Below are positions 1-40,216 of a stretch of DNA of 40,216 bases, piece by piece. The stretch is from a virus: positions 1-40,216 of IMG/VR virus record IMGVR_UViG_3300034190_002923; one strand, written 5' to 3'. The position numbers and the translations under genes were made by a program. The notes beneath the pieces were generated by a model. It did no database searches. It was given only the letters and a program-made list of their open reading frames with translations, and was not told the DNA's origin. Numbering within the stretch: position 1 is the stretch's first letter; every line of letters starts with the position of its first letter.

Positions 1-67
1 CTGTAAGAGTCCCATCTTCATTCTTCGTTATCTTTAAACGTATTGGTTTTCTCTTTACTCTGCCCAC
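1..67 (-). CDS. Duplicate 5' fragment of the DUF115 gene (contig-end copy)
   Basis: This is the repeated beginning of the gene fully present at 38896-40206: a GTG start at 65-67 read leftwards off the contig end. It is not an independent gene. This copy shows the true upstream context: a GGGGGAG ribosome binding site, and an in-frame TGA directly before the GTG, so the protein cannot start further upstream. Confidence 0.9.
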   Translation of the reverse strand, partial: MGRVKRKPIRLKITKNEDGTLT

Positions 68-77
68 TCACTCCCCC
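1..77. repeat. Terminal direct repeat, left copy (77 bp)
   Basis: Bases 1-77 are identical to the last 77 bases of the window (40140-40216). The match stops exactly at base 78 on one side and before 40140 on the other. The simplest reading is the overlap left when an assembler closes a circular or permuted genome: 77 is a common assembler k-mer length. A natural terminal repeat is the alternative, though 77 bp is short for a T7-type one. Confidence 0.97.
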
Positions 78-87
78 GAATTATGGT

Positions 88-312
88 TTACTTATCTTCT
101 TTCTTCTTATCTAATAGCTTCTTAGCTTCATCTTCAACAAGCTTAGCGATCTTCGCGAAGTCTGCTTCATCGAGTAGCTCAAGTAGCTTATCATCAATCT
201 TATTCTCTGTCTTGTCGACGATTCCCTTAAGGAGTCCTCTTAGTTGTAGTAAGATAGTAAGTACAAGACCACTACCTAACACAGACATTAGTACAATACT
301 TAGTACATCCAT
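88..312 (-). CDS. Holin-like small membrane protein (74 aa)
   Basis: One N-terminal hydrophobic segment (about residues 4-25) is followed by a lysine- and glutamate-rich helical tail likely to form a coiled coil, ending in a very basic C-terminus. This topology resembles LLH-type and other class III-like phage holins, but no family motif proves it. The ribosome binding site AAAGGT precedes the ATG. It lies in a run of small membrane-protein genes and is followed, after circular closure, 20 bp later by the DUF115 gene and then a secreted protease. An inner-membrane role at lysis is inferred from topology and neighbours only. Confidence 0.55.
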   Translation of the reverse strand: MDVLSIVLMSVLGSGLVLTILLQLRGLLKGIVDKTENKIDDKLLELLDEADFAKIAKLVEDEAKKLLDKKKEDK

Positions 313-335
313 CTTATTACCTTTTGTTTAATTAT

Positions 336-419
336 TTATAGTAAGACACTTGCTGCTAATACAAATGCTACGATCAGCATACCGATTGGTAATACTAGTT
401 TTAATACATCAAAATTCAT
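336..419 (-). CDS. Tiny hydrophobic membrane peptide (27 aa)
   Basis: A short open frame starting MNFDVLKLVLPIG and consisting mostly of one transmembrane helix. The start is supported by AGGAG six bases upstream, lying over the end of the preceding gene at 421. It sits immediately before the holin-like gene, in the same direction. Size and composition would fit a holin partner, antiholin or membrane regulator. No homologue is recognised, and function is unknown. Confidence 0.6.
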   Translation of the reverse strand: MNFDVLKLVLPIGMLIVAFVLAASVLL

Positions 420-420
420 C

Positions 421-609
421 TTATGCTCCTAATGTTGAATTTTCAGAAGTTATACTTAATACGAAAGTGTCTTCTCCGTTGTAGGCTTCTTTAAGCTCCA
501 CAAATAGGTCCACTACTTCCTGGTGCGTAAGTACCTCATTAATAGCTTGTCCAGCGTAGCAATAATCTGCTACATATCTAGCATCCTCCACATCTCTTCC
601 TTCGTACAT
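421..609 (-). CDS. Hypothetical acidic protein (62 aa)
   Basis: Small soluble acidic protein with no transmembrane segment and no motif I recognise. AGAGG lies upstream of its ATG. It is in the minus-strand run of short genes between the tRNAs and the DUF115 gene. The downstream 27-aa peptide has its ribosome binding site overlapping this stop region, suggesting translational coupling. Function unknown. Confidence 0.55.
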   Translation of the reverse strand: MYEGRDVEDARYVADYCYAGQAINEVLTHQEVVDLFVELKEAYNGEDTFVLSITSENSTLGA

Positions 610-617
610 TTAAACCT

Positions 618-695
618 CTACAGTCTTACACCTACTGTAATCCCTATATAAAGGACCACTAAGGTTATCAATATTATATCTTCTTTATCTAACAT
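618..695 (-). CDS. Tiny single-helix membrane peptide (25 aa)
   Basis: Starts MLDKEDIILITLVVLYIG: a short charged N-terminus followed by one transmembrane helix. An AAGGGA site lies upstream of the ATG. A longer frame runs through it from the right, but that would read through the tRNA genes, so the short start is preferred. The 111 bp between this gene and the tRNA end at 807 holds a short TGTGG/CCACA hairpin and nothing else convincing. Function unknown. Confidence 0.5.
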   Translation of the reverse strand: MLDKEDIILITLVVLYIGITVGVRL

Positions 696-806
696 AAAAA
701 GTCCCTTGCCAGCTTTGTTCTTGTAGTACCTCACCACAAGTCTTATATCAAGGGGGACATTAGTCGCTGGGTTGCTCTGGTGTGGTAGCGATGCCACAAA
801 TAGAAT

Positions 807-877
807 CATACGTTCAGGGAATCGAACCCTGGGCCTTGGGTTTGGAAGCCAAGATGTTACCACTACACCAAACGTAA
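807..877 (-). tRNA. tRNA, probably Trp (anticodon CCA)
   Basis: A cloverleaf of 71 nt can be drawn. The acceptor stem has six of seven pairs (first pair T-T), the D stem is GTGT/ACAT with a GG-containing loop, and the anticodon loop is TTCCAAA, giving CCA in the canonical position. The T arm is CAGGG-TTCGATT-CCCTG and the discriminator is G. The stem 31:39 position is a C-C mismatch, and the CCA tail is not encoded. Gly (TCC) was considered because of the wording of the loop, but it breaks the anticodon stem, and G73 fits Trp. It begins directly after the 3' end of the next tRNA. Confidence 0.75.
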
Positions 878-948
878 AAGTACATATGGGATTCGAACCC
901 AAACCAGTCTCCTTATGGGGAGATGCTCTGCCACAGTGCTCATGTACT
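878..948 (-). tRNA. tRNA with CAT anticodon (Met/Ile2-type), shortened anticodon loop
   Basis: Acceptor stem AGTACAT/ATGTACT is perfect over 7 bp. The D stem is GCAC/GAGC with one A-A mismatch, and the T loop TTCGAAT is canonical. The anticodon stem TCTCC/GGAGA is perfect but encloses only six bases (CCATAA), so the loop lacks the usual invariant U before CAT. The 3' end abuts the next tRNA without a spacer, and CCA is not encoded. Function is uncertain because of the loop. Confidence 0.7.
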
Positions 949-950
949 AC

Positions 951-1140
951 CGTGCAATATTTTAAATCTCTGTCACGTGAGATCCTGCCTAATAAACCAC
1001 CGTGTATTAGATCCCCACGGGGAGGGCATGCTTTAACATTTCCGATGTTGGCTAATGTCAGTAGGGGTAAAGCATAACCCCGGGCTATAGTTGATATCCC
1101 CCCTGCTCCCCAGGTGGCAGATTCACCGCTGTTACAACTT
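951..1140 (-). ncRNA. GC-rich structured stretch upstream of the tRNAs; possible stable RNA
   Basis: No gene fits here, yet the 190 bp are clearly richer in GC than their surroundings and full of inverted repeats. Read on the minus strand: ATGCTTTA and TAAAGCAT close a domain containing AACAT/ATGTT, followed by CCCC-GT-GGGG, a TAATA/TATTA stem and an ATCTC/GAGAT stem just before the tRNAs. No T-loop is present, so it is not a further normal tRNA. Stable small RNAs beside phage tRNA genes are known in T4. Assignment as an RNA gene, and the strand, are inferences. Confidence 0.4.
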
Positions 1141-1149
1141 CCGGTGTTC

Positions 1150-1344
1150 TTAATTCTTCTTGAAGTAACCCTCAATATCTTTAATGCTGTCGAAGATGGG
1201 GTCATATAGTGCGCTAATGCCTGATTTGAAATGATCTTTATGTAGACTAATTGTTATGTCTATGTATTCAACATTACCTTCCTCGTCTAGGTCGAGCTCA
1301 GTCATTACTATAGAATCTCCGATTCCCCTATCGTTGTGTCTCAT
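1150..1344 (-). CDS. Hypothetical acidic protein (64 aa), first gene of the leftward unit
   Basis: Acidic protein with no recognised domain. GGAG lies 11 bases before the ATG, and an internal ATG at codon 14 has a GGAG at the same distance, so the start is not certain. It is the first gene leftward of the divergent control region and precedes the structured stretch and tRNAs. Function unknown. Confidence 0.55.
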   Translation of the reverse strand: MRHNDRGIGDSIVMTELDLDEEGNVEYIDITISLHKDHFKSGISALYDPIFDSIKDIEGYFKKN

Positions 1345-1357
1345 ATAACTATATACT

Positions 1358-1515
1358 CCGTATATATACTAAGTACTATCGTACTCTATTTATGTTATTC
1401 TTTATTATATTCTATTACTACTTATTAACTTAGGTACTGGTGACTAGGTACTCCGTACCCTATATACTAATCTTTGTTATAAAGTATATCCCATGAGATC
1501 GATGATTTCCGTGAA
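1358..1515 (+). repeat. Diverged inverted non-coding repeat, copy 1
   Basis: Homologous to 25911-26071 on the opposite strand. Three conserved blocks occur in the same order. Block 1 is 34 nt with 30 identities, all differences being transitions (1358-1391). Block 2 is the identical 17-mer TAAAGTATATCCCATGA (1480-1496). Block 3 is TCCGTGAA (1508-1515), exactly 11 nt after block 2 in both copies. The middle differs in sequence but keeps a short dyad in both. It lies upstream of the main early promoter. Candidate roles are operator array, replication origin or phage-specific promoter. Confidence 0.85.
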
Positions 1516-1625
1516 GAAAGTTAAAATAAATATAAATTCTTCGAATTAGGTGCTTATTTATAGGATCTTAATGGTGATATATACATGGATTAGTGTATAC
1601 TTGCGTATATTTATATATAAAGTGC

Positions 1626-1654
1626 TTGACAGATCCTTGTTTGTGGTATATAAT
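1626..1654 (+). promoter_or_regulatory. Consensus sigma70 promoter of the early unit
   Basis: TTGACA (1626-1631), 17-bp spacer, TATAAT (1649-1654): a perfect match to the consensus. Transcription would start near 1661 and give a leader of about 100 nt before the immunity gene. A TATAC-TTGC-GTATA dyad ends 17 bp upstream of the -35 box and could be an operator. Confidence 0.9.
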
Positions 1655-1761
1655 TAAGACATAGCCCAAAGTGTTACCTAGGGAACCTACATATGGTGGC
1701 TTTAAACTTACAGGACCTAGGCCCACCTAGTGGGTAAGTATTAACAAACACGGAGAAAGTA

Positions 1762-2109
1762 ATGGAAGGTTTAATCGCACTGACAATCATCATGATCATC
1801 TGGCTTATGCCTGTTATCGTAGCATCTAGAAATAACCACCCTAACACGGTGGTGATCACATTGCTAACATTGTTCCTAGGGTGGACATTTGTAGTGTGGG
1901 CTGGGTGTTTAGTGTGGTCTTTGGTCCCACCTAAGATCAACGCAAGTAGGCTAAGAGATGATCACCGATATTTGAAATCATCTAGAGCTAACAGAATCAG
2001 ACTGGATCAAGCTATCCGTCAGATGGACAAGGCTGCCGAGGTTGGGGATGTGGAAGCTATGGCACTTGCTCACGAGGATTATGAATACTACAAGAGTTTG
2101 GTAGGTTAG
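1762..2109 (+). CDS. Superinfection immunity (Imm-like) membrane protein
   Basis: 115 aa. Two hydrophobic segments (about residues 3-21 and 29-54) flank a short loop with the HPNT motif, followed by LGWT and VWAGCLVWSL. This pattern is typical of the superinfection-immunity protein family to which T4 Imm is related. Members sit in the inner membrane and block DNA entry of related phages. The C-terminal 55 residues are a charged helical tail beyond the core domain. GGAG precedes the ATG, and it is the first gene after the perfect early promoter, as expected for immediate exclusion. Family membership is confident; the target phages are unknown. Confidence 0.85.
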   Translation: MEGLIALTIIMIIWLMPVIVASRNNHPNTVVITLLTLFLGWTFVVWAGCLVWSLVPPKINASRLRDDHRYLKSSRANRIRLDQAIRQMDKAAEVGDVEAMALAHEDYEYYKSLVG

Positions 2110-2210
2110 AATCACTGTAAAGGGGCCTAATAGGCCGTGTAGTCGTTTAAAACAGTACACCCTCTATGCTCACATAGGGGACACGTAGATAAGCCAACAG
2201 AGGAGCTTAA
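2110..2210. other. Structured spacer with AAGCCAACAG motif
   Basis: Contains a GGCC-TAATA-GGCC hairpin at its left end, a CCTCTATG/CATAGGGG hairpin, and the 12-mer ATAAGCCAACAG (2189-2200). The same 12-mer occurs in the spacer at 24539-24550, with related versions at about 17445-17458 and 31144-31155. The GAGGAG ribosome binding site of the next gene follows immediately. Confidence 0.55.
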
Positions 2211-2435
2211 ATGGATAGTATGGATAGAGAATTGATCGTCGTTTCAGGGCTTGTTGAAGGTATTCCATGTATCATGGGTATCTTTAAGTCAGTATCTCAG
2301 GCTAAGGATAGGTTGAAATATTCTAAGGTAGAACCTCTCTATTATGTAGTACATGAGGTAGGTAAGGCTCTTACAGACGACATAGAGCACTTAGAGTACA
2401 GGAACCTACGAACTAATAAAGTATTTGGAGCTTAA
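2211..2435 (+). CDS. Hypothetical protein (74 aa)
   Basis: A small mixed-charge protein with no transmembrane helix and no domain I recognise. GAGGAG lies five bases before the ATG. It is the second gene of the early unit, after a structured spacer. Position among exclusion and envelope genes suggests an early host-interaction role, but nothing in the sequence states one. Confidence 0.6.
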   Translation: MDSMDRELIVVSGLVEGIPCIMGIFKSVSQAKDRLKYSKVEPLYYVVHEVGKALTDDIEHLEYRNLRTNKVFGA

Positions 2436-2436
2436 A

Positions 2437-2583
2437 ATGAGTATTATAGTATTAGGGGTTGTGTTATTCCTAGCAACAGTAGCAGCTGCAAGGCTGGACC
2501 TTAAGAAGAGGGAGAGGAAGTTTAGGAGCGGGGAGGCTGCATACTTCGAGTATTTGGAAGAACAAAATAAGGATAAAGAATGA
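2437..2583 (+). CDS. Small membrane-anchored protein (48 aa)
   Basis: An N-terminal hydrophobic helix (residues 2-18) is followed by a strongly charged helical tail. GGAG lies seven bases upstream of the ATG. The stop overlaps the next start as ATGA, so it is probably translationally coupled to the pentapeptide-repeat gene. Function unknown. Confidence 0.65.
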   Translation: MSIIVLGVVLFLATVAAARLDLKKRERKFRSGEAAYFEYLEEQNKDKE

Positions 2584-3218
2584 AAGATAAATCTCTTTAC
2601 TTAGAAATAATATCAAAAGGTTTGATACAGGTTAACCTAAGAGGGGTCGACCTAAAAGGAGTTGACGGAAAAGGAATTGATTTAAGTAGAGCTAATTTGG
2701 AACGAACTGATTTAGAGGGCGCTGACTTATCAGGAGCCAACCTCTCAGGAGTTAAGGGAGAGTGGACTAATCTGCAAGGAGCTAATTTGCAATACGCTAA
2801 CTTAGAAAGAGCTAACTTAAAAAGTTGTAATTTGAAGGGGGCTAACTTAAGAGGAGCTAACCTAAGAAGCAGTTACTTAGTAGGATCTAACCTATCTAAC
2901 GCTGATTTAAGTAGAGCTGACCTGGCGATTGCATCCTTATGTGGAGCCAATTTCACAGGCGCAATATTAGAAAGAACCAATCTAGAATGTGCTGACACAG
3001 TGGACGCCAACTGGACTGACACTATATATGAGAACTACTTCCCTGTAACTATTAGTACTGAGTACTGCGACGTAGTTAAGTGTGATAGATACATTATCAT
3101 AAGAAGTAAAACATGTACGCCAAAGCAGTGGTCGGAATTTACTGACTCCGAGATAGATAGCTTTGGTAAAGGTTTTTTAAAATTTTGGAAGAAATATAAA
3201 CATATTATTCTAAGTTAA
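2580..3218 (+). CDS. Pentapeptide repeat protein
   Basis: 212 aa. Residues about 19-145 are a near-continuous series of A(N/D)LXX pentapeptides such as ANLQG, ANLER, ANLKG, ANLRG and ADLSR, which fold as a right-handed quadrilateral beta-helix. The last 65 residues are a different, lysine- and aromatic-rich domain. Some family members (MfpA, Qnr) mimic DNA and bind gyrase, but most have no known role. It starts inside the preceding stop (ATGA). Gyrase binding or another host-protein decoy is possible; the sequence alone cannot decide. Confidence 0.85.
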   Translation: MKDKSLYLEIISKGLIQVNLRGVDLKGVDGKGIDLSRANLERTDLEGADLSGANLSGVKGEWTNLQGANLQYANLERANLKSCNLKGANLRGANLRSSYLVGSNLSNADLSRADLAIASLCGANFTGAILERTNLECADTVDANWTDTIYENYFPVTISTEYCDVVKCDRYIIIRSKTCTPKQWSEFTDSEIDSFGKGFLKFWKKYKHIILS

Positions 3219-3236
3219 CTATAAGGAGAAATAATT

Positions 3237-3644
3237 ATGAATAAGATAGTATTAGCTGTAGTGGCGTTGATGATCACAAGCTGTAGTCCGATCCATCTAA
3301 AGTATGATAATAACATGGGTAAGTTATTCAAACATACAGGGTTTGAGGCAGATACACCGGAAAGAAAGACAGTAGGACACACTAAGGAAAAGGATGTGTT
3401 AGCGGCTGAGAAACTATTCACCCTACTGCGGGAGAAAGCGGGACTACCTGTAGACGCTGCAGAAGTGCGTAACGCAGCCCTGGCTCTCGTTAAAGAGTTC
3501 TTTAATAGTAGAGTAGAGGATGGGGAGCAGAACGCAACATACGAGCTCTTAGAGGCTGAACTTAATAAGACAGGTAAATCGCTTAAAGATGTTGACATCG
3601 CTAAGACGATTGTGGTAGGATTATTAATAGGAATAGGAAGATAA
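3237..3644 (+). CDS. Putative lipoprotein (135 aa)
   Basis: A short hydrophobic signal is followed by MITSC, giving a lipid-modified Cys at residue 16. The mature part is charged and mostly helical, with no recognised domain. AAGGAG precedes the ATG. The next gene, 13 bp downstream, is also a lipoprotein, so the two may act together at the envelope. Lipoprotein genes at the start of a phage early unit are often superinfection-exclusion factors (T5 Llp type); that role here is inference. Confidence 0.65.
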   Translation: MNKIVLAVVALMITSCSPIHLKYDNNMGKLFKHTGFEADTPERKTVGHTKEKDVLAAEKLFTLLREKAGLPVDAAEVRNAALALVKEFFNSRVEDGEQNATYELLEAELNKTGKSLKDVDIAKTIVVGLLIGIGR

Positions 3645-3657
3645 CTAGAGGTAGAGT

Positions 3658-4176
3658 ATGAAGAAGTTTTTGATGGTAGTAGTTTTAGGAGTGATGGTTT
3701 CTTGCTCTGCAAGTAGTATGTCAGGTAAGGTGGACATTAAGATTCCCCTGTATGAAAGGCTTGGAGTTACTTATGAGCATAACACTAAGAAGCTTAAGTC
3801 TAGGGGAGCTCGTGGGATGTACGAGCAGACCTTTGACGGTACAGTGGATAGAATCACCCTTCTTAATAAGTACAGGTCCGATTCCGATAAGTCACATGTA
3901 GTATTGCATGAGCTTATACATTGGACCAAGCTACATACTAGAACTAATAGGTTTAGCCTAAAGCTTACATCCTTTGAGGAGGAGTATGTGGCTGAGTACG
4001 GAGCGCTAAAGCTAGGGCCCCTGCTAGGTGCGGAGACTAAGGGAGTGCGTAAAGTATTCTTCTACCTAAGAGACCACCCAGCCCACCATAAACTATCTGA
4101 ATCTCGCATGAGGGAGCTGGATATTCTAGTAGATGAGTCAATAGACTACATCATGAATCAATTAAATGGGAGCTAA
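3658..4176 (+). CDS. Lipoprotein with HExxH zincin-type metallopeptidase motif
   Basis: 172 aa. A signal peptide ends in VMVSC (Cys16). The motif HELIH lies at residues 84-88, and a glutamate-rich EEEYVAEYGA segment at 107-116 offers the third zinc ligand, a spacing typical of short gluzincin or ArdC-type zincin domains. The arrangement predicts a zinc peptidase tethered to a membrane, probably periplasmic. Its substrate is unknown. Directly upstream is another lipoprotein and nearby is the immunity protein, so receptor processing or envelope remodelling after infection is plausible. Lysis is a second possibility, though the early position argues against it. Confidence 0.7.
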   Translation: MKKFLMVVVLGVMVSCSASSMSGKVDIKIPLYERLGVTYEHNTKKLKSRGARGMYEQTFDGTVDRITLLNKYRSDSDKSHVVLHELIHWTKLHTRTNRFSLKLTSFEEEYVAEYGALKLGPLLGAETKGVRKVFFYLRDHPAHHKLSESRMRELDILVDESIDYIMNQLNGS

Positions 4177-4177
4177 G

Positions 4178-4324
4178 ATGGACGATTTATATTCAAGAGC
4201 AATGTTATCAGTTATAAGATCTGTACTTGTAGAGAAGAAATTAGTCACAGAGAATGATTTTGATTTACGTATGGTGCTGGAGTTCAAGGAGTTAATAAAG
4301 GATTTAGATGATGGAAGCGAATAA
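4178..4324 (+). CDS. Hypothetical small helical protein (48 aa)
   Basis: Short charged protein with a VEKKLVTENDFDLR segment that looks like a small helix-turn-helix-like or EF-type helical hairpin, without a firm family match. GGGAG lies five bases before the ATG, just after the zincin stop. It ends 6 bp before a perfect promoter, so it closes the first early sub-unit. Function unknown. Confidence 0.55.
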   Translation: MDDLYSRAMLSVIRSVLVEKKLVTENDFDLRMVLEFKELIKDLDDGSE

Positions 4325-4329
4325 AAAGA

Positions 4330-4358
4330 TTGACAAAACCCCAAAAGTGCGGTATAAT
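4330..4358 (+). promoter_or_regulatory. Consensus sigma70 promoter
   Basis: TTGACA (4330-4335), 17-bp spacer, TATAAT (4353-4358), a full consensus match. Shortly downstream is the palindrome TAGGTACCTA (about 4381-4390), immediately before the next gene's GGGGG ribosome binding region. It starts a second early transcript at the 77-aa membrane protein and the AAA+ gene. Confidence 0.9.
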
Positions 4359-4401
4359 TAGGGTATAAGAGGAAGAAGAATAGGTACCTAGGGGGCCCAA
4401 A

Positions 4402-4635
4402 ATGAAGAGTCAAGGAAGAAACAAGTGTAAGAAGCATAGAAAGTACTCAACAAGAACAGGTACTGATAGGAATGCTGCCATGAGACTTGATACTATGGTA
4501 GGCGAGAGTACCGACCTTACTGAGAGAAGTGTAATCATTGCTAATGTAGTATTAGTACTATCTATGATTATCATCCCTGTTCTATTATTGGGATCTTTAA
4601 TTAAAACAGTAATAGATCTATATATGGGAGCCTAA
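4402..4635 (+). CDS. Small membrane protein with basic N-terminus (77 aa)
   Basis: A strongly basic first 30 residues precede one transmembrane helix (about residues 44-66). It is the first gene behind the promoter at 4330-4358. The start is preceded by GGGGG. The basic tail would face the cytoplasm by the positive-inside rule. No family recognised. Confidence 0.55.
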   Translation: MKSQGRNKCKKHRKYSTRTGTDRNAAMRLDTMVGESTDLTERSVIIANVVLVLSMIIIPVLLLGSLIKTVIDLYMGA

Positions 4636-4636
4636 G

Positions 4637-4840
4637 ATGGACCAATTAACGTTAGACGATATAGAAGATATCTTCGACACTCTAAGGGAGTCCGAGGAAA
4701 TCAATGCCTTCAGGTTTCAATCTGGGGATACTGCATATAATTCCGCCCTATATCACGGGCTAATTAATGTGATAGTGGGTAGAAATATTAAGTTTAAAGT
4801 ATCGCTAGAATATTCGGGAGTGATAGTAGTTCGAATATAA
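4637..4840 (+). CDS. Hypothetical acidic protein (67 aa)
   Basis: Soluble, acidic N-terminal half (residues 1-21) and beta-like C-terminal half. GGGAG precedes the ATG, which starts one base after the previous stop. It lies directly before the AAA+ ATPase gene and could be an adaptor or accessory to it, but this is only positional. No domain recognised. Confidence 0.55.
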   Translation: MDQLTLDDIEDIFDTLRESEEINAFRFQSGDTAYNSALYHGLINVIVGRNIKFKVSLEYSGVIVVRI

Positions 4841-4861
4841 GGTTAACCAGAAGGAATAATT

Positions 4862-6208
4862 ATGGAATCAAAGATTACTCGGTATATACAATATGCTAGG
4901 CGATTAGCACATTACTACGGATACATTGAAGTGAGCCCTTACTGGTTACTACATGCGGGAGTATCCTCTGATGACAGGGTCATCGCCACTACGTACGAGG
5001 AAAGGGAGATAACTGTAGAATCGTTAAGACAGCTTGTTGACTATACTAGCTCAGGGTTGATGCCTTTAGAGAATATAGGCGGAACTAGGGGAGAGGATAA
5101 CTTTTCCATGGAACAGATGTCAGATAGTGAGGAGATGGTTGAGATTATAAAGCTGTTCAAGGCATATGTGGAAGCGGGAATGTGTGAAGGAGTTCCTTGG
5201 GAACTATTAGCTATGGCCTTAGGTAATGGCGCAGTACCTCCAGGAGGTATAGCATTCTTAGGTACAACCCCTAAGACACTTGCACAGGCGCTAGCGTCAA
5301 GGGCAGATACATTTAGAATACATGGCCTGTCAATGCCTCCATCAGCACCTAAAATTGTACCATTGAAGAAGACTAAGTCACAACCTACTATCGAGAAGTA
5401 CTGTAAAGAGCTATCGAAGATGGCCGAAGAAGGTAATCTTGACCCTATTATAGGTAGGAGTAAGGAGATAGGTCGTATTGTACAAATATTAGGGAGGCGT
5501 AGAAAGAATAACCCGGTCATACTGGGCCCAGCGGGTACTGGAAAGACAGCAATCGCTGAAGGTATAGCGTTGGATATATTTAATAAAGAAGAAAAGGTTA
5601 AGAATCTATGGGGAAAACGTATAGTGTCGTTAGACCTACACTTAATGTTATCAGGTACTAAGTATAGAGGTATGTTCGAAGAAAGATTAACAGCACTTAT
5701 ACAGGAACTAGAGGATGACCCAGACACTATCGTGTTTATTGATGAGATACATACGATAGTGGGAGCAGGTGACAGCGAAGGTTCTACAAACGACGCATCT
5801 AATATGTTAAAGCCTGCTCTAGCTAGGGGAAATGTGCAGGTGATTGGAGCCACTACCAAGTCAGAGTATAGTTATATTAAGCAGGATCCGGCTTTAGAAA
5901 GAAGATTCCAGCCAGTAGAACTACACCACTTGACAGAAAATGAATTACTTGGTATACTTAAAGGTATAAAGGAAATATATGAGAAGTTCCACAAAGTAAC
6001 ATACTCAACTCAGACACTTAAAGCGTGTGTAGTTGAGAGTAGGAAGTTGGTAGGAAGGAACTCCCCGGACGTAGAGATAGATCTTCTCGATGAGTCTGGT
6101 AGTCGTAATAAAGGAAGCAATGTTACACCAGCCATGGTTAGGGAGGTGGCCAAGGAGTTCGGGAGAAGTCTACAGGCACCTAAGCAGGTAGGGTTTAATA
6201 AAAAGTAA
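4862..6208 (+). CDS. Single-ring ClpA/ClpB-like AAA+ ATPase
   Basis: 448 aa. The first 150 residues resemble a degenerate Clp N-domain (two helical repeats). The AAA+ D1 module follows: Walker A GPAGTGKT (222-229), pore loop KYRG (267-270), Walker B VFIDEIH (291-297), sensor GATT (329-332) and arginine finger LERRF (345-349). Conserved substrate-pore and catalytic residues predict an active unfoldase. Unlike ClpA/ClpB it has no second ATPase domain, so the usual ClpP-docking loop is absent; a VGF tripeptide near the C-terminus (443-445) resembles that motif. The phage also encodes a ClpP-like protease (14572-15084). Substrates are unknown. Confidence 0.9.
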   Translation: MESKITRYIQYARRLAHYYGYIEVSPYWLLHAGVSSDDRVIATTYEEREITVESLRQLVDYTSSGLMPLENIGGTRGEDNFSMEQMSDSEEMVEIIKLFKAYVEAGMCEGVPWELLAMALGNGAVPPGGIAFLGTTPKTLAQALASRADTFRIHGLSMPPSAPKIVPLKKTKSQPTIEKYCKELSKMAEEGNLDPIIGRSKEIGRIVQILGRRRKNNPVILGPAGTGKTAIAEGIALDIFNKEEKVKNLWGKRIVSLDLHLMLSGTKYRGMFEERLTALIQELEDDPDTIVFIDEIHTIVGAGDSEGSTNDASNMLKPALARGNVQVIGATTKSEYSYIKQDPALERRFQPVELHHLTENELLGILKGIKEIYEKFHKVTYSTQTLKACVVESRKLVGRNSPDVEIDLLDESGSRNKGSNVTPAMVREVAKEFGRSLQAPKQVGFNKK

Positions 6209-6222
6209 TATGGAGAATTGGT

Positions 6223-6417
6223 ATGAATAGTAGGTTAAAGGTATTCCCTCTCACCGGGCAGCAGTTCGAAACACTTATGTCTAACTTTGATGCAGATATT
6301 AAAGTAAACTATAAAGATGTATTTGACACTATAGATAATATGTTCCCATTCCTCGACTCAGAAGAGTTTGATGATGTGGCTCTGGGAGTTCTAATTGAAC
6401 TGGGGGAGATAGGATAA
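6223..6417 (+). CDS. Hypothetical acidic protein (64 aa)
   Basis: Acidic soluble protein without a recognised domain. GGAG lies seven bases before the ATG. Its stop overlaps the next start as TAATG, so it is coupled to the nucleotide diphosphohydrolase-like gene. A regulatory or accessory role is possible but unsupported. Confidence 0.6.
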   Translation: MNSRLKVFPLTGQQFETLMSNFDADIKVNYKDVFDTIDNMFPFLDSEEFDDVALGVLIELGEIG

Positions 6418-6788
6418 TGGGCGGTAAGAGATCTAATAATGGAAAGCCTCGGCTAGCCTTTATACCTCCAGCTTCGCAAGAGTTGTTGGCTAAAGCACTA
6501 GACTTCGGCGCTAACAAGTATGGGGATTTTAACTGGCGTAAGGCCGGACCTAACTTCAGCTTGCTTAGTATCATGAATAGTCTAGAGCGACATCTTCTGG
6601 CCATCAAGCGGGGAGAGAACAACGACGAAGAGTCTGGATTGCCCCATATAGCCCATGTCCTAGCTAACGCAGCATTTATAGCTCAGCTAGCGGAGGACGG
6701 CACCCTAGTTGATGATAGGTACGTTGGCGAGGTTTTCAAGAAGTCTAAGTTAGCAGGATATGAATTCACAGATGAGACGGAGGACTAG
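6417..6788 (+). CDS. dATP/dGTP diphosphohydrolase-like protein (DUF5664 family)
   Basis: 123 aa. The family pattern is clear: GKPRLAFIPP near the start, LDFGANKYGDFNW (about residues 35-47), a SLERHLLAIKRGE helix and DEESGLPHIAHVLAN. Related all-alpha NTP pyrophosphohydrolases cleave purine dNTPs to dNMP and pyrophosphate, and one homologue (MazZ) works in the 2-aminoadenine DNA pathway. Here the partner enzymes of that pathway (PurZ, DatZ) are not found, so dNTP-pool adjustment during replication is the safer role. GGGGGAG lies 11 bases upstream. Confidence 0.8.
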   Translation: MGGKRSNNGKPRLAFIPPASQELLAKALDFGANKYGDFNWRKAGPNFSLLSIMNSLERHLLAIKRGENNDEESGLPHIAHVLANAAFIAQLAEDGTLVDDRYVGEVFKKSKLAGYEFTDETED

Positions 6789-6789
6789 T

Positions 6790-7101
6790 ATGAGTAAAGA
6801 TACCAAAGGGTCGAGCCTGGAAGAGTTTATGGAAGACTTCAATATAAGTGTAAAGAACAGAGTAATATGTTCATGTCTCCAGGAGATTAGGGACTACCTG
6901 AATACATTTGATAACCAGAAGTTGACAGATAATAGGAAGTCTGTTATAATGAGTTTAGTGGAGGAGATACAGATCTATGGTAACCGTATGGAAGCAGCGA
7001 TCTATGACTACAAAGATGTCCTCCGTGAGTTCACAACATTAACTAAGTTAAGAGCTGAGATTAGGAAGCAAGAAGCTAAGTTGAGGAAGTTAAAGAAGTA
7101 G
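6790..7101 (+). CDS. Hypothetical helical protein with coiled-coil C-terminus (103 aa)
   Basis: The start chosen at 6790 has GGAGG six bases upstream and follows the previous stop; a longer frame from 6760 would overlap that gene without a ribosome site. The protein is helical throughout and ends in a lysine-rich coiled coil. A perfect sigma70 promoter lies inside the coding sequence at 6922-6950. No domain recognised. Confidence 0.65.
   Translation: MSKDTKGSSLEEFMEDFNISVKNRVICSCLQEIRDYLNTFDNQKLTDNRKSVIMSLVEEIQIYGNRMEAAIYDYKDVLREFTTLTKLRAEIRKQEAKLRKLKK
6922..6950 (+). promoter_or_regulatory. Consensus sigma70 promoter inside a coding region
   Basis: TTGACA (6922-6927), 17-bp spacer, TATAAT (6945-6950), all consensus. 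It lies within the 103-aa gene and could drive two small genes and the primase-helicase downstream. A complete chance match is unlikely in a 40-kb genome. Confidence 0.75.
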
Positions 7102-7114
7102 GAGAGATTTAGGT

Positions 7115-7294
7115 ATGTGTAAACGTAAGTTAGGTGAGTATATAGAATTAACTTTATGTTCATTGAGCGGTAAGAAGGGTCAGGCTATTGAGGACTTGAA
7201 TAGGACTGTAGCTCTTCTAGATGAGATTAAAGATCTATACGGGAATGCCCCGTTAAAGAGGTACAAAAAGGAGGGTAATGTATGCCAACAGTAA
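7115..7294 (+). CDS. Hypothetical small protein (59 aa)
   Basis: Begins MCKRKLGEYIELTLCSLSG and is rich in lysine, with a central helix. GGAGAG lies upstream. Its last 13 bases overlap the start of the following membrane-protein gene, whose ribosome site is inside this frame. No domain recognised. Confidence 0.55.
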   Translation: MCKRKLGEYIELTLCSLSGKKGQAIEDLNRTVALLDEIKDLYGNAPLKRYKKEGNVCQQ

Positions 7295-7410
7295 TAGTAG
7301 TATCGTTCTCAGTAAAGACCATGATGGTTCTAATATACCTAGGTCTAGCTATGATAGTAGGGGCATGGATGGTAGGTGGGTGTCACACAGGTAAGGATAA
7401 ACATGAATAA
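7282..7410 (+). CDS. Small membrane protein (42 aa)
   Basis: One long hydrophobic segment (residues 2-33) with a short polar, lysine-rich tail after GGCH. GGAGG lies seven bases before the ATG. It overlaps both neighbours, ending eight bases into the primase-helicase gene. Function unknown. Confidence 0.55.
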   Translation: MPTVIVVSFSVKTMMVLIYLGLAMIVGAWMVGGCHTGKDKHE

Positions 7411-9103
7411 GTTTAAGCAGGAATCCGGACTATTCGTCCGTAAGAAGGAGTGCCCGAAGTGTACGTCCGAAGGGCGAGATAGGAAGGGCGATAATTTTGC
7501 AATATATAAACAAGAGGATGGTAGTTATGATGGGACTTGCTTTAGCTGCGGCTTTTATAGTCGGTGCGATAGTGGGGGGAGCCTTAGTTCTTCACACGAC
7601 GAACACGATACTATAGAGGTACAGACATTGAAACCAACAGATAATATTGAACAAATGCCGTCTATAACACTACTTGATAGGAACATCAAGCAGGATGTTA
7701 CTAGTTTCTATGGGGTTAAGTCAGAAGTAGTTGATGGTAAGGAGATAGCAAGGTACTACCCGGTAACTAAGAGTGGAAAGAGGACAGGCTATAAGAAGAG
7801 AATACTCCCTAAGGACTTCGGTGCTGTGGGAGATACGCGTGACTGCGACATGTTCGGCCAGAGCAAGTTCGCATCAGGTGGAAGACTACTAATTATTACG
7901 GAGGGAGAGGAAGATGCTCTAGCAACATATAGAATATGTGCGTATAAGAGTCCTAAGAAGACTGGATACCCTACAGTGAGCATACCTACTGGAATCAATA
8001 ACGCCGTGAAGACGATTAAGAAGCACTTGGAATGGGTTGAGTCTTTCGACAAAGTAGTATTTGCATTCGATCAGGAGGAGGATGCATTGGCCATAGCTAA
8101 GGAGTGCGCCTCATTACTAGAACCAGGTAAGGGCCATGTAGCTAGGTTCAGTGAGAAAGATGCAAGTGCAATGTGTACCTCCTCTCCAGGGAAGTTTACC
8201 GAACTATACAACGCGATCTGGCAGGCAGAGAAGATTACACCTGACGGACTAGTGACATCATCATCTACTTGGGATGCATGGAAGAATAGGAACAATTACC
8301 AAAGTGTACCTCTGCCAACCGAATGGGGTCTTGATAAAATCCTAGGAGGTATTCGAATAGGAGGACTATATACAGTAGGTGCTGGTACTGGTGTAGGTAA
8401 ATCTACATTGTTTAAGATATTACAACTTAATTTGTGGAGAAAGACAGACGACAATATAGGGGTGATTGCATTAGAGGAACCTTTATGTGATTCTATTGGA
8501 ATGCTTATGGGCCTATACTTAAATAAGAGGATACATATAGAGGAGTCAGTAGTTAGTGAAGAGGAAGAGCTTAGAGCGTGGACCACGTTGTTTGGGGACG
8601 ATAGGTTCATCTTCGAACAGGCATTCGGAGCACTAAATGATGATGCCATGATCCGCAAGATCAGATTCATGGTTAATGGACAGGGATGTAGGTATATATT
8701 TTTGGACCACCTAACAGCACTAACGGATATGTACGGTGACGGTAAGGGGTCTAAGGTAGAGCAGACAGCTAGGCTGGTAGCTAAATTAAAGAACTTGACA
8801 CAGGAGTTGGACTGTGCTATAATTATGATTAGTCACTTAAGAAAGAGGGGAGATGATGCTAGATCTTATGAAGAAGGAGCTGTTCCTGGGCTCGACAGTC
8901 TGTACGGGGCTGCTGCGATTAAGCAGTATTCTGATGCAGTCATCAGTATTGCTCGTGATCAGCGTACCGATCCTAGTGTTACAACTTATCACGTACTTAA
9001 AAACAGACTATCCGGCAGACTAGGTAAAGGTAATCTGTTAGTGTATAACTACACTACAGGGTGGATGGAAGAAGGAGTAATGGAAGGAGATAATGTACTA
9101 TGA
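7403..9103 (+). CDS. T7 gp4-like primase-helicase
   Basis: 566 aa. A zinc-binding domain uses Cys17, Cys20, Cys46 and Cys49. A Toprim domain follows with ITEGEEDAL and VFAFDQEEDA. The C-terminal RecA-like DnaB-type helicase has Walker A GAGTGVGKST (from residue 326) and Walker B IFLDHL (about 432-437). It should synthesise primers and unwind DNA at the fork, paired with the family A polymerase downstream. The start at 7403 has AAGGA just upstream; a frame from 7376 lacks a ribosome site. A perfect promoter lies inside it at 8795-8823. Length matches T7 gp4A. Confidence 0.95.
   Translation: MNKFKQESGLFVRKKECPKCTSEGRDRKGDNFAIYKQEDGSYDGTCFSCGFYSRCDSGGSLSSSHDEHDTIEVQTLKPTDNIEQMPSITLLDRNIKQDVTSFYGVKSEVVDGKEIARYYPVTKSGKRTGYKKRILPKDFGAVGDTRDCDMFGQSKFASGGRLLIITEGEEDALATYRICAYKSPKKTGYPTVSIPTGINNAVKTIKKHLEWVESFDKVVFAFDQEEDALAIAKECASLLEPGKGHVARFSEKDASAMCTSSPGKFTELYNAIWQAEKITPDGLVTSSSTWDAWKNRNNYQSVPLPTEWGLDKILGGIRIGGLYTVGAGTGVGKSTLFKILQLNLWRKTDDNIGVIALEEPLCDSIGMLMGLYLNKRIHIEESVVSEEEELRAWTTLFGDDRFIFEQAFGALNDDAMIRKIRFMVNGQGCRYIFLDHLTALTDMYGDGKGSKVEQTARLVAKLKNLTQELDCAIIMISHLRKRGDDARSYEEGAVPGLDSLYGAAAIKQYSDAVISIARDQRTDPSVTTYHVLKNRLSGRLGKGNLLVYNYTTGWMEEGVMEGDNVL
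8795..8823 (+). promoter_or_regulatory. Consensus sigma70 promoter inside the primase-helicase gene
   Basis: TTGACA (8795-8800), 17-bp spacer, TATAAT (8818-8823). It lies about 280 bp before the end of the helicase gene and would give extra transcripts of the 91-aa protein, the lipoprotein and the DNA polymerase. The protein motif encoded here is conserved in helicases, so some of the match may be forced by coding. Confidence 0.7.
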
Positions 9104-9375
9104 ATAAGAAGGAGAAACTTATGAGGATGGATCCTGTAGCTAAGGTATTCGTATCAGCATTCCAGGCTGTGATAGAGTCATCTCCTAAGATGAATAGGAA
9201 GCTTAAGAAATACCTAAAGCGTCCAACAATAACTATGGTAGATATGGGGAAGGATATTCGGTTCACATTCTCTAAGATACCTAAGAAGCAGATGGCTAAG
9301 GTAGGTGACATTATTGAGGCAGTTCAGACAGCTATGCTGGTAATATATAATACGGAGGTAGAGGATAATGGTTAA
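9100..9375 (+). CDS. Hypothetical basic protein (91 aa)
   Basis: A basic, soluble protein whose ATG overlaps the helicase stop (ATGA). AAGGAG lies about ten bases upstream. It has no recognised domain. Location between helicase and polymerase, and the positive charge, suggest a nucleic-acid or replisome accessory role, which is inference only. Confidence 0.6.
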   Translation: MNKKEKLMRMDPVAKVFVSAFQAVIESSPKMNRKLKKYLKRPTITMVDMGKDIRFTFSKIPKKQMAKVGDIIEAVQTAMLVIYNTEVEDNG

Positions 9376-9652
9376 GATGATATTGACACTAATGTTGGTT
9401 TTTGTAGTTATTTCGTGTGTCCAGGAACATGAGTGCGATGAACCTAAGGTACAGATAACTTTCTTACTTGAATCAGTGGAGATTCGGCAATCTCTAATGC
9501 CTATAGTTCTAGGTATGATGATACCTAGGAGGATTACTTACGGTAATTATAGGTCCTCAGACGGAGAGTACGAGACTAGTACTAGGTATAAAGGGGATAA
9601 GTTTGTAATAGATCTTTGTCCTCACGAATTAGATGAAATCCATGGGAGATAA
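9368..9652 (+). CDS. Putative small lipoprotein (94 aa)
   Basis: A hydrophobic signal ends in VVISC (Cys17), fitting a lipobox. The mature protein is about 78 residues and contains further cysteines (Cys23 and one near the C-terminus) that could form a disulphide in the periplasm. This is the third phage lipoprotein candidate, unusually placed inside the replication module. Function unknown. Confidence 0.6.
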   Translation: MVKMILTLMLVFVVISCVQEHECDEPKVQITFLLESVEIRQSLMPIVLGMMIPRRITYGNYRSSDGEYETSTRYKGDKFVIDLCPHELDEIHGR

Positions 9653-9653
9653 T

Positions 9654-11549
9654 ATGAAAATAGTGTTTGACTTTGAGACATATGATCCTGAGTTGATGGA
9701 GGCAGGATCCGGATACCCCTGGGGAAACATTGAGATCATAGGCATGGGGTACAAGATAGATAGTAGTCCTACAAAATACACTACTGATATCAATGAAATG
9801 GTACAATTGTTAACAGAATCACAGGTTTGGGTAGCACATAACATAAGTTACGAACTCGGTATTGCTAAGTTCCTAGGAGTAGACTTCAAGGATAAGGAGA
9901 TATACTGTACCATGACTGCCTCAATGCTCGAAGATAACTCCCGCATGAGTCATAGCCTAGATATATTAGGTAAGAAATTACTTAAGAAGCATAAGGATAC
10001 CAGCCGCTTCGGTAGACTAGTACTTGAACAGGGTATTGTTCTAGGTGATGTGGTGATATCCTATCCAAAGAAGTATGACAAAATGAAAGCACTTGAAGAA
10101 CCAACTAAGGAAGACCTTGAATATATGGCTAAGACTGAGAAGAAGGTACTAGCAAAAGCAACTAAACTAGCTATGGGGCGCTTAGACATCATACAGGTAG
10201 AAGATCCAGATATCATCGAAGAGTACTGTAAGAACGACGTAGACCTTACATATGAACTTGACCAACACTTCATGGATGTATTAGATATGAATCATTACAA
10301 CACCTTCTCTTCAGTCCACAAGGTTTTGATTGAGATGAGACATAAGGGTGTTAAAGTAGATCTTGAAGCAGCTAAGGCATCTGGCGATCAACTAGACAAG
10401 CTATTAGAGACATTGAGGGAACGCCTAGAGAATATCTATCCAGGGCTTAATATCAATAGCAACAAGCAACTTACAAAGGCTTTCACTGAGCTTAAGATAC
10501 CACTACCTATGGCCATGAGCAAGGCTAAGGGTGAACTGACACCCTCATTCAAGAAGGATACTCTCGAACCACTGGTTGGCACACATGATATATACGAAAT
10601 CATTCTAGGTATTCGTAAGTACGGTAAAGCACGAAATGAATTCATTGAAAACATCTTCAAGTTTCAACATGACGGAAGAATACATGGACAAATGAGGCTC
10701 TTCGGTGCTGCTAGAACAGGTAGATTCAGTCACAAGACACCTAACCTTGCACAGATTCCATCTAGAGATCCTGTTATTGGTCCTATGATGAGATCTATAT
10801 TCATTGCTGATGAGGGGGAGGACTGGTACAGTCTAGACTTCTCAGCCCAAGAGCCTCGAATCATGGTTCATTATGGTATATTATGTCAAGAGAATAAAGT
10901 GAAGTTCAAGAAGGAAGTATACGACAACAAGATTAAAGGATGGAAATCAGAGAAGACATTCAGAACATACGACGTACCTAGTGTGTTAGCGCTGCAGCAG
11001 GCATATATTGATAACCCAGCACTAGATAGTCATACATATAACATGGATATTATTAATAATACCACTGGAGTCGGTATTAGTCGTACAGATACTAAAGCAA
11101 TTGCCTTAGGGAAAGCTTACGGTATGGGACTAAGTAAATTAGCCATATCCCTAAAGATAACAGATGATAAAGCCAAAGAACTAGCTACAGCCTTTGATAC
11201 AGGTAGTCCATTCCTATCGGAACTAGATGCTTTTTGTAAATACAAAATGAGAACCAACGGTAAGATCAAAACAATAGGAGGTAGAGTATCTAAGAGTGAT
11301 GGAGCTGATTATAAGGCACTTAACAAACTAGTCCAAGGTAGTGCAGCAGATCAAACAGCTCTATCAATACTTATGATGTATAATGATTATGGAATTATAC
11401 CTTCTATTGTGGTACACGACGAAGTTAATTTCAGTGGAACCCCTTGGCAGGCTGAGATAGTAAAGAAGTGCATGGAGAATGCAGTTAAGTTAGAAATACC
11501 TAGTCTATCTGAAATAGGTGTAGGTAAAAACTGGAGTGAGGCAAAGTAG
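9654..11549 (+). CDS. Family A DNA polymerase with 3'-5' exonuclease
   Basis: 631 aa. The exonuclease domain shows FDFETYD (residues 5-11), AHNISYELG and YCKNDVDLTYE. Polymerase motif A is LDFSAQEPR (Asp395), motif B starts at Arg477 with Lys481 and Tyr489, and motif C is HDE (588-590). The motif B residue equivalent to E. coli Pol I Phe762 is Leu485. GGGAG lies five bases before the ATG at 9654; the slightly longer frame from 9633 is less likely. It replicates the genome with the gp4-like helicase. No N-terminal 5' nuclease is fused; that activity is encoded separately at 12837. Confidence 0.95.
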   Translation: MKIVFDFETYDPELMEAGSGYPWGNIEIIGMGYKIDSSPTKYTTDINEMVQLLTESQVWVAHNISYELGIAKFLGVDFKDKEIYCTMTASMLEDNSRMSHSLDILGKKLLKKHKDTSRFGRLVLEQGIVLGDVVISYPKKYDKMKALEEPTKEDLEYMAKTEKKVLAKATKLAMGRLDIIQVEDPDIIEEYCKNDVDLTYELDQHFMDVLDMNHYNTFSSVHKVLIEMRHKGVKVDLEAAKASGDQLDKLLETLRERLENIYPGLNINSNKQLTKAFTELKIPLPMAMSKAKGELTPSFKKDTLEPLVGTHDIYEIILGIRKYGKARNEFIENIFKFQHDGRIHGQMRLFGAARTGRFSHKTPNLAQIPSRDPVIGPMMRSIFIADEGEDWYSLDFSAQEPRIMVHYGILCQENKVKFKKEVYDNKIKGWKSEKTFRTYDVPSVLALQQAYIDNPALDSHTYNMDIINNTTGVGISRTDTKAIALGKAYGMGLSKLAISLKITDDKAKELATAFDTGSPFLSELDAFCKYKMRTNGKIKTIGGRVSKSDGADYKALNKLVQGSAADQTALSILMMYNDYGIIPSIVVHDEVNFSGTPWQAEIVKKCMENAVKLEIPSLSEIGVGKNWSEAK

Positions 11550-11585
11550 GGGAGAAGAATTGTTAAATATAAATAGGAGAGAAGA

Positions 11586-11690
11586 ATGATAGAACAATTA
11601 ATTCAAGGTACATTAACAGCAATGGGACTATCGGTCTCCACATTAATAGGTGGAGTATTTGTATATGCAGCATTAATTTATTTTAAGTAG
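11586..11690 (+). CDS. Tiny membrane protein (34 aa)
   Basis: Begins MIEQLIQGTLTAMG, then a single transmembrane segment ending in YFK. AGGAGAG lies just upstream of the ATG, which is much better than chance. It stands between the polymerase and a 90-aa gene. Function unknown. Confidence 0.55.
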   Translation: MIEQLIQGTLTAMGLSVSTLIGGVFVYAALIYFK

Positions 11691-11699
11691 GGTGACTAG

Positions 11700-11972
11700 A
11701 TGTGGTTTTGGATAAAATATAAATTTAATTACTTCAAGAGGTGTTTAAGTAAGATAACTTCTATGGAAAGGGAGGCTTATAGGTGTGGAATAAGTATAAA
11801 TAAGATGGCCAACGGCTCAGGAGAACATAGATTAGTTGTTAGAGAGCCTCGTAAGTTATTAGTTAAGATAGCATCTCACCACCTCATAGAGGAATTAGTC
11901 TCAAGGAATATAGAGACAATAGGGAGAGAAGAGATTGAAGAATTAGTTAAAAACAATAAGACAGGAGAATAA
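11700..11972 (+). CDS. Hypothetical basic protein (90 aa)
   Basis: Aromatic and basic N-terminus (MWFWIKYKFNYF) followed by a helical, charged body. AGGGTG precedes the ATG. No family recognised. The N-terminal patch could bind membrane or nucleic acid. Confidence 0.6.
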   Translation: MWFWIKYKFNYFKRCLSKITSMEREAYRCGISINKMANGSGEHRLVVREPRKLLVKIASHHLIEELVSRNIETIGREEIEELVKNNKTGE

Positions 11973-11973
11973 G

Positions 11974-12189
11974 TTGAATTTAGATGATGACTTCGAGATC
12001 ACCCAGAGCTTTGAGAAGACTATTAAGATCCCGGAGAACCTAGATGCAGACGGATTAGACGCTATATCTAATGTTCTAGGTAGGATGGTGGGTGAAAGTA
12101 TGCAGAGATGGTTAAGTAGTAATGGAACTATGGCTATGGGTGAGAGGATCTCCTATAAAATAGTGGTAGTGCCAAGAGAATATTTTTAA
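11974..12189 (+). CDS. Hypothetical acidic protein, TTG start (71 aa)
   Basis: The start is TTG, supported by AGGAG six bases upstream and by the single-base gap after the previous stop. The protein is acidic at its N-terminus and has no recognised domain. It directly precedes the SSB-like gene. Confidence 0.6.
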   Translation: MNLDDDFEITQSFEKTIKIPENLDADGLDAISNVLGRMVGESMQRWLSSNGTMAMGERISYKIVVVPREYF

Positions 12190-12208
12190 TAAATGAAGGA
12201 GAATAAAG

Positions 12209-12850
12209 ATGGTAGCTAAAATTAATCTACTAAGTGGGGAAGGTGGCCCTAAGATCGTAAACAAACCACTAACAGAGGGTGTGCAGGAGGCAAGAGTTGT
12301 TAGGATTATTCAGCTGGGCGTTCAGCCCGCTAATCCTAGGTTTACTGACTCTAAGCCTACGCCTCAAATGATGATCATGTTTGAGATGGCCGATGATGAG
12401 GTGGATATTAAGGGGGAACTAAAGCCTGCTATGGCATTTATGAGGGTTAATATTGTTGGCGGAGAGAAATCTAAGCTAACTAAGTTGGCTCTAGCTGCAA
12501 AACTGGATCCTGAGAACCTGGAGTTTAAAGACTTCCTAGGTAAGGCATTATCGTTAACCATTAAAAATAAGAAGAGTGGGGATAATGTTTATAGCAATAT
12601 TGCGGACTTTAGTGGTCTATCAGATAGGGCAGCCAGCACTGTGCCGGAAGTTGTAACTGATAGTTACTTCCTAGACTTTGATGATCCAGATCCTAAGGTT
12701 CTTGGTGAGCTAGGTAATGGGATGTTGAAACTTATTCAGAACGCTATTAATTACTCAGGTTCAGTAATCGAGAAAGTTCTTAAGCAGCTGGACGATAGCA
12801 AGCAGACTACTGAGATCACTGCAAAGGACCTAGACAATGACGTCATCTAA
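12209..12850 (+). CDS. Single-stranded DNA-binding protein-like (phage SSB family)
   Basis: 213 aa. The N-terminal pattern EGVQEARVVRIIQLGVQPAN, a beta-rich core with LAAKLDPENLEFKDFLGKALSLTI, and NIADFSGLS match a phage OB-fold SSB-like family that often sits between polymerase and 5'-3' exonuclease. The tail is acidic (DLDNDV), as in T7 gp2.5, where it contacts polymerase. AAGGAG precedes the ATG. It overlaps the exonuclease gene by 14 bp. Function is inferred from pattern and context. Confidence 0.75.
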   Translation: MVAKINLLSGEGGPKIVNKPLTEGVQEARVVRIIQLGVQPANPRFTDSKPTPQMMIMFEMADDEVDIKGELKPAMAFMRVNIVGGEKSKLTKLALAAKLDPENLEFKDFLGKALSLTIKNKKSGDNVYSNIADFSGLSDRAASTVPEVVTDSYFLDFDDPDPKVLGELGNGMLKLIQNAINYSGSVIEKVLKQLDDSKQTTEITAKDLDNDVI

Positions 12851-13559
12851 GGTAGTTCTTATAGATGGAGACAGTATTGCATACAAGGCAGGATACGCCA
12901 CAAGTGTTGAGGAGGCTCAGGTCTCAGTAAACAAACAAATAGGTAGAATCCTAACTAACTGCGGTACTAATAAGTACGAACTATACTTAGAGGAGTGGAG
13001 AGGAGATAAGAATATATTCAGAGGATATATAGCCGAGACTAAGAGCTATAAGGGTAACAGGAAGGGAGGTAAGTTGCCGCCTAACCTGCTAAGCGCTAGG
13101 GAACATTTACTGAATATCTACCACGCCAAGGTGCAGACTAAGTATGAGTCTGAGGACATGTGTCTGATTAGGGCATATGAGATAGGGATTGATAAGGTCA
13201 TTGTCGCTTACATAGATAAGGACTTATTACAGTACCCTCTAACATTCTACAACTACAACAAGGAGACGATGGTAACCTTAACAGAGGAGGAGGCCTTGTT
13301 CAATCTATGGGCGCAGGTTCTGACCGGGGACTCGGTAGACAATATACCGGGCCTGAGAGGATACGGACCAGTGAAAGCTTCTAGAGCCTTAAATGGTTTC
13401 GAAGAGAGGGACTATCCAATCGCGGTAGCTGAGCATTACATACGTAATAGTCAAAGTTATCTGTACTTCATTGAGCAATACAACTTAGTGAAGCTTAGGA
13501 ACAAGAGGGATACTGAGGTATGGTATCCTATAACACAAGAACAATGGGACGATATTTAA
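12837..13559 (+). CDS. 5'-3' exonuclease (FEN/T7 gp6-like)
   Basis: 240 aa. Metal-binding aspartates appear in LIDGDSIAY (Asp10, Asp12), in SEDM and in YIDKDL. A helix-hairpin-helix region GDSVDNIPGLRGYGPVKA follows at about 163-180. This is the PIN-like/H3TH arrangement of phage flap endonucleases, which remove RNA primers and degrade DNA ends. It replaces the 5' nuclease domain missing from the polymerase. AAAGG lies upstream, within the SSB gene. The next gene starts directly after its stop. Confidence 0.9.
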   Translation: MTSSKVVLIDGDSIAYKAGYATSVEEAQVSVNKQIGRILTNCGTNKYELYLEEWRGDKNIFRGYIAETKSYKGNRKGGKLPPNLLSAREHLLNIYHAKVQTKYESEDMCLIRAYEIGIDKVIVAYIDKDLLQYPLTFYNYNKETMVTLTEEEALFNLWAQVLTGDSVDNIPGLRGYGPVKASRALNGFEERDYPIAVAEHYIRNSQSYLYFIEQYNLVKLRNKRDTEVWYPITQEQWDDI

Positions 13560-14366
13560 ATGGATATACATAAACTAAGGGTCAAGAAGTTGTTTGACGC
13601 TGCTGGATTAGGTAAGGATGACGTACTTAAAGTCATAGTTATACCGGATAAGCATTTCCCTGATCATTGTAAGAAGACCCATAAGGCTACCTTACAGTTC
13701 GCTAAGGACTACGCCCCACATGCACTTCTATCAATTGGAGACTGGTGGGAGATGGGCTCAATGAGTCACTGGGAAGGTAATGCTAACTTCTGCCTACTTA
13801 GGGAAGAGTTAGAAGGAGGCCTAGAGATGCTCGAGCATATAGCAGATACCTGCGGTGATCAGCTTATATATAAGGCCATTACTTTAGGTAACCATGAGCT
13901 GTGGTATAAGAGACATATCTCTCAGCAGGCGCCAGGGCTGCGGAAGTTCTTAAAGGAGTCCGGTATGGATATTCATTTTGCCAATATTTCAGGTCTTGAG
14001 GATGCTGGATATGAAGTATTTGAGTACAATGAGGGCTTAGAAATAGGAGATAACATATACACACACGGCACATATACTGGTACACACCATGGAAAGAAGC
14101 ATGTGGACGTGGTACAGAAGACTGTATTGTACGGACATACAGAGACTCAGCAGCTATACACGCAAATAACGGCTAGAGGAATTAACCAGGGAATAAGTCT
14201 AGGTACTCAGAGAGACGAGTCTAAATGTATATTCCTTAATGGTCAATCCACTAACTGGGTTACTGCTGTAGGTATTGTGGAGTATAGATATGACGGCTCC
14301 AGTACAATATACAACCCTAGGATCATAAACGGTAAGTTTAGTTTCGGAGGTAAGATCTATGGGTAA
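13560..14366 (+). CDS. Calcineurin-like metallophosphoesterase
   Basis: 268 aa. The five signature blocks are present: IPDKH (Asp30, His32), IGDWW (60-61), LGNHE (109-113), a THGT histidine and YGHTE. They coordinate two metal ions for phosphodiester or phosphomonoester hydrolysis. The C-terminal part adds a beta segment. Its ATG follows the exonuclease stop without a gap, so the two are coupled. In phages such enzymes act as nucleases or phosphatases; the substrate cannot be told here. Confidence 0.88.
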   Translation: MDIHKLRVKKLFDAAGLGKDDVLKVIVIPDKHFPDHCKKTHKATLQFAKDYAPHALLSIGDWWEMGSMSHWEGNANFCLLREELEGGLEMLEHIADTCGDQLIYKAITLGNHELWYKRHISQQAPGLRKFLKESGMDIHFANISGLEDAGYEVFEYNEGLEIGDNIYTHGTYTGTHHGKKHVDVVQKTVLYGHTETQQLYTQITARGINQGISLGTQRDESKCIFLNGQSTNWVTAVGIVEYRYDGSSTIYNPRIINGKFSFGGKIYG

Positions 14367-14562
14367 AGGTATGATAAGGTATGTGAACGTGTATACAGTC
14401 TACTATAGACTAAAGACCGAGGAGGGCCTAACTGCAGAGAAGTACTACACTCGCAAGGAAGCGGATGCTAGAGTGCGAGAGATGCAGATACCGGGATACC
14501 GAGAGAACTACTATTCTGACCCAATGGTAGGAAGTAGTATTGAAGCAATTAACCTAGACTAG
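14359..14562 (+). CDS. Hypothetical protein (67 aa)
   Basis: Starts within the end of the phosphoesterase gene (8-bp overlap). Rich in tyrosine and charged residues, with no recognised domain. A small accessory protein in the replication unit; function unknown. Confidence 0.6.
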   Translation: MGKGMIRYVNVYTVYYRLKTEEGLTAEKYYTRKEADARVREMQIPGYRENYYSDPMVGSSIEAINLD

Positions 14563-14571
14563 GGGGATTAA

Positions 14572-15084
14572 ATGAAACCAACAAATAATAATAAGTTCTA
14601 CGTGTTCGATCAGTTCGACGAGGATATGGCACTCGACTTCGTATCTTGGGTGCACTCTAAGGAAGATCTTGCAGCAAGAACATTAGAGGTGTATATAAAC
14701 TCACCTGGAGGTATCTTAGACTCCTGCTTCTCTATGTTAAATGTAATGTCGGCAAGTCAGCATAAGTTTAAGATCACAGCCATGGGCTCTATATCATCAT
14801 GCGGTCTAGTGTTCTTCATGGCAGGTGACCATCGTGTGATCTATGATAACTGTTTATCTATGTCACACCAGTTCAGCTGGGGATCTAGCGGTAAGCACCA
14901 TGAGTTAGAGGCATCTAGCACGGCATTTAAGCTGACAGGTAAGTATATGGAAGACCACTATGTGAAGCATAGTAAGTTGACCAGAGATGAGGTAAAGAAG
15001 ACATTGTTAAAGGAGAGTGATGTTTACTTAACTGCACGTGAGATGAAGAAATATGGTTTAGCTGATGAGGTAATTAAGACATGA
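14572..15084 (+). CDS. ClpP-like serine protease
   Basis: 170 aa, close to the length of a mature ClpP subunit. INSPGG (42-47) and the nucleophile block GSISSCG (Ser76) are followed by MSHQ (His99) and ESDVYLTAREM (Asp150), so the Ser-His-Asp triad is complete. KKYGLADEV matches the ClpP C-terminal segment. Family members assemble as two heptameric rings and need a AAA+ partner to degrade folded protein. That partner could be the phage single-ring ATPase (4862-6208) or a host ClpX/ClpA. Position in the early unit rules out a prohead-protease role; that is encoded separately. Confidence 0.9.
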   Translation: MKPTNNNKFYVFDQFDEDMALDFVSWVHSKEDLAARTLEVYINSPGGILDSCFSMLNVMSASQHKFKITAMGSISSCGLVFFMAGDHRVIYDNCLSMSHQFSWGSSGKHHELEASSTAFKLTGKYMEDHYVKHSKLTRDEVKKTLLKESDVYLTAREMKKYGLADEVIKT

Positions 15085-15512
15085 GGAAAAGATATTTTGG
15101 AAACAAGAAGGCGGATAGTAAGTGGGAAGGTAAACTAATGGAGGGGCTAATGGAGTCCTTCCAGCATCATAATAAAGAACATAACCTTAAATATAGTATC
15201 CCTAAGACGTATGAACCAGATTTTGTGCGAGAAGTACGTGCGCTATGTCAGGTTGATATGTGTAAAGTTAAGGTTTATGTCGAAGCTAAAGGAAGATTTC
15301 GCGATAGGGACGAAGCTAGAAAGTACAAATACATTCGAGATGCAATTGAACTAGAGGAGGATATATTTATTTTCCTTTTCTATAAGGCCGATACCCCTAT
15401 GCCTTTTGCTAAGAAGAGGAAGGACGGGACTAAGCTTACTCACGGGGAGTGGGCTACGTTAAATAATTTTGAGTGGTATGAGGAAGATAACTTCCCAGAG
15501 GATTTGAGATGA
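15081..15512 (+). CDS. T7 endonuclease I-like Holliday junction resolvase
   Basis: 143 aa. The order of residues fits the family: Glu16 in KWEGK, Asp47 in YEPDF, and Glu68-x-Lys70 in VEAKGRF, followed by a basic helix DRDEARKYKY. These form the PD-(D/E)xK site that resolves branched DNA before packaging and helps break down host DNA. The spacing between Asp47 and Glu68 is longer than in T7, suggesting an insertion. It overlaps the ClpP-like gene by four bases (ATGA). Confidence 0.88.
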   Translation: MRKRYFGNKKADSKWEGKLMEGLMESFQHHNKEHNLKYSIPKTYEPDFVREVRALCQVDMCKVKVYVEAKGRFRDRDEARKYKYIRDAIELEEDIFIFLFYKADTPMPFAKKRKDGTKLTHGEWATLNNFEWYEEDNFPEDLR

Positions 15513-15991
15513 ATATTATAACATTAAAGGTAGGTGATAAGGATATGTCTGAGAACAGTAAGGACCTTAAATCTTGGACTAGGTACATACAATACCTCTT
15601 GTGGAAAAGATTTGTAGGGGTCCCTAGAACGACACACGATGATATAGTACAAGAGGTTCTATTAGAGATCTACGACAAAGACTACGTAACCGCATCCTTC
15701 GTAAAGATGATGACTTTTAAACATGTTGATAGGTATTACCGTAATCCACGGAATGTGGCTACGATTGAATGTCCTGAGTACCTAGAAGATTTAAGGCAAG
15801 AAGCTCGGGACACAGCTAAGCTTGAGTTGGACAGTATAATGGACCAACTAAGTGCTGATGAGAATCTAATCCTAATAGCGATAATGAGCAATGAAACACT
15901 AAGAGATGCAGCTAAGTCTCTAGATATATCTGAGGATGCAATGTCCTACCGTCGAGATAAGCTGTACTGCAAGATCAGAGAAATGCGCTAG
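15509..15991 (+). CDS. Sigma-factor-like transcription regulator
   Basis: 160 aa. HDDIVQEVLLEIYD (43-56) resembles sigma region 2.1-2.2, the core-polymerase contact. The last 45 residues (LSADENLIL to IREM) have the shape of sigma region 4, with a helix-turn-helix around LRDAAKSLDISEDAMSYRR. Overall size is like ECF sigma factors. It is the last gene of the early unit and the phage has no RNA polymerase of its own, so redirecting host polymerase to late promoters is the obvious role. The start overlaps the previous stop (ATGA) with GAGG upstream; an internal ATG at codon 13 is less likely. Confidence 0.75.
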   Translation: MNIITLKVGDKDMSENSKDLKSWTRYIQYLLWKRFVGVPRTTHDDIVQEVLLEIYDKDYVTASFVKMMTFKHVDRYYRNPRNVATIECPEYLEDLRQEARDTAKLELDSIMDQLSADENLILIAIMSNETLRDAAKSLDISEDAMSYRRDKLYCKIREMR

Positions 15992-15998
15992 TAAAAGT

Positions 15999-16036
15999 GG
16001 GTGGCCCCAATTAGGGGGAGCTGAAAGGGGCCACTC
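15999..16036. terminator. Terminator hairpin between converging units
   Basis: GTGGCCCC (16001-16008) pairs with GGGGCCAC (16027-16034), extended by a G-C pair beyond a wobble. It lies between the sigma-like gene and the last gene of the late unit. On the minus strand the stem is followed by CCACTTTT, so it works best as the end of the late transcript. For the early unit it lacks a T run. Confidence 0.75.
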
Positions 16037-16041
16037 CGTCG

Positions 16042-16356
16042 TTATCGATTTAGTTTATCTACTATCTTGTCCAGGATCTTTACAATCCTTTCTTCAGACT
16101 TCGCTTGTGCTTCCATATTACTTGTTATTCTAAACAATAGTTTTAGCGTCTCTAGTTGATTCGGTTCCATTCTATCGAACGATTCCTTGATGTCATGAAT
16201 CATTTCCTGATTCCTCCTGAGTGTTTTTATAATCTCGTGTGGACCATTCGAGTCCTGCTTCTTCATGAACTTCAGTAGATATTTCACTACCTCAACCACT
16301 AGGTAAGCGGCACCTAGGCCGTAGTACAGTGTGTTTTCGTCCATATTATTATCCAT
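16042..16356 (-). CDS. Membrane protein with coiled-coil tail; holin candidate (104 aa)
   Basis: A transmembrane helix (about residues 8-30) is followed by a long amphipathic, charged helix. The start at 16356 overlaps the end of the preceding gene; an ATG at codon 5 is an alternative, and neither has a strong ribosome site. As the last late gene before the terminator, in a genome without a recognised lysis gene, it is a second holin candidate besides 88-312. This rests on topology alone. Confidence 0.6.
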   Translation of the reverse strand: MDNNMDENTLYYGLGAAYLVVEVVKYLLKFMKKQDSNGPHEIIKTLRRNQEMIHDIKESFDRMEPNQLETLKLLFRITSNMEAQAKSEERIVKILDKIVDKLNR

Positions 16357-17392
16357 TATTAAATGCTCTATATCTCACAGTTAATGAGTAGCTATCGCTT
16401 GTGTTAATATTACCTACCTGATCTGCTGCAGTGCCTCCTGCCACGTAGTATAGTTGGTGTACGTAGGAGTTAGTAGCGTCTATTCTTCCACCCCTAGCGT
16501 TTAGGCTAGATGTTCCATTATCAAACCATTGAGCGTATACCCCGTCTACTGTATCTATGGACGTGTAAGGCAGCGTAGGTTGAAGCTCCTGTGCTCCTGA
16601 ACCTGTTACATTTACGTTACCTCCATCGAAAGTAAAGTCTACGATACCGTCTAATCCAATGGAATAGATCATATTGTTAGTAGTAAACTGAGGCTCTGTT
16701 CCAGCTGTTGCTTGGAAGAATGTACCACTAGCTGATCCGTTCTGACCTGCTGGCATGTTAAACTTCTTACCCTGCTGGAATTGACCGATACCATCTGTGT
16801 TATCAATAGTTTGAATAGTCCAGTCATCTGACGCAGACTTAACCATTCTAATAGACCCTAGTAAAGTACATGGGTTAGCATCATACTTAGTCTCATCTAT
16901 ATTCTCAAAACTAAAGAAGGCATCTTCTGTGTCTGCTACTGCATCATCAGGTGCTCCAATATTAGCTACTGCTGGCGCAACCTTAGCTGCTGGGTTTCTT
17001 GAGATCATTATCTCTACCGCATTAGCATCATCATGCATAACACCATATATAAAGAATGGCATTGCGTCTGCCCAAGCTACAGATGTAGTGGTTCCAAATA
17101 GGTTCCCTACGATCTCACTTGCACCTGCATCATCGATGAATGTTTTGTTAGCTTCTAGGCTTACGGATATTAACTGCCCTGGATTAGCTTTTGATTGAAA
17201 CTTAACGAATCCTGGGTTGGTGGATGACAGTGCTGTGCCGTCCGCTCCGTGGAGTGTAATTGTACCTGCAGAGTATGTAACTCCTAGGTTAACGTACCAT
17301 GGCGCTGATGCGATGGCATTATCTATATTACCTTTGTAGGTTGTACCTACTTGGTTAGCATAGTTTGGTGCTGTAAATGCTGGATTTGACAT
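16349..17392 (-). CDS. Virion fibre-like or receptor-binding protein (347 aa)
   Basis: Beta-rich, low in lysine and cysteine, rich in Gly, Asn, Thr and Ala, typical of phage surface proteins. It lies downstream of the J-like tail tip gene, where side fibres or receptor-binding proteins are usual. AAGGGGAAAT lies before the ATG. No named domain recognised. A role in host attachment is the likeliest reading. Confidence 0.6.
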   Translation of the reverse strand: MSNPAFTAPNYANQVGTTYKGNIDNAIASAPWYVNLGVTYSAGTITLHGADGTALSSTNPGFVKFQSKANPGQLISVSLEANKTFIDDAGASEIVGNLFGTTTSVAWADAMPFFIYGVMHDDANAVEIMISRNPAAKVAPAVANIGAPDDAVADTEDAFFSFENIDETKYDANPCTLLGSIRMVKSASDDWTIQTIDNTDGIGQFQQGKKFNMPAGQNGSASGTFFQATAGTEPQFTTNNMIYSIGLDGIVDFTFDGGNVNVTGSGAQELQPTLPYTSIDTVDGVYAQWFDNGTSSLNARGGRIDATNSYVHQLYYVAGGTAADQVGNINTSDSYSLTVRYRAFNNG

Positions 17393-17484
17393 ATTTCCCC
17401 TTATATATTTACTTTACTTTTAATTCTAAGGCCCTTTAGAGGCTCTGTATTGGCTTAACTAGGTTAGCCCTATGGTTGTATACT

Positions 17485-17513
17485 CCCCTCACCACGTTAG
17501 ACGCTTAGAGGGG
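17485..17513 (-). terminator. Hairpin after the tail tip gene
   Basis: CCCCTC (17485-17490) and GAGGGG (17508-17513) form a six-pair stem with a 17-base loop, 10 bp beyond the stop of the tail tip gene. No T run follows, so it may slow or process the transcript rather than end it. The rest of the spacer (17393-17522) holds AAGCCAATACAG on the minus strand, a version of the motif shared with three other spacers. Confidence 0.5.
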
Positions 17514-17522
17514 CTTTAAATA

Positions 17523-20468
17523 CTATTCTTGGTCAACGGTCCAATTGAAGTCAGTTATCTTAGCGACTCCCACTGTAGTGTCTAACACCACACGAGCTTG
17601 AATATATCTCGCTGTTACCGTTCCAATTGACCATTCCTGCCAATTATCTGCCTGTATTCTAAAGGCTGTTAACTTACCTACTGTTCCAGTGGAGTTAGGC
17701 CACTGTACTCTAAGCTTTATATACCTAGCGTTAACTGTACCGCCTGTGAATGACTCAAATCCATCGTAGGATCCTGCAGATGTTCTGTAATCAATCTCTA
17801 AACAGTAGTTGATTGTTCCAGATTCTCCTGGACCAGATATAGCATTGACCTGTGGACTTAGGTTTATATTGGTATCTGCACCTAGATCTATCTCCACAGC
17901 CTCATATATGCTCTCTACTGGGTGGGACTGAACAAAGGTGTCAAAGACAGACTGATCGTTAGCAGTTGCACCTGTGGCGTCTGTTGGTGTTACCTGGTTA
18001 TCATAGGTTATCTGACATCCTGTATATGATCCAGACTCACTAATGAGGTTCTGATCTGATATACTAGCTAGGGCTGACGAATCAGCAGCTACTCTATAAG
18101 ATATCTGGAACTTAGGGTCAGCAATACCTGTAGTTTCTCCTGGCATCAACTCACTAACTATATCTCCCCATATTCTAACAGATTGATCAGACCCTAGGTC
18201 TATCTCTGATGAAGTGTAAGTACATGTCTCTTGAGGTGATTGAACAGATATATCGAATACGTCTTGCGTATTACCTGTCGCTAGTGCCTTATCTTCAGGT
18301 ACAAGCTGGTTGCTGTAGTGCTTGTAGAAGTTCTCTAGTGTACCTGGGAACTCTCCGTCAGCTACGGCCTGTAACACAGAGTTAGCGTTAGTAAGGGTCA
18401 ATGGACCAAAAACCGCGGCACCTGCACTATAGTTACCTGTAGTATCTACTGCCTTGATTAAGAAGGACCATGTTCCTGGGGGAACACTTACCGTCGTACT
18501 CTCAGTACCTTTAGCACTCTGAGTTAAGGGTGTGGCGTTAGCCCAGTTAGTTCCCTGTGCTCCGTACCTTATCTCGTATCCTGCTAGGTCTGGTATAGTA
18601 ACTTCCGACCACTTGAATAGAACTGTAAACTGGTTAGTGGTTACTGTAAATGTTGATACATTAGGAGGTAGTTCCGTCTTACCTATAACCGTGTGAGCTG
18701 ATACCTGAGTCCAGTCACTTCTAGCTCCAATATAGTTAACGAACCTAACTCTTAAGTCATAGTCCACGTTCTCCTTAACAGGAGCCACGTGGAACTCATT
18801 ACTTGCTGGGTCCAGTAGTGCTACGGTATCCCAAGTGGACGCCGTAGTTCTCTTATACTGTACTTCAACCCCTCCACCATCTAAGACGAAGGCATTGGTC
18901 GAAGCTGTCCAGCTTAGCTTAACTCTAGATACTATATCTCCAGAGTCGTTTATAATAAGTTGATTTGTCCCTGACACAGCGGTCAGATTTGTAGGAGCCG
19001 CTATAGTAAATGGGTCTGGTAGTAGTGTATCTTTATCTGTCTCCACCTCTATCTCGTCGTCAGCAGCTGTCCAGTTAAAGTTAGATGATGCTATTTCATG
19101 TAGTGTTAGTGATATAATAGGTAGTGGGTCTCCACCCTCTGAGTTTGTAATATCAAAATGCCACTCTTTAACCTCGAAGGTCTTAGCACTCCAACCATAT
19201 CTATCTATAGTTAGGTTAACAACATCTCCAGCAGTTACTGGCATCAGGTCTAGATTACACTGTAGGCTCACTACGATCTGCTCTCTGTTCCTACTTAATA
19301 GTATCTTAGCTATGCGTTGACATGTAGCGGTAGATGTAGTGAATGGCATCTCGATATCCAACCATTTCTCCTCTCCACCGTCTTCTGTCACTAGCGTAGC
19401 ATCCTGTACAGCTGGAAAGTCTGAAGGCTGCCAATCGTTATCAGGACTAATGTAAGTACCTCTAACTCCATTATACAGTGACTTCGCACCGATTCTCGTC
19501 TGCACAGAGATAGGTCCAACTATGTCATCTAATGTAATTGTCTGAGTAGGTGTTCTATACTCTCCTGCGAATATCTTGAACTTACCATTCTCGTATGTCA
19601 GTATGCCTTGCATAGTTGTAAGCATCTCACCAAGTATCTTATCAGGAGTATTCTTTAGATCCACCACACCATTTAACTGGTACCTGAACTCGTTGCCTCC
19701 ACCCTTAAGAGATACTGTCTCTTCACATACATTAGCTGCTGCGTTGAATGAGGTCTCATCTATTTCAGTAGATGGTACCGATAGTCCGTACTCTGTATTA
19801 ACTAGGTAATCACGTATACATAGGGCTGGGTTTCTACTGAACCCTGTTCCCGCAGTTCTAGTGTCTAGTACTTGATTATTACCTTGTAGCTGGGCAGAGA
19901 TGTTAGGGATACCATTAGGGTATACGTCATTACTCCACTTGAGTCTTACATAAAGATACGTAACACCTCTAAGTCTGTGATTAGATGTCCACTTATCTCC
20001 AGCGTGACTAGCTAAAGATGCGTCCACTGTTTGTGTGGGAGATCCTAGATGAGGGTACACCCATGCATGGTCTACAAATTTGGAAGGGTCGGTAACAACA
20101 CCTGTTGATGAGTTATATGTAATCTCTTCGTCGTCAAACCATACTGTTGTTATACTATTAGATTGATTATGTCCTAGGGCGATTATTAGGTGTAGTAGGT
20201 TATTACTATCTGTAGTGTGCACGAACACAAGTGGTCCTGAGACTTTGACATCTCCATACAATACCCTTCTCGGAGTTATTGGTTGACGGATCATGTCCGT
20301 TCTACCTTGATTCTGGAGACCACCAGCACCGGGCTTACTTTCGAAAGCTGACTTAACAAAGCTAGACACAATGCTGCCTAGTATACCTACCACCAATTTA
20401 CCTATGATGCTAGATACAAAAGCTTTACCTAGTACTGCTTTCGCAACTATTCCTACTACTGCTGCCAT
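17523..20468 (-). CDS. J-like tail tip attachment protein with FnIII domains
   Basis: 981 aa. An N-terminal hydrophobic, glycine-rich segment precedes the conserved tip core (RRVLYGDVKVSG, YLYVRLKW, NPALCIRDYL, then the KSLYNGVRGTY region). Two fibronectin type III-like domains follow at about 490-690 and a beta-rich C-terminal third at about 700-981, probably the host-contacting part. The protein forms the trimeric tip of lambda-like tails. The start at 20468 overlaps the previous stop as TAATG with GGAGG upstream; a GTG five codons earlier is less likely. Confidence 0.9.
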   Translation of the reverse strand: MAAVVGIVAKAVLGKAFVSSIIGKLVVGILGSIVSSFVKSAFESKPGAGGLQNQGRTDMIRQPITPRRVLYGDVKVSGPLVFVHTTDSNNLLHLIIALGHNQSNSITTVWFDDEEITYNSSTGVVTDPSKFVDHAWVYPHLGSPTQTVDASLASHAGDKWTSNHRLRGVTYLYVRLKWSNDVYPNGIPNISAQLQGNNQVLDTRTAGTGFSRNPALCIRDYLVNTEYGLSVPSTEIDETSFNAAANVCEETVSLKGGGNEFRYQLNGVVDLKNTPDKILGEMLTTMQGILTYENGKFKIFAGEYRTPTQTITLDDIVGPISVQTRIGAKSLYNGVRGTYISPDNDWQPSDFPAVQDATLVTEDGGEEKWLDIEMPFTTSTATCQRIAKILLSRNREQIVVSLQCNLDLMPVTAGDVVNLTIDRYGWSAKTFEVKEWHFDITNSEGGDPLPIISLTLHEIASSNFNWTAADDEIEVETDKDTLLPDPFTIAAPTNLTAVSGTNQLIINDSGDIVSRVKLSWTASTNAFVLDGGGVEVQYKRTTASTWDTVALLDPASNEFHVAPVKENVDYDLRVRFVNYIGARSDWTQVSAHTVIGKTELPPNVSTFTVTTNQFTVLFKWSEVTIPDLAGYEIRYGAQGTNWANATPLTQSAKGTESTTVSVPPGTWSFLIKAVDTTGNYSAGAAVFGPLTLTNANSVLQAVADGEFPGTLENFYKHYSNQLVPEDKALATGNTQDVFDISVQSPQETCTYTSSEIDLGSDQSVRIWGDIVSELMPGETTGIADPKFQISYRVAADSSALASISDQNLISESGSYTGCQITYDNQVTPTDATGATANDQSVFDTFVQSHPVESIYEAVEIDLGADTNINLSPQVNAISGPGESGTINYCLEIDYRTSAGSYDGFESFTGGTVNARYIKLRVQWPNSTGTVGKLTAFRIQADNWQEWSIGTVTARYIQARVVLDTTVGVAKITDFNWTVDQE

Positions 20469-20899
20469 TAATCTATCCTCCACACCTTAGTCGGTGTTAT
20501 CTTAATTTTATATAGCCCGCCATTCTCGTTAGGGAATAGCACTGCCCCATTCATCACTACTCCGAAACTGTTCCCAACTTCAGGTAGTTTTACTATAGCC
20601 AGATCCCCTTTCTGCATGAATGCTGGATCTATTCGCTTAATACCTTTAATACCTTTCATGATAATAGATATTGCTTGGTCTAGATCATCGGTACCTGTCT
20701 GCTTAAGCAACTGTTTAAATGCTCCACCTTTGGATCTGTACTTGCCTCTAAAGGATGCTCCGTAGTCGATGTCAGTCATAGCTCGTATGCAGTCAGCTGT
20801 GAACATGCAGCAATCAAACTTACCCCACTTGAACTCTGACTCCTGGTACTTCTTAATCTCGTCATATAGTTTCTCTAACCAGTCTTCTCTTTTAGCCAT
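20468..20899 (-). CDS. DUF6950-type NlpC/P60-like tail peptidase
   Basis: 143 aa. FKWGKFDCCMFTADCI carries the candidate catalytic cysteine, MQKGDLAIVKLP follows, and GVVMNG with a C-terminal VWR completes the pattern of this small papain-like family found beside J-like genes. Its relatives replace lambda gpK as a tail-tip peptidase that may cut peptidoglycan during DNA entry. The start at 20899 has GGGGGA upstream; an earlier methionine would overlap the previous gene more. It could be the only cell-wall enzyme in the genome. Confidence 0.8.
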   Translation of the reverse strand: MAKREDWLEKLYDEIKKYQESEFKWGKFDCCMFTADCIRAMTDIDYGASFRGKYRSKGGAFKQLLKQTGTDDLDQAISIIMKGIKGIKRIDPAFMQKGDLAIVKLPEVGNSFGVVMNGAVLFPNENGGLYKIKITPTKVWRID

Positions 20900-21461
20900 C
20901 CGACTTCCCCCAGTTAATTTCTTTATCTTGTAGGCTGGCCACATACTCAAGACCAACATCCCCAGTATATAGGGCCAACTGAGCCTCGTTAGTGTACCTT
21001 ATCTCCCTCTTTCTCTGTAGATCGATTAACCTATTCTCTACCTGTATCTGTATGATAGACGTCTCACCTGTATCACTTATGGAAGGTATATCCATCAACC
21101 CTTTAAATAATATATATGGATCTACAACTAGTGCGCCATTACTGTCAATCAACGCTAACCTAAGAGTTACCTCGTTGTTATGTGTGACTGATCCTAGTAC
21201 TGCTGATAGTAGTGCGCTAGGTACTCCAGATAGTGTCAACGTAACTCCGTTAGCAGTTAAGTCTGTACTCTCAGATACAGGGGATATGCTTCCGAAATGC
21301 CCTACACCCTGGTATGTTTGAGAGTTATAAGATAAATCCCCTATACCTGTCCATGCGTATACTGTTCCGGAATCAAACTCCATATCAGCTAATAGCGCTA
21401 CTTGAATTAGTTGCTCAGGAATGGCGCTTGCCATTGCCGAGGTTAAGTCTCTGCTAGCCAT
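20892..21461 (-). CDS. Tail assembly protein (DUF2163-like / lambda gpL position)
   Basis: 189 aa. Starts MASRDLTSAMASAIPEQLIQ, followed by beta-rich segments including YAWTGIGDLSYNSQTYQGVG, a pattern seen in distal tail proteins of siphoviruses and gene transfer agents. The start at 21461 has GAGAGG upstream and overlaps the previous stop as TAATG. It sits between the distal-tail gene and the tip peptidase, the position of tail tip hub proteins. Confidence 0.75.
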   Translation of the reverse strand: MASRDLTSAMASAIPEQLIQVALLADMEFDSGTVYAWTGIGDLSYNSQTYQGVGHFGSISPVSESTDLTANGVTLTLSGVPSALLSAVLGSVTHNNEVTLRLALIDSNGALVVDPYILFKGLMDIPSISDTGETSIIQIQVENRLIDLQRKREIRYTNEAQLALYTGDVGLEYVASLQDKEINWGKSDG

Positions 21462-22081
21462 TATAAAGCCTCTCTTGCTACGATAGTAATACTGTAATGC
21501 ATGAGTGAGTTGGTGCTCCATGAAACGCTGTTAGCGGATAGCCGGAACTGAGTCTTACATGATTGAGTAGTTATTGCGTCATTATCTGCTGGAGAAGATC
21601 TTAAGCTTGGCCACAGAGTTAAGGTAGCGTCACCTGTAACATCACTGTTGACATCCTCTAGAACCTTATACATTCTAGATGTGGATCCAGTTCCTAGCTG
21701 TATATAGTCTCCAGCTTTCATTATACCTGTAGTGCTGACAGTCCAGCCCTTAGTAGCTAAAGAGTTACCTGTCTGAGATGCTCCATCTACTAGTGGCGTA
21801 CCTGTAGCTACCCCTCTTGGAGTCTCAGCATCAAAGTCTCCAGCAAGGAATGTACCTTCTTTACCATTTAACTTTAGTAGGAACGATAACCAGTCTTCGG
21901 CCTCCTCCCTAGTCATTGTAGGCAGTGTAAACTCTAGTTCCCACCACTGGCCTGACCATCCATATAGTTTGGACGTACCTGTGAATGGAGATATAGATTC
22001 TGATACCACAGACCTGGCAGCTAACCTAGATCGTATAGGCTTAGGCGTGCTTGGTGTTGATAGTGGATATGATATAGGCAT
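21461..22081 (-). CDS. Minor/distal tail protein (206 aa)
   Basis: Contains WWELEFTLPTMTREEAEDWLSFLLKL near the N-terminus and GTFLAGDFD, features of small tail proteins encoded right after the tape measure gene (lambda gpM-like position). Beta-rich throughout. Start overlaps the tape measure stop (TAATG). The likely role is joining the tube to the tip. Confidence 0.7.
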   Translation of the reverse strand: MPISYPLSTPSTPKPIRSRLAARSVVSESISPFTGTSKLYGWSGQWWELEFTLPTMTREEAEDWLSFLLKLNGKEGTFLAGDFDAETPRGVATGTPLVDGASQTGNSLATKGWTVSTTGIMKAGDYIQLGTGSTSRMYKVLEDVNSDVTGDATLTLWPSLRSSPADNDAITTQSCKTQFRLSANSVSWSTNSLMHYSITIVAREAL

Positions 22082-23877
22082 TATTGTCCCCTTATTGTTC
22101 TAGCTACTGTTCCGCCACGGCTTACAGCTTCACTTACCGCATCTACGGCGTCTCTCTTAAATACATCTCTCATGTTCATCACTTCAGCTCTCACTGTATC
22201 CTGTACTCCAAGTGCGAAGTTTTGGTTGATGTTGACAGTCATACCGCCTCCACCTGCTCCATTAGGTATAATAGTTCCAGCTCCGTCCGGCACAAAGAGT
22301 TCCGGTCCTTTCTCACCCACTACAGATACTTTACCGAGGGGAGGTCTTCCTCCCTCTGCAAACAATCCTCCGAATAAGGATCCTAGTCCTCCTCCGCCTT
22401 CGCCGCCTCCGAATAAGGATCCTAGTCCACCTCCTGACTCTCCTCCGCCACCTAATCCGCTAAACAGTATTCCTCCCAAAGAACTTATTATGCCTCCGAA
22501 AGGTCCTCCTATAGATCCTCCTAGTTGAGAGAATATACTCTGGAACATCCCCTGCCATTGGGATTGTATGTTGGTAGTGGTAGTCTTGGATTTCTTTTCC
22601 GCCTTGTCCATGGCCTGTTCGGCCTCATCTCCCATCTTCTTAAACTTCTCAGTATTAGCCTGTACTTCATTTCCCTGCTGTATAACTTCTTCTGTGACCT
22701 TCCTAGCCTCTAAAGCAACCCTAACTAGTTGATCTATTTCTTCCTGCCTAAGTTCGTTATTATCACTAACTATCTCCTTTAACCTATCTCTGGCCAAGTT
22801 AACGTCCTTAATAGCTGAAAGCTCTTTGGAAAATGCTTGTAATTGTTTCTCTGTAACTGGCTGACCTGGTGCGGCAACCTGCGGCACCCCACTCTCAAAA
22901 TTATCTAGTGCTCCGAAGAATCCGCCTTGACCAGGAGTTCCACTTTGGGCACCTTGCATAGCTCTTCCAAAAGGAGTCGCTGATATATCTCTATTCATGA
23001 AGTTCCATACGGATTCCATAACCTGCTGTAACTTTAAGAATCCTTCTATCCATAGGGCGATACCTTCTGCGAACACATTTACGAATGTTCTAACCGCTGG
23101 TATCATCTCTGTTAGTAGTGGAAGTAACCTTTCACCAAGCTGCGCCTTCATATCGAATATTTCACCATTCAATTTCTTCATCTGGTTAGTGAATGACTCG
23201 GAGGTTCTGGTGGCATCACCGTGAGCATCCTTAGTATCCCCAAGGATTAGGTTTAGTCGAGCCATAGTCTTCTCTTGCTCAGTAGCTCCCTTTACACCTT
23301 CTTCAATTCCCATATTGAATAGCTCTTGATCTAGCCTAGCTTGGGTAATAACTATACCATACTTTCGAACTGTTTCATGATTTCCCACCAAAGCACTCTG
23401 GAAGTCTCTCATCACATCAGGAGTGAGTTTATTACTAAAGGATGCAACATCCTCAGACAACTCTACCATCTGCTTTGCCAGTGCTGCTGCTTTTTCCCTT
23501 GCGAATCCCATAGGTACAAACGTATCCTGTAGTGAGGAAGCGTACTCCATCAACTGTAGCTTACTTCTTCCGATGGAATTTGCTAATGTCCCTGCCCATT
23601 GCTCCACTGATCTCGCGGTAGATCCAAACACAACCTCGAACTTAGCTCTCATCTCTTCTGCGTTTGCCGCAGCCTTGACAAGACTAACCCCGAACTGAGT
23701 TACAGCGGTGACAGCAAAGGCTCCAGCTAACATGCCAGCGAACCCGCTAAATGCGGATCTCATCCTAGTTGCTGCGGATCTTGTACTGACTACAGCTGTA
23801 TTTAGGTCAGACTTTAACTTTTTAGTAGAGGCCCTAACCTCTACAGTAGCCTTACCTAGTGATTCGTTGAATCCCAT
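22081..23877 (-). CDS. Tape measure protein
   Basis: 598 aa. The N-terminus has long helices, then a hydrophobic stretch (about 40-72), a long helical middle, and a glycine-rich C-terminal segment (about 455-510) with a repeated GGLGSLFGG unit. This is the usual layout of siphovirus tape measures. At about 1.5 angstroms per residue it would give a tail near 90 nm. The start lies within the end of the frameshifted chaperone gene. The C-terminal Gly-rich hydrophobic part may help membrane penetration. Confidence 0.9.
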   Translation of the reverse strand: MGFNESLGKATVEVRASTKKLKSDLNTAVVSTRSAATRMRSAFSGFAGMLAGAFAVTAVTQFGVSLVKAAANAEEMRAKFEVVFGSTARSVEQWAGTLANSIGRSKLQLMEYASSLQDTFVPMGFAREKAAALAKQMVELSEDVASFSNKLTPDVMRDFQSALVGNHETVRKYGIVITQARLDQELFNMGIEEGVKGATEQEKTMARLNLILGDTKDAHGDATRTSESFTNQMKKLNGEIFDMKAQLGERLLPLLTEMIPAVRTFVNVFAEGIALWIEGFLKLQQVMESVWNFMNRDISATPFGRAMQGAQSGTPGQGGFFGALDNFESGVPQVAAPGQPVTEKQLQAFSKELSAIKDVNLARDRLKEIVSDNNELRQEEIDQLVRVALEARKVTEEVIQQGNEVQANTEKFKKMGDEAEQAMDKAEKKSKTTTTNIQSQWQGMFQSIFSQLGGSIGGPFGGIISSLGGILFSGLGGGGESGGGLGSLFGGGEGGGGLGSLFGGLFAEGGRPPLGKVSVVGEKGPELFVPDGAGTIIPNGAGGGGMTVNINQNFALGVQDTVRAEVMNMRDVFKRDAVDAVSEAVSRGGTVARTIRGQ

Positions 23878-24478
23878 AATTTCTTTGCCTCTATAAATTC
23901 TTGTTTCTTAACTTTAATCCGTTCCTCCTCAGGTAACAGATCGAACATCCATCTGCTTATAGTATACTTCTTGTGATCTATCTTGGAAAATAGACCTGCA
24001 TAGTAGGAAGAAGACATAAGTTCTCTAAACGATTCAAACTTAACCTTCTTTATACTTAGGTACTTATTGTTGATCTCACCAATGGTCATATCCCAAAATT
24101 GAGATGGCACTAGATCAAGATACCCCAGTGCTAGCTCCAAGAGCTCTTCCCAGTCGACCCTTCCGTCACTTTCCTCGGAGCTAGCCTCTACTTTTTTGAG
24201 TTACCTAACGCCATAGTTAGTGACTTTGACACATGCTCAGCGAGTTTCATGATCGTAATGTCTAGATCCATGAGCTCTTCTACAGAACGTTCGTCGCCAC
24301 TGAAGTGTTTAAACAGTGTGAATATCGCATTCATATCTAATTTGTCTATCATGTCTAACAATGATAGGAGTTTATTGTCGCATCCTAGATCTTCTAGAAC
24401 ATCGTACAATCTTTTGTTTGTAGCTTTAAGAGTAAAGGACTCTTTACCTATTTTAAATCTAACTTCTGATAACGCCAT
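23856..24478 (-). CDS. Tail assembly chaperone, -1 frameshift product (gpGT-like)
   Basis: Predicted fusion of the 96-aa protein with 111 further residues read after a -1 slip at 24191-24197, about 207 aa in all. The downstream frame has no ATG of its own near the join (only TTG at 24140), which favours translation by frameshifting. In lambda-like tails the G and GT products are made in a fixed ratio and hold the tape measure during tube assembly. The gene order tube protein, G, GT, tape measure is preserved here. Confidence 0.85.
24130..24197 (-). promoter_or_regulatory. Programmed -1 ribosomal frameshift signal
   Basis: The heptamer A AAA AAG lies in the right frame at 24191-24197, immediately before the zero-frame TAG. 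After five bases GCTAGCTCC (24177-24185) can pair perfectly with GGAGCTAGC (24130-24138), a nine-pair stem enclosing 38 bases. Heptamer, frame, spacing and stem all match known stimulators of -1 slipping in phage tail genes. Confidence 0.88.
24188..24478 (-). CDS. Tail assembly chaperone, short product (gpG-like)
   Basis: 96 aa, starting MALSEVRFKIGKESFTLKAT, alpha-rich and ending in NSKK at a TAG directly after the slippery sequence. GGGGAG lies before the ATG. Identity rests on position between tail tube and tape measure genes and on the frameshift site at its end; the sequence itself is too diverged for a firm family name. Confidence 0.85.
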   Translation of the reverse strand: MALSEVRFKIGKESFTLKATNKRLYDVLEDLGCDNKLLSLLDMIDKLDMNAIFTLFKHFSGDERSVEELMDLDITIMKLAEHVSKSLTMALGNSKK

Positions 24479-24547
24479 TTTAAGCTCCCCTAATGGTTTA
24501 TTCTAATTGGTTGGTACCATATGTATGGGTACCGGCATATAAGCCAA

Positions 24548-24572
24548 CAGGGGCCCATTAAAGGGCCTCCTG
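24548..24572 (-). terminator. Strong hairpin after the tail tube gene
   Basis: CAGG plus GGCCC pairs with GGGCC plus CCTG across an ATTAAA loop, with one bulged T: nine pairs. It starts 15 bp after the tube protein stop. No T run follows. It may act as a partial terminator or protect the abundant tube mRNA. The spacer also carries ATAAGCCAACAG (24539-24550) and a GGTACC-containing inverted repeat at about 24512-24532. Confidence 0.6.
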
Positions 24573-24586
24573 AGGCAATATAACTA

Positions 24587-24985
24587 TTATACTGCGGTTA
24601 GTCCGCCATCAAATGCTATTGCTGCGCTATAAGTGGCAGCCTCGTTATCCGACCATGTTAAAGACAGGTTGGTTAATTGCGCTGTTCCATTCTTATACTC
24701 TACTCCACTACGGTAATATCTCACTGTGATCTGTGATCCAGCCTCTATCTGTGTGATAAGTCTCTGTTGAGCGTCATCACTATGTACGTACAGGCCTTCC
24801 ACAGATCCTGTTATTTTGTGGTGTCCCACCATACCAGTTCGAGCGGTATCGCCCTTAGCGGTAGTGTCAATTTCGTCGATATCGTAGTCTAATGTTACGC
24901 TTGTTTCCGATGCAATCGCCAGTGGCGTTGCGGTGGCTCCGTCTACGTAAAATCTTACGATATCGCCTTTTTCAGCTGATGCCAT
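24587..24985 (-). CDS. Major tail tube protein
   Basis: 132 aa. Starts MASAEKGDIVRFYVDGATATPLAIASE, followed by TTAKGDTARTGMVGHHKITGSVEGLY and GVEYKNGTAQLTNLSLTWSDNE. This matches small tail tube proteins of the TP901-1/HK97 type, which polymerise as stacked hexamers. AAGGAGA precedes the ATG. It is followed by a strong hairpin and then the tail chaperones, the conserved siphovirus order. Confidence 0.88.
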   Translation of the reverse strand: MASAEKGDIVRFYVDGATATPLAIASETSVTLDYDIDEIDTTAKGDTARTGMVGHHKITGSVEGLYVHSDDAQQRLITQIEAGSQITVRYYRSGVEYKNGTAQLTNLSLTWSDNEAATYSAAIAFDGGLTAV

Positions 24986-25040
24986 TTATATTCTCCTTTT
25001 TGCCGTAGCAAAACTGTGCTCTCACCTAAGAGCAATTAAT

Positions 25041-25466
25041 CTAGATTAGGGTGAAGTTAAACGACAGTATCGATCCAACTATCTCATCGTCAGTCTCGGC
25101 GGACGTCAGGCCTACGAGCTGCGCTATGAAATTAGTATCGGATGATAATGTCAATTCTTGCTCATGCAGTAGTCTAATGACATCATGCACAATTTGTTCA
25201 AGTAATTTGGTGGACTCAGGCTCTCCGGTATAGCACCCTATGTCTATACCTATGCTTAGTCCTGTAAAATCTTTAGCTCCGAACGGCTCTATACTTGATA
25301 TAGGCCTTATTATAACGAAAGGTAAAGATGAGTCTGCGGGAACTAACTTCCCACTAAATATGGCATTGCCGCCCCCATATGAGGCAAGCCTAGCTACTAA
25401 CGTAGCGTCGCCATTTAACGCTGTAAATATAGCGTCAATAAGTTGTGTAATACCGGGTATAGCCAT
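25041..25466 (-). CDS. Tail terminator / completion protein (DUF3168-like)
   Basis: 141 aa. The pattern of an N-terminal helix, then LVARLASYGGGNAIFSGKLVPADSSLPFVIIRPI, then LLEQIVHDVIRLLHEQ and a final beta strand is typical of tail terminator proteins that cap the tube and join it to the head. It lies between the gp10-like and tail tube genes, as expected. AGAGG precedes the ATG. Confidence 0.8.
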   Translation of the reverse strand: MAIPGITQLIDAIFTALNGDATLVARLASYGGGNAIFSGKLVPADSSLPFVIIRPISSIEPFGAKDFTGLSIGIDIGCYTGEPESTKLLEQIVHDVIRLLHEQELTLSSDTNFIAQLVGLTSAETDDEIVGSILSFNFTLI

Positions 25467-25467
25467 C

Positions 25468-25887
25468 TTAACCTCTCTTAAGTATTTGTAATATAAGTCT
25501 TTTGTTCTTCCACAGTGCTGGTTTTAAAAAAGGTCTAGCTGCTTGATCATATATTCTGCCTCTTTTATCCCTCCCTGTAAATCCTTTCTCCAGTCTTAAC
25601 GCGTAATCTGAGGCTGGACCTTTAGCCACACCATATTTAGCAACTACATCTTTTCCTTCTACTATAACTAAGTTCGTTATATTGTTTCTCAAAGTTCCTA
25701 GCCCAACATTAGGAACGTTACCGGGCTTAGAAGGGTTCTTACCTTTCATATTAGACACAGTCATAGAAGATTTAACATATGCTTCTAGCGCTGTAGCCAC
25801 CCTGGCCATTCTTCTTTCCACTTCTCTAAGCAGCTTACCAGTGAACTTAGATATATTGAGTTTTATATTTATTCTACTTTTAGCCAC
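25468..25887 (-). CDS. HK97 gp10-like tail component
   Basis: 139 aa, GTG start with AGGAAG upstream. Basic helical N-terminus, then RNNITNLVIVEGKDVVAKYGV and YALRLEKGF followed by ARPFLKPAL, the characteristic end of the HK97 gp10 family (head-tail joining or tail assembly). Its start is about 24 bp after the conserved non-coding repeat 25911-26071, so expression may depend on that element. Confidence 0.85.
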   Translation of the reverse strand: MAKSRINIKLNISKFTGKLLREVERRMARVATALEAYVKSSMTVSNMKGKNPSKPGNVPNVGLGTLRNNITNLVIVEGKDVVAKYGVAKGPASDYALRLEKGFTGRDKRGRIYDQAARPFLKPALWKNKRLILQILKRG

Positions 25888-25910
25888 TAATCTTCCTTAT
25901 TTAATTTATT

Positions 25911-26071
25911 TTCACGGACTTTGTCCTTTTCATGGGATATACTTTAAAAAACACCTAACATAAGTGATACGTAAGTATCCCGTGACCGTAAGTCATAACA
26001 CCAATCACAATAAAAGAATAACAATAATAAGTTAATCAAATAGAATACGGTAGTATTTAGTATACATACGG
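25911..26071 (-). repeat. Diverged inverted non-coding repeat, copy 2
   Basis: Fills most of the 188-bp spacer 25888-26075. In minus-strand order it has block 1 (26071-26038, 30 of 34 identical to 1358-1391), a middle part with a GATAC/GTATC dyad (25966-25979), the 17-mer TAAAGTATATCCCATGA (25946-25930), and TCCGTGAA (25918-25911). Within block 1 the dyad is AATAC-TACC-GTATT, while copy 1 has AGTAC-TATC-GTACT: both arms changed together. It interrupts otherwise tightly packed head-tail genes. No open frame of note lies inside. Confidence 0.85.
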
Positions 26072-26075
26072 TGTC

Positions 26076-26405
26076 TTATGCACCTGGCTCTACTAGCTCT
26101 GCGTCTAATTCTAAATGTAGTCCTCTACTAGGTCTACTTATCCCCACTACCTCATATACAAGGCTTCCTACTGTTAAAGTATCATGTACCTTAACTGTAG
26201 CGGATGGTCCTACGAATACTAAGTAATTCCCTAGTCCTTCCTCTCTGTCAGCTCTCTCACGTTCTAGTGATCCTTTCATGCTGACCCTGCACGGCAGTGC
26301 TGTCGTCTCAGTTGCGAATGTGAATGTCTGACCACCACGACTATCAGTGGATCTGCTCTTTCTCTTATGTACTGCTGTACTATTAAATCTACTTGCTATA
26401 CCCAT
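26076..26405 (-). CDS. Head closure / head-tail joining protein (SPP1 gp16-like)
   Basis: 109 aa. A small beta-barrel-like protein: TFTFATETTALPCRVSMKG, LVFVGPSATVKVHDTLTVGSLVYEVVGI. This pattern and its position two genes from the connector match head-closure proteins that plug the portal and dock the tail. Its stop is just before the non-coding repeat. Assignment rests on pattern and gene order. Confidence 0.75.
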   Translation of the reverse strand: MGIASRFNSTAVHKRKSRSTDSRGGQTFTFATETTALPCRVSMKGSLERERADREEGLGNYLVFVGPSATVKVHDTLTVGSLVYEVVGISRPSRGLHLELDAELVEPGA

Positions 26406-26407
26406 GT

Positions 26408-26665
26408 CTACCTCTGTAGTGTTGCATCAAAGCGTGCTCTGATCTCTTTCTTAAGTCTTCCCTTACGTCTATTAACGTACTCTGTAGCCGCTTCCTCGGA
26501 TACCCCGTGGTCTGTTAAGGCCTCGTGCATCTCGTCCTCTATGACGTCTCTAATAGCCCTTCTTAGGTTCTTTCTGAACTGGGAGGTTACTATTCCTTTC
26601 AATACTGCATCTATTAGCTTGGCTGGGACAGCCCCGGCTACTGCAGATAATATTGTTTGCCACAT
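26408..26665 (-). CDS. Hypothetical helical protein (85 aa) in the head-tail module
   Basis: Hydrophobic N-terminus (MWQTILSAVAGAVPAKL) followed by a highly charged, arginine-rich helical body. AAGGA lies five bases before the ATG; this ribosome site is next to the plus-strand promoter of the antisense gene at 26738. No family recognised. It could be a small virion or assembly protein. Confidence 0.6.
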   Translation of the reverse strand: MWQTILSAVAGAVPAKLIDAVLKGIVTSQFRKNLRRAIRDVIEDEMHEALTDHGVSEEAATEYVNRRKGRLKKEIRARFDATLQR

Positions 26666-26673
26666 AATATTCC

Positions 26674-26702
26674 TTTACATTTAATTCTTTATTTCATATA
26701 AT
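26674..26702 (+). promoter_or_regulatory. Sigma70-type promoter of the antisense gene at 26738
   Basis: TTTACA (26674-26679), 17-bp spacer, TATAAT (26697-26702): one mismatch from consensus. It points against the late transcription unit and lies 36 bp before the next ATG. It supports an independently expressed moron-like cassette. Confidence 0.75.
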
Positions 26703-26737
26703 GAAGATAGAAGCAAACACCAACAAAGGAGTAAGCG

Positions 26738-26953
26738 ATGGGTTTCAATTTTAGAAAACGCCTGTATATTAGCTTCGCAGCAACAAGTGTTGCGGCATAT
26801 TTATTAATAGATAATCCCGGTATCTTCACATTTAAAGTGTTAGCTGCTCAGTTCATAGTATCCCTATGTCTGGAGGAGCTACGTAAGGTACTTAAAGACC
26901 TCAATGTAAAGGAAATAATTCGTGACTATTTCCTTAATATGGATTATAGTTAA
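26738..26953 (+). CDS. Moron-like small membrane protein (71 aa), antisense in late unit
   Basis: Has its own promoter at 26674-26702 and AAGGAG six bases before the ATG. The protein starts with a basic MGFNFRKR, has two hydrophobic segments (about residues 10-25 and 30-45), and a charged C-terminal tail. It is the only gene on this strand for kilobases and separates the connector gene from the 85-aa gene. The arrangement suggests early or constitutive expression, perhaps a host-modifying or exclusion factor; no family recognised. Confidence 0.7.
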   Translation: MGFNFRKRLYISFAATSVAAYLLIDNPGIFTFKVLAAQFIVSLCLEELRKVLKDLNVKEIIRDYFLNMDYS

Positions 26954-26975
26954 TGTAGTCCTATCATCTTAATGG

Positions 26976-27446
26976 TTAGTGCCAGTATACTATTCTTCTA
27001 TATGGAGCTATCAAAGCTCTTACTTGATGAGGCATATCTCCGATATCGTAGTATGTCTCACTATCATCTCCAGTCTTGTAGCTCTTTACAGCTCCACTGG
27101 CGTTAGTTGTTAGATAGTCTACCCACATGTCGATTGCTAACTGTATGTCGTCCGGTATGGCAGCATAGCCACCACTATATGCTAATGTCCATTTCTGTCT
27201 ATCTTTATCCCACTTACTTCCATCTACTCTATACACTGCACCCATCTCTAGGTCAGCTGCATACGCAGTAGTTGTAACAGCAACAGCTGTTGTGTTGTTA
27301 GTAACACTGGTCACTGATATAATGGGACCGATCTTAACGATCATGTCGTCATGACCTCCATCGAACTTCTGTGTCAATGCTGTGGCTGAGAACTTAGTGT
27401 TGCAGAACTTCTCTATAGCTGCTTGTACTTGGTCACTTAGTGCCAT
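26976..27446 (-). CDS. Head-tail connector / adaptor protein (gp6-like)
   Basis: 156 aa. The segment IPDDIQLAIDMWVDYL and an N-terminal helix followed by beta strands are typical of the connector family (HK97 gp6, SPP1 gp15), which forms a ring under the portal. It begins the connector block after the fibre genes. AGGAGATAAC precedes the ATG. Confidence 0.8.
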   Translation of the reverse strand: MALSDQVQAAIEKFCNTKFSATALTQKFDGGHDDMIVKIGPIISVTSVTNNTTAVAVTTTAYAADLEMGAVYRVDGSKWDKDRQKWTLAYSGGYAAIPDDIQLAIDMWVDYLTTNASGAVKSYKTGDDSETYYDIGDMPHQVRALIAPYRRIVYWH

Positions 27447-27494
27447 TGTTATCTCCTATTAATTTAATTCTTATGTCGGACTACCTTACTACTA

Positions 27495-28292
27495 TTAATA
27501 GAATGTAAAACTATCTCCAAGGTAGCTATTGGGGAATATTAATCCCTGCATTCCTCCAGATACTTTAGCGCTTGTACCTGCAGTCCTCCTAGCCCTTAAG
27601 ACTAGGTCAGTCTTCTCAGGGAAGAACTGATGATGTTGGAAGTCTAAAGACTCGCTCCCTTCATACATTATATGAGTTATAGCTTCTACTTGAGTTAAGG
27701 TAAGTTGTGGAAAGTTAGCTACTAAGCTTATCTCCATCTCATCATTCCTTCCAGTACCAATATTGATAAGTGTTAGTATCATGAAGTGATCGGCTGGCAC
27801 GGTTAATGCGCACTGGCTGGATATTCCTCCCAACTCTGGTACCACATCTTGTACCTCGCCACTACTGCTTGCGGTCGCTGTAATCTCTCCTGCGTTAGTA
27901 AGCCCAGATCCTGCTGAGATAACTAACATACGTCCAACTCTTAGGTAGGACTTAGAAGTAAGTACATTAGATGTTCCATTTAAGGTTACGTTCTCTGTAA
28001 TTCGATTATAGTTCTCATCTAACCCCACTATCGTGATCGTCCTAGCTCCTGTGCCCGCTGAAGTGTCATTAACGTCAGTACTTACTATATTCATGGTCTC
28101 AGCAGATGTCAGTAAGGTCCTTTGACCTCCCCCACTGTAATCCCATACGTCTTCAGTAGTAGTACCTACTGATGTGTTTACCCCTACTCTATCTCCCACG
28201 AAGGCATCCTTAACCATCCCTAGAGCCACGCTCATATCTAATGGTATTCCAGCCATTCCTACAGGTAGATCAGGCCTAATTCTCTTTGCCAT
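27495..28292 (-). CDS. Putative virion structural protein (265 aa)
   Basis: Beta-rich, almost free of cysteine, with Gly-, Thr- and Ser-rich segments such as TITIVGLDENYNRITENVTLNGTS, in keeping with head-surface proteins. It lies between the collagen-like fibre and the connector, four bases after the fibre stop, so it may belong with the fibre as its base. GGGGT precedes the ATG. No named domain recognised. Confidence 0.6.
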   Translation of the reverse strand: MAKRIRPDLPVGMAGIPLDMSVALGMVKDAFVGDRVGVNTSVGTTTEDVWDYSGGGQRTLLTSAETMNIVSTDVNDTSAGTGARTITIVGLDENYNRITENVTLNGTSNVLTSKSYLRVGRMLVISAGSGLTNAGEITATASSSGEVQDVVPELGGISSQCALTVPADHFMILTLINIGTGRNDEMEISLVANFPQLTLTQVEAITHIMYEGSESLDFQHHQFFPEKTDLVLRARRTAGTSAKVSGGMQGLIFPNSYLGDSFTFY

Positions 28293-28296
28293 TATA

Positions 28297-31053
28297 TTAC
28301 CCCACTTTCTTAATATATAAGGTACAGTCGTCTAAACTCATATCCTTACCAATATCCCTAACTTGTATCTTAACTGTATCACTAGCTGCGAACTCATGGA
28401 GTACTGTGTTGAATATCCCTCCAGTATCTTGAGTTACATTACGCGCAACGTAGTTGATTATCTCACTACCTGCAACAGCTGTTGATGTATTCTTAATTAA
28501 TTTAGCTTCTAACTGCACTCTGTTCTGAGTAGCTGTTACAGAACCCTGTACCTTGAAGCTTATCTCGTACCACCCAGCTGAAGCTATGGTTACAACTCCT
28601 GTAGTGGTGTTAAATGTATACCCTGTGTCTGACTTAGTAGCCGCTACCCAAGTAGTCAGGTCAGCGTATGTGCCTGTGGTTCCCTGAGCTGTAGTCTTAG
28701 TAGCAAAGAATAGAGGTATGGTTGCCTGTATCCCAGCTTCTGTAAGTGTTTGATTCTCCCATACCGATCCAGTATACTGTAGTACTTCATCATTAGCCAC
28801 TGTAGTAATGGTTACATCACTTAAATCTGGCAATGCAGTAGCTCCTCCACCGCCTCCACCTCCAGCTGCCCACTTAACTCCAGAAGCTTCAGCACTATCA
28901 GCCGTTAGAACGTGTGTATCAGTCCCTACCGCGAGATCAATCCAATCAGTGCCGTTATGTACCAGCACGTCTCCTTTAGTGCCTGTAATGGCCGCTATAG
29001 CGTCTAGATCGTCATCCTGTGCCTGTATACCTGCTGTAGCTAATGATCTGAACTCATATCTTGTGAATGTACTGTTATACATCATTAGATTGTTATTACT
29101 AGGTGTTCCAAAGACATCAGTAATGTCAGTCAAGTTGGCAATAGCGTTCAATGCAGCTAATGATCCAGAGTCAGTTACGTCTGATAGAGTGTGAGTATGT
29201 CCCGTGGCAGCAATACCTGCCTCAGCAAGAGTCTGATTCTCCCACACTGTACCAGTATATTGTAGTATTTCATCGTTAGCAACAGTAGTAATAGTCACAT
29301 CTGACAGGTCTGGTAGGGCTGTAGCGCCTGATCCTCCACCTGCAGCAGCAGCCCACTTGAGGCCAGAAGCCTCTGCAGCATCCGCGGTTAGTACATGATC
29401 ATCAGTTCCAGCTGCTAAATCTACCCATGTTGACCCGTTATGTACGAATATGTCTCCTTTGTTGCCAGTTATAGCGCCTAGGGCACTTAAATCAGCATCA
29501 TATGCCTGAACATCACTACCTATAGCTAATCCAAGGTTAGTCCTTGCCCCAGACGCTGTAGAAGCTCCTGTACCGCCATTTAAGACCGCAAGGTCAGTAC
29601 CACTCCAATTAGAGTTGTTTATGCTGCTGAGAGCCGCTAAAGTACCACTATCAGTGATATCTGACAGAGTATGTGTATGTCCGGTCTCAGATATACCTGC
29701 TCCAGCTAGTGTTGCTATATTCCATCTAGTGAAAGTAGCGTCGTATTGTAGTATAGTTCCAGTGGAGGGAGTGCCGAATACATCGGCTATGTCAGCTATC
29801 TGAGCTATTTCATTCAATCCTGCTAAGGTTCCAGCATCCGATAAGTCTGTAACACTTACGGTCCCGAGATCAAGTGATGGGTTACCTGCGACACCATCCC
29901 CGTTACTAACAGAAAGCTTACTACTGCCAGCAGTGATAGTGCGATTACTATACGTAGCAGCAGCCGTGCGGACCATAAGGCCATTCGTTGAGAAGTCCCC
30001 ATCCATAACCGCCCCGGAGGCGGCGACATTCGTAGAATCTGTAACATCTGCGCTAGTTTCAATTCCATCTAATTTTGTCCCATCAGTTGCGATGTCTCTA
30101 CCATCTACGGTACCAGTGACACCTACGTTTCCGGTTACGGTCAGTGCTCCCGTAGCAACTGTACCAGTTGTACTGAATGCAACTATAGCTGCAGTCCAGT
30201 CGATATGTTCGTTAGCCACGAAGTTAGTCAGTGAGTCATGGTCAATAGCTGCTTGGTGTTGTGTTACATTGGATTGAGCTATACGAGCATCAGCCATTGT
30301 ACCACTAGTAATGTCAGTAGTTGCATGTATATGTGACGTGTCAGCTTTACCAGCTAAGAACGTTGTAATTTGTGCCTGAGTATATTTATCCAGGTCTGTT
30401 ATATCTGCTTCTAAGTGAGTATGTGTAGCAGCAGCTAAGCCGGCTTCCGATGCGGTCTGATTAATCCACTTAGAGCTAGTGGTATCGTATGCTAGTAATT
30501 CATTATCTCCAACGCTAGTAATAGTAACGTCACTAAGATCAGGTAAAGCTGTAGATCCACTGCCACCTCCTACAGATACACCGCTTGCGCCAGGTGCTCC
30601 TTTAATGTTTCCCATTACCCACCAGACTCTATCTTGCTTCTGGTAGATGTTCATTGATTCTATATCTAGGTATACGTCACCCTTGGATCCAGATGCATCA
30701 CTAGGTGTTCCAGCATTAACTAACCATAGCCCCTTCTCACCTTTCTCACCTTTAGGTCCTTGATCACCTTGCTCACCTCGGTACCCTTGCTTACCTTGGA
30801 ATCCTTGGGGACCCATAGATCCCTTCATCCCTCTCTCACCTTGTATACCTCTAGCGCCCTGTATGCCCTGCTCTCCCTTCACTCCACGTTCACCACGATT
30901 ACCTTGTGGTCCCGTAGGTCCAGAGTATACGGCCATGAATTCCTTACATAGCTCTAGGACATAAGCCTTAGACGCTATATCGCTTGATACAAGCACCTTC
31001 TCAGTTGCTTTACCATTCTTTATTTCATATACTTTATACTTATCTTTTGCCAT
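28297..31053 (-). CDS. Collagen-like fibre protein with C1q/TNF-like C-terminal domain
   Basis: 918 aa. An N-terminal 43-residue segment precedes about 21 Gly-X-Y triplets (residues about 45-108). Then come repeated beta units: three copies around ALPDLSDVTITTV, two around GDIFVHNGSTWVDLA with HVLTADAAEASG, and linkers of poly-Gly. The last 140 residues (ATIPLFFATKT onward) have the alternating beta pattern of a trimeric jelly roll. The gene sits among head genes, between decoration protein and connector, so it may be a head fibre rather than a tail fibre. GAGGA precedes the ATG. Confidence 0.85.
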   Translation of the reverse strand: MAKDKYKVYEIKNGKATEKVLVSSDIASKAYVLELCKEFMAVYSGPTGPQGNRGERGVKGEQGIQGARGIQGERGMKGSMGPQGFQGKQGYRGEQGDQGPKGEKGEKGLWLVNAGTPSDASGSKGDVYLDIESMNIYQKQDRVWWVMGNIKGAPGASGVSVGGGSGSTALPDLSDVTITSVGDNELLAYDTTSSKWINQTASEAGLAAATHTHLEADITDLDKYTQAQITTFLAGKADTSHIHATTDITSGTMADARIAQSNVTQHQAAIDHDSLTNFVANEHIDWTAAIVAFSTTGTVATGALTVTGNVGVTGTVDGRDIATDGTKLDGIETSADVTDSTNVAASGAVMDGDFSTNGLMVRTAAATYSNRTITAGSSKLSVSNGDGVAGNPSLDLGTVSVTDLSDAGTLAGLNEIAQIADIADVFGTPSTGTILQYDATFTRWNIATLAGAGISETGHTHTLSDITDSGTLAALSSINNSNWSGTDLAVLNGGTGASTASGARTNLGLAIGSDVQAYDADLSALGAITGNKGDIFVHNGSTWVDLAAGTDDHVLTADAAEASGLKWAAAAGGGSGATALPDLSDVTITTVANDEILQYTGTVWENQTLAEAGIAATGHTHTLSDVTDSGSLAALNAIANLTDITDVFGTPSNNNLMMYNSTFTRYEFRSLATAGIQAQDDDLDAIAAITGTKGDVLVHNGTDWIDLAVGTDTHVLTADSAEASGVKWAAGGGGGGGATALPDLSDVTITTVANDEVLQYTGSVWENQTLTEAGIQATIPLFFATKTTAQGTTGTYADLTTWVAATKSDTGYTFNTTTGVVTIASAGWYEISFKVQGSVTATQNRVQLEAKLIKNTSTAVAGSEIINYVARNVTQDTGGIFNTVLHEFAASDTVKIQVRDIGKDMSLDDCTLYIKKVG

Positions 31054-31155
31054 TATTTCCTCGTAGTAACCCTATTAGCCCTTATAAGGCGTTCTATTGA
31101 AGTCTCTATGTGAGGCAGTACCTAAATACTACCCCAAGGTAGAAAGCTCAATACA

Positions 31156-31170
31156 GGCCTGTTAAAGGCC
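31156..31170 (-). terminator. Short GC hairpin after the decoration gene
   Basis: GGCCT-GTTAA-AGGCC, 25 bp downstream of the decoration-protein stop. No T run. It is preceded on the plus strand by AGCTCAATACAG, related to the spacer motif AAGCCAACAG, and lies near CTAAATACTACC (31122-31133), a 12-mer also found in block 1 of the non-coding repeat. The whole spacer 31054-31194 holds no gene. Confidence 0.5.
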
Positions 31171-31194
31171 CTTCTCGATCATTCTTTACCACGA

Positions 31195-31623
31195 TTAGCT
31201 GTTAAGCTTACCGTCTTTTGCTTTATGACCTGGAATAATCATAGCACCGTAAATGGCACCTGTTGTAGTTCCAGCCGCAGTAGACTCAACACGAACGTAT
31301 TGAGATCCACCAGAGTAACCAATGATAAACGCTTGGTCATCATCAGCAGCGCCGTCAATAACCACTGTACCTGTAGAGCTGATAGCGCCAGCTACATCAA
31401 AGATGAGGTCAGCAGCTGCAACAGCTGTAAAGGTTACGTCATCATCTGACTCATTAACTACAAGTGTGTGTGTACCATCGGTCCACGCGTCAGCGTCAAT
31501 AATAACTAGGCAGCTGTGAAACCCTTTAAGGTCCGCAGATACTCCGTCACCGGAAGCTGTTCTTGCGATTACATCTAGTGACTTAGTTGGTGTACTTACT
31601 AGATTATGTAAATCTCTTTTCAT
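31195..31623 (-). CDS. Putative head decoration protein (142 aa)
   Basis: Directly after the capsid gene. Starts MKRDLHNLVSTPTKSLDVI and continues with beta-rich GVSADLKGFHSCLVIIDADAW and LVVNESDDDVTFTAVAAADLI. This pattern is common in small virion proteins encoded just after HK97-type capsid genes. Acidic, rich in Ala, Gly and Thr. It is flanked by RNA hairpins on both sides, as if its mRNA level were tuned separately. Role as decoration or stabilising protein is inferred. Confidence 0.7.
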   Translation of the reverse strand: MKRDLHNLVSTPTKSLDVIARTASGDGVSADLKGFHSCLVIIDADAWTDGTHTLVVNESDDDVTFTAVAAADLIFDVAGAISSTGTVVIDGAADDDQAFIIGYSGGSQYVRVESTAAGTTTGAIYGAMIIPGHKAKDGKLNS

Positions 31624-31646
31624 TTTATATCCTTTAAATTAAATTC

Positions 31647-31706
31647 AGGGACCATTACCTTCAACCATATTGGCGAAGGATTGAGATCCCAATGTTATTC
31701 GTCCCT
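31647..31706 (-). promoter_or_regulatory. Long hairpin between capsid and decoration genes
   Basis: AGGGAC and GTCCCT close a 60-nt structure; inside, CATT/AATG and CCTTC/GAAGG form further stems. It sits 11 bp after the capsid stop and 24 bp before the decoration ATG. No T run follows, so it is more likely a processing or stability element, or a partial terminator, than a full stop. Confidence 0.6.
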
Positions 31707-31717
31707 AAGGACATTGA

Positions 31718-32899
31718 TTATGTGATGTCGATACGTGCAAAACCATTCTTATCGATAGGCATTCCGTCATACGAAGCACTCATCTTAAGACCGATCTGGT
31801 CGCTACCAGCGTATAGTTCACGAAGAACTTCTACGCGGAAACCAATCTCTTCAGCCATCAGGTATAAGCTAAGATCAGCAAATACGATTGGACTTTCCCC
31901 ACTATCAGCACCATCTTCAAGAGACTTACTCTCAAAGATTGGGTATCCGAGAAGTGTAGATGGATTACCAGCAGCTACTGGACGATTCCAGATAGGCATG
32001 TTGTTTGAATCTTTTAGTTTCATAATCTGACCGAGTGCATCCTTATGTACGATAAAGACAGCGTTAGAACGATACTCTTCATCAAGCTTAAGTGTGCAAT
32101 CTACGAGATCATCATAGTCAATAGCAGCTAGGTTAGCAGCAGTAACTGTATTAATACCTAGGTCATTCAGCAAGGTAACAATACCTACAGGCTGCTTAAC
32201 ACCGGTACCAAGTAAAATATGATCTTCTTTCTGGTTCATGTACTGCTTAGCATATCGACGTGCAAGGAAACCTTCCATTGCTACGAATGATCTTCGCTCA
32301 AGGCGACGAGGTACTTTAACCATCACACCGAAATCCTGAGGATCGAGCGAGCTCTTTCCATAGGCATTCTCTATTTCTTGGACTGTGAAATTATCTCCCT
32401 CATCATGAGCTCCTAGAGTCTCACTGAAGTCAAAGTCTACTAAGGAGATAGGTCCATCAACTTGGATCTTCTCAACACGTGCTTCAACGCGACGTAGGCG
32501 GTCTTTCTCTTCGAGGATCTTTTCTTCTAGACGCTTAGGTACTAGTAGTCCTCCGTTCTTATCAACAGAAGAGGATAGTGCCTTATACTCGCGGGGGCTA
32601 ACGTCACCGTTAACTAGTCCAACGAAAGCGTCTAATTCATCTTCATTCTTGATTTCAAACTCAATTTCTTTTCTCTCTACAACACCAGCAGGTGTCTTCT
32701 TTACAGGAGCAGCAAGTGCGGCTTCCATATCAGCAATCTGCTTTGCCATTTTCTCGATTAGTTCAAAGTTCTTCTCTTCCATTAGAGCTTCCTTCTCCTG
32801 TTTAATTTCAGTTTCAACCACTTCCGACTTAACTTCAGTCTCAACGACCTCATTAACTTCTTCCTTGATTTCTACTTCTTTGTTATTTTCTTCTGACAT
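31718..32899 (-). CDS. Internal in-frame start: capsid precursor without protease (393 aa)
   Basis: Codon 166 of the fusion is an ATG (MSEENNKEVEIKEE) preceded by GAGGAG at six bases, a better ribosome site than most in this genome. Translation from here would give delta domain plus capsid, about the length of HK97 gp5 (385 aa). It lies exactly at the protease-scaffold boundary. This would supply many capsid subunits for each protease. Confidence 0.75.
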   Translation of the reverse strand: MSEENNKEVEIKEEVNEVVETEVKSEVVETEIKQEKEALMEEKNFELIEKMAKQIADMEAALAAPVKKTPAGVVERKEIEFEIKNEDELDAFVGLVNGDVSPREYKALSSSVDKNGGLLVPKRLEEKILEEKDRLRRVEARVEKIQVDGPISLVDFDFSETLGAHDEGDNFTVQEIENAYGKSSLDPQDFGVMVKVPRRLERRSFVAMEGFLARRYAKQYMNQKEDHILLGTGVKQPVGIVTLLNDLGINTVTAANLAAIDYDDLVDCTLKLDEEYRSNAVFIVHKDALGQIMKLKDSNNMPIWNRPVAAGNPSTLLGYPIFESKSLEDGADSGESPIVFADLSLYLMAEEIGFRVEVLRELYAGSDQIGLKMSASYDGMPIDKNGFARIDIT

Positions 32900-33394
32900 A
32901 TATGTCTCCTCTTTTACCAGCAAAGTTCTGGCTTTGGGGTTTGATGCTCTAGACACTAAGGAGATCTCGATTAACTCGATTTCTTTTATGTGTCTAATAC
33001 GACGTCCTTGAGCATCTTTTATTAGCTCCTTATCTGTGATAAAGAATCCAATGGACACCTCATTAAGGTGACCTTCTCTAGCTTTAATAGCTAAGTCTTG
33101 TGCGCTTGGGGCGCTTGATATCTCTGCTTCGAAGTACAACCCGAAGTCATCCTCTTGCATCTTAGTCACTGTCCCAAGCATATCTCTTGCATCGAGTGAG
33201 TGTGATGAGTATAAGTTAACCTTTCTACTCAAGAAACTCTGAATGGTGTTAGTGAAAGCACCCTTCTCGATAATATCTCCGTGGCTATCTTCGTTACCAA
33301 AGACAGCTGCATAGCCGGTGATCTTGGAGATTCCGCTATCACTCTGATCCATAAACTTGATCTCAGCGGCTATGTGCTCCATTTTATTGTTCAT
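31718..33394 (-). CDS. HK97-type prohead protease fused to major capsid protein
   Basis: 558 aa. Residues 1-160 are an S78 prohead protease: YSSHSLDARDMLG with the histidine, NEVSIGF with the serine, and EIELIEISLVSRASNP. An acidic coiled-coil delta-like region (about 166-250) follows, then an HK97 gp5-like capsid domain to the end. The protease would cut the scaffold part away after assembly. It starts inside the portal stop with AAGGAG upstream. An internal ATG with its own strong ribosome site (32899) probably makes capsid alone. Fusions of this kind are known in other phages. Confidence 0.92.
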   Translation of the reverse strand: MNNKMEHIAAEIKFMDQSDSGISKITGYAAVFGNEDSHGDIIEKGAFTNTIQSFLSRKVNLYSSHSLDARDMLGTVTKMQEDDFGLYFEAEISSAPSAQDLAIKAREGHLNEVSIGFFITDKELIKDAQGRRIRHIKEIELIEISLVSRASNPKARTLLVKEETYMSEENNKEVEIKEEVNEVVETEVKSEVVETEIKQEKEALMEEKNFELIEKMAKQIADMEAALAAPVKKTPAGVVERKEIEFEIKNEDELDAFVGLVNGDVSPREYKALSSSVDKNGGLLVPKRLEEKILEEKDRLRRVEARVEKIQVDGPISLVDFDFSETLGAHDEGDNFTVQEIENAYGKSSLDPQDFGVMVKVPRRLERRSFVAMEGFLARRYAKQYMNQKEDHILLGTGVKQPVGIVTLLNDLGINTVTAANLAAIDYDDLVDCTLKLDEEYRSNAVFIVHKDALGQIMKLKDSNNMPIWNRPVAAGNPSTLLGYPIFESKSLEDGADSGESPIVFADLSLYLMAEEIGFRVEVLRELYAGSDQIGLKMSASYDGMPIDKNGFARIDIT

Positions 33395-35666
33395 TGTTCT
33401 CCTTGCAGCATTTACTTTCTAATTCTTCTACTACCATTACTTTATAAGTAGGTTCTCCTGCCTCATTCTTCTGCTCTATGATCGGTATTATGGTCGACCT
33501 GCAATTAGGATGAGCTGGCGGCTCCTGCACACCGTCACTATAAGATAAGCTAACTGGCTTACCATTACTTCCTACGAATCCTTCTTCCTGGGTGAGGAAG
33601 TGTTCGTTTATCCCAACGATCTTACCGTTGAGTGATGAACAGATCTCACTAGTGTTACCATCTAAGATGGCACTGTACATTAATTTCTCTACAACCTTAG
33701 ATTGCTGGTATCCAATACGTGCTCCGAAGTTAGCGGCTCGACTTGTCTCGGTTCTAGCGATCATACTAGCGCGAGTATCGCTCCACCCAGCTCCTAATGA
33801 TTTCAGATCTTCGGTCAACTCTCCCAGACTCTTACCTTCCGTGAAGGCTGACTGGATAACTTCTCTAACTTGTTTATCACTTGTACCAGCTACCTTACTT
33901 GCGAACTGAAGTGTCTGAGTTTTCACTGCTTGCTTAATACCGATTGAATCAATATCTATAGCAACTCCAACTCCAGCAGATGATGCCTTAGCAGATTCCT
34001 CTACTAGCCTACCTAACGTACTCAATGAGTCAGCCTCTAGTGCTAGCTTCCACTCTTCTGATAGTTCGTTTAAAGAACCTTCTAGTCTGTTAGTCTCGAA
34101 TGTCTTTACAATCTTATGGGCCTTCTGCCCCACCATCTCAATAGCGCTTGATATGTGTCGTTTAAGGTGCCTATCAGCCATTTTAAGCGTCTCTAAGAGG
34201 AATTTGTTAGCTAATCCTTCTCTACCTAAGGCTATCTGCAGTTGTGCCCTTAGATCGTCTTCTAACGCTTTCTGAGTCATTTCAGGCTCAATAGGGACAA
34301 TATCTTCCTTAATCGACTCTTTTACCTCATTAGTGATATTAACCACCACAGGATCCTTACTATTACGTTCTTCTAGTATAGTATCTCTTACTTCTTTAGA
34401 GCTTGTAAGCATGTCTAACTTCATGTCTTCTAACTTATCTTCACCATCATCAGTAGGAATCATAGATGAGAAAGGGCTAAATAGCTCATCGCCACCACTC
34501 CTATCATCAAATCCTAGCTTAGTTCGCGCTTCGTTTAGAGTAATAACTCCAGTCTGATATAGCTTTGAACATCTCTCAGCAGCTTCGTTAGCATTCTCTT
34601 GCAGAGCCTCTACGTTTGATCTATCGAATCTTACGGTAACTGTGAAGTTATCTGTAATATCGGAGTCATTGTTAAGAGCATCCTCAACCATTGTCTGTAG
34701 AGGTATGATTGCCTGCTCCCAGAACTGCTTCCTTGCTTCCTTCATGTTATTAAATGTACTAGCGGATGCTCCAGTGATACTTCCGTATACTTGTGTAGGT
34801 ATACGTAGTGTGCTGAGGATCTTAGCTTCGTCTATAGACTTAAGTCCAGAGAAGTCTAGGTCCTTCATTGACATACCAAAAGGATTGTATTGCATGCCGC
34901 CCCACAGTACTCCTGTCTGACCATTACGATCACCACTAAAGCGATTATCCCAGCTTCTAGCTAGGGCTTCTGCTTCAGATGCATCTATTGGGTCTGGTAC
35001 AGTGATGATACTACCAGGTTGTCCCCTGTTCTGTAGCATTGTTACTGCGTGATCTGTTGATTCGTTATCACTATCAATACGTTTAGCTAGTGCCTTTAGT
35101 GGACTGAACCCACCATAGACATCGGAAGGGTCAATAAACTGCAGAGCAATGACCTCGTCAGGCTGAAGTACTATGGTATGCCCTGCCACCTCATAACTGT
35201 AATGATCAATAAACTTCTCTTCATCAGCGAATATTCTTACTCTATCTGGCCTTAGTATCCCTAATTCAGTGATCTTACCACCTATACTGAATACTTTCTC
35301 GATGTATCCTACATCTCCGATGTACATATCTAGTAGCAGGGTCTTTAGGAACTTAAGTCTAGAGCTATTGTCGTTGATATGATTAAGTAGCTTAGATGTA
35401 GGGTGATCCTCTAGAACATCTCCATCCTTATCCACTACTTGTATAGGTGCCTCAGTAAATGTATTGATAATGAGGTTAAGTGCACCATTAATTGTTTCGT
35501 TATCCTTATAGGCTTCCTGTACCCACGTCTCATAAGCTGAGCTAGTGAGTGTATAGTCGGCATAGTTTGTATTGACTGTTATCTTAGACGCCCGAGGTTT
35601 AGCGGGCTCGCCAAATATTGCCTTACGTAGTGTAGCCCACGCTCGCTGTATTCTATTCTTTTTCAT
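33384..35666 (-). CDS. Portal protein fused to MuF-like minor head protein
   Basis: 760 aa. The first 420 residues are an HK97-type portal: an LNLIINTFTEAPIQ-like segment, YNPFGMSMKDLDFSGLKSIDEAK, and IPTQVYGSITGASASTFNN. The last 200 have the Phage_Mu_F/SPP1 gp7 pattern: ARTETSRAANFGARIGYQQ near residue 637 and PPAHPNCRSTI near 715. A helical linker joins them. The portal is the packaging ring; MuF domains are minor head proteins that enter or line the head. It overlaps the protease-capsid gene by 11 bp. Confidence 0.9.
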   Translation of the reverse strand: MKKNRIQRAWATLRKAIFGEPAKPRASKITVNTNYADYTLTSSAYETWVQEAYKDNETINGALNLIINTFTEAPIQVVDKDGDVLEDHPTSKLLNHINDNSSRLKFLKTLLLDMYIGDVGYIEKVFSIGGKITELGILRPDRVRIFADEEKFIDHYSYEVAGHTIVLQPDEVIALQFIDPSDVYGGFSPLKALAKRIDSDNESTDHAVTMLQNRGQPGSIITVPDPIDASEAEALARSWDNRFSGDRNGQTGVLWGGMQYNPFGMSMKDLDFSGLKSIDEAKILSTLRIPTQVYGSITGASASTFNNMKEARKQFWEQAIIPLQTMVEDALNNDSDITDNFTVTVRFDRSNVEALQENANEAAERCSKLYQTGVITLNEARTKLGFDDRSGGDELFSPFSSMIPTDDGEDKLEDMKLDMLTSSKEVRDTILEERNSKDPVVVNITNEVKESIKEDIVPIEPEMTQKALEDDLRAQLQIALGREGLANKFLLETLKMADRHLKRHISSAIEMVGQKAHKIVKTFETNRLEGSLNELSEEWKLALEADSLSTLGRLVEESAKASSAGVGVAIDIDSIGIKQAVKTQTLQFASKVAGTSDKQVREVIQSAFTEGKSLGELTEDLKSLGAGWSDTRASMIARTETSRAANFGARIGYQQSKVVEKLMYSAILDGNTSEICSSLNGKIVGINEHFLTQEEGFVGSNGKPVSLSYSDGVQEPPAHPNCRSTIIPIIEQKNEAGEPTYKVMVVEELESKCCKENNEQ

Positions 35667-35708
35667 CTTTCTCCTAAAGCGCCCCTAAGGACTCGTGAAA
35701 AGTTTATG

Positions 35709-35737
35709 TTGACGGCTTGCGCCGGATGTGTTATAAT
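35709..35737 (+). promoter_or_regulatory. Sigma70-type promoter of the antisense gene at 35771
   Basis: TTGACG (35709-35714), 17-bp spacer, TATAAT (35732-35737): one mismatch from consensus. It lies in the spacer between portal and terminase genes but points the other way, 34 bp before the start of a small gene. Confidence 0.75.
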
Positions 35738-35770
35738 TATATTATAAGTAAATCAATAGGGGGCAAGCAT

Positions 35771-35911
35771 ATGAGACACCTAGCAGTAGAAAAAATACTA
35801 GCGTTCATATATTCTCAGTCTTTAGGAAATACTATCGGATGGAGTGTATTCCATGGAGTGTTTGGACCTATATACCTAATATATTCACTAATTGTACATA
35901 TTATATTTTAA
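35771..35911 (+). CDS. Moron-like tiny membrane protein (46 aa), antisense in late unit
   Basis: Starts MRHLAVEKILAFIYSQS and ends in a long hydrophobic helix (about 28-46). AGGGGG precedes the ATG, and a near-consensus promoter lies just upstream. Its stop overlaps the terminase stop by three bases on the opposite strand. Like the gene at 26738 it looks like an independently expressed insertion between late genes. Function unknown. Confidence 0.65.
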   Translation: MRHLAVEKILAFIYSQSLGNTIGWSVFHGVFGPIYLIYSLIVHIIF

Positions 35912-37284
35912 CCAAACGTAAATCCAAATTCTCCCTTCCCTTTTAATTCATGTAATGCCCATACTAAGGCATCTAATCTATCCGGAGATCCTTTATAGAA
36001 CTCTGGATTGTAGCTCGTCATCTGTTTCTCTAACTCCGTGAAGTTGTCCACGTGATATACTTTGCCCTGCTCGTATAGCGCTGCGATCGGCTCTGCTCTT
36101 GAGTACTTACCTTTACTGGCATGTACCGACGTAAGAGGGAGAGTCTTGTGAACGGTACGAAGTGTTTCCTCCACAAGGAGTCCGCCTTGGTTGGCTTCAT
36201 ATACAACTCTATCTGCCTTGAATTCTTCAAAGGCGGAAGCAACCCTCCTTGCCCAAGCGTTAGGTGATCCCTTAACAGTGTAGTCAGCGAGAACATAATA
36301 CTTACCTGATCTAGATTTACACGCGACCACGATTCCAGTCTCATCACTATTCGGGTTATTGCTGACCGCCGGGTCAACCGCAACCACTGTTCGTATAATG
36401 TCATTCGGTAATTCCTCTGTATGTTGTATATCATCATGTCTCCACAATGCCCCGGGAGTATCTAATAGAAGCTCTCCGTCGATCTCTTGTCTGCCTAATC
36501 GCGTTCCCGCGTAGTCGTTCTCCAAGGTTTCTCTGTATTGTTCAGATAGGTTACTGTAATTCTCCCTACTAGACCCCTCAGTAATACAAGTCCTACTACT
36601 TAACTTACCTTGTGATATTGATTCACATAGCTCAGTTGGCCTAGGCGTACTTGTAATTAAGATCCTGTTTACCATTCCAGTAAGTCTAAGGCAGAACATC
36701 ACTTGATCCCATACATCTCTCTGATTAGGATATAGAAACAGTTCATCGAACCAAAACATGTGGAATTGGTATCCGGCAAACTTATCTGGCTTCTCTCCTG
36801 AGAACAATATAATCTGTGCTCCATTAGAGAAATTGATCTGAGTATCTCCAGAGCTACATGTGTAACTAATCTCATTCCCCTGCAACTTATTAGGTGATTT
36901 ATCGGTAAGCTCATAGTTTCTACGTTTAAGTACATTTAAAAACCCTGACTCACCTCTCATTGTAATCTTTTTAACGTCATCCCAGTTCTTATTAGACCCG
37001 CCGATCATTACACTTATATCCCAATTCTCCTCCACGGTGTCCACTATTATCTCGCAGGCTGTTCTGGTTTTACCAAACCCTCTGCCAGTTATAATAGCCC
37101 ATATATTTTTCTCTCCACTTGTCCAAAGTTCGTTAGGTAACTGCTTAGGTCTAGCCTGGAATGCCCATGATTTAGCTATATATCCCTGCTGAGCCGGGGT
37201 CATCTGTTTAAAAGTATCTCTAACGTCATCTCTATTTTTATCGTACATTAGACGTAGGTCGTACAGTAGCTGAGGACTAATCAT
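35908..37284 (-). CDS. Terminase large subunit
   Basis: 458 aa. The ATPase half has Walker A GRGFGKT (67-73) and Walker B MFWFDELF. The nuclease half begins with VVAVDPAVS and ends with DRLDALVWAL. It is the motor that cuts and packages DNA through the portal. It overlaps the small subunit gene by eight bases. The sequence gives no firm sign whether packaging is by cos, pac or terminal repeats. Confidence 0.95.
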   Translation of the reverse strand: MISPQLLYDLRLMYDKNRDDVRDTFKQMTPAQQGYIAKSWAFQARPKQLPNELWTSGEKNIWAIITGRGFGKTRTACEIIVDTVEENWDISVMIGGSNKNWDDVKKITMRGESGFLNVLKRRNYELTDKSPNKLQGNEISYTCSSGDTQINFSNGAQIILFSGEKPDKFAGYQFHMFWFDELFLYPNQRDVWDQVMFCLRLTGMVNRILITSTPRPTELCESISQGKLSSRTCITEGSSRENYSNLSEQYRETLENDYAGTRLGRQEIDGELLLDTPGALWRHDDIQHTEELPNDIIRTVVAVDPAVSNNPNSDETGIVVACKSRSGKYYVLADYTVKGSPNAWARRVASAFEEFKADRVVYEANQGGLLVEETLRTVHKTLPLTSVHASKGKYSRAEPIAALYEQGKVYHVDNFTELEKQMTSYNPEFYKGSPDRLDALVWALHELKGKGEFGFTFG

Positions 37285-37672
37285 CTCCTAATATCTCCCT
37301 TATCTTAGCCTCTGTTGCGACATCGAATACGTGCTTACTGTTCGACTCTATTCGTAACTCAGATCTATTTGCCTCTAGTTTATCGTATACTATCTTAGCG
37401 GCCTGTATAGCTGCGCCTAGTGTCTTAGGGTCGTGCTTAGCATCTCTCATAATGGTTAGCAATGTATCTCTTATTTCTTCAGACAGAGACTGGTTGCCTA
37501 GTGCTACATAGTTCGATAGATTATCACTCTTAGCGATCCATACTCTTAATGTATTAGGTGATAGCCCTAATCTCTTAGCAGTAGCTGTAACATTAAACAT
37601 CTCAGCATCTAGTGCATCCATAATCAAACTATCAGGGTACTGGTCTCGCTTTGCCTTATGTTTATCTTTCAT
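37277..37672 (-). CDS. Terminase small subunit
   Basis: 131 aa. N-terminal helix-turn-helix around NVTATAKRLGLSPNTLRVWIAKS, then helices for oligomerisation. It binds the packaging site. The start at 37672 has AAGGA five bases upstream; a methionine seven codons earlier lies inside the previous gene and lacks a ribosome site. It directly precedes the large subunit. Confidence 0.85.
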   Translation of the reverse strand: MKDKHKAKRDQYPDSLIMDALDAEMFNVTATAKRLGLSPNTLRVWIAKSDNLSNYVALGNQSLSEEIRDTLLTIMRDAKHDPKTLGAAIQAAKIVYDKLEANRSELRIESNSKHVFDVATEAKIREILGDD

Positions 37673-37673
37673 G

Positions 37674-37910
37674 TTATTCCTTTCTTTTGTCATCTACGTA
37701 GAACGTTATTACATCTTTATCCTCGCACCGGTAATGGCCCATAGTTCCGTACACTCTTTTATATTTATCTGAATACCCAACTATAGTAAACACCCGCCTT
37801 CCACATAATATTCCTTTTCGTAAATACTTCACATTTACTGTAGTTCCTACTGCAGGAACTGCTTCCACCTTGTCAAGGTCTATCACTGTGTCCCATGTAC
37901 TATAATTCAT
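37674..37910 (-). CDS. Hypothetical protein (78 aa)
   Basis: Basic, beta-rich small protein with VGTTVNVKYLRKG and VFTIVGYSDKYKRVYG, which could be a small SH3-like barrel. GAGGG lies upstream. The stop lies two bases from the terminase small subunit start. No family recognised. Confidence 0.6.
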   Translation of the reverse strand: MNYSTWDTVIDLDKVEAVPAVGTTVNVKYLRKGILCGRRVFTIVGYSDKYKRVYGTMGHYRCEDKDVITFYVDDKRKE

Positions 37911-37911
37911 A

Positions 37912-38091
37912 TCATCCCTCTTCGTTGTTCTCTCGCACCAGTGTTATAAACTCTTCTAATCTTTGTAGGCTTATTGCCGGTAGGGGGAAATTAATCCTCG
38001 TATCTATAGCAACCATCTGGTCATCCTTGTCATCGAACCATAGAACTAGGTCAACCCCAGGCCAACCGCTCTCTTCTCTCTTTAACGTCAT
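37912..38091 (-). CDS. Hypothetical protein (59 aa)
   Basis: Starts MTLKREESGWPGVDLVLWFD, acidic with one tryptophan-rich beta segment and a C-terminal helix. GGGGGA lies six bases before the ATG. It fills the gap between two other small genes almost exactly, with no spare bases, which supports it. Function unknown. Confidence 0.65.
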   Translation of the reverse strand: MTLKREESGWPGVDLVLWFDDKDDQMVAIDTRINFPLPAISLQRLEEFITLVRENNEEG

Positions 38092-38092
38092 C

Positions 38093-38278
38093 TTATTCCC
38101 CCGTTACTACTATTAGTACTTCTAATTGCCCAGCTATCTTAGCGAACATCTTTATCTCATCCTCATCTAGGACTAATTTATCTGAGTCAGCCTTAAATTC
38201 ATGAAGACCTGTCATCAGAGTGTATAGTAGTCTCGCTTGCTTGTTGACTAGGGATAAGGAATCTTGTCGGCTCTGCAT
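38093..38278 (-). CDS. Hypothetical helical protein (61 aa)
   Basis: All-helical, starting MQSRQDSLSLVNKQARLLYT. GGAG lies seven bases before its ATG. Its first 80 bases overlap the end of the secreted protease gene in another frame. No family recognised. Confidence 0.6.
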   Translation of the reverse strand: MQSRQDSLSLVNKQARLLYTLMTGLHEFKADSDKLVLDEDEIKMFAKIAGQLEVLIVVTGE

Positions 38279-38903
38279 AGTATTGCTCCAGTAGTGTGTT
38301 TAAGTAGATGGAGGGAATAAAGCGTATAGTTCTTGATACTATCCCAATTACCTGGCCACCTTCATTGAATACCGGGCTCCCACTATCACCACCTGTCGAC
38401 GTAAGTGTTCCACTAACGAAGAATAGGTCTAAATTGGCTTTCTCCGAGCTTAGCTTATAGTGATATCCATAAATACCTCGGTCTACATTATACCAATCGT
38501 ACGATCCATGCCCGATAGAGAAGACTGGTAGGTCCGGTGCCTGCCTAATAGTATTCATCTGCAGTGGAGATCTCTTACTAGTTACCTTGATAATAGCTAG
38601 ATCTCGTAGCACATCAAAGGCCACTACCTGTCCATCACCAATAGATCCATCATAATGAACAACACTTAGCTTCTGTCCAGACTGATCTTCATAGTTACCG
38701 AATGCAACGTGAGCATTAGTAGCCACTAGATTGTCTGAAATGTAGAACCCTGTACCGTGACCGGTGCCCGTCTGTACGATAACAATGCTCTCGTTAAGAC
38801 TTGTGTAGGTCGATACTTCCTTACCTGCGTTGATATCACCCATATTAAATGTAAATGCGGTAGATACCGCTAGAATAGCTCCCACAAAGATTGATTTAAT
38901 CAT
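38199..38903 (-). CDS. Secreted trypsin-like serine protease
   Basis: 234 aa. A signal peptide (about residues 1-17, AVSTA before the likely cut) is followed by a trypsin fold with TNAHV (His65), RDLAIIKV (Asp101) and TGGDSGSPV (Ser174), a complete catalytic triad. No PDZ domain follows. It would be exported to the periplasm or beyond. It is in the late unit, after the DUF115 gene and holin-like gene and before terminase. A part in envelope disruption at lysis, virion maturation or defence against host proteins is possible; none is proven. Confidence 0.85.
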   Translation of the reverse strand: MIKSIFVGAILAVSTAFTFNMGDINAGKEVSTYTSLNESIVIVQTGTGHGTGFYISDNLVATNAHVAFGNYEDQSGQKLSVVHYDGSIGDGQVVAFDVLRDLAIIKVTSKRSPLQMNTIRQAPDLPVFSIGHGSYDWYNVDRGIYGYHYKLSSEKANLDLFFVSGTLTSTGGDSGSPVFNEGGQVIGIVSRTIRFIPSIYLNTLLEQYYAEPTRFLIPSQQASETTIHSDDRSS

Positions 38904-40206
38904 TCTTATCCCCTTTATTGTTTATAGCCTGTTGCACCCACTCGATGCAGTTATATGCCAATGCTTCTAACAGATCCTCGTTGTACGAGTACGTCCAGAC
39001 CTCTCTGAACTGTTGAACATAGTCATATGTCTTTAAATAACTCTGATACGACCCTAACTTCATTGCATCTGGATGCCTAACCCCTAGATGGAGGATATTC
39101 ACCATATCTCGTGCTAATGATAGTAGGTTCTCCTCTATCTTCCCTTGGTATTCTTTCAGCTGTATAGGTAGTTTGTAGATGATTGGGTCTATTTTAGCAG
39201 CGTATCTGCTTAATTCAGCCTCTTTAGTACCCTCTATTAGTAGTCCTTTGCTTGCGTTGAAGCATGTCATCCCTGTGTCTTTAAGTGTATCTGATATGAA
39301 TAAGGCTTCCCTTTTCCATAGATGTCTTGTAATTATACCTGATTCGAGCTCTAATGGCCCTTGTTCATCAGTATCTTCTGTTCTGCCATCAGCATACTGC
39401 ACTAATGAGTCATTGGAGTCCTTTCTATAGCTCAGATCAACTCCTACCATTGTAAGCTCTTTAAAGCCCATATAAGCCGCCCAATGGTGAATGGCAGTAC
39501 TTACACCCGATGCACCCTCTTTAATCGATTCTAGGCCGTCTATGACGTTCCTAGGCTGCATACAGTTACAACCACCAGCTACATATATAGGACCTTCCCA
39601 CTTGTTAAAGCATCTAGTCTCTAGAATAAGGGTAGTTAGTAGTGGTATATCTCTAGTCCAGTTGGAGGGGATATGTTCAAACACTCTCTCCCACTCGAAG
39701 TCATATGGATCGAATGCTAGACAGTAGTGAGGCTTGATGCCTTCCTTAGCTAGGATCCTGATAGCTGATCCACCTGCTATTACTATAGCTGTCTCATCCT
39801 TAATGATCCTTCTCAGTTCATCAAAATTATCAGAGAGGCTAGGACCTGCGCCACAGTACACTAATGGTCTATCGTGAGCTACTCCCTTAAGAGACTCTAC
39901 TGTGTAGACCTGTGACTTAGAAGTCATGGCGTTGTGTATGTAGTTCCGTATGCCTTCTGGTTCTGACTTACTATAAAACCCCCAAGTAGACTGTCTGTCC
40001 AACCTGAGGGCTATCTCATTAAGAAGTTCTTTATCTTCGCAATCTATGTCGAATGCTACACTAAGTCCAGCGAAGGGTACTGTTATATAGTCCAGGTTAG
40101 TTATGCTAAATCCCTGGATACTATATAGGGGAGTATCAACTGTAAGAGTCCCATCTTCATTCTTCGTTATCTTTAAACGTATTGGTTTTCTCTTTACTCT
40201 GCCCAC
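38896..40206 (-). CDS. DUF115 (MptE/Maf-like) protein
   Basis: 436 aa, GTG start with GGGGGAG upstream and an in-frame stop directly before it. Conserved pieces: YCGAGPSL (117-124), IAGGSA (143-148), FDPYD (165-169) and MVGVDLSY in the C-terminal half. This is the Rossmann-like core of the DUF115 family, which includes archaeal 6-hydroxymethylpterin diphosphokinase MptE and flagellin-modifying Maf proteins. Its role in phages is unknown; modification of a surface or virion sugar is one guess. Its stop overlaps the secreted protease start by eight bases, so the two are co-translated. Confidence 0.8.
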   Translation of the reverse strand: MGRVKRKPIRLKITKNEDGTLTVDTPLYSIQGFSITNLDYITVPFAGLSVAFDIDCEDKELLNEIALRLDRQSTWGFYSKSEPEGIRNYIHNAMTSKSQVYTVESLKGVAHDRPLVYCGAGPSLSDNFDELRRIIKDETAIVIAGGSAIRILAKEGIKPHYCLAFDPYDFEWERVFEHIPSNWTRDIPLLTTLILETRCFNKWEGPIYVAGGCNCMQPRNVIDGLESIKEGASGVSTAIHHWAAYMGFKELTMVGVDLSYRKDSNDSLVQYADGRTEDTDEQGPLELESGIITRHLWKREALFISDTLKDTGMTCFNASKGLLIEGTKEAELSRYAAKIDPIIYKLPIQLKEYQGKIEENLLSLARDMVNILHLGVRHPDAMKLGSYQSYLKTYDYVQQFREVWTYSYNEDLLEALAYNCIEWVQQAINNKGDKND

Positions 40207-40216
40207 TCACTCCCCC
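40140..40216. repeat. Terminal direct repeat, right copy (77 bp)
   Basis: Second copy of the 77-bp terminal repeat. It contains the start codon and first 22 codons of the DUF115 gene. Removing one copy and joining the ends places the holin-like gene at 88-312 just 20 bp upstream of the DUF115 start, so the minus-strand late transcription unit runs unbroken across the junction. Confidence 0.97.

Follow-up and report, generated by a model that had tools for sequence, protein, structure and literature searches.

A duplicated intergenic element with clustered minihairpins, a possible DNA-structure module upstream of early and late genes of a phage

The genome analyzed here carries an intergenic element in two opposite copies, each oriented towards its downstream genes, whose short dyads read on one strand as DNA minihairpins of loop type C(GNA)G or C(GNNA)G. 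Judged from the sequence, an element that works as a module at the level of the DNA is well supported. As for its role, we tentatively favor, with rather less than even confidence, a duplicated cis-acting DNA-structure module that opens the DNA upstream of two transcription units and serves transcription. Control of transcription is more likely than a function as paired replication origins.

RESULTS

The window covers positions 1 to 40,216 of IMG/VR record IMGVR_UViG_3300034190_002923, which is probably a circular assembly because it carries a 77-bp terminal repeat. Early genes run rightward from 1762 and late genes leftward, and a divergent gap (1345 to 1761) separates the early operon from the leftward genes, which start at 1344. 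One copy of the element lies in this gap, upstream of the early promoter, and the other among the head-tail genes, in agreement with the initial annotation (Table 1).

Table 1. Positions of the element, its parts and nearby features in the window
Feature	Position	Strand	Basis
Copy 1 of the element, within the divergent gap (417 bp)	~1355..1530	+	alignment with copy 2
Copy 2 of the element, occupying the space between the genes for head closure (26405-26076) and neck/tail completion (25887-25468)	~25897..26075	-	alignment
Block 1 of copy 1, CCGTATRTATACTAARTACTAYCGTAYTCTATTT	1358..1391	+	30/34 vs 26071-26038 of copy 2
3' block of copy 1, TAAAGTATATCCCATGA-N11-TCCGTGAA	1480..1515	+	alignment
3' block of copy 2, TAAAGTATATCCCATGA-N11-TCCGTGAA	25911..25946	-	alignment
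Easily melted, T-rich stretch separating the two dyads of copy 1	1386..1446	+	23% G+C vs 42% for the genome
Minihairpin GAATC-GGA-GATTC, unrelated stem, just outside copy 1 and inside a small leftward ORF (1344-1150)	1313..1325	-	scan
Minihairpin TATATAC-GGA-GTATATA, left edge of copy 1, absent from copy 2	1350..1366	-	scan
Minihairpin AGTAC-GATA-GTACT, dyad 1 of copy 1	1372..1385	-	scan
Minihairpin GGTAC-GGA-GTACC, dyad 2 of copy 1	1447..1459	-	scan
Minihairpin AATTC-GAA-GAATT, unrelated stem, just downstream of copy 1	1535..1547	-	scan
Minihairpin TATAC-GCAA-GTATA, the last of four RTACTNNCGTAY dyads in the early gap, upstream of the -35 box at 1626	1596..1609	-	scan
Minihairpin AATAC-GGTA-GTATT, dyad 1 of copy 2	26044..26057	+	scan
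Minihairpin GATAC-GTAA-GTATC, dyad 2 of copy 2	25966..25979	+	scan
Early sigma-70 promoter, consensus TTGACA-N17-TATAAT, downstream of copy 1	1626..1654	+	motif match
phrog_862 / NGO0469-family protein, possible trans-acting partner	12209..12850	+	family match
ECF-sigma-like protein, possible trans-acting partner	15509..15991	+	family matches

Searched against the rest of the genome, copy 1 matches copy 2 best (69% identity over query positions 6 to 176, about 175 bp; E = 1.0e-6), and the Smith-Waterman score of the pair, 73, compares with a maximum of 41 from 200 shuffled queries. The initial annotation had described two opposite copies that share three blocks, and this was borne out: block 1 agrees at 30 of 34 positions, TAAAGTATATCCCATGA at 17/17 and TCCGTGAA at 8/8, the last two separated by exactly 11 nt in either copy. 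The 160-bp element it delimited (1358-1515 and 26071-25911) is real and slightly longer (Table 1). As it had also stated, all four differences in block 1 are transitions. Within the genome, there is no third copy of block 1 at three or fewer mismatches and no further copy of the 3' block above chance, and no recombinase that might serve site-specific inversion was recognized in the proteins scanned. The sequence past copy 1 (1515-1547) resembles the first codons of the gene past copy 2 (25881-25860; AAAGTTAAAATAAATATAAA versus AAAAGTAGAATAAATATAAA), a likeness that is possibly a remnant of the duplication.

The element was not found outside this genome by blastn in phages or by searches with element patterns in IMG/VR and GTDB genomes, which returned nothing or chance matches; the matches inspected lay in unrelated, coding-like or annotated-frame sequence. 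Searches guided by the terminase and capsid led to distant phages only (about 46% at best), none with the element, and a primase-guided search found no relatives. Members of the Zobellviridae (PA11, O4, Ty and T2S2-k141_370465) have a similar replication module and a divergent early/late layout. In T2S2-k141_370465, GTACTCCGTAC occurs in the divergent gap and ATACTTACGTAT in one of the late gaps; the divergent gap of PA11 contains two C(GNNA)G hairpins, both of which are also present in Ty and one in the stretch of O4 that was read. However, the Zobellviridae compared have neither the 175-bp element nor a cluster of more than two hairpins, and SIO1 has no such hairpin; we treat these hairpins, which are near the chance level, as leads.

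Each copy contains two dyads of the form RTACT-N(1-2)-CGTAY, 75 and 78 bp apart, and two further such dyads adjoin copy 1. Genome-wide, the motif occurs 7 times against 0.68 expected, with six of the seven occurrences inside the two gaps. Dyad 1 reads AGTAC/GTACT in one copy and AATAC/GTATT in the other. The pairing is thus kept, as the initial annotation had noted, but the two changes it counted as two compensatory differences make up one compensatory pair; a kept stem with a double change arose by chance in about 1.8% of simulations. Dyad 2, about 75 bp downstream of dyad 1, covaries too (GGTAC-TCC-GTACC versus GATAC-TTAC-GTATC), and its center lies 30.5 to 31 bp before GTATATCCC in both copies. 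Because no close relative was found, the covariation is that between the two copies, with no independent instance.

On the opposite strand, all six gap dyads become DNA minihairpins whose loop is C(GNA)G or C(GNNA)G, a class known to be extra stable (PMC4686876). This prompted a genome scan for loops of this class closed by any perfect stem of 5 bp or more. The scan found 11 minihairpins in the window (1.46 expected): six on the minus strand between 1313 and 1609, two on the plus strand in copy 2, and three scattered. More than two on the minus strand of 1300-1620 were seen in none of 20,000 local shuffles, and the two in the gap of copy 2 were reached in 1 of 20,000; in 1.44 Mb of control phage DNA, one strand held at most two per 320 bp. 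GNA/GNNA loops make up 8 of 11 within the two gaps and 3 of 103 elsewhere (Fisher P = 4.6e-8, or 0.0018 with the RTAC family counted as one event). The loop class was recognized after four dyads had been seen, so that only the two hairpins with unrelated stems and the N4 control below are truly out of sample.

Four of the eight gap hairpins have a GNA loop and four a GNNA loop. Since two of the eight have unrelated stems, it is loop and pairing that recur rather than sequence. The strand that bears the hairpins is, for copy 1 and copy 2 alike, the one from which the downstream genes are transcribed. The proposal of the initial annotation, a functional dyad or hairpin with pairing conserved rather than sequence, is hence supported and extended to eight strand-oriented minihairpins of the same class, far above chance. 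The eight stems are A+T-rich, whereas those of the minihairpins examined in vitro contain two or more G-C pairs (PMC4686876), a point against the favored reading.

Of all 100-bp and all 150-bp segments of the genome, that of copy 1 is the least stable; among 60-bp segments, the copies take second and fourth place. The single-strand DNA folding energy of both regions is no better than that of shuffled sequences. With energy thus unremarkable overall, it is the loop class, the clustering and the strand that carry the argument.

All four perfect matches of the genome to TTGACA-N17-TATAAT lie on the plus strand. The early operon is thus already served by a consensus sigma-70 promoter, and no sigma-70-like one was found just downstream in copy 2; both observations count against a transcriptional role of the element. 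The leaders after the early promoters at 4330 and 1626 (4330-4401 and 1655-1761) contain many CCTAGG/GGCC palindromes (ACCTAGGGGGCCC and GGACCTAGGCCC).

The N4-like phages, with their dedicated giant polymerase, are the main group in which extruded DNA hairpins are well established as entry sites for regulation. In the first 20 kb of N4, the same scan gave only three matches (90-102, 557-573 and 4546-4562), located just upstream of gp1, gp2 and gp15, the expected places of the three mapped vRNAP promoters; the remaining 50 kb gave three scattered ones. The hairpins described here resemble P1 to P3 of N4 (Schitoviridae), which have 5- to 7-bp stems and a C(GNA)G loop on the template strand upstream of early-region genes. 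In N4, the C-G closing pair and the G and A of the loop are needed for extrusion of the hairpin, which lies on the template strand (PMC4496689); all eight hairpins here have a G..A loop closed by C-G on the template strand. In contrast to N4, the loop has three bases in only four of the eight, the other half being GNNA, and the contact base -8G beside the closing C (PMC4496689) is replaced by A or T in all eight. The hairpins are also clustered here (six in 300 bp), one set lies in the late region, and two flanking blocks are conserved. No relative of the vRNAP gp50 was found in this genome; an RNA polymerase family search of the genome was silent, as were its controls. The missing -8G, the four-base loops in half of the hairpins and the failure to find a vRNAP together led us to reject an identity with N4 promoters.

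DISCUSSION

What could a duplicated, easily melted element with template-strand hairpins do for the phage? In each copy, the two short dyads are embedded in T-rich DNA that melts unusually easily, and about 30 bp separate the second of them from the invariant 3' block. We hypothesize that negative supercoiling would cause the dyads to extrude as minihairpins, the stable loops of which, C(GNA)G or C(GNNA)G, would then be exposed on the strand that serves as template for the genes that follow. Extrusion may then open or mark the DNA, so that an RNA polymerase complex could initiate or be regulated there, with the early operon as the presumed target of copy 1 and the neck/tail genes as that of copy 2. 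Which protein would read the hairpins? The ECF-sigma-like protein has weak but consistent family matches (TIGR02937, E = 5e-4, and PRK12512, E = 1e-5, neither reaching its curated cutoff; phrog_1740, E = 0.0044), and it is possible that the copies are promoters for this protein, one of the roles offered by the initial annotation. A simple late promoter is ill-suited, since one copy points into early and the other into late genes. Structure predictions for the two candidate partner proteins (mean pLDDT of 40 and 36) were too poor for use.

A bolder version, which we consider doubtful, is that a phage lacking a virion RNA polymerase relies on clusters of N4-class minihairpins, extruded by supercoiling, as entry sites for another machine, the module being duplicated between its early and late regions. 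The machine might be host RNA polymerase with the phage ECF-like sigma factor, or a T7-like replisome lacking its own RNA polymerase. If true, the presence of such a cluster in a phage without the dedicated polymerase would point to a wider use of DNA-hairpin recognition, and it could bear on the start of replication or on gene switching in T7-like replication modules that lack an RNA polymerase.

The two copies could instead be, as the initial annotation also suggested, paired origins comparable to oriL and oriR of SPP1, with initiator-bound repeats beside an AT-rich unwinding element in an early and a late copy. SPP1 has two similarly organized origins of this kind, about 13 kb apart, with oriR within the late region (PMC6316719). 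The layout here is alike in having two similar copies, one in the late region, and both combine repeated dyads with some of the least stable DNA of the genome; copy 2 is located where no promoter is expected, and a protein of a family annotated as phage replication initiation is encoded (NF046043, E = 3e-19, just below the cutoff). However, this NGO0469 "initiation" label is based on weak similarity, and the replication module is T7-like (primase-helicase and PolA) and not of the SPP1 type. Among the families recognized in the proteins scanned there was no initiator (gp38) or loader (gp39) of the SPP1 type, and a T7-like primase-helicase was seen in place of the DnaB-type gp40. The repeats here are hairpin dyads and, unlike those of SPP1, do not lie inside an initiator gene. 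GC skew tracks gene direction only, and origins would leave the additional hairpins beside the early promoter unexplained. We consider paired origins unlikely.

Somewhat weaker is the case for an ordinary operator array, another option of the initial annotation, in which RTACTNNCGTAY would be bound by a dimeric regulator of the phage that governs the early/late switch in the divergent gap and once more within the late operon. The enrichment of the dyad motif agrees with it, as do the four sites that surround the divergent promoters, of which the last immediately precedes the early -35 box, and compensatory changes would preserve the symmetry of an operator as well as the pairing of a hairpin. 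On the other hand, the dyad center is asymmetric (always T..C), every site is oriented alike with respect to the element, the spacer varies from 3 to 4 bp, and the two hairpins of the same class with unrelated stems are not accounted for.

A structured RNA (5' leader or antiterminator-like) transcribed from each copy is very improbable and was rejected as the leading reading: RNAalifold gives a consensus on the two sequences with nine double-changed pairs, and a closing helix RUAUACU/AGUAUAU is possible in both copies, but Rfam at the gathering threshold matched only two tRNAs across the window, a relaxed search, around copy 1 only, gave chance-level matches, the folding energy resembles that of shuffles (z of 0.38 and -1.17), and copy 1 lies upstream, not downstream, of the consensus early promoter.

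Several further features of the record were observed. The product of the first early gene (1762-2109, plus strand) is superinfection-immunity-like (PF14373, E = 5e-14). Among the late genes, 38896-40206 (minus strand) encodes an MptE-like domain protein (PF01973, E = 2e-28). To our knowledge, such a protein is unusual for a phage. At 806-948 (minus strand), a tRNA-Trp is directly followed by a degenerate tRNA whose anticodon was unreadable by ARAGORN. The late intergenic gaps at 17393-17522, 24479-24586 and 31054-31194 contain G+C-rich inverted repeats such as GGGCCTTTAACAGGCC, and the tail-fiber-like gene at 28297-31053 holds two direct repeats of 296 nt each, 70% alike, at 28730-29508.
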